From Natrarchaeobius halalkaliphilus (GTDB lineage: Archaea; Halobacteriota; Halobacteria; Halobacteriales; Natrialbaceae), in contig NZ_REFY01000003.1 of NCBI RefSeq assembly GCF_003841485.1, positions 1 to 64,000 of the forward strand: a DNA stretch of 64,000 nt, read 5' to 3'. Position 1 is the first letter of the stretch. Every line of letters starts with the position of its first letter. This document shows positions 1 to 64,000 of this stretch, piece by piece. The notes below the pieces were generated by a model. That model had not been told where the DNA came from, made no database searches, and saw nothing but the letters and a program-made list of their open reading frames with translations. Both the position numbers and the translations under genes were made by a program.

Positions 1-149
1 AACACCGTGTGTCGAGGGATGGATGGTGAGTCTGCCTCCGCACCGGAATCCGGTCGGAGGGGACGCGGCGCGATGACCACGTCGTTCGCATTCAAGACGA
101 GGACGGGGTCCATACATAAGGCCGTCGTCTCGAGGAGCCACTGTTCCAC
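1..149 (-). CDS. possible N-terminal part of an unrecognised protein, running off the left edge
   Basis: The minus strand stays open from a stop near 215 to the left edge. The codons have the G/C-rich third positions typical of this genome. A GTG at 149 or an ATG at 113 could start it; the visible protein would begin MEQWLLETTALCMDPVLVL, followed by a run containing NANDVVIAPRPL. No family was recognised. It would diverge from the small membrane protein at 340. The fragment is short, so chance opening in GC-rich DNA is a real alternative. Confidence 0.3.
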   Translation of the reverse strand, partial: MEQWLLETTALCMDPVLVLNANDVVIAPRPLRPDSGAEADSPSIPRHTV

Positions 150-339
150 GTTGACCGTTCTCGGGGGGAAGCCGCGCGTCTGACGCGACCCGTTCGATCC
201 GGATTCGTTCGGGGGCGGTCAACTATCACCGAGCGGCCGCGTACGGCTCCGTTTCGGCATGCGACGTCCGAGCACATCCGAAATCGGGTGTGGTGTCGGT
301 TCAGGTGGAGCTATGGTGGTCGCGTTCGGTCTCTCCTGT

Positions 340-552
340 ATGGATCGGTCGGGATTCGTCAGGCTCGCGGTGGTTGCCATCGGACTCGTCATCGCGAGTT
401 TCTTCGTTCGCGGGTTCGGTCAACTCGTCGTCGGGCGGGGTAGTGCCGAGATGCTCCAGGCGCCGATACTCTTTGCTGGCTTCGGACTGTTAGTCTACTT
501 GTTCGTGCGCGCAACCCTCGACGCGATCGGTCTCTGGTCGATCGGAAAGTGA
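340..552 (+). CDS. small two-helix membrane protein
   Basis: This 70-residue protein is of unknown function. It begins MDRSGFVRLAVVAIGLV and has two hydrophobic stretches, about residues 8-24 and 40-58, joined by a short loop containing RGFGQLVVGRG. The same frame is open upstream to 259, with other ATGs at 259 and 313. I chose 340 because the first membrane helix begins right after it and the upstream residues look unstructured. It lies 123 bases ahead of hisD on the same strand. The function is unknown; small membrane proteins of this kind are common in haloarchaea. Confidence 0.55.
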   Translation: MDRSGFVRLAVVAIGLVIASFFVRGFGQLVVGRGSAEMLQAPILFAGFGLLVYLFVRATLDAIGLWSIGK

Positions 553-675
553 ACTCGAGCGGATAACAGTCAGTATTTACCACTGCACGGTCGGTCGTCC
601 GTTCGCTCTACGATCTCGTGCGGACACCCCTAGTGGAAGGGCAATCGTTTTTTCGGCGCGCGCGAACGCTCGTGT

Positions 676-1968
676 ATGAGTATCGAGATACAGGACGTAG
701 CCGACCTCGGGCCGAACGAGCGTGTTGCCTTTTTCGACCGGGACGCAGGCGTGGAGGCGGTTCGAGGAGACGTTCGGAAGATCGTCGAGCGGGTCCGAGA
801 CGAAGGCGACGTCGCTATTCGCGAGTTCACGGGCGAGTTCGACGACGTGGCGGTCGGGAACATCGAGATCACGGATCAGTGCGAACGGGCGTACGACGGT
901 CTCGAGGGCGATATTCGTGAGGCGATCGAGGACGCCGCGACAAACGTCAGGGAGTTCCACGAAGCACAGGTTCCGGAGGACTGGCGAAAAGCGTTCAGCG
1001 AGGGTCGAGAGCTGGGACGACGGTTTCGTCCGATCGACCGCGCCGGCGTCTACGTTCCCGGTGGGTCGGCGGCGTATCCCTCGAGTGCGATCATGGGGGT
1101 CGTTCCGGCCGTCGTCGCGGGCGTCGATCACGTCGCGGTCGTGACGCCGCCGGCCGACGAGATGAGTCCGGTGACGTTAGCAGCGATTCACGCGGCGGGG
1201 GCGGACGTCGTCTACAGTGTCGGCGGCGCACAGGCGATCGCCGGGTTGGCCTACGGAACCGAGACGATCGATCGGGTTCAAAAGATCGTCGGTCCCGGAA
1301 ACAGGTGGGTTACCGCGGCGAAAGCCGAGGTTCGAGGCGACGTCGAGATCGATTTTCTGGCGGGGCCGAGCGAGCTGGTCGTCGTCGCGGATGAAACTGC
1401 AGATCCGGAGCTAGTCGCCGCGGAGCTGGTCGCACAGGCCGAGCACGATCCGAACTCGTCGGTCGTGGCGGTCACGGACGACGAGGGGATGGCACGGGAC
1501 ATCGAGGCTGCCATCGACGAGCAGACGAACGCGCGCGAGCGCGAAGGAACGATTCGCGATGCCCTCGACAACGACGCGAGCGCGGTCTTGCTCGCCCGGT
1601 CGATGAGCGAAGCGATTCTGTTCACCGAGGCATACGCCCCGGAGCACCTCACGATCATCGCTCACGACGACGAGTCGATCCTCGAGCGAATCGACAGTGC
1701 GGGGAGCGTGTTCCTTGGGCCGCACACGCCGGTCGCGGCGGGCGACTACGCGAGCGGGACCAACCACGTGTTGCCAACGAACGGCGGCGCTCGCGTGACG
1801 GGCGGGCTCTCCGTCGAGACGTTCCTCAGGTTGACGACGGTGCAGCGACTCTCCGCCGAGGGTCTCGCCGGACTCAGCGGGACGATCACGACGCTTGCCG
1901 ACGCCGAGGGACTCGAGGCTCACGCCGAAAGCGTCCGGTTGCGAGTCGACGACCCGAATGGACGGTAG
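676..1968 (+). CDS. hisD: histidinol dehydrogenase
   Basis: This is the last enzyme of histidine biosynthesis, a zinc-dependent NAD enzyme that oxidises L-histidinol to L-histidine through the aldehyde. The 430-residue length is normal for the family. By analogy with E. coli HisD, the zinc ligands are Gln254 and His257 (in AQAEHDP), Asp357 and His416, and the catalytic pair is Glu323-His324 (in APEHLT). The glycine-rich VYVPGG segment near residue 127 and the VGPGNR motif near 205 are also present. No other his genes are nearby, which fits the scattered his genes of haloarchaea. The AT-rich run just ahead of the ATG and the short leader are consistent with a leaderless transcript. Confidence 0.97.
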   Translation: MSIEIQDVADLGPNERVAFFDRDAGVEAVRGDVRKIVERVRDEGDVAIREFTGEFDDVAVGNIEITDQCERAYDGLEGDIREAIEDAATNVREFHEAQVPEDWRKAFSEGRELGRRFRPIDRAGVYVPGGSAAYPSSAIMGVVPAVVAGVDHVAVVTPPADEMSPVTLAAIHAAGADVVYSVGGAQAIAGLAYGTETIDRVQKIVGPGNRWVTAAKAEVRGDVEIDFLAGPSELVVVADETADPELVAAELVAQAEHDPNSSVVAVTDDEGMARDIEAAIDEQTNAREREGTIRDALDNDASAVLLARSMSEAILFTEAYAPEHLTIIAHDDESILERIDSAGSVFLGPHTPVAAGDYASGTNHVLPTNGGARVTGGLSVETFLRLTTVQRLSAEGLAGLSGTITTLADAEGLEAHAESVRLRVDDPNGR

Positions 1969-2064
1969 TTCCGTATATCCCCTGTGACGGTCTCAGCTCT
2001 CTAAGCACGTCTTACCGGATCTGTGGTGAACTGGTTTTACGTCGCTAGGTATCGTAGTCGAGCC

Positions 2065-2280
2065 ATGGAACCGCGTGACGTCGATCCAACCGACAAGCGC
2101 GTCCTCGAGCGAAATTACGATTACGCCCAGAAGAACGTTCGACTGCTCTCGATGTGGTACGATTGTGAGCCGGAGCGAATGGTCGAACTGCTCGCAGACC
2201 GGGACATCGAGCTGTCTGGAAACGACTGGCGGCGTTTCGGTGCGTACTATCGATCGATCAGACGGCGCTCGAGGCGATGA
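2065..2280 (+). CDS. small conserved-looking hypothetical protein
   Basis: A 71-residue charged protein starting MEPRDVDPTDKRVLERNYDY and ending in an arginine-rich tail. No family was recognised and there is no membrane segment or metal motif. The ATG at 2065 was preferred over an in-frame GTG at 2023, because the added residues would be unlike the rest. It sits between hisD and the IscA-like gene on the same strand, 71 bases before the latter. Codon use matches its neighbours, so it is probably a real gene. Confidence 0.6.
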   Translation: MEPRDVDPTDKRVLERNYDYAQKNVRLLSMWYDCEPERMVELLADRDIELSGNDWRRFGAYYRSIRRRSRR

Positions 2281-2351
2281 CGTCGCACCCACGGGGAATA
2301 TCGTTTCCCCATGGCGTCACAGTTAACATCGTTGCGACGAAAGAGTCGTGT

Positions 2352-2726
2352 ATGAGCACGGACAGTCTAGACGGCGGCGAGGCGGAGACGCGTCCCACGA
2401 TCGAGGTGACCGAAGACGCGGCCGATCAGGCCCTCGCGTTGCTCGACGGTGAGGGACTCGACGCATCCGAAGCGGGATTGCGGCTGTTCGTCCAGCAAGG
2501 TGGATGTGCAGGACTCTCCTACGGAATGCGATTCGATGACGGACCCGACGAGGACGACACGATCTACGAACACCACGAGCTGCGAGTGTTCGTCGATCCG
2601 GCGAGCCTGAAGTACATCGGTGGGAGTATCCTCGACTACGAAAGCGGCCTTCAAGCCGAAGGGTTCAACGTGGAAAATCCGAACGTCGTCAGCGAATGTG
2701 GCTGTGGCGAGTCGTTCCGAACGTAA
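2352..2726 (+). CDS. HesB/IscA family iron-sulfur cluster carrier
   Basis: A 124-residue A-type carrier that holds or transfers Fe-S clusters to apoproteins. The three cluster-binding cysteines of the family are present: Cys52 in GGCAGLSY, and Cys116 and Cys118 in ECGCGESF at the C terminus. The first 20 residues are an acidic tail typical of halophile versions. The start is the ATG at 2352; an in-frame ATG at 2277 overlaps the upstream gene and would add an unrelated extension. No suf or isc genes are adjacent. It converges on the dodecin gene. Confidence 0.93.
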   Translation: MSTDSLDGGEAETRPTIEVTEDAADQALALLDGEGLDASEAGLRLFVQQGGCAGLSYGMRFDDGPDEDDTIYEHHELRVFVDPASLKYIGGSILDYESGLQAEGFNVENPNVVSECGCGESFRT

Positions 2727-2746
2727 CGCACGGTCGAGACGGCCGT

Positions 2747-2947
2747 CTAGTCCTCGAGTTCGAAGGCGACGGTGACTTCTGCCTGATACTCCCGGTTTTC
2801 GACGCTTGCGATCTCGACTCCGAGTTCGTCGACCTCGATCCAGTAGACGTTCTGGAGCGTTTCCTCGGCGCGATCGATGGCGTCGTCAGCGGCGGCGTCG
2901 AAACTTTCGGTGCTTGTTCCGATGAGGGTGATCTTCTTGAAAACCAT
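2747..2947 (-). CDS. dodecin, flavin-binding storage protein
   Basis: Dodecins are small dodecameric proteins; in haloarchaea they bind riboflavin and lumichrome and act as a flavin store or photoprotectant. The 66-residue protein begins [19 protein letters not shown] and has the family's strand-helix-strand-strand pattern. It contains [11 protein letters not shown], including the Trp that stacks on the flavin in known haloarchaeal dodecins. The ATG at 2947 gives the normal family length; an in-frame upstream ATG at 2974 would add nine atypical residues. Confidence 0.95.
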
Positions 2948-3066
2948 TGCGTGTCGTAGTACATGATAAAACAACTTAAACGTACGCGCCGGTCGCCGTC
3001 GCGGGTCGGCCGGAGGTTTGGTTCGCGCGATGAACGTTTTTATGGGGGCGACACCAGTGTGAGCGT

Positions 3067-4269
3067 ATGACAGAGAGAGCGGGGTCGACCGACGCGCCCG
3101 CCGTCGACGAGCTGACGCCGCCGAACCGTACGCTGATGGGGCCGGGTCCGAGCGACGTTCATCCCCGCGTGCTTCGGGCGATGAGTACGCCGCTGGTCGG
3201 TCACCTCGACCCCGCGTTCGTCGAGATCATGAACGAGGTCCAGGAGCTACTCCGGTATGCGTTTCGAACCGACAACACGTGGACGATTCCGGTCTCGGGA
3301 ACCGGCTCGGCCGCGATGGAGGCGGCGATCGGAAACGTCGTCGAACCGGGAGAGACCATGCTCGTTCCGACGAACGGATACTTCGGCGGCCGAATGGCCT
3401 CGATGGCTCGACGCGCGGGTGGGACGGTCGTCGAAGTCGACGCACCGTGGGGAGAACCGCTCGAGACCGACGCGGTCGCTCAAGCCATAGCCGACCACGA
3501 CCCCGACGTCTTCGGCTTCGTCCACGCCGAGACGAGCACGGGCGTCTGTCAGCCGAACGTTCCGGAGCTTTCGGCCGTCGCTCACGATCACGGCGCGCTG
3601 GTCGTTGCGGATGCCGTTACCTCCCTTGGCGGAGTCGAACTTCGCGTCGACGAGTGGAACGTCGACGTCGCCTACGCCGGTCCGCAGAAGTGTCTCTCCT
3701 GTCCGCCCGGAGCGAGCCCACTCACCCTTTCCGACGAGGCGATGGAAAAGGTTCTCGCGCGCGAGGAGGACCCCCGGTCGTGGTATCTCGATCTGTCGCT
3801 GCTCGAGGGGTATTGGGGTGACGAGCGCGCCTACCACCACACCGCGCCGGTTACGAACGTCTACGCGCTCCGGGAGGCGCTGCGACTGGTCGCGACGGAG
3901 GGGATCGAAAACCGGTGGGAACGCCACGAGCGGCTGGCGGGCGCGCTGAAAGCCGGAATCGAGGCGATGGGACTCGAGATGAACGCATCCGAGGAATACT
4001 GGCTTCCGAGCTTGAACGCGGTTCGGGTTCCCGACGGCATCGACGACGGCGACGTCTGTCGCGAACTACTCGAGCGCTACGACCTCGAGATCGCAAGCGG
4101 CCTCGGGGACCTGGACGGCGAGATTTTCCGCATCGGCTGTATGGGCCACTCCGCGCGTCCGGAGAACGTCGTCTACGTCGTGACGGCGCTCGGTGACGTT
4201 CTCGACCGGATGGGTGCTGCCGTCGATCCGAGCGCTGGCGTCACGGCCGTTCGACGGACGATACAATAG
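3067..4269 (+). CDS. class V aminotransferase (alanine-glyoxylate / serine-pyruvate type)
   Basis: A 400-residue PLP enzyme of fold type I. The Schiff-base lysine is Lys208 in [12 protein letters not shown], and Asp182 in ADAVTSLGG should hold the pyridine nitrogen. The N-terminal [11 protein letters not shown] and the [11 protein letters not shown] phosphate-binding region are characteristic of the alanine-glyoxylate / serine-glyoxylate / phosphonate (AGXT) branch. The likely reaction is transamination of alanine or serine with glyoxylate or pyruvate. The exact substrates cannot be read from the sequence. A TATA-like run (tttttatggg) precedes the start by about 25-30 bases. It stands alone. 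Confidence 0.9.
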
Positions 4270-4283
4270 GATCGAAACGAGGG

Positions 4284-4607
4284 TTACGCCGATGCGCGCG
4301 GTCCGGGCGGGGCTCGTTCGACCTGATACTCGTCCCCGTCGACGACGATGATCGCCCACTCGTACGCCGGGTCGACGTTATTGAGTCTGTCCTCGAGGCG
4401 ATCGGCATCGTCGGGTTCCGCGACGAAACAGTGGAACTGTCCCGCCGACGATGTCGGAAGTGAATCGGTCTCGAGGACCGTATTCACGTGGACGACCTTC
4501 CACGCACGCTCTGCGCGAAACGCCGGTCCGGTTCCTTCGATGGTGTATCCGAGTTCTGCGAAAATCGACCTGGCCTGCTCGACGAGTCGCATGTTAACAG
4601 GACCCAT
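4284..4607 (-). CDS. conserved haloarchaeal protein of unknown function
   Basis: A 107-residue soluble protein with a predicted mixed alpha/beta fold. It has FAELGYTIEGTGPAFRAERA near the N terminus and an acidic AEPDDADRLEDRL helix. From memory it resembles a small family annotated only as a DUF in haloarchaea (DUF7116, not verified). An alternative start is the second methionine (4592). It converges with the aminotransferase gene, 14 bases from its stop. A TATA-like run lies just upstream near 4650 on the minus strand. Confidence 0.65.
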   Translation of the reverse strand: MGPVNMRLVEQARSIFAELGYTIEGTGPAFRAERAWKVVHVNTVLETDSLPTSSAGQFHCFVAEPDDADRLEDRLNNVDPAYEWAIIVVDGDEYQVERAPPGPRASA

Positions 4608-4720
4608 TCAATAGTCGATACACGGCCGACCACCATAAGTGTTAGTCCATACCATGGTATTAACGGTCGGCCGAACGCGAACGACAGCTGACCGGAAGTG
4701 GGTTCGAACTGACGCGAAGG

Positions 4721-4960
4721 TTACTCGTGGGCGGCGTCCCACTCCGTCGGCTTGCGAAAGTTTTCACAGACGTTGCACTTGATGCGCCCCATCGAGTCCA
4801 TCGCGTTGTCGACGCTTTTGCAGTTCGTACAGAACCAGCCGTACCGGCTGTCGGCGTCTCGAGACTCGTAGGCGACGAGAAACGTGCCCTTGGACCCTCT
4901 GGCACCGTCGGCTTCGGAGACGTATATCGTCCCGGTGCCGTCGATCGAGATCGGCTGCAT
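4721..4960 (-). CDS. DUF5816-type zinc-ribbon protein
   Basis: A 79-residue protein with two CxxC knuckles, Cys44/Cys47 (FCTNC) and Cys62/Cys65 (KCNVC), which should bind one zinc. The tail KPTEWDAAHE and the N-terminal strand GTGTIYVSEADG match what I recall of the haloarchaeal DUF5816 family, whose function is unknown. It is too small to be an enzyme and could be a nucleic-acid or protein adaptor. It stands alone on the minus strand and diverges from the stress protein at 5169. Confidence 0.75.
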   Translation of the reverse strand: MQPISIDGTGTIYVSEADGARGSKGTFLVAYESRDADSRYGWFCTNCKSVDNAMDSMGRIKCNVCENFRKPTEWDAAHE

Positions 4961-5168
4961 ATCGACAGCTACCGTCGCGTTTGATAAATGGCTGTCCCTC
5001 TTCGCCGCGGGTCGTGAGGACGGCCACCGACAGCTCGGGTCGTCAGATCGCCAGCGTCCTCCTGTCGTTCCTGGTCGGACGGAAGTATGGTGTGCTTACA
5101 CACCGCTTCACACACCATTTCCGGACAAACTGAAAAGTTTACCCGCGCGGGAATCGTTCTGGTTCGTA

Positions 5169-5579
5169 ATGGCGCTGGTCGTGGTCCCCGTTCGATATCC
5201 CCTGACGAAGCACTCACGGCGAACTCTCGAGCGGGCGCTCGAGGTGGCTCGCGATCGTGACGCGGCGTTGACGATCTTACACGTCGATCTCTATCAGAAC
5301 GGGCGGAAAGTCACCAGAATCGATCTCAAAGAGGCAGTCGAGGGGACGTTCGGTCCGCTCGAGAACGTCCGGTACATCGTCCGGAGCGGATTTCTGGTCG
5401 AGGAGAGTATTCTCGAGGAAGTGGCCGCCGAAGAGGCCGATGCGGTCGTGATCGGGGGCCAACAGGCGAGTCGACTCCGACGAATCTTTCGACGGTTCAC
5501 CGACAATCCCGACATCAACCAGTATCTTCGGACGCACCTCGATTGTGAGGTCATCACCGTCGAACCTTCGAGGACGTAG
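5169..5579 (+). CDS. universal stress protein-like, non-canonical
   Basis: A 136-residue UspA-fold protein starting MALVVVPVRYPL. It has the family's first strand and the ALTILHVD strand, and a final strand EVITVEPS. The usual ATP-binding glycine loop near the C terminus is replaced by GGQQASRLRRIFRRF, a basic segment, so ATP binding is doubtful. The ATG at 5169 gives the usual length; the open frame upstream (from 4884) is not needed. It faces a second, canonical stress protein gene at 5654-6097 in convergent orientation. Confidence 0.8.
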   Translation: MALVVVPVRYPLTKHSRRTLERALEVARDRDAALTILHVDLYQNGRKVTRIDLKEAVEGTFGPLENVRYIVRSGFLVEESILEEVAAEEADAVVIGGQQASRLRRIFRRFTDNPDINQYLRTHLDCEVITVEPSRT

Positions 5580-5653
5580 ATTGATCAGTGGCCGCTGACT
5601 CCCTTCATCGGCCGGCGACTCCCCATCTACGCCGGCGACGCGACCGGGCGCGA

Positions 5654-6097
5654 CTAGTCGCTCGAGTCGACGTCCCGAACGACGAATACCGGAACCGACG
5701 CGTTGTCGACGACACGCTCGGAGACGCTCCCGAGCGAGGTTACCTTCTCTCGCGGACTCTTCCCTTTCGTTCCGATGACGATCAGGTCGATCCCCCGTTC
5801 GTCGGCGTAGTCGAGGAGTATCTTCGAGGGCGTTCCCTTTCGAATCTCGCTTGCGGTCTCGAGACCGGCGTCGGTGGCGCGTTCTTCGACCGTGTCGATC
5901 GCCTCGCGTCCGTCGGCCTCGAGCGATCGCTCGATCGCGGAACTGTTTTCTTCGCCCGCAGCTGCCGTTATTCGGCTGTCGACGACGTACAACGCATGAA
6001 CGGTAGCGTCGTTGTCAGCCGCGATCGGAATGGCGTGTGCGAGCGTTTCTGTGATCGTATCGCTGCCGTCCGTCGGAACGAGAACGTCGTCGTACAT
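5654..6097 (-). CDS. universal stress protein, UspA family
   Basis: A 147-residue UspA protein, starting MYDDVLVPTDGSDT. The C-terminal nucleotide loop GTKGKSPREKVTSLGS resembles the G-2x-G-9x-G(S/T) motif of ATP-binding family members, with one extra residue. It ends in VPVFVVRD. Such proteins respond to stress or energy state, but the specific role here is unknown. It lies 48 bases upstream of the end of the MscS gene, which is on the same strand further right. Confidence 0.92.
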   Translation of the reverse strand: MYDDVLVPTDGSDTITETLAHAIPIAADNDATVHALYVVDSRITAAAGEENSSAIERSLEADGREAIDTVEERATDAGLETASEIRKGTPSKILLDYADERGIDLIVIGTKGKSPREKVTSLGSVSERVVDNASVPVFVVRDVDSSD

Positions 6098-6145
6098 CGT
6101 GGATCGATGAAGAATTGGATCACGAGGTGTATAATACGCCCGGCG

Positions 6146-7123
6146 TCACTCCTCGACGGCGTCGTCGTGGGATTGGGGGGACGGATCTGATTCTGGAGTG
6201 TCGACGGTCTCGGGGGTTCTGGATACCCGCGCAACGCCGCTGGTCTCGTCGAAGACGTGGTGTCGGTGGGGGTAGGCGAACTCGATGTCGTTCTCGAGGA
6301 ACCGTTTGCGAACCGCGGCGTGAACCGACGAACGCGCGAGCGTCTGCTTGTACGGCCGTTTGGTCCAGAAGAACAACTCGAGTGCGATTCCGTCGTCGGC
6401 GTACTCGCGGATGGTACAGACCGGCGCGGCGGCGTAGCGTGCGCTTCCGATCCGGATATCCGGACCGCCGGAGATGACGGTGTCGACGCTGCGGGCCGCT
6501 CGTTCGGCGTGACGTCGTGCGGCCTCGAGATCGCTTTCGTAGGTGATCTCGAACTCGACCGAGATCCGCGTCCGTTCGTCCTCTGCCGAGTAGTTGATGA
6601 CGTCGCGCTGTTGAATTTCGGAGTTCGGGATAACGATGAACGTGTTCTGGAGCGTGAATATCTTGGTGTACCTGATCGTGATATCCTCGACGAACCCCCG
6701 GTGGCCTTCGTCGGTGATCTCGATCATGTCTCCGATTTCGTAGGGACGATCCGCCAGGATGAACAGCCCGTTGATGAGGCTACCGACGAGCGGTGCGAGA
6801 ACGACCGCGATCACGGCCGAGATGACGGTCACTTGAAGCAGGATTTCGCCGCCGCTGAGACCGAGAATCGCTGCGACGACGATCAGCGTGACGATCAACA
6901 CGGAGACTCGGACGCCGCGTAACACCGTTCGCGTGACGCTCGGACGCTCGATACGGCGTGCGATCGTTCGACCGGCGAGCCGAACGACGAGCTTCGAGAG
7001 GAACCACCCGAAGATCAAAACGACGAGCGCGAGGCCGAGCTCGGTCGGTTCGGGGAAGGTAGACGGAAGCACTCCGTTTACGTCGTCCCCGTTGGATTCG
7101 CTCGTCTGGAGAACCTCGAGCAT
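6146..7123 (-). CDS. small-conductance mechanosensitive channel, MscS family
   Basis: A 325-residue membrane channel that would release solutes upon osmotic downshock. Three hydrophobic helices occupy about residues 25-130. The pore-lining helix and following segment (VVLAPLVGSLINGLFIL, then DRPYEIGDMIEI) are the MscS core motif, and the beta domain follows with VEDITIRYTKI and VIPNSEI. A C-terminal acidic tail of about 40 residues is typical of halophile members. The start was placed at MLEVLQTSESNG; the open frame upstream (to 7282) reads as random sequence across the intergenic region. Confidence 0.93.
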   Translation of the reverse strand: MLEVLQTSESNGDDVNGVLPSTFPEPTELGLALVVLIFGWFLSKLVVRLAGRTIARRIERPSVTRTVLRGVRVSVLIVTLIVVAAILGLSGGEILLQVTVISAVIAVVLAPLVGSLINGLFILADRPYEIGDMIEITDEGHRGFVEDITIRYTKIFTLQNTFIVIPNSEIQQRDVINYSAEDERTRISVEFEITYESDLEAARRHAERAARSVDTVISGGPDIRIGSARYAAAPVCTIREYADDGIALELFFWTKRPYKQTLARSSVHAAVRKRFLENDIEFAYPHRHHVFDETSGVARVSRTPETVDTPESDPSPQSHDDAVEE

Positions 7124-7319
7124 GGCAAAACAGTAATCTTCCCGGTGGTTAAGCGTTCTGAACGGCCCTGTCCACTGCCGTAACCCACGGTTGGGGCTGA
7201 GCGAACGGTCCGGTTCGAGGCACGAGCTGCGGCCCGTCGCTCGGGACAACTCGATTTCGAAAACAGGTGCTACTCGAGACATACTAAATCATTTATCCGT
7301 TCGGTTCGTCTGTTCCGAT

Positions 7320-8384
7320 ATGGCATCAGACGAACTGCGCTCGACCGTCGAGCGCGTGGGCGATCGATTCAACCTCGGGGAGTACGAAATCGACGCCTAT
7401 CTCACCGTTCTCGAGCAGGGTCAGTTGACGGCCAGCGAGATTTCGGATCGAACCGACATTCCACAGCCGCGGGTGTACGATACGGTTCGCAGCCTCAGCG
7501 ATCGAGGGCTCGTCGAGTTGCGGGAATCCCGGCCGATGAAGGTCGTCGCGCTGGATCCCGGTGACGCGTTCGACGACGTCCAGGAGTCGCTGACGAAGAT
7601 GATCGACGAACTCGAGGCACGGTACACGGCACCTGCGCGAGATACCGAGGCCGTCTCGCTCGTCAAGTCGCGCTCGACGATTCTGCGATACTTCGAGGAG
7701 GTCATCGGGTCCGCAGAGTACGAACTCTCGCTTTCGTTGACGCCGGATCTCCTGATGCGATTCGAGACGGAACTCAGCGCCGTCGTCGACGCCGGTGTGA
7801 GCGTCGACCTGCTAGTGACGCCCGCGAGCGAGGCACCCGATCCGGACGAGTTCGATTACACGGCCGTCGCGACGTCCGCACGCGCTCGCCGCGGTATCAC
7901 GACGCCGGTGATCGCCGTCGCGGACGGAAACTACTCGATCTACGCCACCCAGGATGCGCTCCGGGACGATCAGGATCGATACGGCGTCATATTCAACCGA
8001 TCGGCGCTCGGGTTTCTCGTGTCCGGGTTCTTCGGAACCGTCCTCTGGACGACCGCAGAGGAAACTCTCAGCGAGGACGGTGCCGCGAGAACGTATCCTC
8101 GGAAGTACGCCTCGATCCGCCGGTGCGTCAAGGATATTCTCGAGGAAGGGGGAGAGTTCTACGCGACGGTCGAGGGACGGGACGTCGAACGCGGCGGCTC
8201 GCGGGTCGTTCGTGGCCGAGTTCTCGACGTGTCGTTCGAGGTGAGCGAAGAGGTCGCCGGCCTCACACTCGAGGACGACAGCGGCGAAGAGATCACCGTC
8301 GGCGGGCGCGTGGCCGCCCTAGAGGACATCGAATCCCACGAGATCCACATCGGTCGGAACGAACCGCCAGCGATAGACGAGTGA
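7320..8384 (+). CDS. TrmB-family sugar-sensing transcriptional regulator
   Basis: A 354-residue regulator. Residues 1-80 are a winged helix ([20 protein letters not shown]) and residues about 105-250 are the TrmB sugar-binding region, with a C-terminal beta domain. TrmB proteins repress or activate sugar ABC transporter genes depending on bound sugar. The adjacency to a full sugar importer (8532-13310) and a Gfo/Idh dehydrogenase makes these the likely targets. The ATG at 7320 follows an AT-rich tract (actaaatcatttatcc) that should contain the TATA box. The gene is separated from the importer by 147 bases, so it may be transcribed on its own. Confidence 0.93.
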
Positions 8385-8531
8385 CGGCGATTTGCGAGAG
8401 GGGACGACGGGAGAAAGCTCCGAAATGCCGTGTACGTTCTCGTTATACCGGTCCGAAAACGGGACTCTCACTGGTACGTTCAGCAATCCGCCCAACGATT
8501 AAAGCCCTCAAGCGGTGTGGTGTCCCGCCGG

Positions 8532-10007
8532 ATGCCCCCCGGAAACGCAGGTCGCGAGGGTCCGGACGGGTCCTCACGTCGCCGCTTCGTCAGATCCGTT
8601 TCGGCCACGGCGATAGCCGGTGGGGCGGCGATCGCGGGCTGTCTCGGTCGGACGCGGGACGAGGAGACGGTCGTGATGAGCGGCGACACGGACTTCGAGG
8701 GTATCATGCACACCGACGACGGGGAACCGTCGGTTCAGGAGGCGTTGTGGGACGCCGGCCTCCCGGAGGAGATCACCGTCGAGGTACAAGCGAGCGTCGA
8801 CGACTCCGCACAGCGGATGCAACAGTACCAGTCGGCGCTCCAGGCGGGTCGGTCACCCCCCGACATCTTCATGATGGACAGCGGGTGGACGATTCCGTTT
8901 ATCCTGCGCGAGCAGACGATCAACCTGACCGACGCGCTCCCAGCGAACGTCGTAGAGCGAGTCGAGCGCGACTATCTCGAGGCGGCAGTGGAGACGGCGC
9001 GCCATCCCCAGACCGGCGACCTCCACGCGGTACCACTGTTCCCCGATTTCGGCACGGTGCTGTACCGACGCGACCTGCTCGAGAGCGCCGGCTACGACAC
9101 CAGTGAGTGGGACGCCGATCCGCCAACGTGGCAGGAGTTCTCAAACGCCGTTTCTGACGCCCAGAACGAGGCTGAAACGGATTTCGGATTCACCACACAG
9201 GCCGCCGCCTACGAGGGTCTCGCCTGCTGTTCGTTCGTCGAAGTGATGTCCACGTGGGGCGGCGCGTACTTCGGCGGTACGGACACCCTGTTCACGGCCG
9301 GCGATCGGCCGATCACCGTCGACGAGGAGCCCGTACTCGAGGCGATTCGCATGATGCGGGCGTTCGTCCACGGCGAGGACGACGAGTACGCGCTCGAGGG
9401 ATATCCACAGATCTGTCCGAGCGCGATCGTCCAGTGGTCAGAACAGGAGTCCCTCGACCCGTTCGCGAACGGCGACGCCATCGCAAATCGGAACTGGCCG
9501 TTCGCGATCGCCCAGACCGGCGCGGAGGACGCGTTCGGGGAAGACCTCGGCGTGACGACCATGCCCTACGCCGTTCCAGCTGAAGAAGCCGAGTTCGAGG
9601 GGGTCGGCGGCACTGCGGCAGGACTCGGCGGCTGGCACCTCGCGCTCAATCCGAACACCGATCGAACCGACGAGGCGCTGGCGGTCCTCGAAGCGTTCAC
9701 TCACGACGACGTCATGCTCACCATCTTCGAGTTACAGGGGTTTCTCCCGCCGGTCTTGGAGCTTGTCGACGAGGCCGATCCGGCTGAGATCGGCCCGGTT
9801 GCACGGTACGCAGACGAGATTCGTCTCGCCGGCGACAACGCGGTTCCGCGACCGGTCACCGACGTCTGGCCCGAGCAGTCCGCGCTGATCTATCAGGAGG
9901 TCAACGCCGCCTACCGCGGCGTAAAAACGCCAGCGGATGCGATGACCGATCTCTCGGCGCGCCTCGAGCGAAGCGAACGGGACGTGGAGGGACAAAATGA
10001 CGACTGA
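8532..10007 (+). CDS. sugar ABC transporter, substrate-binding lipoprotein (Tat-exported)
   Basis: A 491-residue family 1 solute-binding protein. The N terminus has a twin-arginine signal (SRRRFV, residues 15-20) and a lipobox ending in AGC with Cys37 as the lipidation site. It should therefore be exported folded and anchored on the outer face of the membrane. The mature part contains the PPDIFMMDSGW segment characteristic of family 1 proteins. The ATG at 8532 puts the signal peptide at the N terminus; the frame is open upstream to 8430 without use. The stop overlaps the first permease by 11 bases. The context suggests a disaccharide or polyol substrate. Confidence 0.94.
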   Translation: MPPGNAGREGPDGSSRRRFVRSVSATAIAGGAAIAGCLGRTRDEETVVMSGDTDFEGIMHTDDGEPSVQEALWDAGLPEEITVEVQASVDDSAQRMQQYQSALQAGRSPPDIFMMDSGWTIPFILREQTINLTDALPANVVERVERDYLEAAVETARHPQTGDLHAVPLFPDFGTVLYRRDLLESAGYDTSEWDADPPTWQEFSNAVSDAQNEAETDFGFTTQAAAYEGLACCSFVEVMSTWGGAYFGGTDTLFTAGDRPITVDEEPVLEAIRMMRAFVHGEDDEYALEGYPQICPSAIVQWSEQESLDPFANGDAIANRNWPFAIAQTGAEDAFGEDLGVTTMPYAVPAEEAEFEGVGGTAAGLGGWHLALNPNTDRTDEALAVLEAFTHDDVMLTIFELQGFLPPVLELVDEADPAEIGPVARYADEIRLAGDNAVPRPVTDVWPEQSALIYQEVNAAYRGVKTPADAMTDLSARLERSERDVEGQNDD

Positions 10008-11061
10008 AACCGACTCCGATGCGACGACCACCGACGGCGAACGCACCGAGTTTCTGTCCGGTGGCGAACGAACTTCGCGCGATCGAACGGGGAATCCGCT
10101 GGTCAACTGGATGGAAAACCTGAGTGAGGCGGCCTACGCGTACCTCCTGTTGCTTCCGGCGTTCGCGTTGCTCGCGTTGATCGCGTTCTATCCGCTCGTG
10201 ATGACGTTCGTCATGTCGCTCCGAGAGGATCGAACCCGGGGGCTCGAGCCCCTCGGTGGCTTCGTCGGCCTCGAAAACTACGCGGACATTCTCACGGGGA
10301 ACGCACGCCTCGCCCGGCAGTTCGTCGACGTCACGGTGTCGACGTCGTACCCGTTCGTCGATCTCGGCGTTCCGTTCCTTCAGCAGGCGTTGTTCGTCAC
10401 CCTCGCGTTCGCGATTATCAGCGTGGTCCTCGAGACGACGATCGGGTTCGCACAGGCGTACGTTCTCGATCAGGACTTTCGGGGGCGACGCTGGGTCCGC
10501 GTCGCGATCATCCTTCCGTGGGCCGTACCGATCGTCATTCAGGGGATGATATTCTTTCTGTTGTTCCAGCCGACGGTCGGGTTCGGGAGCGACCTCATGC
10601 AGTGGCTCGGCGTCTTCGGTCCCGATCCGCTTGCCGACAGCCAGGACGCGTTCATCATCATCCTCGTCGCTGACGTCTGGAAATCCGCCGCGTTCATGGC
10701 GCTGTTGATTCTCGCTGGTCTCCAGAGCATCGACCGAAGCCTGTACAACGTCGCGCGCGTGGCCGGCGCGTCGCCCTGGCAGCGGTTCAAGCTGATCACG
10801 CTGCCGCTTGTGATGCCCGCGCTGTTGGTTGCGATGTTGTTCCGGACGATGGACGCGATGCGCGTATACGGATTGATCGAGTCGACTGCTGGATGTACCA
10901 CCGTTCCGTCCCTGACGTGTCTGGTCGTCGAAGCGATGTTCGGCGGCACCCGGATCTACGCGACGGCCGCTGCGGTGGCCTTTGCGACCGCGGTCGTGAT
11001 CGGTCTGATCATCTCGGTCTACGTCGTTTTCTTCCGGGACACCGAGGGAGGGCTCTACTGA
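9997..11061 (+). CDS. sugar ABC transporter permease 1 (MalF/UgpA type)
   Basis: A 354-residue permease with about six membrane helices after a 45-residue acidic cytoplasmic tail. The ATPase-contact EAA loop is present as NVARVAGASPWQRFKLITLP near residue 250. The gene starts inside the end of the binding-protein gene and its TGA overlaps the ATG of the second permease (TGATG), which shows translational coupling. It would form the transmembrane pore with the next gene. Confidence 0.95.
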   Translation: MTTETDSDATTTDGERTEFLSGGERTSRDRTGNPLVNWMENLSEAAYAYLLLLPAFALLALIAFYPLVMTFVMSLREDRTRGLEPLGGFVGLENYADILTGNARLARQFVDVTVSTSYPFVDLGVPFLQQALFVTLAFAIISVVLETTIGFAQAYVLDQDFRGRRWVRVAIILPWAVPIVIQGMIFFLLFQPTVGFGSDLMQWLGVFGPDPLADSQDAFIIILVADVWKSAAFMALLILAGLQSIDRSLYNVARVAGASPWQRFKLITLPLVMPALLVAMLFRTMDAMRVYGLIESTAGCTTVPSLTCLVVEAMFGGTRIYATAAAVAFATAVVIGLIISVYVVFFRDTEGGLY

Positions 11062-12119
11062 TGAGCGACGAACCATCCACAGACGGCGGCTCCGAGGAAT
11101 GCCCGTCGAGTGAGGAAACCGCTGCGGACCGACGCTCGAAAGGAGGGTCGACTGACGCCGATCGGTTCGGTGGGGATGCCGGCGGGATATTCGACGAAGA
11201 GGCTGACCGCGAACTCGACCGTGGCCCGTTCCAGCGGTGGGCCGCGAACGCAATCACGCATCCCGAGCGCGTCTACCGGTCGATGTTTTACGTCGCGACG
11301 ATCTTTTTCGTGTTCACGACGCTGTTTCCGTTCTACTGGCTGCTCATGGTCGCGCTGACTCCCGAAGGGCGACAACAGGACATCGTCCTCACGCCGAACG
11401 GCTTCAACCCCGGTGCGTTCGTCGAGGTCTTCGAGGTCATCCCGTTTCACTGGTACATGTTCAACAGTTTCGTCATCGCGGCGGCTTCGACGATCATCGT
11501 CCTGGTCATCGCGAGCCTGGCCGGCTACGCCTTCGGACGACTCGAGTTTCCCGGAAAGGTTCCGCTCATGTTGATCGTACTGGTGATCTCGTTTTTCCCA
11601 CCGGCCGCCTTTTTCATCCCGCTCAACGATCTGTTTAACACGCAGTTGGCGGTTCTCGAGCCGATTACGGGCGATGGAAGCCTCTACAATACGCCCGGGG
11701 CCATGGTGTTGCCGCTGTCTGCGATCTTCATGCCGCTCGCTATTTTCATTCTCACGACGTTTTACGCACAGATTCCGGACGGACTCGAGGACGCTGCGCG
11801 AGTGGAGGGGACGACCAGACTCGGTGCTCTCGTCCGCGTCATTATCCCGCTTTCGGCTCCCGGCGTCGCCACGGCCGGCGTGTTGACCTTCATCGCCGTC
11901 TACAACGAATTCTTCTTTTCGTTTCTGATGACCGACGGCCAGCCCGAAAACTGGGCCCCGATTCTCGAGGGTATTCTCGGCTATCAGGGGCAGTACGAGG
12001 TGCTGTACCATCTGATGGCCGCCGCGAGTATTATCGGGGTCATTCCGGTCGCGATCCTCGTGATCGTGGCCCAAGAAAAGATCGTCAGCGGACTGACCGC
12101 GGGCGCACTCAAAGAGTAA
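11061..12119 (+). CDS. sugar ABC transporter permease 2 (MalG/UgpE type)
   Basis: A 352-residue permease, partner of the preceding one. The EAA loop reads DAARVEGTTRLGALVRVIIP near residue 244. Unusually for a MalG-type subunit, about 70 acidic, Ser/Gly-rich residues precede the first helix, which begins near YRSMFYVATIFFVF. The start is set by the TGATG overlap with the upstream gene. Three bases separate it from the ATPase gene. Confidence 0.95.
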   Translation: MSDEPSTDGGSEECPSSEETAADRRSKGGSTDADRFGGDAGGIFDEEADRELDRGPFQRWAANAITHPERVYRSMFYVATIFFVFTTLFPFYWLLMVALTPEGRQQDIVLTPNGFNPGAFVEVFEVIPFHWYMFNSFVIAAASTIIVLVIASLAGYAFGRLEFPGKVPLMLIVLVISFFPPAAFFIPLNDLFNTQLAVLEPITGDGSLYNTPGAMVLPLSAIFMPLAIFILTTFYAQIPDGLEDAARVEGTTRLGALVRVIIPLSAPGVATAGVLTFIAVYNEFFFSFLMTDGQPENWAPILEGILGYQGQYEVLYHLMAAASIIGVIPVAILVIVAQEKIVSGLTAGALKE

Positions 12120-12122
12120 GTT

Positions 12123-13310
12123 ATGGCACGAGTACGACTCGAGAACGTGACGAAACGCTACGAAGACGTCACTGCGGTAGACGACGTTAGCCTCGATATC
12201 GACGACGGCGAGTTCGTCACATTCGTCGGTCCATCGGGCTGTGGGAAATCGACGACGATGGAGACGGTCGCCGGACTCACCCGTCCATCAGGGGGACGAG
12301 TATACATCGGTGACGACGACGTCACCGATCTCGCCCCGAAAGACCGGGGGGTGGCGATGGTCTTTCAGAACATCGCGCTCTTTCCACACATGGACGTCTT
12401 CGAGAACATCTCCTTTGGACTTCGACTCCGGAAGTACGACGACGACGAGATCAGAAGACGGGTCGAAGGAGCCGCGGAAATCGTCCAGCTCGAGGGAATG
12501 CTCGATCGGATGCCCGACGAGCTGTCCGGCGGCCAGCGCCAGCGCGTCGCGATCGCGCGGGCGATCGTTCGGAATCCGGACGTCTTCTTGATGGACGAAC
12601 CGCTCGCGAACCTCGACGCAAAACTCCGCGTCCACATGCGAACGGAACTCCAGCGACTCCATCGCGAACTCGGCACGACGGTCATCTACGTCACGCACGA
12701 TCAGGCCGAGGCGATGACGATGTCCGACCGGATCGCCGTCCTGAACGAGGGAAAACTTCAACAGATCGCGCCACCGCTCACCTGTTACAACGAACCGGCC
12801 AACCGATTCGTCGCCGGTTTCATCGGATCGCCGTCGATGAACGTTGCCGAGGGAGAGCTGGTCGAAGGGGGGCTCGAGACGGAGCACTTCCGGATCGAGG
12901 TGGATCGAGCGGTCGTTTCCGACGCGAGCATCGGAGATGCCCTCACGTTCGGTGTTCGTCCGGAAGATGTCCACCTCGAGGCCGAATCGTCGTCGATCGA
13001 GTATCCGACGGATCCGATCACCGCCCGGACGGATGTCCTAGAGCCGATGGGCGACGAGGTGTTCGTCTACCTCGTCCTCGATGAGGGAAGTTCCCGGTCG
13101 ATGGCCCAAGACCCCGCGACGGCAGCGGACCAGCTGTTGATGAGCGTGACGCCCGACACGGAGATCCGAGCAGAACAGTCGGTCGAGGTCGTCCTAGATC
13201 GATCGAAGTGCCACCTGTTCGAAACTGAGACCGGCGACGCACTGACACACGGAGTCGTCCGCCGTTCGGGAAGCGACTCCGGAACGGCTGAGACACAGGC
13301 AGATGACTGA
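12123..13310 (+). CDS. sugar ABC transporter ATP-binding protein (MalK/UgpC type)
   Basis: A 395-residue ATPase. Walker A is GPSGCGKS (residues 36-43), the signature LSGGQ is at 134-138, Walker B ends in DEP with catalytic Glu159, and the switch His is His192. A C-terminal TOBE-type regulatory region follows residue 240, as in MalK and UgpC, ending in an acidic Ser-rich tail. It energises the two permeases immediately upstream. It closes the importer operon; a 144-base gap precedes the dehydrogenase gene. Confidence 0.96.
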   Translation: MARVRLENVTKRYEDVTAVDDVSLDIDDGEFVTFVGPSGCGKSTTMETVAGLTRPSGGRVYIGDDDVTDLAPKDRGVAMVFQNIALFPHMDVFENISFGLRLRKYDDDEIRRRVEGAAEIVQLEGMLDRMPDELSGGQRQRVAIARAIVRNPDVFLMDEPLANLDAKLRVHMRTELQRLHRELGTTVIYVTHDQAEAMTMSDRIAVLNEGKLQQIAPPLTCYNEPANRFVAGFIGSPSMNVAEGELVEGGLETEHFRIEVDRAVVSDASIGDALTFGVRPEDVHLEAESSSIEYPTDPITARTDVLEPMGDEVFVYLVLDEGSSRSMAQDPATAADQLLMSVTPDTEIRAEQSVEVVLDRSKCHLFETETGDALTHGVVRRSGSDSGTAETQADD

Positions 13311-13454
13311 CGATCGGTCGCCGGCCGTCTGCGGACACGGTGGTCTCTCGCACAGGTACGTTTGCCAATGGACAGAAGGTACTCGAGCACGTATATTGGT
13401 ATAGCTACATATGATGTATGCGGTTGAAGTAAGACGTCGCTTTCGCCCGCGATA

Positions 13455-14528
13455 ATGACAACAAATTTGAAAGACATTCGAACCGGTATCGTCGGCCTCG
13501 GAAACATCGGCCAGTACCACGCCGAACGCCTCGTCGAGCTTGGAGTCCCGCTCGTCGGCGGGATGGACATCTCTCCGGAGGCGCGAAAGCGATTCGCGCG
13601 CCGATACGACGTCGACGTCTACGACGATCACACGGAGCTCTACGACACCGTCGATGCCCTGGTCATCACGACTCCGAACAAGTATCACGAGGAGTACGCG
13701 GTCGACGCCCTCGAGTGTGACCGCCACGTTCTCCTCGAGAAGCCGCTGGCTCACTCGCTCGATAGCGCCCGACGAATTGCCGAGGCGGCCGCGGCGGCCG
13801 ACAGTCGGTGCATGGTCGGCTTCAACAATCGCTTTGCGAACACCGTCCGGATCGTTTCGGATCGAATCGACCGCGGAGAACTCGGAGCGCTGTCACACAT
13901 CGAGGCGAACTACGTCCGACGGCGGGGGATCCCTGGCCGAGGCACGTGGTTCACCCGGCGTCAGATCGCCGGTGGCGGCGCACTCATCGATCTGGGCGTT
14001 CACGCGATCGATCTCGCACTCTACGTGCTCGACTATCCCCCCGTGGAGGAAGTAAGCGGTGTCACGCGATCCGAGTTCGGCTCGCGAAGCGAGTACGCCT
14101 ACCTCGAGATGTGGGCCGAAGACGCGGGACCCGGCGGATTCGACGTCGACGACTCCGCGAGCGCGTTCATCCGCTGTGCTGGGGGAAAAACGATCTCCCT
14201 CGAAGTGGCGTGGGCGACGAACCGGCCGGAAAACCACGAATTCGTCATCCGGGGAACCGATTCCGCCGCTCGGTTCGATCTCCTCGACGGGGATCTCAGC
14301 TTCTATTCTGCGAAAAAGCACGGCCCGGACCACCTCGAGAATACGGTCATCGAAACCCCTCAAAACGATACGCACTCCGACGAGCAGGCTGCCTTCTTCG
14401 ATCGGATTATCGCCGGTGAGGACGACCAGAGCGTCGAGCAGGCACTCGTCGTTCAGCGCGTCGTGGATGCGATCTACTCCTCGAGCGAGCTGGGAGCGTC
14501 GATCTCGATGGACGAATACGACACGTAG
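13455..14528 (+). CDS. Gfo/Idh/MocA-family oxidoreductase
   Basis: A 357-residue NAD(P)-dependent sugar or polyol dehydrogenase. The Rossmann loop is GIVGLGNIGQYHA (residues 11-23), the family EKP motif is at 95-97, and the GGGALIDLGVHAID segment at 173-186 carries the His and Asp typical of the catalytic region. The position behind the importer suggests it oxidises the imported sugar, for example inositol, glucose or a disaccharide; this is inference. It has its own likely promoter in the AT-rich run attggtatagctacatatg at about 13400. Confidence 0.92.
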   Translation: MTTNLKDIRTGIVGLGNIGQYHAERLVELGVPLVGGMDISPEARKRFARRYDVDVYDDHTELYDTVDALVITTPNKYHEEYAVDALECDRHVLLEKPLAHSLDSARRIAEAAAAADSRCMVGFNNRFANTVRIVSDRIDRGELGALSHIEANYVRRRGIPGRGTWFTRRQIAGGGALIDLGVHAIDLALYVLDYPPVEEVSGVTRSEFGSRSEYAYLEMWAEDAGPGGFDVDDSASAFIRCAGGKTISLEVAWATNRPENHEFVIRGTDSAARFDLLDGDLSFYSAKKHGPDHLENTVIETPQNDTHSDEQAAFFDRIIAGEDDQSVEQALVVQRVVDAIYSSSELGASISMDEYDT

Positions 14529-14580
14529 TGAGTCGTGACCGCGACCGACCTTTTTGTCGACGGACGTGGTCCGCGTGCAC

Positions 14581-14892
14581 ATGAGGACCGAACGAGACCT
14601 GATTCTCGAGATCGACCGACGCGAGACGACCGTCGAAACGCCACTCACCGTCCGGGTCCGGGATCGAGAGAACCGACCGATCGAGGACGCGATCGTTTCG
14701 GTGGGAACACAGCGCAGACGAACCGACTCAGCGGGTCGGTGTGAGATAACGATCCGGTCGCCCGGTTTCTGGAAACTGACTGCAACCAGACGGTCGTCGA
14801 ACCGGGTGAGCTATCGCCCGACCGCCGCACTGGTGCGAGCCGTCTCGAGAGCAACACCGGTCAGACGAACACACCGTCTCCCCTCGCGATGA
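14581..14892 (+). CDS. small hypothetical protein with a beta-sandwich-like segment
   Basis: A 103-residue protein starting MRTERDLILEIDRRET. The middle part (LTVRVRDRENRPIEDAIVSV, followed by TDSAGRCEI) resembles the carboxypeptidase regulatory-like or Ig-like beta fold found in many haloarchaeal proteins. There is no signal peptide. The ATG at 14581 was preferred to one at 14554. The C-terminal 30 residues are arginine-rich and unlike a folded domain. Function is unknown. Confidence 0.55.
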   Translation: MRTERDLILEIDRRETTVETPLTVRVRDRENRPIEDAIVSVGTQRRRTDSAGRCEITIRSPGFWKLTATRRSSNRVSYRPTAALVRAVSRATPVRRTHRLPSR

Positions 14893-14953
14893 GCGACGGC
14901 GTCGTTCCGACGCTGAACGCACTTTTTTGACGGTAGCCGTCTAGCGGTAGACA

Positions 14954-15778
14954 ATGGCCCGGATAGCGAACCTGTGGGTGTATCCCGTCAAAGGACTGGA
15001 CCGGATGTCGGTCGAGGAGATCCGGATCAACGACGCTGGAACATTTCAGGGAGATCGTGCCTACGCGCTCGTCGATCCCGAAGAACGTTCCCGTATCGAA
15101 GATCGGACCGATTCGGTCGAAAAGACGTTCAACGGCAAGGAGATCGACGATCTGCACTCGTTCGAGTCGGCGTTCGATCCGGAAACCGAGACGCTCACCC
15201 TCCGAATAGACGAAACCAGCGAAACGTCACGGTTCGATCTCTCGACGGACCGCGATGAGGCGAGCGACTGGTTCAGTGAGTTCGTCGGAGAGGCCGTCGA
15301 GTTACGCGAACGTGGTCCACCGTCGTTTATCGATCGGCCGAAACTCGGTCCCTCAGTCATCAGCACCGGAACGCTCGAGGAGGTCGCCTCCTGGTTCGAT
15401 TCGATGTCCGTCGAGGGTGCTCGCCGGCGGTTCCGACCGAATATCGAGATCAGCGGCGTTCCGCCGTTCTGGGAGGATCAGTTCCTCCGGGAGAATCCGT
15501 CAGGGTTCGACGTTGGACGGACTCGCTTCGAGGGGGCTGAGGCGTGCGCCCGGTGTGTCGTTCCATCGAGAGATCCCGACACTGGCCGGGAGACCGAGAA
15601 TTTCTCGGCGCGGTTTTCCGAGCGACGCGAGCAAACCCTGCCCGAGTGGGTCGACGAGGACGCGTTCGAACACTTCTTTACGGTCATGCTCATCACGAGC
15701 GTTCCGGAACGCTCCCGTGGTACCACGGTCCGAGTCGGAGACGAAGTTTCGGCCAACCAGGACCTCGAAACGGCGTAG
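14954..15778 (+). CDS. MOSC domain protein
   Basis: A 274-residue protein with an N-terminal MOSC beta barrel (IANLWVYPVKGLDRMSVEEI) and a C-terminal MOSC domain. The conserved cysteine region is EACARCVVPSRDPDTG near residues 195-210. MOSC proteins bind molybdenum cofactor or deliver sulfur; the relatives mARC and YcbX reduce N-hydroxylated compounds. No electron-transfer partner lies next to it, so the substrate is unknown. The length is standard for a stand-alone YcbX-like protein without a ferredoxin domain. Confidence 0.9.
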   Translation: MARIANLWVYPVKGLDRMSVEEIRINDAGTFQGDRAYALVDPEERSRIEDRTDSVEKTFNGKEIDDLHSFESAFDPETETLTLRIDETSETSRFDLSTDRDEASDWFSEFVGEAVELRERGPPSFIDRPKLGPSVISTGTLEEVASWFDSMSVEGARRRFRPNIEISGVPPFWEDQFLRENPSGFDVGRTRFEGAEACARCVVPSRDPDTGRETENFSARFSERREQTLPEWVDEDAFEHFFTVMLITSVPERSRGTTVRVGDEVSANQDLETA

Positions 15779-15844
15779 CTGGTCGCTTGCTGGTCGGCGA
15801 GTTGATCCGTTTCGAACGAGCGCTTTCGGCCAATACTGACGCGA

Positions 15845-16156
15845 TCAGTCTTCGATCGGCGTACCGACCGAATTGTTGGAGTGGGATGAATCGGTCACCT
15901 CGACGCGACCGTCGCCATAGACAGTCACGTCGTAGCCTTCGTACTCGAGCAAGAGACGAGTGGTCTCTGACGTGCGCGCTGGTGTACGAAACAGAGAATC
16001 GAGGGCTTCCGGGTTCACGACTTCGTACAGCGGTTCGTACTCCGGAGGCTCGATTTCGGTCACATCGACGCCTTCGTGTGCAGCGATCGCTTCGATAATC
16101 GCCTGTGATGGAGGGACCGCGTCACGTGGCGGCGACGTCTTGTCCGGTGAGGACAT
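15845..16156 (-). CDS. HalOD1 output-domain protein
   Basis: A 103-residue protein that is almost entirely one HalOD1 domain (Pfam PF18545 as recalled), with PPSQAIIEAIAAHEGVDVTE, then LYEVVNPEALDSLF, and a final strand YDVTVYGDGRVEV. This domain is haloarchaea-specific and is usually considered an output module of signalling proteins, found alone or fused to response regulators. The ATG at 16156 was chosen; an in-frame ATG at 16189 would add 11 residues. It lies 71 bases downstream of the photolyase gene on the same strand. Confidence 0.82.
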   Translation of the reverse strand: MSSPDKTSPPRDAVPPSQAIIEAIAAHEGVDVTEIEPPEYEPLYEVVNPEALDSLFRTPARTSETTRLLLEYEGYDVTVYGDGRVEVTDSSHSNNSVGTPIED

Positions 16157-16227
16157 ATTCGCATCTAACACCTTCTGCCGGATAAGCATGATGGCGCGGC
16201 GGTCAGACACCACTGTCGACAGTTGTA

Positions 16228-17667
16228 CTACTCTGTCCCCTTCGCACGTTTGAAGGTAGCAATCGCTCGTTCCCGCCGCTCTGCGTGGTCCACGATCGGG
16301 GCCGGATACGACGGTGCAACGCGCTCGCGCTCTGTGCCTGAGAGTTCGTGCCAGCCGTGAATCCGGTCGGGAGTGGCCGCCTCGAGTTCCGGAACGTAGG
16401 CTCGGATGTACTCGGCGTCGGGGTCGTACTCGCGTCCCTGTTTCATCGGGTTGAACACCCGAAAGTAGGGCTGGGCATCGGTTCCGGTCGATCCCGCCCA
16501 CTGCCAGCCACCGACGTCGTTCGCCGTGTCGTGATCCGCGAGCTTCCGTCGGAACCAGTCGTATCCCTCACGCCAGTCGATGAGGAGATCCTTAGTCAGA
16601 AAGGATGCGACGAGCATCCTGACGCGATTGTGCATCCACCCGTCGTCTACGAGTTGGCGCATTCCCGCGTCGACGATCGGGTATCCCGTCCCCCCGTTCC
16701 GCCAGGCCTCGAGTTCGTCCGGGTCGTCTCGCCACTGTATCTCGCGATCGAACTGAGAGAAGTTCTCGGCCACCGTTCCTGGATTGTACGACAGGACGTG
16801 CGCGTAGAACTCGCGCCAGGCCAGTTGGCGCTGAAACGACTCGACGCTTTCGCGGTCGGTCGTCGACGAGGCCCGGTCGGCAGCCCGCTGGGTCGCTTCG
16901 AACAGCTCCCGAACTCCGATCGTCCCCCACTTGAGGTGGACGGAAAGCCGTGACGTTCCACCAGTGGCAGGATAGTCCCGAGTCCCTTCGTACTCGTAAA
17001 TCGGCCCCGAACAAAAGGATGAAACGCGTTCACGTGCGGCTGACGGCGTCACGGTCGGAAGCGTCGCGTCCGGTTCCTCGAACCCGAGATCCGACAAAGA
17101 GGGGATCCCCTCAATCGACTCAGAGTCGGTGCTGACTTCGTCGTCGGCCGAGGGTACTGCAGCCAGGTCGGTTGGCTCCGGCGGGTCCACTGGCTCGCGT
17201 TTGTCCCGGTCTCGCCACTTCTTCCAGAAGTACGAAAAGATGGAGTAGTGGTCACCGCTGTTGGGCGTGATCGAACCCGGCTCGTGATGGATAGCGTCGT
17301 GAGCCGTCTTGCAGACGAACCCCTCGTCTTCGAGCGCCGCTGTCACTGCTCGGTCGCGCTCGCCCGCAAGCCCGCTGTAATCTTCGTTCCAGTAGACGGC
17401 ATCCGCGTCGTACGCGGCCGCCACTCGAGGGAGAACGTCACTCGGCTCACCGTATTCGACGAGCAGGTCACTTCCCAGATCGAGGTACCACTCTCGAAGC
17501 GCACCCACGGCCTCGCGGAGACACGCGACCCGCGGCGGCGTTGCGTGCTCGAGGATCGTGGGATCGAAGACGAACAGCGGGACGACGGGATCGCCAGATT
17601 CGGCCGCTCGAGCGAGCGAGAGATTGTCGGATGTCCGCAGATCACGACGGTGCCAGTGGATGCCCAT
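16228..17667 (-). CDS. phrB: deoxyribodipyrimidine photolyase
   Basis: A 479-residue class I photolyase that uses light to split cyclobutane pyrimidine dimers. The N-terminal alpha/beta antenna domain starts IHWHRRDLRTSDN. The C-terminal FAD domain contains SRLSVHLKWGTIGVREL, QLAWREFYAH, WMHNRVRMLVASFLTKDL and WQWAGSTGTDAQPYFRVFNP, which are the flavin-binding and Trp-electron-chain landmarks of the family. The insert at about residues 165-215 is acidic and halophile-specific. Such a gene fits a sun-exposed brine organism. Confidence 0.96.
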   Translation of the reverse strand: MGIHWHRRDLRTSDNLSLARAAESGDPVVPLFVFDPTILEHATPPRVACLREAVGALREWYLDLGSDLLVEYGEPSDVLPRVAAAYDADAVYWNEDYSGLAGERDRAVTAALEDEGFVCKTAHDAIHHEPGSITPNSGDHYSIFSYFWKKWRDRDKREPVDPPEPTDLAAVPSADDEVSTDSESIEGIPSLSDLGFEEPDATLPTVTPSAARERVSSFCSGPIYEYEGTRDYPATGGTSRLSVHLKWGTIGVRELFEATQRAADRASSTTDRESVESFQRQLAWREFYAHVLSYNPGTVAENFSQFDREIQWRDDPDELEAWRNGGTGYPIVDAGMRQLVDDGWMHNRVRMLVASFLTKDLLIDWREGYDWFRRKLADHDTANDVGGWQWAGSTGTDAQPYFRVFNPMKQGREYDPDAEYIRAYVPELEAATPDRIHGWHELSGTERERVAPSYPAPIVDHAERRERAIATFKRAKGTE

Positions 17668-17811
17668 GTCTACGTAATACGCTTCGGAACGTGAAAACGT
17701 CCGGATACCGGCGAGGAGGTGGAATTATTCATACGGACTGCTGTGTGTTGTTTTCGGCGCAACCGAGACCAGTTCTGCGGTCGCTCCGGTGAACCGTTAC
17801 AGCAGACCGCA

Positions 17812-18696
17812 TCACTCACCGCCCGTTCGTCGCAACCGGTCATACCGCCGGTCGAGATACTGTCGCGTCGATTCGAGGATTCCGTCGACCGTGTACGTTC
17901 GGCCGATATAAACGCTGACGGCGGCGAGGATCGTTCCAGCGACTACGTCCGAGAACCAGTGAATTCCGAGATACATCGTCGAAAGCGCAACGCTGATCGC
18001 GAGGACGCCGGAGATCGGAAGCCAGAGTGGATACTTCGCTCGGGTCAGCCACGCGACGAAAAAGACCGTCATCGACAACGACGTGTGTAAGGACGGGAAG
18101 ACGTTCGTATTCTGATTGACCCGATGAGTCAACAGTCCCGATTGGGGAAACGCATCGTAGAGCACTCCTTCGATGATCGTCGGATCGACGTTTCGCGGAC
18201 CGTACGCGATAAAGAGCGCATAGCAGATCAATCCGATTCCGTAGTTCGCAGTAAACGCGAGCAACAGCGTCCGGAGGTCCTCTGAGTCCTCGAGTGCGAA
18301 GTACGCGATAAACGGAAACAACAGCAAGAATGCGTAGCCGTAGACGTAAACGAAGATGAAAAACGACGTTACCTCCGGTGACTGGATCGACTGGAGGAGG
18401 ACGATCGGGTTTACGGGGAGAAGCGCCTGCTCACCGAACTCGAGTTCGAACAGAAGCGGCGTAATATTCGTTCCGAGTACCCGCCGCTCGAGGCGCATGA
18501 ACGGATCTACCGTCGACCATCGGAGGGCGAGTACGACAGCGAGGGCGGCTAGAGGGAGCGTACAGACCTCGATACGTCTTCGAAATCCCGACAGAGAGGC
18601 CATAAACCGTCGAGGGCCGACGATGACGAGCGTTGCCGTTACGAGCATCGTCACCACGACGATCACCAGTTCTAGGACGAGACCGACGAGGGACAT
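17812..18696 (-). CDS. PAP2-superfamily membrane phosphatase or phosphotransferase (Aur1/IPC-synthase-like)
   Basis: A 294-residue membrane protein with about six helices. The catalytic core is FPSLHTSLSMT near residue 195 and the MYLGIHWFSDVVAG segment near residue 245. These correspond to the PSxH and GxHxxxD motifs of the PAP2_3 branch, which includes inositol phosphorylceramide synthase. Likely substrates are lipid phosphates or polar lipid headgroups. The neighbours give no further hint. Confidence 0.85.
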   Translation of the reverse strand: MSLVGLVLELVIVVVTMLVTATLVIVGPRRFMASLSGFRRRIEVCTLPLAALAVVLALRWSTVDPFMRLERRVLGTNITPLLFELEFGEQALLPVNPIVLLQSIQSPEVTSFFIFVYVYGYAFLLLFPFIAYFALEDSEDLRTLLLAFTANYGIGLICYALFIAYGPRNVDPTIIEGVLYDAFPQSGLLTHRVNQNTNVFPSLHTSLSMTVFFVAWLTRAKYPLWLPISGVLAISVALSTMYLGIHWFSDVVAGTILAAVSVYIGRTYTVDGILESTRQYLDRRYDRLRRTGGE

Positions 18697-18847
18697 TCGG
18701 GTACGGTGCTAGCTATCGCCTGCAAGACACTAATACCGATCGGTTACTGCGTTCGGACGTTCCAGAGGCGATATCGACTCGGACGGTTCCGGGAGCCCGA
18801 CTCGGGGGTTCCGAGAGCCGACTCGGACGATTTCGATAGTTCGACGG

Positions 18848-20614
18848 TCATTCGAGCAACCTTTCTTCTTCGTAGTGGTAGCCAGCCGCCTCGAAGAGCG
18901 AGCGTACCTCTTCGACGTCGATCTCACCGTCCGTTCCAGGAAACGTCGCGACCGTCGAGGTGGTATCGTCCTCCCGATCGTCCTCGAAGATGCCCAAAAG
19001 TGATCGTTTCGTCGTCGCCGGTTCGGCAAACCCATCAAAAAATTCCTCGACGACGTAGTCGCGATCGACCAGGCGAGAGAGGATCTGTCGGAACCGATGG
19101 TTACCAAGCGGTGTACGCTGATGGTTGTATCCAACCATGTAAAACGCAGGAGTTTGTCCCGTGAGAAGCCGCGTCCCGTCGTCGTTTTGAACCGTTTCGA
19201 TCTGATCGGATGGTAAGGTGGTCGCAGTAACGTCGGTCATGCCCTCCCGTAGCGCATCGACCATCGCTCCCGGATTGGGATCGATTCGAAACTGGATCCC
19301 CGTATACTGCGAAAACCCGTCGAATACGGCGGGTCGATCCGCTGATTGTTCCCGGAGGACGTGCTCGTCGAACGGCTGGAGATCGACTTGATCACTCGTC
19401 ACGTCGTCGATCGAGAACAGCCCCGATCCGACGGGTTCCTCGTTGTCCGAGACGAGCGCATCGGTCTGGCGCTCAGCGATCACTTCCGATCGAGCGTCCC
19501 AGATATGTTCCGGTAACAGCGGGACCGTTAATGCACGAACGGCAACGGATCTGTTCGGATACGTCTCGGGGTCTGTGACGGTGTTGCCAAACGAAAATCG
19601 CACGGTGCTGGCGTCGAGCCGTTCGATCTCCGAAACGAGCGTTTGGCGACTTCGAAACCGTTGTGCTGGAATGTGTCCCTCGACGTCACCCAGCGCCGTA
19701 TCGTTGAGAAACCGGTTCGTAAAGACGACATCGTCGGCAGTGAGAGGAGTTTCGTCGTGCCACGTCGCCCCGTCTCGAAGCGTCACCGTTGCCCGCAGTT
19801 GATCCGCTTCGTGCCAGGAAACGGATTCTGCGAGCCACGGAACGTACTCTTCAGTGTGGGGGTTTCGAACCAACGGATCGTAGAGCAGATCCAACAAACC
19901 GGGTATCCGGTTTCGATCGACGACCACCGGATTCAACCGGTTAGCAAGCGCCTCGCCGGAGACGCCAACGGCGATCGGATTCTCGCGGGGACCATCAGCG
20001 GGCTCTCGAGCCATGAGATCGACGTACTCGTACGGATCGTGTGGTGGGACCGATGCGTCGGTCTCACGACGAGTTCCGCCGGTTCGTTCGGGAAACGCGA
20101 CGACTGTATACGGGGCGGTTTCTTCGAGAAACTCGACCAGCTCGGAGAGAACGTCCCGACGCCGGTTCTCGGCCGAACGTTGTTCCTCTAACAGTTCGTC
20201 GACCGTTCGATCGGAAAACTGGAAGGGGTTTTGCCATCCACGTTCGCTGACGAACTGCGAGTGAAGCAGACCATACAGAGCGTCGTAGTCGTCGAATCCG
20301 GGATGACGAACGACGAAGACGTCGTAATCTCGCTCGAGGAGGACCTCCCTGTGAAGGTCGGCTTTCGCACTCGGGACGTGAGCGACGTCGATCCCAGCCG
20401 CCTGGAAGTTCTCCCGGAGCTGACTCAGAATCATCGCTGCGAACGGATCGTCGTCGGCGGGAACCGTCTTGATATCGAGTTCGATCTGATCGGGACCTGC
20501 GTTCTCGGCGCGAGACCAGAACACCTCCGAGCAGCCGGCGAAAGCACTAGAAATGCCAACACCAGTACCAGCAAGTAGATCTCGTCGCGTCGTCGACGAA
20601 GCGCCCTCGTCCAT
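18848..20614 (-). CDS. orphan family 5 (peptide/nickel type) substrate-binding lipoprotein
   Basis: A 588-residue extracellular solute-binding protein. The N terminus has a twin-arginine signal (TRRDLLAG) and a lipobox FAGC with Cys28, so it is probably membrane-anchored outside the cell. The body has the family landmarks LLDLLYDPLVRNPHTEEYV and DGATWHDETPLTADDVVF. Family 5 proteins normally bind peptides, nickel or sugars for an Opp/Dpp-type transporter. No permease or ATPase gene is adjacent, so it must work with a distant transporter or as a sensor. It diverges from cetZ across 312 bases. Confidence 0.9.
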   Translation of the reverse strand: MDEGASSTTRRDLLAGTGVGISSAFAGCSEVFWSRAENAGPDQIELDIKTVPADDDPFAAMILSQLRENFQAAGIDVAHVPSAKADLHREVLLERDYDVFVVRHPGFDDYDALYGLLHSQFVSERGWQNPFQFSDRTVDELLEEQRSAENRRRDVLSELVEFLEETAPYTVVAFPERTGGTRRETDASVPPHDPYEYVDLMAREPADGPRENPIAVGVSGEALANRLNPVVVDRNRIPGLLDLLYDPLVRNPHTEEYVPWLAESVSWHEADQLRATVTLRDGATWHDETPLTADDVVFTNRFLNDTALGDVEGHIPAQRFRSRQTLVSEIERLDASTVRFSFGNTVTDPETYPNRSVAVRALTVPLLPEHIWDARSEVIAERQTDALVSDNEEPVGSGLFSIDDVTSDQVDLQPFDEHVLREQSADRPAVFDGFSQYTGIQFRIDPNPGAMVDALREGMTDVTATTLPSDQIETVQNDDGTRLLTGQTPAFYMVGYNHQRTPLGNHRFRQILSRLVDRDYVVEEFFDGFAEPATTKRSLLGIFEDDREDDTTSTVATFPGTDGEIDVEEVRSLFEAAGYHYEEERLLE

Positions 20615-20926
20615 ATATGCTTGTCCGTGGATATGCCACCGCCCTGTATATGGCTTACTCTCGAGGCGATGGCCCCGATCACTGCCTTCGATCGGGGTCG
20701 GTTCCGTCCTCGAGGATGCTGTCGGTTGGAGCGAACCGTCGTTAATGAGTGACTATTCGGCTGTCAGTAGTTTCTTCGATCGAAGAATCTCTTTTCCTCG
20801 TGTGTATGGAGGCCATAACAATGGCTGTAATCAGGTACTACGGTGACGTGGCATCCGTTCCCACGAACGTCCGATTCGTTCGGTAGAACCGGTCGGCTGT
20901 CCTGGGAGCGGCCACGAGAGACAACC
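20615..20926. other. divergent intergenic region between the orphan binding protein and cetZ
   Basis: These 312 bases contain no convincing gene. The part near 20635-20655 (ccgccctgtatatggctta) can hold the leftward promoter of the binding-protein gene. The stretch near 20780-20800 (aagaatctcttttcctcg) and the region up to 20926 can hold the cetZ promoter. I see no repeats. Confidence 0.5.
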
Positions 20927-22087
20927 ATGAAACTCGCACTAATCGGCTTCGGTCAGGCAGGCGGGAAGATCGTCGACGAGTTCCTTGCGTACGACGAGCG
21001 GGTCGGTGACGGATTCGTCCAGACCGCGATTGCGGTCAACTCTGCAACGACGGATCTCCACGGACTCGAGCACATCCCGCAGGATAATCGCGTTCTGATT
21101 GGACAGGCACGCGTCAAAGGACACGGCGTCGGTGCCGACAACGAACTCGGTGCCGAGGTCACCGAAGAGGACATCGACGAGGTACAGGGCGCGATCGACA
21201 AGATCCCCATCCACGAGATCGATGCGTTCCTCATCGTCGCCGGAATGGGCGGCGGGACCGGCTCCGGCGGCGCTCCGGTTCTGGCGACGCATTTGAAACG
21301 AATCTACACCCAACCCGTGTACGGACTGGGCATCCTTCCCGCAACGGACGAAGGCGGAATCTACACGCTCAACGCGGCTCGCTCGTTCCAGACGTTCGTC
21401 CGCGAAGTGGACAATCTGCTCGTCTTCGATAACGACGTCTGGCGCAGCGCCGGCGAAACAGTTGCAAGCGGTTACGACCGAATCAATCAAGAAATCGTCG
21501 AGCGATTCGGACTCCTGTTCGCCGCCGGCGAAGTCAACCAGGGTGATCACGTCGCAGAGAGCGTCGTCGATTCCTCGGAGATCATCAACACGCTCGACGA
21601 CGGCGTTTCGACGATCGGATACGCCCGCGAAACCGTCGACTCCTCGAGCGACGGCCTCCTCTCGACGTTTCGCGACACCGACGAGTTCGACGAGGGAGCA
21701 GCGACGAACAGAATGACGAGCCTCGTCAGAAAGGCTGCTCTCGGACGATTGACCCTGCCCTGTGATGTCGCGAGCGCAGACCGAGGACTCGTCGTCACGA
21801 CCGGCCCGCCGGAGCACCTGAATCGGAAAGGTGTCGAACGAGGTCGACAGTGGCTCGAAGACGAGACCGGCAGCATGGAGATTCGCGGTGGTGATTATCC
21901 GATTCCGGATTCGAACGAAGTCGGTGCGATCGTCCTCCTTTCCGGCGTGACGGACGTTCCCCGGGTCAACCAGCTCCAGCAGGTAGCGATCGAAACGCAG
22001 GACAGAACGAACGCGCTTCAGGCCAAAGCCGACGAGGATCTCGCGTCGCTGGTCGATACCGGCGGGGAACTCGACGCGCTGTTCTGA
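20927..22087 (+). CDS. cetZ1: CetZ family tubulin-like cytoskeletal GTPase (CetZ1-like)
   Basis: A 386-residue protein of the archaeal CetZ family, which controls cell shape and motility rather than division. The tubulin GTP-binding signature is GGGTGSG at residues 108-114, and the N-terminal loop is GFGQAGGKIVDEF. The segment VVDSSEIINTL places Glu218 at the position of the key CetZ1 residue of Haloferax (E218 in CetZ1, from memory). The C terminus ends DALF, as conserved tails of CetZ1 do. The ATG at 20927 gives the family N terminus MKLALIGFGQAGGK; the upstream frame is not conserved-looking. Confidence 0.93.
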   Translation: MKLALIGFGQAGGKIVDEFLAYDERVGDGFVQTAIAVNSATTDLHGLEHIPQDNRVLIGQARVKGHGVGADNELGAEVTEEDIDEVQGAIDKIPIHEIDAFLIVAGMGGGTGSGGAPVLATHLKRIYTQPVYGLGILPATDEGGIYTLNAARSFQTFVREVDNLLVFDNDVWRSAGETVASGYDRINQEIVERFGLLFAAGEVNQGDHVAESVVDSSEIINTLDDGVSTIGYARETVDSSSDGLLSTFRDTDEFDEGAATNRMTSLVRKAALGRLTLPCDVASADRGLVVTTGPPEHLNRKGVERGRQWLEDETGSMEIRGGDYPIPDSNEVGAIVLLSGVTDVPRVNQLQQVAIETQDRTNALQAKADEDLASLVDTGGELDALF

Positions 22088-22560
22088 GTTATACCCTTGG
22101 GATCAGCTGGTTTGCTCACGAATCGATCGGTTTTTCACAGCCCTCACCGACACGAGCGTTCGGTGAATCGCCTCGGGGTCTAACGGATTAGCTAAGTCCT
22201 GGGAATAGTTCTACTCCACCTGCCGACGGCTGGTTCCTGTAGTGGTACTATCTCGGACAGCTGTTCCCAATACTTCTCTCGATCATTAAGCCCCGAGGTA
22301 TTCTCGGAGACCCTCGATAAACTTGATGCCACGATATCGAGCGGTGCTTTCGAACGGAGAGACCACAGGCGATAGTACTTCTGTACGGGAGTCACACGAT
22401 TTCTCCCCGCCATCCGAACCGCAGAGCCAGCAGTCACCGATCAGTAATGGCCGCCTTCGTTCATTAAGTACGATATTTCTGTCTCGTGAGAACGATCAGT
22501 TCTCGTGTCACTCATAGTAACAAGACAATAACGAACTACGATATCACGGTTCGTTGTATC
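22088..22560. other. intergenic region without a convincing gene
   Basis: These 473 bases follow cetZ. The only open frame of note is on the minus strand at 22192-22437 and contains NDREKYWEQLSEIVPLQEP. It has no recognisable family, and its codon third positions are not G/C-rich. I treat it as noise or a decayed fragment. The last 60 bases (taacaagacaataacgaactacgatatc) are AT-rich and probably hold the promoter of the zinc-ribbon gene at 22561. Confidence 0.45.
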
Positions 22561-22752
22561 ATGAACGGCCAGAAACAGACGAAGCCAACGACGTCGTCCA
22601 CCGTGCGTGAAACCGTCAAGTCAGTGCTCTTTCGATCCGACAGCGTCACGGTCATCGAAGAATGTCGTCGGTGCGGGACGACGATCGAAACGTCGTGTTC
22701 GGACTGTCCGACCTGTGGCTGTGACGATATCGTCACCTATCGCATTCGGTAA
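22561..22752 (+). CDS. small zinc-ribbon protein
   Basis: A 63-residue protein with Cys35/Cys38 (CRRC), Cys46, Cys49, Cys52 and Cys54 (CSDCPTCGC), enough for at least one zinc site. Such one-domain zinc proteins are abundant in haloarchaea and their roles are mostly unknown. The N-terminal 25 residues are basic and Thr/Ser-rich, which is unusual for a halophile cytosolic protein and could favour nucleic-acid contact. It converges with mptE, 22 bases apart. Confidence 0.7.
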   Translation: MNGQKQTKPTTSSTVRETVKSVLFRSDSVTVIEECRRCGTTIETSCSDCPTCGCDDIVTYRIR

Positions 22753-22773
22753 CTCGAGTATACTCGATCCCGT

Positions 22774-23493
22774 TCAGTGATCTCGGTCGGACGAACGAGT
22801 CTCGAACGCGCCGATCGATTCGATAGCGTCGCGTCGGCCGTCGAGTACGTCGAACCGTTCTTCGCGCCGTCGCTCGAGCCAGTAGAGTAGCCGCTCGGCC
22901 CACGCCAGCTTGTTCGCTTTGAGCTGATCGACGGTCGGGTCGTCGAACTCCCAGCCGGCGAAGACGAGTCGATCCGCGCCGAGGGAATCCGCGAGAAACG
23001 CCGCGCGATCGCCGTCAGTGAACCCGCCGAAATTTCGGACCGGACCGTTGGGACTGGCCTGTGTCGTGGGGAGGACGAACTCGTCGACGCAGTCGGGAAC
23101 GGTCCGCCGAACCGCCGGGATGTTGTCGCCGTGGGCGTGAACCGCCGCGGGAACGGATCGCTCGGTCAACAGACGAACCGTCACCGGATTCTTGTCGAGG
23201 TCGGTGACCATGCAATCGACGCCGACACCGTTCGTCTCGAGGACGTCTGCTGCCGTCGAAGCCGCGAAAACGACGTCGGCGCACCGGACCCGCTCGAGTT
23301 GACCGGTCTCTTCGAGCGACGGTGCCCCACCCGCGATCGCGACCGTCGCTCCTCGAGCCATCGAGAGACGATCGGTATCGAACGGACCGGTCAGTGATCC
23401 GAGAACGTCCCGCGCACGTTCGTCGGCCACCCGATCGTAGCCGAAGTCCTCGAGAATATCGACGTAGACTGACTCCCACTCCGCGAAGTTCAT
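22774..23493 (-). CDS. mptE: 6-hydroxymethyl-7,8-dihydropterin pyrophosphokinase (MptE-type)
   Basis: A 239-residue archaeal enzyme that pyrophosphorylates 6-hydroxymethyl-dihydropterin, the step before dihydropteroate synthase in folate or methanopterin synthesis. It belongs to the DUF115 family and is unrelated to bacterial FolK. Landmarks are AIAGGAPSLEE, MVTDLDKNP, VHAHGDN and NFGGFTDGDRA. It lies just downstream of folP on the same strand, a clear pathway link. The ATG at 23493 (MNFAEWE) gives the normal family start. Confidence 0.92.
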   Translation of the reverse strand: MNFAEWESVYVDILEDFGYDRVADERARDVLGSLTGPFDTDRLSMARGATVAIAGGAPSLEETGQLERVRCADVVFAASTAADVLETNGVGVDCMVTDLDKNPVTVRLLTERSVPAAVHAHGDNIPAVRRTVPDCVDEFVLPTTQASPNGPVRNFGGFTDGDRAAFLADSLGADRLVFAGWEFDDPTVDQLKANKLAWAERLLYWLERRREERFDVLDGRRDAIESIGAFETRSSDRDH

Positions 23494-23736
23494 GCGTCTT
23501 CTTGGCACTCGAGGCGGTAGTGGTTACTGATTCTTTGGATGGGACATCGTATCGTGGACCGCGTCACCGACCGGGTGCTCGAGAGTACCGTGTGACTGCA
23601 ACGAGTGTCGCCACTCGGCGAGTAGTTCCACAATAATTCCATGTTGTGGGCCGGGAGTCGCCTCCAAAGTACCCCTACCCGGGAGGCCGCCCGGCGTCCA
23701 CTCGTTCCTTTCGAAGCCTCCGGCATAAGCTTTCTC

Positions 23737-24930
23737 TTACTGTGGCATCTTTCCGAGCACTTCAATGAGTTGTCCAGTTTGCTCGGTTTCGGCCTCGATA
23801 CGCGCTCTAACCTCCGAAAGACCACCAGGTGTGCCGATAAATAACACGGAATCGTCGGGAGTGCGGTATACCGTAGCATCCGGACCGACAGTTTCAGCGA
23901 CGAGTCGGTCGATAGACTGCTCAGCCAGTCCGTCGATCTCGAGAACGCGCGTCTGCCAGTCGGCTGCGACGTCGGGGTCGATGCCGCGCTCTCCGAGGTG
24001 CGCTCGGAACGTTCGCAGCGAGTCGATCTCGAGCTCGGACACCGTCACCCCGCCTTCGGACGCGCTCGAACGAGTACGAAACTCCGAGCCGATCAGTGCA
24101 GCATCACGGGTTTCTGCAACGTCGTGGGTTCGAACGACGTGTGCACCTCGTTCGACGGCCAGCCCGGTCGCAGCGAGGCTTACCGGGAGTCGCGCATCGG
24201 TTTCGCGATCGGCAATCTCTCCGAGGAAGTTCTTGCGGTTGATCGAAACGAGCACCGGCTGTCCGAGTGCACGGAACTCGCGAAGTCGTCTGAACGTCTC
24301 TCGGTCGTCCTCGAGCGTCTGCGTTTGACTCCAGCCGCCGAATGCGGGATCGATGATCGTCCGTCCCGTCAGCCCGTTCTGTTTCAACGCCTCGTACACC
24401 TGGTCGACGTAGGATGCCCGTTTAGCCCAGTCAGGCGACCGTCTCGTGGACCAGTCGGTTGCTCCGACCGCACCTGGACGCTCGAGATCCGGTGGGCTCG
24501 CCATCTTCACAACGGCGGCGTCGCGTTCCGAACAGACTGTTGGCATCGCCGGATCAGCGAAACCACAGATGTCGTTGACCATATCGAAGCCCATCGAGAG
24601 CGCTTCGTCTGCGACCGACGCGTATCGGGTTTCGATCGAAAAGACGGCGTCGCCGGAAACGCTCTCGATCGTCTCGAGGGCGAGGTGGAGTCGCTCGAGT
24701 TCTTCGTCCGCAGAAAGCACTTCGAACCGTTTGTTCGCGGACTCGAGGCCGATGTCGACGATATCGGCGCCCTCACTGATGAGTTCGTCGTCGACGTACT
24801 GGGCCGCCTCGCCGGGGTCGTCGTAGACGCTTGGATCGTAGGGTGACTCCTCGCTGACGTTCAACACGCCCATGATCCGAGGCGGGTGGCCGTCTCCGAT
24901 CTCGAGTCCGGCCGCATCGACGGTGTTCAT
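23737..24930 (-). CDS. folP: dihydropteroate synthase, with C-terminal extension
   Basis: A 397-residue protein. Residues about 15-280 are the DHPS TIM barrel, with MGVLNVSEESPYDPS (the first folP motif, diverged), VDIGLESANKRFE, and the phosphate-binding INRKNFLGEI and RTHDVAETRDA segments. It would join p-aminobenzoate, or a related amine, to the pterin pyrophosphate made by MptE. About 110 residues after the barrel form an extra domain not found in bacterial FolP. It lies between orc1 (94 bases upstream) and mptE on the same strand. Confidence 0.9.
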   Translation of the reverse strand: MNTVDAAGLEIGDGHPPRIMGVLNVSEESPYDPSVYDDPGEAAQYVDDELISEGADIVDIGLESANKRFEVLSADEELERLHLALETIESVSGDAVFSIETRYASVADEALSMGFDMVNDICGFADPAMPTVCSERDAAVVKMASPPDLERPGAVGATDWSTRRSPDWAKRASYVDQVYEALKQNGLTGRTIIDPAFGGWSQTQTLEDDRETFRRLREFRALGQPVLVSINRKNFLGEIADRETDARLPVSLAATGLAVERGAHVVRTHDVAETRDAALIGSEFRTRSSASEGGVTVSELEIDSLRTFRAHLGERGIDPDVAADWQTRVLEIDGLAEQSIDRLVAETVGPDATVYRTPDDSVLFIGTPGGLSEVRARIEAETEQTGQLIEVLGKMPQ

Positions 24931-25024
24931 ACCCCCGTCTGAGCAGAGCAGACGGAAAGGAGCCCCGATTGCGGCGAAGCGAGTCGAACGGAGGAATCAC
25001 CGACGGTGGACGCGAGTTGGTTCG

Positions 25025-26290
25025 TCAGGTCCGCCGGTTCGTCTCCGGCGAACGGGTGCTCGAGTCAGCGTTCTCGAGCGGTGCGAGCCGCGAATCACGT
25101 AGTAACACCTTTTTGACGATCGAGGGGTTCTCGAGGAGCCGGTGTTTCGCGTGAGCACCGCGACCGCGGCCGCGCCCCTCGCGTTCGGACTGAATAACGT
25201 TGAGGAAGTTTTGCTCCTGGAGAATCTCCTGGACGCGTCGTTCCGAGAGCACGTCAAAATCGAGTCGGCCGGCGATCTCTTTGTACTGGTTGTAGATAAT
25301 CTTCGTCGGGAACTCCTTTTGAGTGCTGTTTTCGGTGAGCAGCGTTAGCGAGTAGAGGATCGCTTTTGCCTGCTGTGGCGATCCCTCGATCAGTTCGTTG
25401 AATCGGTCAGCTTCGGTCTTTTCTTTCGCATCGCGAACGTGTTCGGCGGTCACGCGAGTGTTAGCTTGCTTTTTCGCGATTCTACCGGCGTTGCGAAGGA
25501 TATCGATCGCCTTGCGCGCGTCGCCGTGTTCCTGTGCCGCCAGCGCAGCCGTAAGCGGGATCACGTCGTCGGAAAGGACGCCGTCGTGAAACGCGTCTCG
25601 TCGCTTCTCCAGAATTTCGACGAGCTGGTTGGCGTCGTAGGGCGAAAAGACGAGTTCGTCGCGCGAGAGACTCGATTTAACTCGCTCGGAGAGGTGATCC
25701 GGGAAGTCAATCTTGTTGGAGATACCGATAATGCCGATGCTCGAGTCCGAAATTCGTCGGTTTTCACCCGCTCGCGAGAGCTTCCTGAGAACCTCGTCGT
25801 CCTCGAGCATATCGATCTCGTCGAGGATGACGATCGTGACGTCGGTACAGCGGTCGATAGCCTGCCAGAGGCGTTTGTAGTAGTCACCGGTACCGAGGCC
25901 CCGATCCGGAACTGACACGCCGCTTTCCGTCGAGTCGTTGACGATCTGTGCGATGGTTTTGATGATCGATGCCTCGGTGTTTTGCTCCCCACAGTCGATA
26001 AACGCGTACTTGACCGTCACGTCGTCGCGTTCGGCTTCCGAGATCACTCGCTTGGTGACCGACCGCGAGATGAGCGACTTGCCGGTTCCGGTTTTGCCGA
26101 AGATAAACAGGTGGTTCGGCTCGCTCCCGAAGATGGCCGGATTGAGCGCGTCCGCGACTCGTTGCATTTGTTCGTCGCGTCCGACGATCCGGTCGGGGCC
26201 GGGAAGGTGTGTGATCTCGAGCAATCGCTCGTCGGCAAAGACCGGATCGTCGTACCGAAAGAGTGGATCACGATCGTCGTTGGCGGACAT
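25025..26290 (-). CDS. orc1: Orc1/Cdc6 replication initiator
   Basis: A 421-residue AAA+ initiator that binds origin repeats and loads the MCM helicase. Walker A is GKTGTGKS (residues 65-72), Walker B is VTIVILDEID (about 151-160), and a sensor region with ISNKIDFPDHL follows. The C-terminal winged helix (residues about 320-400) would contact ORB DNA. The gene starts immediately beside a 1-kb region with inverted ORB-like repeats, so it is the cognate initiator of that origin by position. folP follows downstream on the same strand. Confidence 0.95.
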   Translation of the reverse strand: MSANDDRDPLFRYDDPVFADERLLEITHLPGPDRIVGRDEQMQRVADALNPAIFGSEPNHLFIFGKTGTGKSLISRSVTKRVISEAERDDVTVKYAFIDCGEQNTEASIIKTIAQIVNDSTESGVSVPDRGLGTGDYYKRLWQAIDRCTDVTIVILDEIDMLEDDEVLRKLSRAGENRRISDSSIGIIGISNKIDFPDHLSERVKSSLSRDELVFSPYDANQLVEILEKRRDAFHDGVLSDDVIPLTAALAAQEHGDARKAIDILRNAGRIAKKQANTRVTAEHVRDAKEKTEADRFNELIEGSPQQAKAILYSLTLLTENSTQKEFPTKIIYNQYKEIAGRLDFDVLSERRVQEILQEQNFLNVIQSEREGRGRGRGAHAKHRLLENPSIVKKVLLRDSRLAPLENADSSTRSPETNRRT

Positions 26291-26411
26291 TACAGTATCC
26301 AGTGTCTTTCAGCGGGGTTGAAATAAATGTGTGGGGTTCGGTCGCGGGTGTAAATACGGCGGTTCAGGAACCGGCTGCCTACTTCTGACCAAAATTTGAT
26401 CGATCACAGTG

Positions 26412-26434
26412 AATCGCCCGCCTCGCGGGTGTGA
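26412..26434 (-). repeat. ORB-like origin repeat, copy 1 (diverged)
   Basis: Read on the minus strand it begins TCACACCCGCGAGGCGGG. It keeps the CGCGAGG core and the G-run but differs at the second base and in the tail. Confidence 0.55.
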
Positions 26435-26510
26435 GACGGAAACCGAACGTCGAAGCTACGGGAGAACGTGCCGACTGCGTCGATTCATACGGCTACGTTC
26501 GATGGTACCG

Positions 26511-26531
26511 ACACCCCCCTCGCGGATGTAA
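26511..26531 (-). repeat. ORB-like origin repeat, copy 2
   Basis: Read on the minus strand it begins TTACATCCGCGAGGGGGG and ends TGT. It shares both the TTACA-CGCGA part and the G-rich tail with the other copies. Confidence 0.75.
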
Positions 26532-26767
26532 GGGGTAGTTATCCACGTGCTCGAGCGGGTGATGAACCGTTGCATCGACCCGTCAGTTCGGGGAATTCGA
26601 TCCCGAAAGCTGTCAACGCCTTATTCCAGAAAGGAAATCGGAGGCCTGGAACACCAATGTAGGTGGTCGGTAGGATCGGGACAGAAAACGACGAGGAAAG
26701 CGTTGAATCAACATTGCGGCCGGTATCGTTCGATATCGACGACCGATTCCTCACTACCGGACAGGAC

Positions 26768-26791
26768 ACACACCACCGTCGCGTTTGTAAC
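26768..26791 (-). repeat. ORB-like origin repeat, copy 3
   Basis: Read on the minus strand it begins GTTACAAACGCGACGG and ends TGGTGTGT. It is nearly identical to copy 5 over 24 bases but in the opposite orientation. Confidence 0.85.
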
Positions 26792-26861
26792 GACATACTG
26801 ACGGGTGGAGTACGATCGATTACCGAAATTCCGGAAGATAGGATCGATAAATACGTGGATT

Positions 26862-26884
26862 TTACATCCGCGACAGAGGTGTGT
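26862..26884 (+). repeat. ORB-like origin repeat, copy 4
   Basis: On the plus strand it begins TTACATCCGCGACAG and ends AGGTGTGT. It is in the same orientation as copy 5 and 30 bases from it. Confidence 0.75.
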
Positions 26885-26914
26885 TCCACGACAGAACACC
26901 CACACAGACTCACC

Positions 26915-26938
26915 GTTACAAACGCGAGGGGGGTGTGT
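26915..26938 (+). repeat. ORB-like origin repeat, copy 5
   Basis: On the plus strand it begins GTTACAAACGCGAGGGGG and ends GTGTGT. It is followed by CCCCCTC, so GAGGGGG and CCCCCTC form a local inverted repeat at 26927-26946. Confidence 0.85.
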
Positions 26939-27143
26939 CCCCCTCACAGTGTACCCAAAAATCAACCGCGATGACCCCTCTAAAATCGATTCTGGGTAGA
27001 CGATGGCGAGCAGGCAGCCGTTTCGGTACTGAATACGACCGCGTCGAGCCACCAGCCGACAGTCAGAAACCAGGCCTACGTCACGATACGGTTTCTCAGC
27101 TCATTCCCGAATCACGAAAACGATCGTTTGCATATCGGGAACG

Positions 27144-27243
27144 AACTGTTATCCTACTATCCTATCTAGTACTCTCTAGTCTCTAGTACTATCTCTACCT
27201 AGACACTAACCACTCCTATCATATATCATCATTATTATTAATG
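27144..27243. other. AT-rich tract, candidate DNA unwinding element
   Basis: This stretch is strikingly AT-rich against its surroundings and ends in atatatcatcattattattaatgg. It contains two copies of TCTAGTACT (27165-27173 and 27182-27190). It lies on the right side of the ORB repeats, about 200 bases from copy 5. It may also serve as promoter for the methyltransferase gene at 27308. Confidence 0.6.
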
Positions 27244-27307
27244 GTGCATGACTCGCCTCGGGTCTGGACCGAAACTAGTAACCCCCTTCTCGTCGCACTC
27301 GAAACGA

Positions 27308-28075
27308 ATGAGCGACCAGTCGTCCAGATCCGACTCGACTACCCGATCATCGAAGCCAGCCGTCGCCGTCGTGGATGCTCAGTCGCCGGGTAACGTTGGA
27401 ACCATCGCTCGAGCGATGAAGAACTTCGGCTTCGAGGAACTCCTTCTCGTCGATCCTCCCGAACTCGATCCCGACGGCGACGCCTACGGCTTTGCGGGGC
27501 ACGCTCGAGAGGACGTTCTCCCGAACGCGACGGAGGTCACCTTCGACGAGATAGTCGAGAACTACCACACCGTCGGCTGTACGGCAGTCACGAACGAAGA
27601 CGACCGTAGCCACGTTCGGTTTCCGTTCTCGACGCCTGCGGATCTGTCCGATCGGCTCTCGACCGTCGACGGACGGACCGCACTCGTCTTCGGCAGAGAG
27701 CGGGTCGGGTTGACCAACGAAGAACTCGCACGGATCGACGAGATCTGTTCGATTCCGGCGAACGCCGACTATCCCGTGCTCAATCTCGGTCAGGCGGCGA
27801 CGATCGTCCTCTATGAAATCCGTCCACTGACACTCTCCGACGAGGATATCCAGCTCCCTGACGTAGAGCGTGTCCGGGCATCCGAGCCGACGCTGGATCG
27901 ATTGTACGGTCAGTGGGAATCGCTCCTCGCGGAGATCAATCACCCCGAAGAGAAACGCGAGAAAACGATGCGAATGCTCAGACGCGTTCACGGTCGAGCC
28001 GATCTCACCGAACGGGAAGTGAACACCCTTCTCGGACTGGTCCGCCGCGCAACAGAGCGACCTGACCAACAGTGA
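27308..28075 (+). CDS. SPOUT RNA 2'-O-methyltransferase (TrmJ-like)
   Basis: A 255-residue SPOUT-class, SAM-dependent RNA ribose methyltransferase. The knotted cofactor site is built from LVFGRERVGLTNEELA and VLNLGQAATIVLYE, and the N-terminal RNA-contact segment is SPGNVGTIARAMKNFGF. The C-terminal 90 residues form a helical extension as in TrmJ, which modifies position 32 of tRNA. The substrate is inferred from this similarity only. The ATG at 27308 begins MSDQSSRSD; the upstream in-frame start at 27248 would lie inside the AT-rich origin flank. Confidence 0.88.
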   Translation: MSDQSSRSDSTTRSSKPAVAVVDAQSPGNVGTIARAMKNFGFEELLLVDPPELDPDGDAYGFAGHAREDVLPNATEVTFDEIVENYHTVGCTAVTNEDDRSHVRFPFSTPADLSDRLSTVDGRTALVFGRERVGLTNEELARIDEICSIPANADYPVLNLGQAATIVLYEIRPLTLSDEDIQLPDVERVRASEPTLDRLYGQWESLLAEINHPEEKREKTMRMLRRVHGRADLTEREVNTLLGLVRRATERPDQQ

Positions 28076-28156
28076 CCGAGACGGTCCGTTGGACCGACGT
28101 ATCGGCGCAACCGCCGAACGGTTGCGGTCCCACGGAACCGACGGACGGCAACCCTC

Positions 28157-30031
28157 TCAGGCTCGCTTTTGAATCTCTTCGCGGAGGAGCTGACTGACGA
28201 GATCGCCATCCGCCTTTCCACGCAGTGCTCCCATACACTCGCCCATCAGTCCGGAGAACGCCCCCATCCCTTCCGTTTCGACCTGCGCTTCGTTTCGCTC
28301 GACGACCTCGACGACCGCTTCTCTGACCTCGTCTTCACCGGCCGAACCGAGTTCGGCGGCCTCCGCTGCTTCCTCGGCGGTGCGATCGGGGTCCTCGGCC
28401 AGCACGGTAAGGAGATCCGGAATCCCTTCCCGTGCGAGGTCGCCACCCTCGGCCAGCGCGAACGTTTCCTCGAGATTGGGTCGCGTCAGGCGTTCGACGG
28501 GGACTCCGTCACGTCGGAGTTCAGTCAGCGTCGACTCGAGGGTCGTCGCGGCGAGCGTCGGATCGACTCCGTCGTCGACGAGGTCCTCGAATAGCGGCAT
28601 GTGGGTACCGTAGGCGACTTGTTCTGCGAGTCCCGTACCGAGGTCGTACTCGGCCGCGTAGCGGTCGACTTTCTCGGTCAACAATTCGGGTTCGGGAACG
28701 TCGCTGGGGTCTGGCTCGACCGGGGGGACGTCCGTTTCCGGGTACATCCGTGCCGCACCCGGAAGCGGTCGCAAATACCGGGTCGTGCCGTCCTCGTTGG
28801 CACCGCGGGTTTCCTCGGGAACGCCCTCGAGCGCGGTCGTGGCCCGATCGGTTGCGGCCTCGATCGCGGCTTCTGCGACGTCGCTTGCGGCGGCAACGAT
28901 CGCAACGGCGTCTTCGGAACCGGCATCGACGGCGTCGCGAAGTGCGTTGACTTCCGCCTCGGTGATGCCGTACGCTGGCAGTTCGTCCGTATGGAAGATC
29001 CCACCCGCCCCGTGTCGCTTCGCGTGATCGGAGAACTCGGTTCCGAGACGCCGGTCGGGTGCGATTTCGCGTCCCACTACGCCATCGTATCCCACGAGCG
29101 GAACGGCCAGGACGGAGCCGCCGTCGTCCAGTGCGCTCTCGATGACGCCGCTTTCAGTCCCCTCGAAGACGTCCGTGACGTCCTGGACGTCACCGACAGC
29201 TGCTCCGCGCGCGGTGAGTTCGTCCGCAATAGCCACGAGTTCGGCCTGTCGAGCGACCTCGTTACGGACGATATCGTCGATGTCGTCCAGGCTCTGGACT
29301 CCCTTGACCTCGACGCGTGCACCGTCTGCGATCGAGACGTTGACGTCCTGACGGATCGTTCCCAGACCCCGTTTGACCTTCCCGGTCGACCGCAACAACA
29401 TCCCGATCCGCTCGGCCGCCTCGAGCGCCTGTTCCGGCGAGGAGATGTCGGGGCTGGTCCCGATTTCGACCAGCGGAATACCGAGTCGATCGAGGCTGTA
29501 TCGAACCCCACCGTCGGTCTCCGAGACTCGCTGGGCGCTCTCTTCTTCGAGCAGGAGATCCTCGATACCGACCGGACCGTCGCTCGTTTCGATCTGACCG
29601 CCGGTCGCGATCAGCGTCGAGCGCTGAAAGCCCGACGTGTTCGAGCCGTCGACGACGATTTTACGCATGACGTTCGCCTGATCGACAGGGTGCATATCCA
29701 TGAGCTGTGCGACCTCGAGCGCCGTCTCGAGTGCTTCCTCGTCGAGTTCGTGCGGTGGTTCGTCGTCTTCCTCGACGAGACAAGTCGTCTCGTAGGCGAG
29801 ATATTCGAACTCGCGGTCGACGCGGCTCTCTTCTACGGCGGCGTCGTCGATTTCGCCCAGTTCGCTCCGGGTGGGATGGAGATACCGGGTGAACGTCCGT
29901 GTCGACGCATCGGGCTCGCGAATCTCGGTGGGGCACTGACAGAACAGCTTCGTCGCCGTATCGAGTTGCTGGTGGATCTCCAGCCCGGCGACGAGTCCGA
30001 GTTCCTCGTAGTCGTACTCGCTCTCGGTCAT
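28157..30031 (-). CDS. gatE: Glu-tRNA(Gln) amidotransferase subunit E
   Basis: A 624-residue archaeal-only subunit. With GatD it converts Glu-tRNA(Gln) to Gln-tRNA(Gln), because archaea lack a glutaminyl-tRNA synthetase of their own. It has the GatB-like kinase core (LVAGLEIHQQLDTATKLF, LGTIRQDVNVS, RVEVKGVQSLDDI), an AspRS-type insert, and the YqeY-like tail (GAFSGLMGECMGALRGKADG). The length matches the family. The start at MTESEYDYEELG puts the core at the normal distance; the frame is open further upstream without similarity. gatD is not in this window. Confidence 0.96.
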   Translation of the reverse strand: MTESEYDYEELGLVAGLEIHQQLDTATKLFCQCPTEIREPDASTRTFTRYLHPTRSELGEIDDAAVEESRVDREFEYLAYETTCLVEEDDEPPHELDEEALETALEVAQLMDMHPVDQANVMRKIVVDGSNTSGFQRSTLIATGGQIETSDGPVGIEDLLLEEESAQRVSETDGGVRYSLDRLGIPLVEIGTSPDISSPEQALEAAERIGMLLRSTGKVKRGLGTIRQDVNVSIADGARVEVKGVQSLDDIDDIVRNEVARQAELVAIADELTARGAAVGDVQDVTDVFEGTESGVIESALDDGGSVLAVPLVGYDGVVGREIAPDRRLGTEFSDHAKRHGAGGIFHTDELPAYGITEAEVNALRDAVDAGSEDAVAIVAAASDVAEAAIEAATDRATTALEGVPEETRGANEDGTTRYLRPLPGAARMYPETDVPPVEPDPSDVPEPELLTEKVDRYAAEYDLGTGLAEQVAYGTHMPLFEDLVDDGVDPTLAATTLESTLTELRRDGVPVERLTRPNLEETFALAEGGDLAREGIPDLLTVLAEDPDRTAEEAAEAAELGSAGEDEVREAVVEVVERNEAQVETEGMGAFSGLMGECMGALRGKADGDLVSQLLREEIQKRA

Positions 30032-30207
30032 TGGCGTCCACTCGGTGGCGGAGTGGTAAAAAACCGTCCAGTTGCGACCGGGTAAGGCCGTGGTGTCACT
30101 CCCGTCGAGTACCGATCGCCGGACCCGCGAGGAAGGTGGGACGTGAACCATCCGAACTGACCGTACGGGTTCGAATCTTCGGCATCGAACCGACGCTCGA
30201 GAGCAGC

Positions 30208-31569
30208 CTACTCCGGAACCGAATCCGACCCAGAGCCGAGTCGGTCCCGCACCGTCCCGAGAAGACTCTCGGGAGCCACGCTGTGTGCCCGGTCACGACA
30301 CCCCTCGTATCGGCGGGCGACGGCACCGTCACCCGTGGTCAGCTCTTCGCTCGCTCGTCGCTCCAGAACGATCACCGGATCGGCGTCCTCGAGTGACTCG
30401 AGTAGCCGTCGGCTCTCGTCGGTCGGTCCTACGACGAGATCCGCGATGACGGTCGCGTCGGCGGTCCGAACCCGTTCGTCGAACGCGGCGAGTTGCCTCG
30501 AAGAAATCGTCGAGAGCGGATCGATCTCGATCCGGTCGACACCGAGCCCTCCCGCGGTTTCGGCCGCTACATCCCCCGCCGGAACGGGTCCTACCGAAAC
30601 CTCGAGTCCCGCGCGCTCGAGACGAGTGAGCGCGCCGGCGGCGGCCGGTCCGGAGCCGACGATGTGTACGTGTGGACGGCCCCATCGTCCGCCGTCGGTT
30701 CGCTCACCCTCGCCCGATCGATCGCCGTCGGTGGCGCGTGTGGCCCCGTGAGGGAGTGTCGTCACCGTCGTCGTTCCGGTGACCGGATTCGGCGTCACCG
30801 TGGCGTTCGCGTCGAACGCCTCCGCGAGCGTCTCGGTCGTGAGAACCTCCGATGGAGGACCGGTGCTGTGTAGCGAGCCGTTCGCCAGCAGAACGAGCCG
30901 GTCGCAGTATCGCGCAGCTAAATCTAGATCGTGGATCGCTGCAACCACCGTTCGATCCTCCTCGACGAGTTCGCGGACCAGCTCTAGCGTCTCGACCTGA
31001 TGGTTGATATCGAGGCTCGCCGTCGGCTCGTCGAGCAAGAGTACGGGCGTCTCCTGGGCGATTGCGCGTGCCAGGACGACCCGCTGGCGCTGACCGCCGC
31101 TCACTTCGTCGATCGACCGAGCCGCGAGTTCCGCGGTCCGCGTTCGCTCGAGGGCGCGTTCGACGGCCGCACGATCGTCGGCCGTCGGCGTCGAGAACCG
31201 CGATCGGTGGGGATGGCGTCCCATCTCCACGACGTCCCGGACCGGAAACGAAAACGAGAGTGACGTATCCTGGGGAACGACGGCGACCAGTCGACTCGTG
31301 GTCCGCGATGAAACGGCGTGAACGTCGGTGTCGTCGATCGTTATCGTTCCCGACGACGGCGCGATAGCGCCGCTGATCGCGCGAAGCAACGACGTTTTGC
31401 CGGCCCCGTTCGGGCCGACGAACCCGACGAACTCGCCCGGATCGACGCTGAGCGAAACGTCTTCGAGGACCGATAGCTCTCCGAACGTGATCCCGACGTC
31501 TTCTATACCGATCGGCGTCGGCTGGTGGAGCCGACGCTCGTTCCGTTGGAGGCGTCGATCCTCGGTCAT
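30208..31569 (-). CDS. btuD: cobalamin ABC transporter ATPase with extra C-terminal domain
   Basis: A 453-residue protein. Residues 20-270 are a FecE/BtuD-type ATPase: Walker A GPNGAGKT (52-59), signature VSGGQ (156-160), Walker B LLLDEPTASLD (177-187). About 165 residues follow, starting HVHIVGSGPAAAGALTRLERAG. This second part resembles a nucleotide-binding Rossmann-like fold and is not needed for ATPase function. The ATG overlaps the stop of the permease gene by four bases (ATGA), so the two are co-translated. With the divergent btuF they form a corrinoid importer; iron-siderophore uptake is an alternative. Confidence 0.9.
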   Translation of the reverse strand: MTEDRRLQRNERRLHQPTPIGIEDVGITFGELSVLEDVSLSVDPGEFVGFVGPNGAGKTSLLRAISGAIAPSSGTITIDDTDVHAVSSRTTSRLVAVVPQDTSLSFSFPVRDVVEMGRHPHRSRFSTPTADDRAAVERALERTRTAELAARSIDEVSGGQRQRVVLARAIAQETPVLLLDEPTASLDINHQVETLELVRELVEEDRTVVAAIHDLDLAARYCDRLVLLANGSLHSTGPPSEVLTTETLAEAFDANATVTPNPVTGTTTVTTLPHGATRATDGDRSGEGERTDGGRWGRPHVHIVGSGPAAAGALTRLERAGLEVSVGPVPAGDVAAETAGGLGVDRIEIDPLSTISSRQLAAFDERVRTADATVIADLVVGPTDESRRLLESLEDADPVIVLERRASEELTTGDGAVARRYEGCRDRAHSVAPESLLGTVRDRLGSGSDSVPE

Positions 31570-32666
31570 ACCGAGTGCACCTCCCTTCGTACGAGCAAGA
31601 ACAGGAAAAACGGCGCGCCGAGTGCGGCCGTTACGATTCCGACCGGGACTTCGGCGGGGCCGGCTCGAGCGATCGTATCGGTCGCGACCAGAAACGAAGC
31701 GCCGGCCAGCGCGCTCGTCGGGAGCAAGATCCGGTGATCGGGACCGACGATGAGTCGCATGATGTGGGGAACGACGAGGCCGACGAATCCGATGACGCCG
31801 GCGACGGCGACGCCGGCTGCGGTGACGACGCTTGCGAGTGCGAGCAAGAGGAGCTTCGTCCGCTCGACGTCGACGCCGAGATGGTGGGCGTCTTCCTCAC
31901 CGAGCAACAGGACGTTCAGTTCCCGGGTATACGCGAAGAGAACGAGAACGCCGACCAGCGTAACCGGAAGCGCGAACCCGACGTCGCTCCAGGTACTGTT
32001 GTGCAGGTGCCCCATCATCCAGATGATCGCCTGTCTGAGATCGTCGCCGCTGTGGACGAGCATGTACGAGATCATCGCGCCGAGAAACGCCTGGATCGCG
32101 ACGCCCGCCAGCAACAGCGTCGCGACCGGCGTTCGGCCGCCGTCGGTCGCGATCGCGTAGACGAGAAACGCCGTGACGAGCGCACCGACGAACGCGGAGA
32201 GGTGGAGGCCCCCGAACGGAACGAGCGCCGGAAACGCGATGGCGGCGACTGCACCCGCTGCGGCTCCCGACGAGACGCCGATGATCGACGGATCCGCGAG
32301 CGGGTTTCGGAAGAACCCCTGCATGACCGTTCCGGCGGCCGCAAGCGCGAACCCGACGACGCTCGCGAGGACGATTCGCGGTAGTCGAATGTCGGCCACG
32401 ATCGTCTGGTGCGTTTCTGGTACGTCGAACCCGAAGACGGCCGCGTACTCGAGGCGAGGGCCGTGAACGGTCCATCCGAAACCAGGGACGGTTACCGGCT
32501 CCTCCATCGTAAGCCCCGTCGGCACGGTGATCGCGTTCAACACGGCCTTTGCGACCACGACCGCGTCGATCGTGACCGGCCCGAGAGCGGCGCTGGCGAT
32601 CGCTACGATGATCAGGACGATCACCAGGCCGACGGTCCACGACAGCGTTCGGACCGGCCGCATCAT
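31566..32666 (-). CDS. btuC: cobalamin ABC transporter permease, FecCD family
   Basis: A 366-residue permease with about ten helices. The FecCD landmarks are RLPRIVLASVVGFALAAAG, then GFFRNPLADPSIIGVSSGAA, GEEDAHHLGVDVERTK and GVIGFVGLVVPHIMRL. The start was placed at the Met pair at 32666 (MMRPVRTLSW), directly before the first membrane helix. The frame runs open past this to 32957 across the divergent promoter. Its end overlaps btuD by four bases. Corrinoid is the likely substrate by family and by the fused BtuD; iron chelates cannot be excluded. Confidence 0.93.
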   Translation of the reverse strand: MMRPVRTLSWTVGLVIVLIIVAIASAALGPVTIDAVVVAKAVLNAITVPTGLTMEEPVTVPGFGWTVHGPRLEYAAVFGFDVPETHQTIVADIRLPRIVLASVVGFALAAAGTVMQGFFRNPLADPSIIGVSSGAAAGAVAAIAFPALVPFGGLHLSAFVGALVTAFLVYAIATDGGRTPVATLLLAGVAIQAFLGAMISYMLVHSGDDLRQAIIWMMGHLHNSTWSDVGFALPVTLVGVLVLFAYTRELNVLLLGEEDAHHLGVDVERTKLLLLALASVVTAAGVAVAGVIGFVGLVVPHIMRLIVGPDHRILLPTSALAGASFLVATDTIARAGPAEVPVGIVTAALGAPFFLFLLVRREVHSV

Positions 32667-32689
32667 AGATACAATCTCGGTTGGAGTAG

Positions 32690-32701
32690 ACAAATATTTG
32701 T
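32690..32701. promoter_or_regulatory. palindromic AT box between divergent btuC and btuF
   Basis: The 59-base divergent gap contains the perfect 12-base palindrome ACAAATATTTGT. It lies 24 bases from both start codons, which is the usual TATA spacing for leaderless haloarchaeal transcripts. It can therefore work as a shared, bidirectional TATA element or as an operator that would block both directions together. Confidence 0.6.
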
Positions 32702-32725
32702 TGAAGTGCCTGTTCGTACACACCG

Positions 32726-33970
32726 ATGCAATACGGACGTGTCCTCCTGGTCGTCGCACTCCTGATCGTCGCAACGACAGTTCCCGTCGTGGGTGCTGGC
32801 GCGAGTCCGAGCGCGGCGGCCGATCCCGCCCCCAGTGTCGCACAGTCGATCGACGCCACCTGCGAGTATCCACTCGAGCGCACCGACGCACGTGGGGAGA
32901 CGATCTCGCTCGAGGCCGAACCCGACGAGGTCGTGACGCTCTACCCTGGTGATGCACAACTCGCCTTCCAGATCGGGGCCGAAGACCGCGTCGTCGGGAT
33001 GCCGGTCGGTCAGTACACGGACGGACTCGAGGCCGGAGATCGAACCGATATCAGCGCCGACGATGGCGTGACGCCGGTGGCAGAAGAGATCGTCGCGCTC
33101 GATCCCGACGTCGTTCTGGCGGCGAACGTCGCACTCACAGACGAGGACTTCATCGAGCAACTCGAGGATGCGGGAATCGCGGTGTACGTCCTGGATACGG
33201 CGACGTCGGTCGACGACGTCCGCGAGAACGTCGAAGTGGCCGGCGAGCTAACCGGCACCTGTGACGGTGCCGAGGAAACGGTCGCGTGGATGGACGACCG
33301 ACTCGCGGTGATCGAGGACGCGCTCGAAGACGTAGACGAGCCACTCGCGTACTACGTCAGCGACGACGAGGGAACCACGCCGGGAACCGAGACGTTCCAG
33401 CACGACGTCCTGACGAGCGCCGGACTCGAGAACGTCGCAGAGCGTGCTGGTATCGATGACTGGCAGACGATCAGTGCGGAAGTCGTAGTCGAAGAAGACC
33501 CGGATTGGATCGTCTATCCGGACTGGATCGACGAACCGCCAGTCGAAGAGGGAATCGAAGCGACGACGGCGATGGAAGACGGGAACGTCGTTTCGGTCGA
33601 CGACAACGCGATGAGCCAGCCCGCTCCCGAAATCGTCCACGTCGTCACGGCTCTCCTCGAAACGGTTCATCCCGACGTGTACGCAGACCTGGAAGCCGAT
33701 CTCGATTCGATCGACGAACGGTACGACGTCGACACGGAGGTCGGTACTGAGGACGTGATCTCCGACGTCGGCTACGAGACGGACGACGAACCGAGCGCTG
33801 ACGACGGATCGGACTCCTCGGACGACGCACAGGATGCCACCGATGAGGCGGAGGCGCTCGACGGCGAGGACGACGATGAAGGGGCCTTCCCGGTCCCCGG
33901 GTTCGGCATCGTCGCCACAGTGATTGTTCTGTGTTCGATTCTGGCAGTGTACGGATTGCGGTCCGAGTGA
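32726..33970 (+). CDS. btuF: cobalamin-binding protein with PGF-CTERM anchor
   Basis: A 414-residue family 8 (BtuF/FepB) binding protein. Residues 1-25 are a Sec signal with a hydrophobic core, without lipobox cysteine. Residues about 50-330 are the two-lobe ligand domain (VVTLYPGDAQLAFQIGAEDR, ALDPDVVLAANV). An acidic Asp/Ser linker follows. The end is VPGFGIVATVIVL plus a short charged tail, a PGF-CTERM signal with PGF at 391-393, so archaeosortase A should cleave it and attach it to membrane lipid. Anchoring by this route in place of a lipobox is less common for binding proteins. It diverges from btuCD. Confidence 0.92.
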   Translation: MQYGRVLLVVALLIVATTVPVVGAGASPSAAADPAPSVAQSIDATCEYPLERTDARGETISLEAEPDEVVTLYPGDAQLAFQIGAEDRVVGMPVGQYTDGLEAGDRTDISADDGVTPVAEEIVALDPDVVLAANVALTDEDFIEQLEDAGIAVYVLDTATSVDDVRENVEVAGELTGTCDGAEETVAWMDDRLAVIEDALEDVDEPLAYYVSDDEGTTPGTETFQHDVLTSAGLENVAERAGIDDWQTISAEVVVEEDPDWIVYPDWIDEPPVEEGIEATTAMEDGNVVSVDDNAMSQPAPEIVHVVTALLETVHPDVYADLEADLDSIDERYDVDTEVGTEDVISDVGYETDDEPSADDGSDSSDDAQDATDEAEALDGEDDDEGAFPVPGFGIVATVIVLCSILAVYGLRSE

Positions 33971-34105
33971 GCGCCGTCACGGACGATATTTCGCCGTCGT
34001 CGGTTCGCACGCCACGCCTCTCTGTCGGATTACTCGCGTCGATTCGACCCGAACGGCCGTTTCGTTTTGAAAAGGGTTTACTCGTCGGCCTCCACAGGTG
34101 AACGT

Positions 34106-34387
34106 ATGGTCGAGAACGTCATCTGGCCCGCCTATCTCGATGTGGAACTCTCGCGGGCCGAGGGACGCCGTGTATCAGGGGAGTTGGCAGTCGACGAACC
34201 GACGGTCGACGAGATCGCGAAAGCGGTCCAACAGATCGGTTACGACGCCACGATCGAACGCGACAAAGCCTACTCGAGAGAGCCCTGGGCCGAGCGCGGT
34301 CGCGTCGTCGTTCGCGGAGCCGACGACTCCTCGAAAACCGACCTCGTTCAGGCCGTCGCGGCGTACGTCGTCGCGATGCGGGACTGA
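34106..34387 (+). CDS. srp19: signal recognition particle subunit SRP19
   Basis: A 93-residue protein that binds 7S RNA and prepares it for SRP54, in co-translational membrane targeting. Family landmarks are [19 protein letters not shown], and the C-terminal half with WAERGRVVV. The TGATG junction at 34385-34389 couples it to gar1. The ATG at 34106 gives the normal N terminus MVENVIWP. Confidence 0.95.
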
Positions 34388-34656
34388 TGCGTCGGGTTGG
34401 TTCCGTCGTCAGGACGGCTCAGGGACTCGCGATCCTCCGGACGGACGACACGGACGAGAGTGGGGTTAGCGAACGTCGTGGGACGGACGACGAGTATCGA
34501 GGCGAAATCGGAACCGTCGTCATCGACGACTCGCTCGAGAAAGTCGGCCGCGTCGTCGACGTGTTCGGTCCGGTCGACAGACCGTACCTGGCTGTGACGC
34601 CGGACGACGGCGTTCATCTCCCCTCGCTGGTCAGTTCGACGCTGTACGCCCGCTAG
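34387..34656 (+). CDS. gar1: H/ACA RNA-protein component Gar1
   Basis: An 89-residue Gar1 protein of the H/ACA guide RNA complex that makes pseudouridine in rRNA with Cbf5, Nop10 and L7Ae. The core is GTVVIDDSLEKVGRVVDVFG followed by PVDRPYLAV, a six-stranded barrel. The TGATG overlap with srp19 shows translational coupling; the pairing of srp19 with gar1 is common in haloarchaea. A non-conserved acidic insert sits at about residues 20-37. Confidence 0.92.
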   Translation: MRRVGSVVRTAQGLAILRTDDTDESGVSERRGTDDEYRGEIGTVVIDDSLEKVGRVVDVFGPVDRPYLAVTPDDGVHLPSLVSSTLYAR

Positions 34657-34726
34657 CGGTTTGGACTCGCAACTCCGTAACACCCAGAAGAAAACACCCA
34701 TAGGACCGGGGGACGAACGCCGGGCT

Positions 34727-35764
34727 ATGAACGACCGGATTCGGGTACTCGTGGCCGTTGGCGTGACGGTGTTGCTCTTTCTCGCCGTTCAGATCGGTGC
34801 ACTGGCGCTGATCGAGCCGTTCCACGAGTCCGAACGGCAGGCCGTCGAGAATCCCGACGACCCGACGAACAGTTTCATCTACTTCGGTATCATCCTCGTT
34901 GCGACCGCGCTCATGCTCGCGGCGTTCAAGTACGATCTCCAGTGGCTGATTCGAGCGCTCATCGTTGGCGTCAGCGTAATGCTCGCCTGGTTCGTCTTCA
35001 CCGAGTTCGTCCCGCCCGTGATTACCGTCGGGCCGGCCAACGTCCTCGCCGTTCTCGCCGCACTCGGGTTGGGGGTGGCTTTGCTTTCGTATCCCGAGTG
35101 GTACGTCATCGACGCCACGGGGGTGTTAATGGGCGCGGGCGCTGCTGCCCTCTTCGGTATCAGTTTCGGCCTCTTGCCGGCGATCCTCTTGCTCTCGGTG
35201 CTCGCGATATACGATGCCATCAGCGTCTACGGAACCGAACACATGCTCGACCTCGCGGAGGGCGTCATGGACCTGAAGATTCCGGTAATTCTGATCGTCC
35301 CGACGTCGCTTTCGTACTCCTATCTCGCGGCCGGGAGTACCGACGACGTCCTCGAGGGCGATGGCGACGGTGACGACGATGGCGACGACCGGTCTCGAGT
35401 CAGCGGTGACGAGCCAGCGGACGAAGACGACGGTTCCGAGGAGGCTGGCCATTCGGACGACGGCTCTCTCGATCGCGATGCCCTCTTTATCGGTCTCGGT
35501 GACGCCGTTATTCCGACGATCCTCGTCGTGAGTGCCGCCTTCTTCCTCGAGGCTGGAACGCTCGAGGTTCCCGGCATCGCCCTGAACCTTCCCGCACTGG
35601 GTGCGTTGCTCGGGACGATCGCAGGACTGCTCGTGCTTCTGTACATGGTTCTGAAGGGACGTCCACACGCGGGGCTCCCGCTGCTCAACGGCGGTGCGAT
35701 CGGTGGCTACCTGATCGGCGCTGTCGCGAGCGGCCTCTCGATCGTCTCTGCACTCGGTTTGTAG
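34727..35764 (+). CDS. presenilin/SPP-family aspartyl intramembrane protease
   Basis: A 345-residue membrane protein of the A22 family. Catalytic aspartates are Asp163 in the YD motif (IYDAISVYGTEHM) and Asp259 in the GxGD motif (FIGLGDAVIP). The usual PAL motif is replaced by PLL at 318-320 (GLPLLNGG). About nine helices are visible, with a very acidic cytoplasmic loop at residues 205-250 between the two catalytic helices. It would cut other membrane proteins or signal-peptide remnants within the membrane. It lies 70 bases after gar1. Confidence 0.9.
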   Translation: MNDRIRVLVAVGVTVLLFLAVQIGALALIEPFHESERQAVENPDDPTNSFIYFGIILVATALMLAAFKYDLQWLIRALIVGVSVMLAWFVFTEFVPPVITVGPANVLAVLAALGLGVALLSYPEWYVIDATGVLMGAGAAALFGISFGLLPAILLLSVLAIYDAISVYGTEHMLDLAEGVMDLKIPVILIVPTSLSYSYLAAGSTDDVLEGDGDGDDDGDDRSRVSGDEPADEDDGSEEAGHSDDGSLDRDALFIGLGDAVIPTILVVSAAFFLEAGTLEVPGIALNLPALGALLGTIAGLLVLLYMVLKGRPHAGLPLLNGGAIGGYLIGAVASGLSIVSALGL

Positions 35765-35930
35765 TTTGCACTCGGCTTGTCCCCCTCCACCCGGCTTGTA
35801 CGCGGACACCGAGTGTTTCGGATGCGGATTCTCGTTTCGACGGACACACCAACATTAACACTGATCCCGCCACTGTGTAGAATATGAACGTTCGCTTCGC
35901 GATACTATCCGAACGCCATCGTCACCAGCT

Positions 35931-36959
35931 ATGAAGGGACGAATCACGATTGCGTTCGGCATTTCGGTCGTTCTTCTCGGGTTTTTGATTCTGGCCGTCG
36001 GCTGGGAATCGGTTCTCGCGTCGATAGGTCAGGCAACCCTCCGGATCTACGCCGTCGCGTTCCTCGCGATCTCCGGGTGTCTCCTCTTCCGGGCGCTCGT
36101 CTGGCATCGGGTGTTGAGCGTCGTCGACAGGCCGCGACCGTACTGGCTCGTTTCCGGCATCGTTCTCACCGCGACCTTTGCGAAGTACGTCGCGCCTTAC
36201 GGACTGGTGACCTCCGGCGTCGGCGTTGCAGCCGTCGTGAGTCGATACTACGACTCGGCATACGAGGAAGGTCTCGCTGCGACAGTGAGTGCCGATTTCC
36301 TCAATTACCTTCCGTACTACTCCTTCGGAGCGGTCGGAGCTTCCTACGTGTTGTTCGTCTACTCACCGTCGATTCCGCTCCGTCAATATACGACGGTTGG
36401 CGTTCTCGTCGGATCGGGAGTTATCGCTCTGGTCCTCGTCGCCTGGCGCTCACAGCGGATTTTGATCGATTGCCTGCTGAGAATACTCGACAGCGCTCGC
36501 CGTGTCGTTGCGCGCGTCTCGAGTACCAAATCCCGCCACCTCCGTCGAGAGAACCTGTCCGCGCGCTTCGAGGGGTTCTCGACGACGGTCGAGCTCGTCT
36601 CTCGAAACCGATCATCGATGGCCATCGCGCTGGTGTACGCACACCTCGCCTGGCTCGGTCTGGCGATCGCTCTCTACGCCACCGCACAGGCTGTGGCGAT
36701 GCCGATTCCGTTTGGCGTGGCGATACTCGGCGTTGCACTTAGCAAGCTCGGATTTCTCGTGCCGACGCCGGGCGGCGTGGGTGGTGTCGAGTTCACGCTG
36801 GCCAGCGTACTGTATCTGTTGACGCCGATGGGAATGGCCATTGCGACGTCTATCGCGATCCTCTTTCGGTTCGCTTCGTACTGGTTCCCGATGTGTCTCG
36901 GCGGTGTGATCTCGATGGCGCTCACGCTTTCCGATCCGCTTCCACCGGACGCAGAGTGA
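35931..36959 (+). CDS. membrane protein of the lysylphosphatidylglycerol synthase/UPF0104 family
   Basis: A 342-residue protein with about eight helices. It matches the flippase-type membrane domain also seen in MprF: VTSGVGVAAVVSRYYDS near residue 100 and GFLVPTPGGVGGVEF near residue 280 are the family landmarks. It has no transferase domain, so it probably moves a lipid or headgroup-linked molecule across the membrane. A 16-codon frame at 35884-35934 ends in an ATGA overlap with its start and may couple translation. Confidence 0.88.
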   Translation: MKGRITIAFGISVVLLGFLILAVGWESVLASIGQATLRIYAVAFLAISGCLLFRALVWHRVLSVVDRPRPYWLVSGIVLTATFAKYVAPYGLVTSGVGVAAVVSRYYDSAYEEGLAATVSADFLNYLPYYSFGAVGASYVLFVYSPSIPLRQYTTVGVLVGSGVIALVLVAWRSQRILIDCLLRILDSARRVVARVSSTKSRHLRRENLSARFEGFSTTVELVSRNRSSMAIALVYAHLAWLGLAIALYATAQAVAMPIPFGVAILGVALSKLGFLVPTPGGVGGVEFTLASVLYLLTPMGMAIATSIAILFRFASYWFPMCLGGVISMALTLSDPLPPDAE

Positions 36960-36984
36960 CCGTGAGAGTGCGAAAATCGAGATC

Positions 36985-37944
36985 TCAGTCGTCTCGAGTG
37001 AATGATTTTTCCGGTCCGATAATGCGGCCGCGGAACGGAAGCGTCTCCTGGAGCCACCGAACGCTCGGCCGTTGTTCGATCCGGAGTCCGAAATGGGGGA
37101 CTGCCATCACTGTCGCGGTGAGCGTCGCGTAGGCGATCACCTCGAGAACGAGCACGCCGGTGGTGTTGGTTCCGCCGGATACACCGTAGCCGATCAGGGC
37201 GGAAAGCCCACGCAACGCGATGATTCCACCGATTCCCACGAGACCGAGAACGAGTATCGACGCTCCCACGGTCGTGGTCCGGCGATTTCGGACGTAGTAC
37301 CAGCCGATCGTTCCACCAATCGACGCTCCGAGAGTCAGCGTCACGAACACGCGCGACCCCAACAGCGCGGCGACCACGGCGATGGCCGTCGCGATGAGAA
37401 AGAGCGGACCGGGATCGAACAGCTCTTCTTCGCGAACCCAGAGCCCCACGCCGACCAGCGCCAGTCCGAGACCGACGCCAACGACGACATCACCTGCGTA
37501 GTGGACACCCATCACTACGCGAGAAACGGCAACAACCGTGATAATTGCACCTGCCATAAGATACCGAATCCCCTTGGTACCGCGTTCCATACTTACTGCC
37601 AGCGCACCGTAGAACGCCGCTGCCCCCATCGCGTGAGCGCTTGGAAAGGTAAACCCTGGATAGCCGTCCGGCGAAAACGCGAGTTCCGGACGTGGAATCT
37701 CCATGATCCCTTTCATGCCCGCAGAGAGGGCAAGCGCTGCCGTCCCCACGGCGATTACGAAGGCGCGCTTTCGACGGTTCCCTCGCGCGCCGAACCAGTA
37801 GATGAGGATTCCAGCAACGAGCAATACGGCCCCGTCTCCGAGGTGAGTGAGTAGTTCGAACGCTGGTGCGGCCGGCCCGACCGCGTCGCGTACGATCTCG
37901 TTCGTCGTTTCGTCCCACAGATACTCGAGTCTCATTCCCGACAT
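36985..37944 (-). CDS. PAP2-family membrane phosphatase
   Basis: A 319-residue membrane protein with all three catalytic motifs: KGIMEIPRP (KxxxxxxRP), FPSAHAMGA (PSGH-type), and SRVVMGVHYAGDVVVG (SRxxxxxHxxxD). It would remove phosphate from lipid phosphates such as undecaprenyl/dolichyl pyrophosphate or archaetidic acid. Five or six helices carry the active site on the outer face; three more follow toward the C terminus. It converges with the flippase-like gene, 25 bases apart. A functional link in lipid handling is possible but not shown. Confidence 0.92.
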   Translation of the reverse strand: MSGMRLEYLWDETTNEIVRDAVGPAAPAFELLTHLGDGAVLLVAGILIYWFGARGNRRKRAFVIAVGTAALALSAGMKGIMEIPRPELAFSPDGYPGFTFPSAHAMGAAAFYGALAVSMERGTKGIRYLMAGAIITVVAVSRVVMGVHYAGDVVVGVGLGLALVGVGLWVREEELFDPGPLFLIATAIAVVAALLGSRVFVTLTLGASIGGTIGWYYVRNRRTTTVGASILVLGLVGIGGIIALRGLSALIGYGVSGGTNTTGVLVLEVIAYATLTATVMAVPHFGLRIEQRPSVRWLQETLPFRGRIIGPEKSFTRDD

Positions 37945-38029
37945 CCGCCATAGAACCCCCGCGTGAATTTATTCTACTGGTTCTCGATTCCACCGCTACC
38001 CTCTGAGACCGAGACGTCGATGCGAGCGA

Positions 38030-39562
38030 TTATTTGCCGGATGGCAGTCGATACGTCGCTCCCTCGTCGGTGTCCTGAACTTCGATTCCAAGCGCCTCGA
38101 GCTCGTCGCGCAGCTCGTCGGCGCGCTCGTAGTTGCCGTCATCACGCTCTCGCTCGCGGACGTCGAGAACGAGCTCGACGACGTCGCCAGCGAGGGTTGC
38201 GGTCCCTGAGGTTTCACCGACGAACGATAGCCCCAGTACGTTTCCGAGTTCCTCGAGCGTTTCCACCGCTCGACGAAGTCCGCGGTAGTCGAAGCCACGG
38301 TATTCGTCACGGCTCTCGCCGTTGCTGTCCGATATCGGCCCGTCCTCCAGATGGCGATTGATAGCGGTCGCGACCGACAACAGCGCTGACTGCGCCTCGC
38401 GCGTGTTGAAATCGTCGTTCATCGCGGCCGTGAACTCATCGCGAGCGATCGAAACCGCCGTTCGAAGGCCGTCGTCCTCGACGTTCGTCCGTGCGTCGGC
38501 CGAGTCGAGTGTCTCGACTGCGGATTCGTAGCCGCGCTCGAGATGTCCCCAGCGTTCTTCAGCTTCGGCAATCGTCTCGTCGGAATAGAGCTGTTTGCTG
38601 TTGTACGAACCCGCCGTCAGGAACGTTCGAAGGACGTTCGTTCCCCAATTGCTGACGGCCTCCTCGACGGTGACGAAGTTACCGAGACTGGAGGACATCT
38701 TCTCATCGTCCATCTGAAACAGCTCGCAGTGAAGCCAGTAGTTGGCGAACCGTCTGCCGGTCGCGGCTTCGGATTGGGCGATTTCGTTTTCGTGATGGGG
38801 GAAGACGAGATCCCGGCCGCCAACGTGGATGTCGAGCGTTTCACCGAGGTGTGTCATGCTCATCGCTGAGCACTCGATGTGCCAACCGGGACGACCATCT
38901 CCCCATGGTGAGTCCCAGGTCTGTCCGGTCGGTGGCTCGCCACCGTGATCGACGCACTCGTGTCGATGTTCGCGGACGGCGTCCTCGTCGACGCCACCGG
39001 CTTTCCAGAGCGCGAAGTCGGCCGGATGTCGTTTCTCGGACCGCTCGTCCGGCTCTCCCTGGGATTCGATCTCTTCGAGTTCCTGATTCGAGAGCGTTCC
39101 GTACTCGTCGAAGCTCGCCACGTCGAAGTAGACCGAGCCGTTCGACTCGTAGGCGTATCCCTTCTCGATCAACGTTTCGACGAGATCCACGATTTCGGGG
39201 ACGTGCTCGGAGACGCGTGGGTAAACTTCCGCTCTGAGGAGGTTGAGCGAGCGCATATCCGCGATCGTCCGCTCGATGTACGTCTCGGCGACGTCGGCTT
39301 CGTCCCCGCCGAGGTCGTCCTCACCGACGCGTGCGACGATCTTCTCGTTGACGTCGGTGAAGTTCTCGACGTGACGAACGTCGTAGCCGAGATACTCGAG
39401 CCAGCGGTGCATGACGTCGACGTGGACCCACGACCGCGCGTGACCCAGGTGGGGCGGATCCGAGACGGTCAGGCCACAGTAATAGAGGAGAACGTTTTCG
39501 GGGTCCTGTGGCTCGAACCGTTCGATCTGGCCCGTTAACGTGTTCGTCACGTGCAGCGTCAT
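38030..39562 (-). CDS. cysS: cysteinyl-tRNA synthetase
   Basis: A 510-residue class I synthetase. The HIGH motif appears as HLGH at residues 38-41 and the KMSKS motif as KMSSS at 288-292. The zinc and cysteine-binding residues Cys29, Cys231 and His256 are in place ([19 protein letters not shown]). A C-terminal helical domain ends in the [20 protein letters not shown] segment typical of CysRS. The length is normal for haloarchaea. It is transcribed away from the DUF gene at 39623 on the same strand. Confidence 0.97.
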
Positions 39563-39622
39563 TACGCTAACTTCCCGGCGACGAAAGTTAAAGCGTGTGA
39601 TGGATGCCGAAACGAGGCTCGT

Positions 39623-40126
39623 TCACGCTGTACGTTCCGGAGTCGGTATCTTCTCGAGAGCGTTTTCGACCGCGCGGAGCGCGTTTGCACCCTTGAGTCG
39701 ATCGACGACGACGATCAACGTATCGTCGCTGACACCTGCCGTGATCGGTTCGATCTCCTCGAGCGCGAGCCGACGAAGCACTCCGGCCAGAGCCAGGGCG
39801 TCGACGTCACCGGTGGCGAGGATCGCCGTGAGATCGTCACCGCCGGAGCCGAGTGCAGCGCCGGCGACCGAGACGAATGCGGTGTCGTCGGCCGGATCCA
39901 CGGGTCCGATTCCGCTTTCCATCCTGACTCGAGCGTCCCGTGGCCTCGTCTCGTACGCCGGTAGTTCCTCGGCGTACCGTCGGAGTGCCGTCGCGATCGC
40001 GTCTGTCTCCCCGTCGATCTCGAGAAATCGAGCCGCAGCGGTGTAGTTAACGACGCCCGCACGCAGTGCCGTGACGAGAAACGGATGATCCTCGATTGCA
40101 CGGCGGGTTTCGCCTGCCAGTGACAT
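39623..40126 (-). CDS. conserved haloarchaeal protein (DUF7523-like)
   Basis: A 167-residue protein. Residues 1-60 look like a small helical domain that may be HTH-like (VNYTAAARFLEIDGETDAIATAL). Residues 90-160 alternate strands and helices in a manner like an ACT domain (TLIVVVDRLKGANALRAVENAL at the end). From memory such proteins are annotated DUF7523 in haloarchaea. Function is unknown; an amino-acid-sensing regulator is one possibility. It sits upstream of cysS on the same strand, 60 bases away, and may be co-transcribed. Confidence 0.72.
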   Translation of the reverse strand: MSLAGETRRAIEDHPFLVTALRAGVVNYTAAARFLEIDGETDAIATALRRYAEELPAYETRPRDARVRMESGIGPVDPADDTAFVSVAGAALGSGGDDLTAILATGDVDALALAGVLRRLALEEIEPITAGVSDDTLIVVVDRLKGANALRAVENALEKIPTPERTA

Positions 40127-40298
40127 GGTCTCGATGGTGAGCCGCGAGAGTATAAAATCGCGGGCCGTTCCCGACCCGAGTCTCCGAACGACACCTGCTC
40201 CGAGATTGTAACCGTTGAGACGAGTGACGTGCAGTGGCTACTACGGGTGGCGGGTACGGACCGCGATATTTTTGCCTCGGGCGCTCTATCGGTTTCCT

Positions 40299-40550
40299 AT
40301 GAAGCCAGCAGCGGTCGAGGAAATCATCGAATCGAAACTCGACGATTGCGAGGCGACGGTCACGTACGCGCGTGACGAACACGACGACGATCATCTGGCG
40401 GCCACGGTCGTCTCGCCGGCGTTCGATGGGATTCCGTTGGTCCAACAACACGAGACGGTTTACGACGCGCTCGACGGACACATGACCACCGACATCCACG
40501 CACTCGAACTTTCGACGTACACGCCGAACGAGTACGACGACCTCGAGTGA
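40299..40550 (+). CDS. BolA family protein
   Basis: An 83-residue BolA-type protein with a KH-like fold. The family pattern is visible in VEEIIESKLDDCEATVTYA and in the C-terminal HALELSTYTP. BolA proteins pair with monothiol glutaredoxins in iron-sulfur trafficking or act as nucleic-acid regulators. The ATG at 40299 begins MKPAAVEEIIES and is preceded by an AT-rich element (gatatttttgcc) at about 25-30 bases. Confidence 0.85.
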   Translation: MKPAAVEEIIESKLDDCEATVTYARDEHDDDHLAATVVSPAFDGIPLVQQHETVYDALDGHMTTDIHALELSTYTPNEYDDLE

Positions 40551-40671
40551 CCGGGCCGACCGTCCGGTCTTCTCGGCCGCTCGGCGCGGCCGTCGTCGAC
40601 CGCGGTTTCGGGTCGTCTCACCTGCGGAGTGGAACCGCAGGTTTATCCTTCGATGCTGATAGGATATCCGT

Positions 40672-41133
40672 ATGGAATCGCTTCATCCTCGAATACGAAT
40701 TCTCTGGATCGCTCAGTGGGCGATCACGGCGGGCATACTCGGCCTGATGGCGGCCGGCGTCGACCGGTTCATCGTCGACGTTCCGCTCTCCGTACAGGGC
40801 GGGATCGTCGCCGTGGGGATCGTCCTCGCGACGGTGTACGCGCTTCGCTTGTATCAGGTCTGGCAGTTCGAACTACAGCCCGACGCACTGTATCTCGAAC
40901 GGGGCGTCGTCACGTTCGTCGAGACCGCAGTCCCCTTCGTTCGCGTCCAGCACGTCGATACCCAGTTCGGTCCGATCGAACGCGTTCTGGGTCTCTCGAG
41001 CGTCGTCGTCTATACGGCGGGCTCGCGCAACGCCGACGTCCGAGTGCCCGGGCTGACGCCGGATCGCGCCCGCGAGTTACAGGATACCCTTCGCGAGCTT
41101 GCAGTCGAGAGTGAAGCCGACGACGCCGTCTAA
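40672..41133 (+). CDS. PH-domain membrane protein (YdbS type)
   Basis: A 153-residue protein with two N-terminal helices followed by a bacterial PH (bPH2, DUF304) domain: LYLERGVVTFVETAVPFVRV and QHVDTQFGPIERVLGLSSV. It is the short member of a YdbS/YdbT-like pair; the long partner begins two bases after its stop. In Firmicutes such pairs protect against certain antimicrobials; the role in archaea is unknown. Confidence 0.85.
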   Translation: MESLHPRIRILWIAQWAITAGILGLMAAGVDRFIVDVPLSVQGGIVAVGIVLATVYALRLYQVWQFELQPDALYLERGVVTFVETAVPFVRVQHVDTQFGPIERVLGLSSVVVYTAGSRNADVRVPGLTPDRARELQDTLRELAVESEADDAV

Positions 41134-41134
41134 C

Positions 41135-42805
41135 ATGACCCGACTTCACCCACTCAGTGCAGTGACGATGGCCCTCCAGCAGGCGATCACCGGCTTTACC
41201 ATCCCGTTTTTCCTCGTAATCTTTCTCGCGAGCGTGTTCGACGGCGTTACGACCACCTGGGGTTTCGTGCTCGTCCCGCTCGGTGTCCTACTCGGCATCG
41301 GGTATGGGTTCGCGTACTACTACCGCTTCGAGTACGAGATCACGTCCGATACGTTCGACGTACAGTCCGGTGTGTTTTCTCGACGATCTCGCGAGATACC
41401 GTACGGACGCATCCAGAACGTCGATGTCGCACGCGGCGTTCTCCAGCGCCTCCTCGGCCTCGCCGTCGTCTCGATCGAGACCGCCGGCGGCGGGAACACC
41501 GAAGCGACGCTTCGCTTCGTCAGCGAGGACGAGGCGACCCGGTTGCAACAGCAGATCCGTCGACGGACGGCGGAAGCGAAGAATCGTCAGCGAACGAGAC
41601 GAGAATCGGCGTCCGATACAGAGGCTGAACCCGAACCGGAGACGGTCGACGACTCGAGAGACCGAGACGAGTCCGGACGGACTACCGAGACGCAGCCAGC
41701 CCCGACTGACGAACCGGAGCGAACCGCTGATCGCGACTCGCGGTCCGACGTCGCGGGCGTCTCTCGTCCCCAGCGACTGTTCGACCTCGAGTCCAGAGAG
41801 CTCCTCCTCTATGCGTTCACCTCGTTTCGACCTGCGGCGGTCGCCGCGGTCCTATTCATCTTCTTTCTCGCAACCGACACGATTCTCGAGTACTTCTTGA
41901 CGGTCGCACAGCCCGTCGGTGGACCGACAGACCTCGAGAACGGAACGACCGGAAGCTACGGCGTCCTGACCGTGGTCTCGTTCGTCAACGGTCTCGTCAT
42001 CACGTATCTGCTCAGCGTTGCCTACACGTTCGCGACGTACTACGGGTTCCGCCTCGGCCGGGTCGACGACGACTTCGTCTACGAGCGTGGACTGATCCAG
42101 CGTTATAGCGGATCTATTCCCGCCGAGAAGGTCCAGTCGGTGACCGTCACCGACAACCCAGCACAACGGCTGATCAGCTACGCCGGTCTGTGGGTCGAAA
42201 CGGCCGGATACGGGCCGGACAGCGGTTCCGGAAGCCAGTCCGCCGTCCCACTCGCCGCCAGTCGGCGCGTCTATCGGTTCACCGAGAACCTCACCGGCGT
42301 CGAGCGACCGACGTTCGAGAGTCCACCGCCGATCGCCCGCCGACGGTATCTGGTGCGCTACTCGTTGCTTGCCGCCGTCGTCGTCGCGTTCGCCTTCGGC
42401 GTTACGCACGTGACCGGTCTCGAGCGATGGTATCTCGCCGCTCTCGTCTTCGTAGCCGTTCCACCCGCCGCCCATTTACGATACGTCAATCTGGGTTATT
42501 TCGTCGGGACGGACCATCTCGTGATCAGACGCGGTTTCTGGCGGCGGCGAACCACCGTTATTCCCTACTACCGGATTCAGACGGTATCGACGCGTCGTTC
42601 GATCTTCCAGCGCCGGCTCGGACTGGCGTCGCTCGTCGTCGACACCGCGAGTTCTCGAACGTTCTTCTGGGCGACGCCGACGATCTACGACGTGGATCTC
42701 GGAGACGCCCGAGACGCGAACGAAACCAGTCGGCACCGTCTCCAGTCGGCACTTCGCGACCGTGCTCGGTCGGACGAGATCGGTTTCTCGGTCGACTTCA
42801 CCTGA
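41135..42805 (+). CDS. multi-PH-domain membrane protein (YdbT type)
   Basis: A 556-residue membrane protein with three PH (DUF304) units, each following a helix pair. The repeats are marked by IPYGRIQNVDVARGVLQRLLG, IPAEKVQSVTVTDNPAQRL and IPYYRIQTVSTRRSIFQRRLG. An acidic Glu/Arg/Thr-rich linker lies at residues 155-215. It starts two bases after the YdbS-like gene, which shows one transcription unit. The function in archaea is not known; membrane scaffold or stress roles are guesses. Confidence 0.87.
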   Translation: MTRLHPLSAVTMALQQAITGFTIPFFLVIFLASVFDGVTTTWGFVLVPLGVLLGIGYGFAYYYRFEYEITSDTFDVQSGVFSRRSREIPYGRIQNVDVARGVLQRLLGLAVVSIETAGGGNTEATLRFVSEDEATRLQQQIRRRTAEAKNRQRTRRESASDTEAEPEPETVDDSRDRDESGRTTETQPAPTDEPERTADRDSRSDVAGVSRPQRLFDLESRELLLYAFTSFRPAAVAAVLFIFFLATDTILEYFLTVAQPVGGPTDLENGTTGSYGVLTVVSFVNGLVITYLLSVAYTFATYYGFRLGRVDDDFVYERGLIQRYSGSIPAEKVQSVTVTDNPAQRLISYAGLWVETAGYGPDSGSGSQSAVPLAASRRVYRFTENLTGVERPTFESPPPIARRRYLVRYSLLAAVVVAFAFGVTHVTGLERWYLAALVFVAVPPAAHLRYVNLGYFVGTDHLVIRRGFWRRRTTVIPYYRIQTVSTRRSIFQRRLGLASLVVDTASSRTFFWATPTIYDVDLGDARDANETSRHRLQSALRDRARSDEIGFSVDFT

Positions 42806-42886
42806 GGGTTCGAACGTATCGTCGATCCGAGACTCCATCTCGACCGTTTCGGTGGATTTTACCTCGCTCACCGTGAGAGCCCGCGT

Positions 42887-44302
42887 ATGGGAGACGAAGA
42901 CGATTATCGACTCGAGCAGGACAGTCTCGGTGAGATGCGGGTTCCGACGGACGCCTACTGGGGCGCACAGACTCAGCGTGCTATCCAGAACTTTCCGATC
43001 TCCGGTATCTCGTTCGGCCGACGGTTCATTCGAGGACTCGGCGTGGTCAAAAAAGCCGCCGCTCAGGCCAATCGCGACCTCGATCTAGTCGACGACGATG
43101 TCGCGGACGCGATCGTCGAAGCAGCCGACGAGGTCATCGCCGGCGAACACGACGATCAGTTTCCGGTCGACGTCTTCCAGACGGGCTCGGGAACGTCTTC
43201 GAACATGAACGCGAACGAAGTCATCGCGAACCGTGCTGCCGAGAGAATGGGCGCCGATATCGGTGACCGAGTCGTCCACCCGAACGACCACGTCAACTAC
43301 GGCCAATCGAGCAACGACGTGATCCCAACCGCGATGCACGTCGCCTCCCTCGAGGCGATCGAAAAGGACGTCATTCCGGCGCTCGATACGCTTCGAGAGG
43401 CTCTCGAGGAGAAAGAATCCGAGTTCGATGACGTCGTCAAAACCGGTCGCACACACCTTCAGGATGCGACGCCGGTCACCCTGGGACAGGAGTTCGGTGG
43501 CTACCGGACTCAGGTCGAAAAGGGGCTCGCCCGCGTCGACAAGGTCCGTGAACACCTCGCTGAACTCGCACTCGGTGGCACTGCAACGGGAACCGGACTG
43601 AACACGCACCCCGAGTTCCCCGGACGCGCTGCGGAGTACATCACCAAAGAGACCGGTGTCCAGTTCCGCGAGGCGGACAACCACTTCGAGGCTCAGGCCG
43701 CCCACGACGCGATGTCGGAAGCCCACGGTGCGTTGCGTGTCGTCGCCGGCTCACTCAACAAGATCGCAAACGACCTTCGCCTGCTCGCTTCCGGGCCGCG
43801 AAACGGACTCGGTGAGATCGAACAACCACAGAACCAGCCCGGCTCGTCGATCATGCCCGGCAAAATCAATCCGGTCGTCGCTGAAGCCGTCAATCAGGTT
43901 CACAAACAGGTCGTCGGCAACGACGCCGCGGTCACAGCCGGGGCAGCAGAGGGACAGATCGATCTCAACCTCTACAAACCAGTTCTCGCACACAACTTCT
44001 TGCAGTCGGCTGAACTCCTCGCGAACGCGAGTACCGTCTTCGCCGATCGGTTCGTCCGACCGCTCGAGGCGAATAGCGAACACTGTGCTGGGGCGGTTGA
44101 ACAGTCGATGGCGCTTGCGACTCCGCTCAACGTTCACATCGGCTACGATAAGGCGAGCGAGGTCGCAAAGATCGCAACCAACGAAGGAAAGACCATCCGA
44201 GAAGTCGCTCTCGAGAAGGGATATCTCGACGAAGACGAAGCTGATGAGGTTCTCGACCCAGCCAAGATGACCGAACGGGGCATTCTCGGACAGGACGACT
44301 GA
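42887..44302 (+). CDS. fumC: class II fumarate hydratase
   Basis: A 471-residue enzyme of the citric acid cycle that hydrates fumarate to L-malate without iron-sulfur clusters. The superfamily signature GSSIMPGKINPV lies near residue 321 and carries the catalytic loop serines. The N-terminal YWGAQTQRAIQNFPI and the TGSGTSSNMNANEVIANRA segments match FumC. The length is normal. It stands alone, preceded by a promoter-like AT-rich run near 42855. Confidence 0.97.
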   Translation: MGDEDDYRLEQDSLGEMRVPTDAYWGAQTQRAIQNFPISGISFGRRFIRGLGVVKKAAAQANRDLDLVDDDVADAIVEAADEVIAGEHDDQFPVDVFQTGSGTSSNMNANEVIANRAAERMGADIGDRVVHPNDHVNYGQSSNDVIPTAMHVASLEAIEKDVIPALDTLREALEEKESEFDDVVKTGRTHLQDATPVTLGQEFGGYRTQVEKGLARVDKVREHLAELALGGTATGTGLNTHPEFPGRAAEYITKETGVQFREADNHFEAQAAHDAMSEAHGALRVVAGSLNKIANDLRLLASGPRNGLGEIEQPQNQPGSSIMPGKINPVVAEAVNQVHKQVVGNDAAVTAGAAEGQIDLNLYKPVLAHNFLQSAELLANASTVFADRFVRPLEANSEHCAGAVEQSMALATPLNVHIGYDKASEVAKIATNEGKTIREVALEKGYLDEDEADEVLDPAKMTERGILGQDD

Positions 44303-44540
44303 AAGATCGCACCGTCAGCGTACTGATCTCTCGCAGACGGCCTCCGTTCGCGATCTCGACATCCATTATCTCCGATGTGTCGAGAAAGCAGGTACTCGAG
44401 TCCGAATATACGCCCTCACGAACAGCTCTTTTTTGCCTGACCTTGAACGGCAAATCAGCGTAGCGAGTCCGAACCAACCGCGATACGAGCGTAATAAACG
44501 AACCCAAGCAGTTTTGCCCGATGCTCGCGTCTGACGACAC

Positions 44541-44774
44541 ATGCACACCTGTCGCAACTGTAACCAGTCGTTTCAGACCGAACTCGCACTCGAGTTACAC
44601 CGGGATACGTGTCGGAAAGGACAACTGTTCTGCCAGATCTGTGGTGAGCGCTTCCGTGAGGGAGACGCGACGCAGGACGGCTGGCACTACGAATGTCCGA
44701 ACGAGGACTGCGATGGCGACGGCCTCCAGCAGGACTTATATCACGTCGAAGACGTCAGAACTACAACTCACTAG
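44541..44774 (+). CDS. small two-finger zinc protein
   Basis: A 77-residue protein. The first finger is C2HC-like: Cys4, Cys7, His20, Cys24 (CRNCNQSFQTELALELH). The second site is Cys31, Cys34, Cys52 and Cys57 (CQICGERF, CPNEDC). It may bind nucleic acid or a protein partner; small zinc-finger proteins like this are frequent in haloarchaea. The promoter is probably the run gtaataaacgaaccc about 35 bases upstream. Confidence 0.75.
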   Translation: MHTCRNCNQSFQTELALELHRDTCRKGQLFCQICGERFREGDATQDGWHYECPNEDCDGDGLQQDLYHVEDVRTTTH

Positions 44775-46025
44775 TCCGTTCCCGGTTCGCTCCTGCCGCC
44801 GTTTTCGTATGCTCTCTTGAGAGATGCGCTGGATACTCCTCGTTAGCAATCCAGGATAGCGCGTCGCGGGTCACTTCAGTAACCCGTCCCCGGACCATCC
44901 CAGCGTATCAACGAACTCGCAGTCCGCAGTCGCGCACCGATCGCTTCGAACGGTCGCCCCACGAAAGCCATCACTCACCGGTCGGGCGTCCGTCAGCGAC
45001 GACACAAGCTTCGACGTGCTCTCAGCAGACCCATTATGTATAGCGGAATATGATTTAGAATTCTACTGGTCTTCTAAGCGAAGTACAAGATCGGTTGACC
45101 GATCGGTGAACGTGTTTCTCGAGGTGGACTGTGCCGTCGAACTGCTCTCGAGTTGCCGAGATACGTTCTGACTCTCGTTTGCCAGAGTCGAGTAGACGGA
45201 ATACGGGTCAACTGTCTCTCGGTGAACCATTCCGATCTCCTGAAGGAAGGTGTTCCATCGGAAACTCGACAACGGGCTTCGAAAACTCTCGTGCAGCCAC
45301 CGGACTCTGATCGTTCATCGAACGACGACATAGTAGCTTAAAACGTATAGCAATATGAACGACGTGACGCCTCTTTTCTGCAGTTACATTCGGCTTCTCT
45401 CTACTGGCTCGCGCTAGTTGACTAATGTAATCCATTTATTACTATCTTTTTGCCGAAAAACGGACTCGAGGCGATGTCGGTGACGAATTTCGTCGATTCT
45501 CGGATGTAACTCGTCTGTCGAAAGACCAGAAAACCCACTGTTGCTCTGGTGCTTTCCCGTCGAGACGTCCAGGCCCGACGCTGGCCGGTTCGTTGTCCAT
45601 GACCGTCCCGATCATCTGAAGGCGAATCAGTTGGATATCGAACTTCGATCAGTCGAATCTCGTAGCACTCATCAAAACTCCCACCGGAGCGAACCGAGTC
45701 GGGCCCGCGAAATCCGATAGGGCACTCGTACATCGGTGAATCGTTCCTCAGCGAATCGGTATACACACGGTCACATTGGAAGTGCTATACACCGGACATA
45801 TGATCTCATTGTGCCTTTCAGCCGTCCAGTAACCCCACTGGTGCATTATCCTAACTAGTGACACCAATTGACTGACTTTACCTATCTTGTGTTATGGGCC
45901 GTTATTGAACCTTAATCTTATATTATGGGTTCTTAGGACCGATTTTCTATCACCAGAAAATGAGATAAGGTCACTTAGATGCATTCATAGATACATTGAA
46001 GGTCATCCCGTTTGATGAATCGCGT
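44775..46025. other. gene-poor stretch before the DUF5805-integrase pair
   Basis: These 1,251 bases become AT-richer to the right. Two short minus-strand frames lie at 44871-45005 (GTG start, contains RCATADCEFVDTLGW) and 44761-44898 (contains TRDALSWIANEEYPAHL). They overlap in different frames and may be one small gene broken by a frameshift. Another minus-strand frame at 45063-45272 contains NTFLQEIGMVHRETVDPYS without a family match. The part 45780-45990 is strongly AT-rich and looks non-coding. Confidence 0.5.
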
Positions 46026-46418
46026 ATGACCGATCGACCGGACACATCTAGAAAATCAATCAAAACGTACGTTCCGGCCTACCAGAAAGACGAGTGGCGA
46101 TCTCATGCCGACGAACTCGACATGAGCCAGAGCGAGTTCGTTCGAACGATGGTTCAGGCCGGACGAAAGGGGTTTACATCCGGCTCCGAGGAACCCGATT
46201 CTCCGGCCTCTGACCCTGGGGGTAACGTCCTCGAGACCCGGGTCCTCGAGTTACTTTCGACTGACACGTATTCGTGGGACGAGTTGCTGGAGGCGGTCAG
46301 CGACGATATCGAATCCCGCCTCGACGAAACGCTCGAGGATCTTCAGTCTACCAATCGAATTCGATACAGTGGTCGACACGGCGGGTACACGCTCGTGGGG
46401 GACGGCGATGGCGACTGA
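46026..46418 (+). CDS. DUF5805 family protein, probable small DNA-binding partner of the integrase
   Basis: A 130-residue protein. Residues about 8-55 (SIKTYVPAYQKDEWRSHAD, then ELDMSQSEFVRTMVQAGRK) look like a ribbon-helix-helix DNA-binding unit. The C-terminal part (ETRVLELLSTDTYSWDELLE, then TNRIRYSGRHGGYTLV) is a winged-helix-like segment. I recall this as the haloarchaeal DUF5805 family. The gene overlaps the integrase start by 11 bases, so the two are translationally coupled. A role as directionality or accessory factor is inference. The ATG at 46026 was used in place of an upstream TTG. Confidence 0.8.
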   Translation: MTDRPDTSRKSIKTYVPAYQKDEWRSHADELDMSQSEFVRTMVQAGRKGFTSGSEEPDSPASDPGGNVLETRVLELLSTDTYSWDELLEAVSDDIESRLDETLEDLQSTNRIRYSGRHGGYTLVGDGDGD

Positions 46419-47445
46419 GGCGACGACCGAGGACGTCGACGATCCGATCGTCTACTTTCTCGACGACCAGCGCTATCACGGGAAAAGCGATCGAACGATC
46501 GAGGCCTACGAACGTGTTCTCAGGGGGTTCGAGGCCTTCGTTTCCGAAGAATTCTCGGTCGAATCGCTTCCCGATGCGACCAGGCGGGAGTGTATGGCCT
46601 GGGTTCACTCGCTCCGTGGACAGTACGAACCGAGCACGGTCGCGACGTATGCGTCGTATCTCAACCGATTTTACGATTACATGAACCGCATCGGGATGTT
46701 CGAGGCCAACCCCATGGCGCTGGTCATGGAGGAAATGTCGGAATCGATCGATTCGGATCCGACGAGACGGGATATCTCGATCGACGAGATGCGCTCGTTC
46801 GTCGACACGATCACGCACCCGCTCGAGCGAGCGATCGTTCTCACGCTGTTGAAAACCGGAATGCGCGTCGGTGAGCTCTGTAATCTGGATCTTCGCGACC
46901 TGACCGTCGACTGTGACGAACTCGAGCTCCAGTGGGATGCAAGAGTCGAACTCGATCATCGTCCATCCTCCGTGTTCGTTTCATCTGATCCCGCACGCGG
47001 AACGGAAATCAACGGTGACGAACGAACTGCCTCGAACAAGAGAAAGCGTGATACCGTAATTCCCGTCGACGATGAACTCCGAAGCGTACTCGTGGCGTGG
47101 CTCGCGATTCGTCCCGATCCAATTTCACCAGCGAGACCGCTGTTCGTCGACACCCGAAACTCGTGGGGAGAACGAATTACACCGTCGGACGTGCGGTACG
47201 TCGTCGAAAAACACGGCCGAGAGTTCGGTTGGTATCGAACTGGTGGCGGAACGACCGAGAACGTAACACCTCACTATTTCCGTCATTTCTTTACGACGCA
47301 TTTGCGGGATCGAACCGGTGACCGAGGTATCGTCCAGTATCTTCGGGGCGACGTCGCGAGCGAAGTGATCGATACCTACACGCACGACTGGGGTGATCGC
47401 GTCCGAACCACTTACCTCGAGTACATTTATTCGCTGTCCAGATGA
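46408..47445 (+). CDS. tyrosine recombinase/integrase
   Basis: A 345-residue site-specific recombinase. The N-terminal SAM-like core-binding domain covers residues about 10-105. The catalytic domain has Arg153 (TGMRVGEL), the HxxR box His289-Arg292 (HYFRHFF), and the nucleophile Tyr324 (DTYTH). The His or Trp usually found about nine residues before the Tyr is not evident, as this region reads YLRGDVASEV. The protein looks intact. It starts inside DUF5805. No tRNA gene or flanking att repeat is visible, so it may be a chromosomal Xer-like recombinase or a remnant of an integrated element. Confidence 0.92.
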   Translation: MATEATTEDVDDPIVYFLDDQRYHGKSDRTIEAYERVLRGFEAFVSEEFSVESLPDATRRECMAWVHSLRGQYEPSTVATYASYLNRFYDYMNRIGMFEANPMALVMEEMSESIDSDPTRRDISIDEMRSFVDTITHPLERAIVLTLLKTGMRVGELCNLDLRDLTVDCDELELQWDARVELDHRPSSVFVSSDPARGTEINGDERTASNKRKRDTVIPVDDELRSVLVAWLAIRPDPISPARPLFVDTRNSWGERITPSDVRYVVEKHGREFGWYRTGGGTTENVTPHYFRHFFTTHLRDRTGDRGIVQYLRGDVASEVIDTYTHDWGDRVRTTYLEYIYSLSR

Positions 47446-48270
47446 GGGCGGTCACGTCCGATATGGTTTTGAACGTCTTTTTTACTGTGCCTATAGTAAC
47501 ATCTCGTGTTGCGCATGAGCCTCATAAAGTATATACTGATATATCTAATTTCTCGTGTTGTGATGCGAATGCCGGCCAAAACGTTCACGGGAATCGGATA
47601 GTCACCTTCGAAAACGGGTCATGACTGGTCGAAAACAGCGTCGCTAACTACAGACATCTCTCACGAAATGCAAACCAGAACGAGAATTAAATGAGCGTAA
47701 TCAGCTCTTTATTGAGCCAATTGATAAATATGAGAGGGAGTACGGGGTTTCTTTCTCGTTTCGATCACCCAATCCGCTCCTGGGTGAGAAAGTCAACCAG
47801 CAGCCAAAAATTGTAAATGATACAGTCAAATCCAAAATGGAACTATCGGACTTTAAACTCTTTCGGGGTCGTCCAGGCAGCTGCCTCCTTAACCGAAGTG
47901 GACGAGTTCTCAATTGCCCCGCGATCAATATACTCTCATTTTCTGTTTCGCCCAGTGACGGTCTAATGCGAGCTCGTCTCTCACATCAAGGCTCGTGAGA
48001 TGGTTGCGGAGATCTCCTCTCCGTGGACGTTATCTTGAATCGGTTGGAGATACAGACTGAATCATCATTGCCGCCATTCAATGTTAGATCAAAAACCTTG
48101 AGCAACCGAATATCGCGATTCAAGCCTGTGGAAATCTCACACCAGGTATTCAACTATTACTTATTGAAGGTTGAATCACGCCCATACCAATTCAGCGCAC
48201 CTTGAACGGCCGACCAACTCATTCAACTATAATCGCTAAACCTTTAGTGAGATGGAACTGACCGTTGTAT
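47446..48270. other. AT-rich, gene-poor region with decayed sequences
   Basis: These 825 bases lie between the integrase and the Fic gene. They contain the transposase remnant at 47687-47930. A 10-base direct repeat TCTCGTGTTG occurs at 47502-47511 and 47551-47560. A minus-strand frame around 48020-48190 reads RLLKVFDLTLNGGNDDSVCI but has no proper start and no family match. The base composition differs clearly from the chromosome norm. Confidence 0.6.
47687..47930 (-). pseudogene. C-terminal remnant of a haloarchaeal IS transposase
   Basis: Read on the minus strand the sequence gives IDRGAIENSSTSVKEAAAWT, TPKEFKVR, a stop, FHFGFDCIIYNFWLLVDFL, TQERIG, a second stop, then NPVLPLIFINWLNKELITLI and a final stop. 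The RGxIENS, AAWTTPKEF and YNxWLLVDFL landmarks match the C terminus of DDE transposases in haloarchaeal IS elements (IS4-like group, from memory). Two in-frame stops and the missing N-terminal two thirds show it is dead. No terminal inverted repeats were found. Confidence 0.75.
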
Positions 48271-49452
48271 ATGGACCGGAATCGCTTTGCAGAGAGCGCC
48301 CCCGGAGAACTCGTCACAACCACTATCGACGGGTACGAGACCCCCTCGTTTATTCCCGATTCCCTTGACACAATCGAACTCGATCAGGGAGAATTCACTA
48401 AGGAGATCGGGCAGGCAATGCGAATGCTCGGTGCGCTCGAATACATTGGCCCGAAAGCAGGTTCCAGCACGATGCTTATCGAAGCCTTTGCTCGTAAAGA
48501 AGCGGTTCACTCTTCCCGTATCGAAGGTACTCAGGTCACTCTCTCAGATATGTATCGATACGAAGCGCAGCAAGCAGTCGGCGAAACCTCATCTGATCAC
48601 GAGGGGGCACGACAAGCAGAAAACTACCTCGAAGCACTTCAGACTGGACTCAAAGCCATTGAACGGGACGAGAGAATTACTGTAGACACGCTCTGTGAGA
48701 TGCACTCAATCCTCCTTGATGGCGTCCGAAGCGAAGATCCGTCACCCGGAGAGATTCGGGACCAGCAGAATTATCTCGCCCCTTTCGAGGACGCCGACAT
48801 TTCACAAGCGACATTCGTCCCCCCACCACCCACGCAAGCTCACGAAAAACTCGACGCGCTCCTCGAGTATGCGAATGCTCCACAGCCGATTCATTCGCTT
48901 CTCAAACTCGGAGTCATCCACTACCAGTTCGAAACCATCCATCCGTTCCGCGATGGAAACGGACGCCTTGGCCGTCTCTTAGTTAGCCTCGAACTTCAGC
49001 GAGAAGAACTGCTCACGGAACCATATCTGTACCTCAGTGCATATTTCAACGAGTACCGTGGTGACTACACGAACCTCCTCACGCAAGTCCGGACTCGTGG
49101 TTCGTGGGACGACTGGCTTCATTTCTTTCTTCGGGGAATCTGGCAGCAAGCCAAAGAAGGCGTCAAGCGTGGTGAACGGCTGTTGGAACTTCGACGAGAA
49201 TACGTTACTGAATATCAAACTCACCGCTCTGAATATATTCTCCCGGTAACGCAACAACTCTTCAAAAATCCATATATCACCGCGAAACAGGCCGAACAAC
49301 AGTTTAAATTCTCCCACACGACCGCGTACTCGCTGATTGAAACACTCGAAGAAGATGGAGTACTCACCGAGGTTGAGAGCGACGGAAGTAGCCGGCTCTA
49401 CCAAGCAACCGAAATTTACGAACTCATCGATACACCTCTTTCAGAATCGTGA
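48271..49452 (+). CDS. Fic-domain protein with N-terminal inhibitory motif and C-terminal winged helix
   Basis: A 393-residue Fic protein, likely to AMPylate or otherwise nucleotidylate a protein target. The active site is HPFRDGNGRLGR at residues 224-235, with all catalytic residues present. The inhibitory helix motif (S/T)xxxE(G/N) is found at residues 81-86 (SSRIEG), before the Fic core, so it is a class II, self-inhibited form. A C-terminal helix-turn-helix of about 70 residues (ITAKQAEQQFKFSHTTAYSL) may contact DNA. Codon use is less GC-rich than in the chromosome core and it lies in an AT-rich island, so horizontal transfer is likely. The ATG at 48271 was preferred to a TTG six bases upstream. 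Confidence 0.92.
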   Translation: MDRNRFAESAPGELVTTTIDGYETPSFIPDSLDTIELDQGEFTKEIGQAMRMLGALEYIGPKAGSSTMLIEAFARKEAVHSSRIEGTQVTLSDMYRYEAQQAVGETSSDHEGARQAENYLEALQTGLKAIERDERITVDTLCEMHSILLDGVRSEDPSPGEIRDQQNYLAPFEDADISQATFVPPPPTQAHEKLDALLEYANAPQPIHSLLKLGVIHYQFETIHPFRDGNGRLGRLLVSLELQREELLTEPYLYLSAYFNEYRGDYTNLLTQVRTRGSWDDWLHFFLRGIWQQAKEGVKRGERLLELRREYVTEYQTHRSEYILPVTQQLFKNPYITAKQAEQQFKFSHTTAYSLIETLEEDGVLTEVESDGSSRLYQATEIYELIDTPLSES

Positions 49453-50252
49453 TTTATAATCGCGAATGTGTTCCATCAGACATTAAATCACGACCCCGTC
49501 CGCCTCCGTATCCAGCTCTTCCGGAATATCTGTCATCAGTCGAAGTGGAACTGATTCCATTTCAGATAGAATACGATCAGGCATCTTCAAAGTCGCAATC
49601 GAATAGATATCGAACTCAGTACGATCACAAGCTATAGATATACATATACAGTACGGCCTTATATCAGAGGAATCATAACTAAAGTAACATTAAACGGAGT
49701 CGTGCACGTTTTCGTGTCGTTCGCAGCTCAACTCTAGCCTCACTCCCAGAAGTTCGGAAGATAGATTCCCACAAACTACTAAATTACATATTTTTATTCG
49801 AAGGAACAAACCGTCTTATGGGGTTTCGGTAGAGACCTGTCGGTCAAATGTACAATGTGGTGGTCCTCGTTCCAATATCATCCACAATGCATCCTGTGTT
49901 CAGATCGGCATAGGTATCCGTAATTCTGCTATCCTCGATCACATCGATAAACACCGTGTCTTGGCGGTTCTGGATCAATTGATGGTGTACTTGAGAAGGT
50001 TGGTTCTCTCGGAGAAATTTTTTGACGATGCTGGCTGGCTGGTAGCTGATTGTTGGAACCTTGGACTGTCGTTAACAGTAGATAGTACTGAAATTCTATT
50101 TAGAATCCCGTGCAAAAATTACGTGTGGTACAGATGCTTATTGACAGCAGATCCTCATACCGCCCGAAGTAACACTAGGGTAATCACCTGACACCGGTAT
50201 CCGGGAGTGCTTAAGGTATTAATAGCCTCATTCAAGCATACGGATAGCTCAC
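49453..50252. other. AT-rich stretch without a recognisable gene
   Basis: These 800 bases are among the most AT-rich in the window (for example ctatagatatacatatacag near 49635). A plus-strand frame at 49961-50191, open leftward to about 49900, contains LDQLMVYLRRLVLSEKFFDD but has no family match, no good start context, and ordinary random codon use. It may be a decayed gene. The last 40 bases contain ttaaggtattaatagcc, the likely promoter of the LUD-domain gene. Confidence 0.5.
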
Positions 50253-50909
50253 ATGTCACAGCAAAAATCCGATTTTGTAGCCGAGACCGAAATCGACGCG
50301 ACACTCGACGAACTACCGACCGACGAGGCTATCGAGGAGACCGTCAACAACCTCGAGAGTAACGGCTTCGACGTCGTCGTCACGGACTCGGCCGAGGACG
50401 TCCTCGAAGTGCTTCAGGCGCGAATCCCCGCCGACGCGTCGGTGATGAACGGCCACTCCACGACGCTCGAGGAGATCGGCTTCGACGAGCACCTCTCCGA
50501 AGGCGACCACGAGTGGGAGAGTTTGGCGGACGAAGTCTGGAGTATTAACGACGACGCGAAGCGCCAAGCCGCTCGTCGTGAGTCACAGACTGCGGATTAC
50601 TTCCTCGGCGGGATTAACGCGATCTCCCAGACCGGCGAACTCGTCGCGGCCGACCGTTCCGGTAGCCGGATCGGCGCGTACCCCTTCGCCGCGAGCAATG
50701 TCGTCATCGTCAGCGGCGTGAACAAGATCGTTCCGACGCTCGAGGACGCACTCGATCGCCTCGAGTCCGTGGCCTACCCCCTCGAGAACGAACGAGCGAA
50801 AGAGGCCTATGGCGTCGAGTCAGCCATCGCCAAGCAACTCATCTACCGACAAGAACTCGAAGACGGCCGCACGACCGTCGTGCTCGTTCGCGACCAGCTG
50901 GGGTACTAA
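50253..50909 (+). CDS. LUD-domain protein (LutC/YkgG-like)
   Basis: A 218-residue protein of the LUD family, named after lactate utilisation proteins. Landmarks are NGFDVVVTDSAEDVLE, VMNGHSTTLEEIGF and GINAISQTGELVAADRSGSR. LutC works with LutA and LutB in L-lactate oxidation, but neither gene is next to it, so a stand-alone role is likely and unknown. Codon use returns here to high GC, in contrast to the Fic region before it. Confidence 0.88.
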   Translation: MSQQKSDFVAETEIDATLDELPTDEAIEETVNNLESNGFDVVVTDSAEDVLEVLQARIPADASVMNGHSTTLEEIGFDEHLSEGDHEWESLADEVWSINDDAKRQAARRESQTADYFLGGINAISQTGELVAADRSGSRIGAYPFAASNVVIVSGVNKIVPTLEDALDRLESVAYPLENERAKEAYGVESAIAKQLIYRQELEDGRTTVVLVRDQLGY

Positions 50910-50999
50910 CGAGCCAACAAGGCCGGATACAGGTTTCCGTAGTGCAGAGATTGCTGTGGGAAGTTTCTGTCCTTAGTAGGGGAGTGCAGCGTGAATCTC

Positions 51000-52478
51000 T
51001 CACTCAAGCACGAGGTCTGCAGCAATCTTGCTACCCTTTATACATGCGACAGTCCCGAGCCCCGGCCACGTGGTGTCTCCCGCAAGGTAGAAGCCATCTA
51101 CACCGATATCCTGCGGAACAGCATGTTGATTAGAGTTTTGTATCGTTTGTCTGTATCCACCGGTCGCCCCACGTGGCCGATTTGTGAAGGATTCGTAGGT
51201 AACAGGCGTGCCAATATCGTACACGACCGGGTCAGTTGCCAAATCTGGATAGACCGTTCTGGCGTGTGAAATCAGTCGTTGACCTATTGCATCTTTGCGT
51301 CGTGCATACGTCTCATCGTCGAGTTCTTGCCAGAATTCGACATCACAGTGTGTCGATAACATCACCGCACGATACCCTTCAGGGGCACTCACCGTGTCTT
51401 CTGGCGCTGAGACGGTAACGAACATATTGTTTCCGTCGCCGAGCGGTTCATCGTACGCTGTGAGGATCTGATGATGGGTGATATCGTGATCATCGACCTC
51501 TGTCTCTGGGACACCGAGAAACACGACGGCAGCACCGCCTTCGTGAGCTCGAAGCATCTCGATGTGCTCGTCCAATGCATTACCCACGATCGATGATGCG
51601 ATTGATTTAGTGAGATTGATCGGTACCGCACTCACGACTTGTCTGGCAGTGTATTGTTTGTCCTGTGTCGAGACCGTGTATGCACCATCGGTTCCCGTGA
51701 TATCAGTTACTGTCTGCCCGGTTTTGATCGTTCCACCAAGCGTATGATACTGCTCCGTAAACGCGCCCCAGAACCCGTACATTCCGCCAGTGGCACGTCC
51801 GATCCCAGCCCGTCGGATCGTGATACCGAGAATCGAGTTCAACAGTGGCGCGTTGTCGAGCGTCGAATGAACGGTATCCTCAACCAACATGGCGACCGTT
51901 TTACGAAGCGGCGTGTCGTCGTAGACATCATATTGCCGTAGGGCGTCCGCCATAGTCCATTGGAGATACCGAACCAGGGGAATATTCGTCACACCTACCG
52001 CACGTACATTTTGGATGACATCTTGAACGCTCTGTATCGGCATCTTGATGTCCTGTCTCGTCATTTGCCAGAGCGTCTCAGACATCTCATCTAGAAATTT
52101 GTAGAATTCGAGGTGGCGGTCTTCGTTTCCGAGCTTTTCTCGTCGCTCCCGTCGCCATTTCTCTTGATCTCGATACAACGTCACCGTGCGGTCGGGAAGC
52201 CACACGCTGTAGGCATCTTGAATGGTGATATCCGAATATTCGAATCCGATTTCATCCAAGAGTTGTCCACCAACACCATCAAGGTGGAAGTCAACCAGCG
52301 TCGTCGCTCCAACATCGAATGTGAACTCGCCGGATCGGTAATAGCCGGCACAGCCGCCGATATGATCATGCTGCTCCAAGACCAGTGTCGAGCGTCCTTT
52401 CGACTGTAGCCGTGCGGCAGTGCTCATGCCAGCGACACCTCCGCCGACGATAATCACATCAAACCTGTTTCCGGTCAT
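51000..52478 (-). CDS. FAD-dependent phytoene desaturase/retinol reductase-like oxidoreductase
   Basis: A 492-residue flavoprotein of the carotenoid desaturase-isomerase (CrtI/CrtISO/retinol saturase) superfamily. The dinucleotide loop VGGGVAGMSTAARL lies at residues 11-24, and the C-terminal FAD contact is GFYLAGDTTWPGLGTVACIKG. It may desaturate, isomerise or saturate a carotenoid or isoprenoid; the substrate is unknown. Phytoene synthase and other crt genes are not adjacent. It is the last gene of a three-gene, same-strand group with the membrane protein at 52551 and the regulator at 53072. Base composition is lower in GC than the core. Confidence 0.87.
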   Translation of the reverse strand: MTGNRFDVIIVGGGVAGMSTAARLQSKGRSTLVLEQHDHIGGCAGYYRSGEFTFDVGATTLVDFHLDGVGGQLLDEIGFEYSDITIQDAYSVWLPDRTVTLYRDQEKWRRERREKLGNEDRHLEFYKFLDEMSETLWQMTRQDIKMPIQSVQDVIQNVRAVGVTNIPLVRYLQWTMADALRQYDVYDDTPLRKTVAMLVEDTVHSTLDNAPLLNSILGITIRRAGIGRATGGMYGFWGAFTEQYHTLGGTIKTGQTVTDITGTDGAYTVSTQDKQYTARQVVSAVPINLTKSIASSIVGNALDEHIEMLRAHEGGAAVVFLGVPETEVDDHDITHHQILTAYDEPLGDGNNMFVTVSAPEDTVSAPEGYRAVMLSTHCDVEFWQELDDETYARRKDAIGQRLISHARTVYPDLATDPVVYDIGTPVTYESFTNRPRGATGGYRQTIQNSNQHAVPQDIGVDGFYLAGDTTWPGLGTVACIKGSKIAADLVLE

Positions 52479-52550
52479 CTGTCGTTACAAGGACCGCTAC
52501 TGATGCTGTGCCCAGTTCGTCATGGATCGCTTTTAGACACAGTACTGTCA

Positions 52551-52985
52551 TCAAGAGGACCACCATTCACTGACCGTCTGTAAGGCGTTCTTACCGGACA
52601 GTGTGAACAAAGACACAGCAATACCAATGACAGCATACATTACCGTAAGAGAGACAACAAAGAGGCCAGCAGAACCGCTCGGTCCAAGCGCTGATGCAGT
52701 CTGATAGAACGTTTGGTCCATGATCGGATTGAGAACGAGGATTGAAAATATCGATGCCGGAAGGTAGGTAAAAACGAACCAGATGAACTGGACGACCTCG
52801 AAGGCGAGACTATCCTCAACACTGGCTGTTATGAATACGTATCCCAGGCCTATCGCAACGAGCTGGAGTGCCCACAGGCCGAGAATGATTTCGCCAACCA
52901 GTCGGTTGACAGTGATCCGCCGACCAACGTCCAAAACAGCACGTGTTCGGTGTTGGAGGACCGATCCCTGCGTCGTGGGAACCAT
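52551..52985 (-). CDS. four-helix membrane protein of unknown function
   Basis: A 144-residue protein with four predicted helices, about residues 27-48, 62-85, 92-108 and 106-130. The N-terminal 25 residues are cytosolic and contain RTRAVLDVGRRITVNRL. No family was recognised. It lies 72 bases upstream of the FAD oxidoreductase and 86 bases downstream of the regulator, on the same strand, so it probably belongs to their unit. A role in moving or presenting the isoprenoid substrate is speculation. Confidence 0.7.
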   Translation of the reverse strand: MVPTTQGSVLQHRTRAVLDVGRRITVNRLVGEIILGLWALQLVAIGLGYVFITASVEDSLAFEVVQFIWFVFTYLPASIFSILVLNPIMDQTFYQTASALGPSGSAGLFVVSLTVMYAVIGIAVSLFTLSGKNALQTVSEWWSS

Positions 52986-53071
52986 GTCGAATTTCGGAAG
53001 GGCACGAAGTTAATGACATTCCTCGTCGGTTACGGCAAAATGGACACCCCGTGTCGATAATCCATCATTCG

Positions 53072-53833
53072 TCATTCGATGACCGGAGTTGCTGTCCCTC
53101 GGTTTTTCTGATATGTTTCCTTGGCTGCATTGACGACGGCTGGTTCGGCGGTCGAGAACGTTGCCTGAAGGATGCCATCCTCGTACGCCCCGAAAACCAC
53201 CTGTTCGTCGCAGATGATCAACCCGAACCCCACATCATCGTGAACTGCGAGAGAGATATCAGCGAGGGTGGCAGCTAGCCGGATCCCCGCGTGGAGTTTC
53301 CCGCAGAACTCTTCGTAGGCGGTTGCATCGACGACTGCCTCAATATCGGCCCCATCTCGAACGCGTTCAGCGAATGGCCGCACGTATAGCGGTGACGCGA
53401 TCGGAGCTAAGACTCGAATCGACGTTGCATCGGTAAGTGTATCGATGACGTTTGAGACCGGACCGTGTGGTTGAACGGATAAACGGCGAGTCGCAGTTCC
53501 ACTAACCGTTTCAAAGTCAACGTCGACGGCATCTCGGGGAAAAGCATTCAAAAACGCTGCCCGATCGCGGCGTGACTCGATCTGCTCAATTAGCTCAAAC
53601 ACATCGGAGGCGGTGAGTTCGGCGTACGTCGTTGCGGAGTACGTCCGGCTGTTACTCGTCGCCAATCCTTCGTTCTCAAGTACATCTAACGCGCGAGAAA
53701 CAGTTCTTCGTGACGCGTCCACGTGATCAGTGAGTTCGGTTGCGTTTGCCGGTCCGTAGTCGAGAAGGTGGCGGAGCACATCAAGGCGAACAGGAGACCG
53801 TGTCAGTTCCCTGAGTGTCTCAAACCCTTCCAT
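53072..53833 (-). CDS. winged-helix transcriptional regulator with ligand-binding-like domain
   Basis: A 253-residue regulator. Residues about 8-70 are a winged helix (ATELTDHVDASRRTVSRALD). The rest (residues 100-250) is a PLD-like sensor part seen in many haloarchaeal regulators, with SIRVLAPIASPLYVRPFAER and FGLIICDEQVVFGAY. It probably controls the two genes downstream of it. The ATG at 53833 begins MEGFETLRELT, and the AT-rich run upstream (taataaaagc, minus strand) can be its promoter. Confidence 0.85.
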   Translation of the reverse strand: MEGFETLRELTRSPVRLDVLRHLLDYGPANATELTDHVDASRRTVSRALDVLENEGLATSNSRTYSATTYAELTASDVFELIEQIESRRDRAAFLNAFPRDAVDVDFETVSGTATRRLSVQPHGPVSNVIDTLTDATSIRVLAPIASPLYVRPFAERVRDGADIEAVVDATAYEEFCGKLHAGIRLAATLADISLAVHDDVGFGLIICDEQVVFGAYEDGILQATFSTAEPAVVNAAKETYQKNRGTATPVIE

Positions 53834-54004
53834 AGGTAGATATCTTTTCAGGAGGACTAATAAAAGCACTATTGTTACTCATCAAACAGCACCAGTGGAT
53901 ATCAACGAGCCGGCGCAACACAGGTGTTGGTATGGTATCGACAACGATGACCGAGCGATTGAGCATCTAATCGCTTGCTCGAGTAACCCGGAAATCAATC
54001 CGTA

Positions 54005-54931
54005 TTACCGTCCGACTGCGAGTGCCGTCTCGAGGTCGGTACCGTTCAACACCGTTCGAACCGTGGCGACGGATTCTGTGATTTCGGATTCGTTCTCGAG
54101 CAAGACGGTTTCGCTCGGAAAGAGCCGTTCTCCGAGTAAGAGACCGTGATCTCTGGCGGTCGATCCGGTCATCGTGAGGTAGACGCCCAGTCCCGTCTCT
54201 GCGATCGCCGCCTCTTCTTCGCGGTCGTCTCGAGGATACGAAAAGTCGACACCATCGAGGGTTTTTGTTCCGAGGACGGCTTGAACGAGCCGTTCGTATC
54301 GCGGTTCGATACAGAGTTCTCCCTGGTACGCTTCGAGAAAGTCCCGATCGATCGACGTGGCCGACGGGACGGTTTCGGGTGTTCCCATCAGGGTGTGATA
54401 GACGGTATCGCCAAGCCCCGTCACGACCTGTACGTCCGTATCGGCGGGATCGATCCGGGCGTTCACGTCACCGATCCGATCGAGCGGCTCCGGTCGTAGT
54501 TCGACGACTTCCTCGAGGACGAGGTCGGCGCTGTCGAATCCGAGCGCGAACTCGTGGGTCCGTAGCGCTCGGAACGGTTCTTCTCGGCCGACGAGCAAGA
54601 CCTCCGTCCCATCGGAAACGCCCTCGACCTCGGTGAGCGGAATCGTGACGCTATCGAAGACGATTCGGCGGGGTTTGCCGGTCCGGTCGTCCCGTATGAG
54701 GGTGTACTCCGGCTTCGTCGGATCGGAAACGGTGCTGTAGTCTTCGAGACGATGGTAGACGCTGGTTCCCTCGCGCTCGAGGGTTCCCTTCGTGAGTGCT
54801 TTTTCGTGTCGAAGTGTCGACGTAATCTCGTCAGCGAGATCCGCGACGTCGAGTCGACGTGCGAAGCGCTCGAGAACGGTCTCGAGTGGCCGTCCTTTTC
54901 GAGGTACAGCAACGGGAATCGTCTCGCCCAT
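54005..54931 (-). CDS. divergent HisG-fold protein (ATP phosphoribosyltransferase-like) of unknown function
   Basis: A 308-residue protein. The order of landmarks follows HisG: VPRKGRPLETVLERFARR (8-25) for the first strand and helix, FALGFDSADLVLEEVVEL (128-145) for the substrate-lobe loop, LCIEPRYERLVQAVL (206-220), and a TGST loop (255-258) in GLGVYLTMTGSTARDHGLL followed by SETVLLEN. In true HisG the TGxT loop binds the PRPP phosphate and is preceded by an acidic residue that is absent here. Residues 45-110 are an insert without a counterpart. A function outside histidine synthesis is likely. It lies 53 bases downstream of the coiled-coil gene, same strand. Confidence 0.65.
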   Translation of the reverse strand: MGETIPVAVPRKGRPLETVLERFARRLDVADLADEITSTLRHEKALTKGTLEREGTSVYHRLEDYSTVSDPTKPEYTLIRDDRTGKPRRIVFDSVTIPLTEVEGVSDGTEVLLVGREEPFRALRTHEFALGFDSADLVLEEVVELRPEPLDRIGDVNARIDPADTDVQVVTGLGDTVYHTLMGTPETVPSATSIDRDFLEAYQGELCIEPRYERLVQAVLGTKTLDGVDFSYPRDDREEEAAIAETGLGVYLTMTGSTARDHGLLLGERLFPSETVLLENESEITESVATVRTVLNGTDLETALAVGR

Positions 54932-54984
54932 CGACCGAATTTCGGCCGGCGACGGATAAACGAGTTGCGTTTTCGAACCTTCGA

Positions 54985-56757
54985 TCAGCTGTCCGAGAAC
55001 ATCGATCCCAGCTGATCACGCCAGTCCTGGACGTCGGTGACGTCCTCGCGCAGGTCTTCGAGATCCGATTCGACGGCTTCGAGCGTTCCCTCGACGTCGT
55101 CGACGTCGGATTCGACTGCCGCGAGTCCGTCGTCGAGAGTATCGACCTCGCTTTCGAGCGTGTCGACGTCGCCCGTCAGATCCTCGACATCGTCCGTGGC
55201 GTCCGTGACGTCTTCTTCGACCGATGCGAGCGCTTCGTCGAACTCGGCAACGTCGCCTTCGACGGCGTCGACGTCCGTTTTCACCGTTTCGACGTCCGTC
55301 TGAACGCCCTCTACATCAGTCGTAACGGATTCGACGTCCGCTTCGACGTCGGCGGTTCGTCCGGCGATCGCATCGACTTCCTCTTCGAGTTCGAGGGCGT
55401 CCGAGACGTCGCGTTCGAGATCGGTGGTCCACTCGGTCAACGTCTCGAGTTCCGACTCGAATCCATCGACGCGTTCGTCGGTGTCGTCGAGACGGCCCGA
55501 CAGCGACGCGAGTTCGGATTCGACCTCGCTGAGATCGGATTCGAGGCTCTCGATGAGCTGCGTGCCGGTACCGTATTCTCCGATGAACGTTTCGAGCGCG
55601 CCGGTGTACGCTGCGACCTCCTCGACTCGGGACTGGAGGTGATCGATCTTTACCTGTTCGAGGGTAGCGTTTCCTGTTTCGAACTCCGATCGAAGGACTT
55701 CGAGATCGTCCTCGTCGATTTGGCCGCTCTGGATCTCCGTGGCGAGGCGCGCACCGAGCGCGCCGTCGAACTCCTCTGGCACCGCCTCGTCCGTCACCGC
55801 CGGTGAGTGGTCGTCACCGTCTTCCGTCGGTGACTCCTGGTCGTGGATACCGTCTGACGGTTCGTCAGCTTCAGATGCATCCGCTTCGAGATCTCCGTCG
55901 TCCGTATCCGTTTCGACATCGTCGTCAGGATCGACCTCGAGTGAGTCCGACTCACTGGAGTCGGTCGACTGCTCCTCTTCGAGACTCGACTCGAGATCGA
56001 GCGTGATTTCCGGCTCGTCGTCTCCGTCTTGGTCGTTCCCACCGGCGTCAGCTTCGGCCGCGTCTGCGGAGTCGGGCTCCGGAATCTCTTCTTCACCGAA
56101 GTCGAGATCGATATCCGGTGCGTCGTCTGCGTCCGACTCCTCGTCGGAGACGTCGACGGGCTCCGTATCGACGTCGCCGAGATCGAGATCGAGTCCGCCC
56201 TCTTCGTCGTCCCCGTTTGGCTCCGCGAGCGGATCTACCTCGTCGGTTTCTTCGGTCTCGTCTTCGAGGCCCGGTACCGATTCGGTATCGCCAGCGAGCA
56301 TGTCTTTAACGGGCTGGTTGCGGTCTTCGGAGACGATGGTGTCGATGACGCCGTCATCGACTTCTCTCCGGTCAGATCGACCGTCGTCTTCGGAGCTGAC
56401 TTCGACGATGGTCGGCTCCGAGAGGAACTGCGTCGCCGCTTCTTCGTCGTCGATGCGGATCCCGTACACCGTGACGATCGTCTCGTCGGAGTCGAGCGTT
56501 CCGAGGAACTCGACGTGATGGTCCTGAAAGGCCGTCCAGTCGTCGCTGTGATAGTCGGGATGGAACCCGACTTTGTCCATCGGGAACGATTCGGGGATGT
56601 CTTCCGACAGTCGAAATGTGACCTGTTCGTCGCGGCTCGAGTCGATTTCGAATCGGATAGCAGGAACGGGAAACTCGTCCGCCGTGAACGTTTTCTTGAC
56701 GGTCAACCCGTCGGCGCTGACTTCGATCACGTCGTCCGTGTCGGCGGTCGTACTCAT
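54985..56757 (-). CDS. long acidic coiled-coil protein with an N-terminal beta domain
   Basis: A 590-residue soluble protein in three parts. Residues 1-125 are a beta-rich domain (VKKTFTADEFPVPAIRFEID, MDKVGFHPDYHSDDWTAFQD), which I have seen as a stand-alone module in haloarchaea. Residues 130-350 are a very acidic Asp/Glu/Ser linker. Residues about 380-585 are a long parallel-type coiled coil built from near-repeats such as DVETVKTDVDAVEGDV. There is no signal peptide or membrane segment. It resembles a structural, tether or scaffold protein. The HisG-fold gene follows it and should be co-transcribed. Confidence 0.8.
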   Translation of the reverse strand: MSTTADTDDVIEVSADGLTVKKTFTADEFPVPAIRFEIDSSRDEQVTFRLSEDIPESFPMDKVGFHPDYHSDDWTAFQDHHVEFLGTLDSDETIVTVYGIRIDDEEAATQFLSEPTIVEVSSEDDGRSDRREVDDGVIDTIVSEDRNQPVKDMLAGDTESVPGLEDETEETDEVDPLAEPNGDDEEGGLDLDLGDVDTEPVDVSDEESDADDAPDIDLDFGEEEIPEPDSADAAEADAGGNDQDGDDEPEITLDLESSLEEEQSTDSSESDSLEVDPDDDVETDTDDGDLEADASEADEPSDGIHDQESPTEDGDDHSPAVTDEAVPEEFDGALGARLATEIQSGQIDEDDLEVLRSEFETGNATLEQVKIDHLQSRVEEVAAYTGALETFIGEYGTGTQLIESLESDLSEVESELASLSGRLDDTDERVDGFESELETLTEWTTDLERDVSDALELEEEVDAIAGRTADVEADVESVTTDVEGVQTDVETVKTDVDAVEGDVAEFDEALASVEEDVTDATDDVEDLTGDVDTLESEVDTLDDGLAAVESDVDDVEGTLEAVESDLEDLREDVTDVQDWRDQLGSMFSDS

Positions 56758-56835
56758 GGAGACAACGTTACCTTACCATTACTATAAATGGTACGGACAG
56801 TATCAAATATGATTCATTAATTCTGAGCGAACGAA

Positions 56836-57666
56836 TTAAGCGCCGGTGATGTCCACACGATCACCGATTTCGGTGATCTCGAGCCGGCTCGGATACTCGA
56901 AACTCTTTGCGTGGTGGTGCAACGTTTTCGGATCGGAGGTGAGTCCACGCCACATGTCCCAGTGGCTCGGGAGGAGCCGATCGATCTCGAGCGCTGTGGC
57001 GGCTTCGATGATCTGATTCTCGTCGTTGTACCAGCGCGTTCGCCGGTCGAGAACCATCCCGACGGTTCCGAAGGCGAGAACGCCGAGATCGATGTCGTAC
57101 TCTCGACCGATCCGCTCGAACTCGTCGCTCGGTTTGGTATCGCCGCCGTGGAAGAAGGTGCCCGCATCGTGTTCGATGACGTAGCTTACGGGATGGCTCG
57201 CGTCGGAGTCGTTCGCGTGTTCGACGTGGACGGTAAACTCTCCGATCTCGACCGTCTTCCCTTCGGTGACCTCCGAAAGCTGACCTTCGTCGACGTTCCA
57301 CTCCGTGAGCCACTCCTCGTCCTCGCGGACGACGCTGAGACTCTCGTCGGGCGCGTACAGGGTTGCCCCCGTCCGCTCTAAGATCGGTGCCTGGGTCGGT
57401 CCGTGGACGTGATCGGTGTGTTCGTGCGTGGCGAGAACGGCATCGGCGTCGGTCACGTCGTCGGGATCGAACGGAACGGGGATCATACGGACGGTCCGCG
57501 GTGGATCGCCAAGGCCGACGTACGGATCGATGAAGACGGTCGTTCCGTCGCTGCCTTTGAGAATGAATCCGTTACAGCCGAGATACCAGACCGCAAGGCC
57601 GTTCGGCTGGGCCGCTTCGACGTCTCGAATGAGCCAGTCTCCCCAGTCGCTTCGAATCTCCGTCAT
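56836..57666 (-). CDS. metallo-beta-lactamase-fold hydrolase (UlaG-like)
   Basis: A 276-residue MBL-fold enzyme. The metal-binding motif is HEHTDH at residues 81-86, with the further His and Asp in FFHGGDTK and the last His in LLPSHWDM. The DPYVG and WYLGCNGF segments match the UlaG/L-ascorbate-6-phosphate lactonase branch. The reaction is probably hydrolysis of a phosphoester or lactone; no sugar-acid genes are near. The ATG at 57666 was chosen; a start at 57717 would add 17 residues that look like upstream noise. Confidence 0.9.
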   Translation of the reverse strand: MTEIRSDWGDWLIRDVEAAQPNGLAVWYLGCNGFILKGSDGTTVFIDPYVGLGDPPRTVRMIPVPFDPDDVTDADAVLATHEHTDHVHGPTQAPILERTGATLYAPDESLSVVREDEEWLTEWNVDEGQLSEVTEGKTVEIGEFTVHVEHANDSDASHPVSYVIEHDAGTFFHGGDTKPSDEFERIGREYDIDLGVLAFGTVGMVLDRRTRWYNDENQIIEAATALEIDRLLPSHWDMWRGLTSDPKTLHHHAKSFEYPSRLEITEIGDRVDITGA

Positions 57667-57752
57667 ACTCGAGGGTGTGCGGACCGACCGTGTAAGTGTT
57701 GTTGTCTCGGCGCTCACTGAGTACGTATCGGAGCCTCGTCGCTCGCGGATTG

Positions 57753-58481
57753 TCAGTCGGCATGTCGGGAGAGCAGTTCGATCTCGAACTCGTCGTCGGT
57801 GATACTCCGATCTCGCTCCAGAATCGTCTCCGATCCGGCCGACAGCGCGGGGTGTCCCTCGTAGCGGACCCGTCCCGAATCGGGGTCGTACGCGATGAGA
57901 TCCGCGTCGGACAGAATCGGGAGGTGAACGTGGACGAGAGAGACGTACACGTCGTCGACGTCGTCGCTCGATGATGGATAGACGACGAATCCGCTTTCGT
58001 CCGCGGTGACGGCTCGAGCGAGTGATCTCGTCGAAACCGATCCGTTTCGACGGTGGAGTACCGCGAGGATCGACCGTCGTCGCGAGTGAGCCAACGCGTC
58101 GGACACCGCTTCGAATCCGTCAGGGGGTTCCGTCGCGAGGATATCTAGGTGATCGAACAGTGAATGCCCCGTCGCGACGATCGTTCCGTCGTCCGCCGTG
58201 GTGAGTAACCCGACGTCGATCAAGGCTGGAAGGTCCCGATGGTGAAGCGAGGCGAGCATCTTCCGTCGTCCTTCGTCGGTCACTGATCCAGATCGGACGT
58301 CACCAGTTTCACAGAGTCGCGCGGCCAGTGTTTCCTTCGAAATTCCCGACGGCGACGCTCTGGCCACCAGACGGAGCAGTTCACGACGACGATCAGACGA
58401 AAGGACCGTACGTAACGCCTGGGGACGAGCGGTCGAACCGAGCGCGTGTGCCGAGTTTCGATCGGGTTCTGTGGTCGTCAT
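57753..58481 (-). CDS. two-repeat HTH protein (DUF7344-like)
   Basis: A 242-residue protein with two winged-helix-like repeats. Each begins with an SRRRxIL/RRRELLRL helix (SSDRRRELLRLVARA, HSRRRSILAVLH) and ends with HLPILSDADLIAYD or HHRDLPALIDVGLL. This is the haloarchaeal DUF7344 arrangement as I recall it; such proteins are transcription regulators of unknown targets. It lies between the MBL enzyme and dph2 on the same strand, with its own likely promoter in the AT-rich run near 58540. Confidence 0.8.
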   Translation of the reverse strand: MTTTEPDRNSAHALGSTARPQALRTVLSSDRRRELLRLVARASPSGISKETLAARLCETGDVRSGSVTDEGRRKMLASLHHRDLPALIDVGLLTTADDGTIVATGHSLFDHLDILATEPPDGFEAVSDALAHSRRRSILAVLHRRNGSVSTRSLARAVTADESGFVVYPSSSDDVDDVYVSLVHVHLPILSDADLIAYDPDSGRVRYEGHPALSAGSETILERDRSITDDEFEIELLSRHAD

Positions 58482-58637
58482 CGATCGCTAGTCGGAACGT
58501 ACCGACCATAAGAACTCTTCCAAACGTATTTGGGTTCAAATAATATAGAACAGGTGGGGAATGTATCCTGAAACTGAGTGTCTCCTGAGAATCAGTATGC
58601 GAGCGAGATCCGAATCGACTCGCGTTCTCCTCCCGAC

Positions 58638-59687
58638 TTACCAGGTTCCGTGGAACGTATCGAACGACAGGTTCTCGAGCGGTTCGTTTCCGACTGCGAT
58701 CTCGTACTCGCCGGGCGTCAGCATCGGTTTGTGGAACTGCGGGCCGTCGTCGGTCGTGATTCGGGGACAGCCGGTGTTGACGAAGGCGTCCATATCGAAG
58801 TTCCGCAGGCGGTCGGGCGTCACCTCGTCCATCGTGATTAGGTAGGCGTCGTCGTTGTCCGCGATAATATCCTGGGCCTGTTCCCAGCGGCCCTGACCGA
58901 TCTTCGTACAGAAGATAACGCCCCACTTTTTCGCGTCCATGGCCCGGTGAACCGCGCCGTAGCGTTGTTTCATGAACTTATCGGTATCGGCAGGTGTGAC
59001 GACGTTGTTGACCGGATCCGCGATGACGACGTGCTTGTCGGGATGTTCCATCGCGAGCCCGAGCGGGTGGAACTTTCCACCGCCGACGTAAAGCACCTGG
59101 TCTGCGGGAACGTCCGCGCTCGCGTAGTTACAGCCCAGTACCTGTCCTTCGTGGGTGAGCCGTTCGTCGCCGCGTCGGCTGTGGACTTCGTAGCCACGCT
59201 CTTCTAGGAACTCGGTCATCGCGTCGTAGCGGTTCATGTGCTGGGCGGTCGTGACGAGGCCGACGTCCTTCGTCTCCGAGGGATCCTCGAGGGTCTCGAG
59301 TGCCTCCTCCATGATCGGCAGTACGTCGACGTTCGAAAAGAGCGGGACGTAGATCACCTTGTCCGTGTTCTTCATCGGAGAGTGGCCGAAGTGGACGAAC
59401 ACGTCGGTCCGTTTCATGAGGTACGTATCCAGGTCACAGGCCCCATAACAGGGCTGACCGGAGAGCATGAACGTCACTCCGTCGTCGGCCAGTTTTCGGA
59501 GGTCGTCGGCAACGGAGGGACCGCGTCGTTTCAGGCCTTCCGGAAACTGCAACCCGACCGTCGTCGCGTCGCGGTCGTCGATCGCATCGACGATCCGCTC
59601 GAGTTCGTAATCCCACTCGCGATCGTGTTTGAGACGCATTCCGGTGTTCCGGAGGTCTCCGTCGGTGTAGGCCGAGTCCTGGCTCAT
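58638..59687 (-). CDS. dph2: diphthamide biosynthesis radical enzyme Dph2
   Basis: A 349-residue enzyme that transfers the aminocarboxypropyl group of SAM to a histidine of elongation factor 2, the first step of diphthamide formation. The [4Fe-4S] cysteines expected by analogy with Pyrococcus Dph2 are Cys84 (YGACD; Cys80 is nearby), Cys186 (LGCNYA) and Cys307 (NTGCPRI). The length is normal. The start at 59687 begins MSQDSAYTDG; the in-frame upstream extension to 59768 is not conserved-looking. It diverges from the membrane protein at 59823. Confidence 0.95.
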   Translation of the reverse strand: MSQDSAYTDGDLRNTGMRLKHDREWDYELERIVDAIDDRDATTVGLQFPEGLKRRGPSVADDLRKLADDGVTFMLSGQPCYGACDLDTYLMKRTDVFVHFGHSPMKNTDKVIYVPLFSNVDVLPIMEEALETLEDPSETKDVGLVTTAQHMNRYDAMTEFLEERGYEVHSRRGDERLTHEGQVLGCNYASADVPADQVLYVGGGKFHPLGLAMEHPDKHVVIADPVNNVVTPADTDKFMKQRYGAVHRAMDAKKWGVIFCTKIGQGRWEQAQDIIADNDDAYLITMDEVTPDRLRNFDMDAFVNTGCPRITTDDGPQFHKPMLTPGEYEIAVGNEPLENLSFDTFHGTW

Positions 59688-59822
59688 TAGCCGCCATAAC
59701 GGCCACGAACGTATAACGGCGGCGTTTTCGGATTCGAACTCGACCGTCGGCCGTTTCAGATCGATCACCGACAGGTAAGTTCAACCCAACAGTCATAGTA
59801 CTGGAGTGAAAACAGGACGGTA

Positions 59823-60725
59823 ATGCCAGCGGAATCGCTCGAAAGCGGGTATCTTTTCGACCTTTACCGCCGATATATCGGTGAACCCGAGGACAGAACC
59901 GACGTCTATCTGGGTTTCGGACTGTTCCTCGGTGGAATCGGACTGGCCATCGTTGCACTGGTGCTCTTTCTCTGGAGTAGCACGCTCGACGCGCAGTCGC
60001 CCGCCTACTCGTGGGCAGAGCCGGCCTACGCGCTCGTAATGATCTCCTTACCCGTGACCATGCTCGGTATCGTCGTCCTCTTACCGGCCGAACGACGGGT
60101 TCTGTACACCTCGGTCGTCGGCGTCGGCGTTACCCTGGCCGCAACGGCGGGATTCGTCTACGCCTATCCGGAGGACTGGTACTTCCACGGTGCCGATTAC
60201 ACCGTCGAAGTCATTGCGACGTACGCCGTCGGTCTCGCCGCGATCAGCGCTTCGACGGGGGCTGCGCTCATCGCACATTATCTCGACATGGCTCGAGCGG
60301 CAGAGCGGGTCGACCACGAGGACTCACCGGGAGAGTCCGAGGCAAAATCGTACTCGGACGAAGAGATTCAGGCTGATATCGACGAGGCGATGGAGGACGT
60401 AGAGCTCTCGTGGGGTGGCGTCGAAAAAAACGAGCAGACGCGATTGAGCTTCTCCGAGGACACGTTCGACGACGTCGACGTCGACGGTCAGGCGAAAACG
60501 ACCCGCTCGTCCGGCGTCGACGCACAGGTTGCCGGGCTCAAGGGACTCAAAGGAGGCGAAACCACGACCACGACCTCGAGTTCCACCGTCGACGACCAGA
60601 CCGAAAAGCTGCGCCAGCTTCGCGAGCAACAGCGCACGGAGGACGCGGTCGACGGTGACACCGATCGCTGGGCGTCCGTGAGGACGCTTCTCGACCGGAT
60701 TCGGTCCGTTCTAGGCCGGAATTAA
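59823..60725 (+). CDS. four-helix membrane protein with long acidic tail, probable partner of the actin (DUF7139-like)
   Basis: A 300-residue protein. Four membrane helices lie at about residues 35-58, 65-87, 92-118 and 135-162. The remaining 140 residues are cytosolic: an acidic stretch (SYSDEEIQADIDEAMEDVEL), a Thr/Ser-rich linker near TTTTTSSSTVDDQ, and a short helical end (EKLRQLREQQRTED). I recall DUF7139 for haloarchaeal proteins of this form. The salactin-type actin starts 96 bases after its stop, with its own TATA-like box between. A role in anchoring or spatial control of the actin is inference from adjacency and topology. Confidence 0.75.
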   Translation: MPAESLESGYLFDLYRRYIGEPEDRTDVYLGFGLFLGGIGLAIVALVLFLWSSTLDAQSPAYSWAEPAYALVMISLPVTMLGIVVLLPAERRVLYTSVVGVGVTLAATAGFVYAYPEDWYFHGADYTVEVIATYAVGLAAISASTGAALIAHYLDMARAAERVDHEDSPGESEAKSYSDEEIQADIDEAMEDVELSWGGVEKNEQTRLSFSEDTFDDVDVDGQAKTTRSSGVDAQVAGLKGLKGGETTTTTSSSTVDDQTEKLRQLREQQRTEDAVDGDTDRWASVRTLLDRIRSVLGRN

Positions 60726-60791
60726 TACTTTGCTACGTCAATAAATATCGCATTGTTCCTCCGGCTGTTCAAATATATTTAAGGCACATAG

Positions 60792-60799
60792 ATTTATAA
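60792..60799 (+). promoter_or_regulatory. TATA-like box of the actin gene
   Basis: The sequence tttataat lies 22-29 bases before the ATG at 60822, the right distance for a leaderless transcript. The stretch 60721-60800 is markedly AT-rich against its neighbours, which supports separate expression from the upstream membrane gene. Confidence 0.65.
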
Positions 60800-60821
60800 T
60801 CCGTCGGGCACCTTGACCATT

Positions 60822-61850
60822 ATGGCCAAAGGCCTAGACGTCGGAACAATGAACATCCTGTCTGCACAACAGGATGGGAACGACACGGTCTTCGTGCAAC
60901 AGCGTAATTCCTTCGTGGAAATCGAGTACTCGGATATGGCCGAGCAGATGCTCTCACGGAGTGAAGTGCTTCACATTCGAAAAGACGACAAAGTGTACGT
61001 CGTCGGTGACGACGCTCTCAACTTTGCGAATATTTTCAACAAGGAAACCCGTCGGCCGATGAAACACGGGATCCTCTCGAACGACGAAAAGAGTGCGATC
61101 CCGATGATGAAACTCATCATCGAGCAGGTCGTCGGTGAGCCCGCCTATCCGGACGAGAAGCTCTATTTCTCCTCGCCGGCAGACCCGATCGATTCGGATC
61201 TCTCGACGCTGTATCACCAGAAAACGATCGAATCGTTCCTCGACGACATGGGGTACGATTCCGAACCGATCAACGAGGGAATGTCCGTCATCTACTCCGA
61301 ACTCGCGGACAACAACTTCACCGGATTGGGTATCAGTTTCGGTGCCGGTATGACGAACGTCTGTCTGTCCTACTACGCGGTTCCCGTCATGAAGTTCTCC
61401 GTCGCCCGCGGTGGCGACTGGGTCGACGAGCAAGCCGCGCGCGCGACCGGCACGCCCGTCGACAAGGTCACCTCGATCAAAGAGGACGACTTCGAACTCG
61501 ACTTTACCACGGACGTCGGTGGCGTCGAAGGTGCCCTCTCCATTTACTACGAAAACCTGCTCGACTACGTCATCGAGAACATCGTCGCAGAAGTCGACGA
61601 CGAGGACGTCGAGGAGGGACTCGACGTCCCCGTCGTCGTCACCGGCGGAACCTCGAGTCCGAGCGGCTTCGAAGCGTTGTTCCGTGACCACCTCGAGGAC
61701 GCGAACATTCCGTTCTCCATCAGTGGCGTCTCCCACGCGAACGAGCCGCTCTACAGCGTCGCCCGCGGTGGCCTCGTTGCTGCGCGTTCGGACGAGGATG
61801 TCGATCACGAGGAAGACGACGAGGCGGAAGCCGCCACGACGAGCGAATAG
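60822..61850 (+). CDS. salactin/volactin-type haloarchaeal actin homologue
   Basis: A 342-residue actin-fold ATPase. Phosphate loop 1 is [12 protein letters not shown] (4-15), phosphate loop 2 is [11 protein letters not shown] (170-180), and the adenosine region is [13 protein letters not shown] (271-283). These are arranged as in ParM/MreB-type proteins. Haloarchaeal members of this type, salactin in Halobacterium and volactin in Haloferax, form dynamic filaments and affect division or cell shape; assignment here rests on sequence pattern and memory. The last 20 residues are an acidic tail. It starts at ATG 60822 (MAKGLDVGT), not at the in-frame TTG nine bases before. Confidence 0.9.
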
Positions 61851-61967
61851 ACGCCTCGGCTATCGTCGGTCTCGAACCGCGATTTCGGATGCCGTCCCGA
61901 TTGAAATCTCGCTCGACGGCTCGATGGATACCTCTCGTCTCGAGGTGGAGTCTCGAAATAGTCTTCT

Positions 61968-62138
61968 TTAGCGCTGATAGAAGCGATTGAGTGCATCCCG
62001 CCAGGATTCTGGTTCGTCCCTCGGACGGTCGTGCTCGACCGGAATGTCTGCATAGCCACAGTTTGAACAGGCGACGGTCGACGCCTCTCCGAGAGACAGT
62101 CGCTCGAGCGAGCCCTGGCATCGGGGACACTCGTCCAT
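61968..62138 (-). CDS. 56-residue zinc-ribbon protein
   Basis: A small minus-strand gene starting MDECPRCQGSLERLSLGEAS with a second knuckle in VACSNCGYADIP. The four cysteines (CPRC and CSNC) form a classic zinc ribbon, here at residues 4-27. The C-terminal end is SWRDALNRFYQR. Codon third positions are G/C-rich, which supports coding. It converges with the actin gene, 117 bases from its stop. Function is unknown; transcription- or translation-related zinc ribbons look like this. Confidence 0.8.
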   Translation of the reverse strand: MDECPRCQGSLERLSLGEASTVACSNCGYADIPVEHDRPRDEPESWRDALNRFYQR

Positions 62139-62420
62139 ACTGAAACTTCTCGCGGGCTGTCCTTAACTCTATTCGAACGTGTCGTGAAACCATACTGTTG
62201 GTCGCGGTCGATCGGGCCTTCGACCGCTCGAGTGATGGCTATCTCGGATTTGCGAGGACTTTTGGACGCGACTCGCGTAGCTGGTGCTAATGAGTGACAC
62301 GTCTAATTTGGATCCGTCGTCGACGGTCGCCGGCATTCGCTCGACTCGCGTTCGGTCTCCCCCGTCCGGAGGTGTACGACCGGCGGTGGTGGTCAAAACG
62401 CGAGAATCGATCGGCCGATA

Positions 62421-63065
62421 ATGGCTCCCCCCTCACGCCGGAATCTGGCCCGAGTCCTCGAGTCACTCGAGGACTTCTCGGATCCGTCTCCAGCGCTCGA
62501 GCAGTATCTGACGCCGTCGGATCTGGCCGCTCACCTCTGTCACCTGGCGAGGCTACAGGGTGATCTGGATCGTCGTGTTCTGGACCTCGGGACGGGAACG
62601 GGGATGCTCGCTATCGCCGCGGCGATTTCGGGGGCCGACGCCGTCGTCGGCATCGACGTCGACCCCGACGCGCTCGAATTGGCTCGACGAAACGAACGGG
62701 CGGTCGAACCCGGACTCGACAGCGGTCGAACCGACGGAATCGACTGGGTCCGCGGCGATGTCATCCGACACCCGTTTTCGGAGGAGGCGGGAACCGTCGT
62801 CTCGAACCCGCCGTTCGGCGCACAGCGTGGCAATCGCCACGCCGACCGTTCGTTTCTCGAAACCGCGCGCGAACTCTCTTCGGTCTCCTATACGATTCAC
62901 AACGAGGGGAGTCAGTCGTTCGTCGAGTCCTACGCGGCGGATTTCGGTGGCGACGTGACCCACGCGTTCCGCGCCGAGTTACCGATCGATCGCCGTTTTG
63001 CGTTTCACACGGAGCGGACGGAAACGCTCGAGGCGGAAGTATTCCGTATCGAGTGGCCCGAGTGA
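62421..63065 (+). CDS. METTL5-like RNA/DNA methyltransferase
   Basis: A 214-residue SAM-dependent methyltransferase. The SAM loop is DLGTGTG at 55-61, the acidic residue follows in GIDVDPDALE, and the target-adenine motif is NPPF at 129-132 (SNPPFGAQRG). METTL5-type archaeal enzymes methylate N6 of an adenine in small-subunit rRNA; the substrate here is inferred. The N-terminal FSDPSPALEQYLTPSDLAAHL segment is typical. A 43-codon frame at 62290-62421 ends with a TAATG overlap at this start. Confidence 0.9.
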   Translation: MAPPSRRNLARVLESLEDFSDPSPALEQYLTPSDLAAHLCHLARLQGDLDRRVLDLGTGTGMLAIAAAISGADAVVGIDVDPDALELARRNERAVEPGLDSGRTDGIDWVRGDVIRHPFSEEAGTVVSNPPFGAQRGNRHADRSFLETARELSSVSYTIHNEGSQSFVESYAADFGGDVTHAFRAELPIDRRFAFHTERTETLEAEVFRIEWPE

Positions 63066-63105
63066 TGGCGCTTTCATACGGCCGTCAGGTCTCGAGTTTC
63101 CCGGA

Positions 63106-64000
63106 CTACTCGAGGTGTTCGATCCGGGCGTATCGCCCGGCTCGCCAGCCGGTGACGAGGGCGACGGTGGTTCCGAGCATCAGCGCCAGTCCGATGCCGA
63201 GGACGTAGACCTCGAGTGGGGTTCGAAGGAGGCGCTCGAAACCGATGACGGCGGTCGAAATGTGGTTTAACCCCCGAACCAGCGGTGGCGTCGCTGCGAG
63301 GCCGACGATACCACCGAGCAGCCCGATACTGAGGCCCTGGACGCCGATCGTTCCCGCCAGAACGGGCCGCGAGAGGCCGATCGCTCGGAGCGCGGCGAGT
63401 TCGGTCCGCTGGTGGTAGGTGACGAGCGTGAACAGGTTTACCGTGAGAACGCTGCCGCCGAGGACGGCGAGCCCGACCAGTGTGAGACCACTGGCGATGA
63501 CGAGCGGGCGCTCTTCGAGCATCGCGCCGACCTGTTCGTCGCTCGTGCGGACGTCGTAGTCGGGATACGCCGCTGTGAGTTCGTTGCGTACCTCGTCACG
63601 GTCGGCGTCGTCGGTCACGTTGGCGGTGATGAACGTCGACCGATCCGTTCCCGTCGTTCCGGCGACCGCCTGCAGATCGACCAGCGGGAGCGTCACCGTG
63701 TCCGAGCCGAGAAACTGCGAGTAGTACGCGGACGTTCCAACGACCGTGAACTCGTACTCCGGCGCGGACTCGCGGCTGGTCCCGACGTACACCGTATCGC
63801 CGGTCTCCGCGTCTAATTCGCCCGCGATGGCCGGATCGAGGACGATCTCTTCGACCACTGGATCGTCTGCTCGCGCATCCTCGTATGCTTCCTCGGGGGT
63901 TTCAAATCCGTCACCGTCCTCGAATCCGAACCCGTCGTGGGTTCGCTGGACGCCGACCGCCGGATTCCGCTCGAGATCGTCGGGTTCCGTTCCGATGTAG
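63106..64000 (-). CDS. ABC transporter permease, FtsX/MacB type (partial, N terminus beyond window)
   Basis: The minus strand stays open to the right edge, so the start is outside the window. The visible C-terminal 297 residues comprise the extracellular MacB-like region (DAETGDTVYVGTSRESAPEY) and three helices of the FtsX unit, with VTYHQRTELAALRAIGLSR as the conserved cytosolic coupling segment. Such permeases move lipoproteins or small molecules, or transmit signals, with a MacB-type ATPase. The ATPase gene is not visible here. Confidence 0.9.
   Translation of the reverse strand, partial: YIGTEPDDLERNPAVGVQRTHDGFGFEDGDGFETPEEAYEDARADDPVVEEIVLDPAIAGELDAETGDTVYVGTSRESAPEYEFTVVGTSAYYSQFLGSDTVTLPLVDLQAVAGTTGTDRSTFITANVTDDADRDEVRNELTAAYPDYDVRTSDEQVGAMLEERPLVIASGLTLVGLAVLGGSVLTVNLFTLVTYHQRTELAALRAIGLSRPVLAGTIGVQGLSIGLLGGIVGLAATPPLVRGLNHISTAVIGFERLLRTPLEVYVLGIGLALMLGTTVALVTGWRAGRYARIEHLE

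Follow-up and report, generated by a model that had tools for sequence, protein, structure and literature searches.

A probable second chromosomal replication origin beside an orc1 gene in Natrarchaeobius halalkaliphilus

The spacer next to orc1 at positions 26291-27307 of a 64-kb stretch of Natrarchaeobius halalkaliphilus DNA (the window, 64,000 nucleotides from contig C3) is best explained as a chromosomal replication origin that is additional to oriC1 and is fired by the adjacent Orc1, and we consider this explanation likely to be correct. Very probably the chromosome can start replication at two or more sites, and this locus is one of them, a lineage-specific second origin. A sequence-only reading had described it as a textbook origin. 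The presence of an Orc1-adjacent origin is well supported, because the specificity of the ORB motif, the conserved architecture, the perfect co-distribution of initiator and motif, and synteny all argue for it. The textbook layout, however, did not stand: oriC1 lies elsewhere in the genome, the ORBs are of another class, the DNA separating the inner ORBs does not, as a mean over relatives, exceed its surroundings in AT content, and the AT-rich tract is found outside the array. The best reading is an origin of a separate Orc1/ORB family with a variant layout, departing from the textbook in two ways. For haloarchaeal origins generally, dependence on the adjacent Orc and its linkage to the ORBs are established (PMC3936714, PMC3528665).

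The spacer is the exact gap between the start of orc1 on the minus strand (26290) and the likely start of trmJ, which was picked at ~27308 by conservation among relatives. The orc1/cdc6 gene that directly adjoins the ORBs is full-length. Its product scores 410.6 bits against TIGR02928 (cut-off 181.3), contains the Cdc6_lid and Cdc6_C domains, and is 94-96% identical to most of its Natrialbaceae orthologues. The locus is flanked by housekeeping genes (cetZ, mptE, folP, trmJ and gatE), and the order CetZ-MptE-DHPS-orc1-spacer-trmJ is kept in most of ~45 loci; in relatives with closed genomes, the locus sits on the main chromosome. No Rfam family or tRNA was found within the 64-kb window, and scanning for sigma-70-type promoters and terminators is uninformative for archaea. 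Elsewhere in the window, ~10 kb (44001-54000) have a lower G+C content (0.48-0.55, compared with 0.60 for the window) and may represent an acquired island. A perfect 15-bp inverted repeat, ACGGAAACCGAACGT, occurs both in the origin spacer (26436-26450) and in the trmJ coding region (27612-27626), possibly by chance.

Table 1. Features of the orc1-trmJ region, in window coordinates
Feature	Position	Strand	Remarks
orc1/cdc6 initiator gene	25025-26290	-	421 aa, AAA+ and winged-helix domains; complete
TATA-box-like ATTTATTT of orc1	26321-26328	-	putative role, from conservation
Half-ORB TTACACCCGCGA without G-string	26342-26353	-	13 bp upstream of the orc1 TATA-like box
Variant ORB (copy 1 of the sequence-only reading)	26412-26435	-	degenerate, position conserved
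ORB1	26509-26532	-	32.3 bits; one mismatch to pattern TTACANNCGCGANNNNGGTGTG
ORB2	26768-26791	-	38.8 bits; exact
Spacer between the inner, outward-pointing ORBs	26792-26860		69 bp; rival candidate melting place
ORB3	26861-26884	+	35.9 bits; exact
ORB4	26915-26938	+	38.7 bits; exact
AT-rich tract	27150-27245		least stable DNA of the spacer; putative unwinding element, not within the ORB array
Cluster of four CTAG sites	27166-27202		within 37 bp; overlooked by the sequence-only reading
trmJ-like RNA methyltransferase gene	27308-28075	+	right border of the spacer; TIGR00050 182.4 bits (cut-off 167.15)

Four inverted ORBs with the halophile G-string lie in the spacer, two in each orientation, where an orc1/cdc6-adjacent haloarchaeal origin calls for at least two. 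They are the best four matches to their motif in the 3.5-Mb genome, three of them exact and the other the sole match with one mismatch, so repeats of this kind are not common elsewhere in the genome. When up to three mismatches are allowed, TTACANNCGCGANNNNGGTGTG has five matches in the window where 0.60 are expected, a number that none of the shuffles reached; the fifth is a three-mismatch match at 40190. Five ORB-like repeats had been listed in the sequence-only reading, which foresaw that a motif search would return them above background. The search does so for copies 2-5, whose places and orientations are confirmed, and the close inverted match reported between copies 3 and 5 is borne out (92% complementary over 25 nt). 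Copy 1 (26412-26434) is not a full ORB, because it scores <8 bits with the matrix that gives ORB1-4 32-39 bits. Neither is it random, since in relatives a degenerate ORB with the consensus GTTAGAAGCGCGAGG..GGC occupies the same position relative to orc1.

Across 46 loci, the start-to-start distance from ORB2 to ORB3 is 90-94 bp and that from ORB3 to ORB4 is 54 bp in 38 cases (range 52-56), while the distance from ORB1 to ORB2 is variable (170-602 bp). Both the sequence and the spacing of the ORBs are under strong constraint in these ~46 loci. Halorussus origins of the same Orc1/ORB family (L064-L067 and L073) carry five or six ORBs, which are arranged differently.

Initiator and motif are also distributed together. 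Matches to the window Orc1 at E <=1e-130 occur in 53 of 155 Halobacteria genomes; the identity is >=64% in 48 of these and only ~50% in the other five. The ORB pattern was found without mismatches in 45 of the 150 genomes searched, and these are exactly the 45 searched genomes that encode an Orc1 of >=64% identity. None has one alone, and the motif is absent from those of the 150 that have a ~50% match or no match. With few exceptions (G034:C21, G082:C38), the motif matches lie close to the window-type orc1. Some Natrialbaceae (genera g6 and g13, and one member of g7) lack both the window-type Orc1 and its ORBs, and thus this initiator is not indispensable in the family.

The textbook oriC1 of the genome lies at C1:664.9-665.2 kb. 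The window-type origin and oriC1 are separated by 0.43-0.49 of the circle in five of the seven relatives with chromosome-scale sequences, as computed from locus coordinates in related, and so not independent, genomes. The individual separations are 0.46 in Natrinema gelatinilyticum, 0.43 in N. zhouii and 0.49 in Natronorubrum bangense (oriC1 being placed in the latter two by single classical ORB matches), 0.49 in Natrinema ejinorense (one long contig), 0.45 in Halovivax, 0.29 in Natribaculum breve and 0.30 in Halorussus aquaticus.

These positions bear on the alternative that survives best, which is that the locus is an intact but dormant origin-type locus and that the chromosome normally starts only from oriC1. 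The cumulative G-C skew of the genome has a sharp peak and a clear flip at oriC1, compared with a weak peak at C3:20-26 kb, where only 26 kb of contig lie to the left, and Haloferax mediterranei is known to have an orc-linked origin that is dormant (PMC4595724). Against this, the strong constraint on ORB sequence and spacing in ~46 loci and the near-opposite position to oriC1 in several relatives are hard to explain unless the origin is often used; we regard dormancy as unlikely. GC skew, a test put forward in the sequence-only reading, was rejected as proof of an origin and counts neither for nor against one, as it is weak in this genome and uninformative in two closed relatives, Natronorubrum bangense and Natrinema gelatinilyticum, where no clear extremum appeared at either origin (26% and 22% of the two genomes sampled). 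Weak skew in a haloarchaeon with two origins has been noted earlier (PMC2841640).

The promoter of orc1 contains a further element, overlooked in the sequence-only reading: a perfect left half of an ORB. Counted from the ATG, it occupies -63..-52 in all 46 Natrialbaceae-type loci. In 40 non-redundant loci its mean column identity is 0.95, as against 0.54 over the 260 bp upstream and 0.47 at -110..-70, and the TTTATT columns of the TATA-like box are 0.88-1.00 identical. Farther relatives (Halorussus, Halogranum) have ATACATCCGCGA or ATACATTCGCGA at a similar place. The G-string is essential for origin function at oriC1 of Haloarcula hispanica (PMC3936714). A half-ORB that keeps the recognition half, drops the G-string and sits beside a TATA box resembles an autoregulatory site, and its sequence and placement suggest that orc1 is probably autoregulated through it; we found no published report of such autoregulation for haloarchaea. 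In Escherichia coli, DnaA autoregulates through DnaA boxes in the dnaA promoter. The comparison is one of working principle only, an initiator-type site in the initiator's own promoter: the initiators and the transcription machineries are unrelated, and binding and repression at orc1 are predicted. The half-ORB TTACACCCGCGA has six further exact copies in the genome, and the idea of a half-ORB regulon was dropped, since a non-exhaustive look around these six revealed no second promoter with an orc1-like layout.

The same half-ORB could be taken to mean that the array is mainly a regulatory or titration region, serving orc1 or holding Orc1, and is not an origin. Precedents exist, in that Orc1-2 is a transcription regulator in Sulfolobus (PMC9738581) and Haloarcula has an ORB-rich region that probably serves to titrate Cdc6E (PMC3936714). 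However, the genome has no other full ORB cluster of the window class, so that the window Orc1 would be left with no origin, and the outward-pointing pairs have the geometry of proven origins. This alternative strikes us as very improbable.

Identity with the universal haloarchaeal oriC1 was the first reading after the synteny check, and adjacency to Orc1, inverted ORBs with G-rich tails and synteny conserved within the Natrialbaceae all speak for it. It was rejected, and now seems barely credible short of a misassembly of C1, because the classical ORBs, an Orc1 that passes NF001625 and the PolD small-subunit gene are found together on C1. The classical ORB TCCANNTGAAACNNNGGGG occurs in the genome only at C1:663591, 664913 and 665227 (span C1:663591-665245). 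The C1 Orc1 scores 656 bits against the NF001625 equivalog model (cut-off 501), which the window Orc1 fails with 324; the two proteins are 37% identical when aligned, and the genes that follow the C1 orc1 encode the small subunit of PolD and an archaeal signal peptidase I. The window locus thus has neither the classical ORB nor the universally conserved type of Orc1. The C1 Orc1 (C1:662.5-664.3 kb) owes its length of 591 aa to a long acidic, serine-rich insertion inside the AAA+ domain, and one classical ORB match falls inside its coding region (C1:663591-663609). What the window origin shares with oriC1 (Halobacterium orc7, Haloarcula hispanica cdc6A) is the outward-pointing inverted ORBs, the G-strings and the adjacent Orc1, and with oriC1 of its own genome also a CTAG cluster. 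It differs in the ORB class (TTACANNCGCGA versus TCCANNTGAAAC), in the family of its Orc1, in its neighbours (trmJ instead of the PolD small subunit and signal peptidase) and in having its tract outside the ORBs, whereas that of oriC1 lies between them. Most accessory haloarchaeal orc genes are located on extrachromosomal elements (PMC3528665), but the origin of a plasmid or integrated element would hardly have housekeeping flanks in conserved order or sit on the main chromosome of closed relatives, and this explanation can practically be dismissed.

Different repeats again (TTCACCGGAAANNCGGTGTG, TACAGCGGCANNCCGGGGTGTG and CACTGAAAANGAGGGGTG) occur at the two other orc regions of the genome, of which one is on C7 and one, with a divergent pair of orc genes, on C5. 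The C5 pair (C5:376.5-377.8 kb) has one common spacer with two repeat classes, TACAGCGGCA..CCGGGGTGTG in about nine copies and CACTGAAAA.GAGGGGTG, and possibly represents two back-to-back origins. The orc-adjacent region at C7:179.6-181.0 kb contains at least eight ORB-like repeats of the class TTCACCGGAAA..CGGTGTG. By eye, the ORB classes can be aligned in one register, consisting of the left half, three bases, G..A and the G-string. Because the orc loci on C1, C3, C5 and C7 carry different repeat classes, every initiator seems to be paired with a diverged ORB of its own. A link between ORB class and Orc family is described in general terms in sections of Wu et al. 2012 (PMC3528665), whose origins (oriCa, oriCb and others) resemble the present one in having an initiator gene beside inverted G-string ORBs, an ORB class tied to the Orc family and several such loci per genome. 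Those sections do not describe an invariant promoter half-ORB or an AT/CTAG tract outside the array.

The AT-rich tract that the sequence-only reading counted towards a textbook origin does exist, but instead of lying between ORBs it occupies the interval 212-307 bp rightward of the last of them; the least stable 60 bp are centred at ~27211. Relatives have a similar tract to the right of ORB4, and their least stable DNA is usually on the trmJ side of it. The inner ORB2-ORB3 spacer has an AT content of 0.55 here, against 0.48 for the whole spacer; the corresponding means among relatives are 0.448 and 0.444, and as an AT-rich unwinding element this spacer is therefore unsupported across relatives. 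To judge from the mean composition in relatives and from the position of the least stable DNA, there is no AT-rich unwinding element flanked by ORBs, which is why the claim of a textbook layout is lowered; published criteria for origin prediction consist of ORBs and adjacency. In several relatives, extra DNA makes the orc1-trmJ spacer longer. It separates ORB4 from the CTAG tract in L044 and L053, and the CTAG tract from trmJ in L029 and L074, and these loci are natural tests of whether the tract needs to be close to the ORBs.

The tract includes the cluster of four CTAG sites, for which 0.08 matches are expected in the window. CTAG has a density of 0.36/kb in the 443 kb of the genome sampled, about a tenth of the expectation at 60% G+C, and three sites within 68 bp are found at only five places genome-wide, including oriC1 (C1:665016-665102) and the window locus. 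Among relatives, the spacers contain 5.98 CTAG/kb compared with 0.28 in the flanks, and at least three sites within 80 bp occur in 42 of 45 spacers and in none of the flanks. In this genome and four relatives, the inverted ORBs of oriC1 enclose the cluster, whereas at the window-type origin it falls outside the array. Its centre is 98-371 bp rightward of ORB4 in 41 of 43 such loci; the remaining two have longer spacers and distances of 620 and 881 bp. Each of the orc spacers on C5 and C7 has a single CTAG and no cluster. The five Halorussus window-type origins have no CTAG, and no cluster, in the 500 bp next to their last ORB, and the Halorussus genomes checked do carry the conserved methylase gene. 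This gene (C8:16762-17508) encodes an N4/N6 methylase with an SPPY motif, has orthologues in the relatives checked and probably corresponds to the orphan methylase that is widespread among haloarchaea, with CTAG as its predicted target.

CTAG density at haloarchaeal orc starts, with a possible Dam-like role, was reported by Blow et al. 2016 (PMC4752239), and for this reason the cluster is not presented as a new discovery. Haloferax volcanii has CTAG density at only one of its origins, and the idea has been questioned for this species (Ouellette et al. 2018). As at the loci of Blow et al., the cluster at 27166-27202 is upstream of an orc1/cdc6 gene; the genome has a conserved methylase gene, probably of the orphan type, and methylation is putative. 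The present analysis adds where the cluster stands with respect to the ORBs, and that oriC1 and the window origin have it but the C5 and C7 orc loci do not.

Taken as an origin, the locus would work as follows. Orc1 would bind the four full ORBs as two outward-pointing pairs, ORB1-ORB2 leftward and ORB3-ORB4 rightward, with the inner three near-fixed in spacing, and the bound Orc1 would load the MCM helicase. Melting could take place in the inner spacer, but the AT-rich CTAG tract on the trmJ side is the likelier place, given the base composition and what is seen at oriC1. Orc1 would probably bind the half-ORB next to the TATA box of orc1 and so limit how much Orc1 is made, much as DnaA does at dnaA, and the variant ORB further upstream would perhaps join in limiting orc1. 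At bacterial oriC, Dam/SeqA acts through methylation. By analogy, and much more tentatively, the locus may be a self-limiting unit in which Orc1 fires the full ORBs and the half-ORB shuts off orc1, while the out-of-array CTAG tract, common only with oriC1, would tie both origins to CTAG methylation in a manner resembling Dam/SeqA.

Together with oriC1, the locus is a clean natural example of one archaeal chromosome with two initiator/ORB pairs whose recognition sites have diverged and which often lie close to opposite poles, and its ORB motif is specific enough for testing the specificity of Orc1. Through the invariant promoter half-ORB, it can be asked directly whether the supply of an archaeal initiator is under that initiator's own control. 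Finally, the CTAG tract outside the array would let melting and methylation be studied separately from initiator binding, and so bears on a question that dates from 2016.
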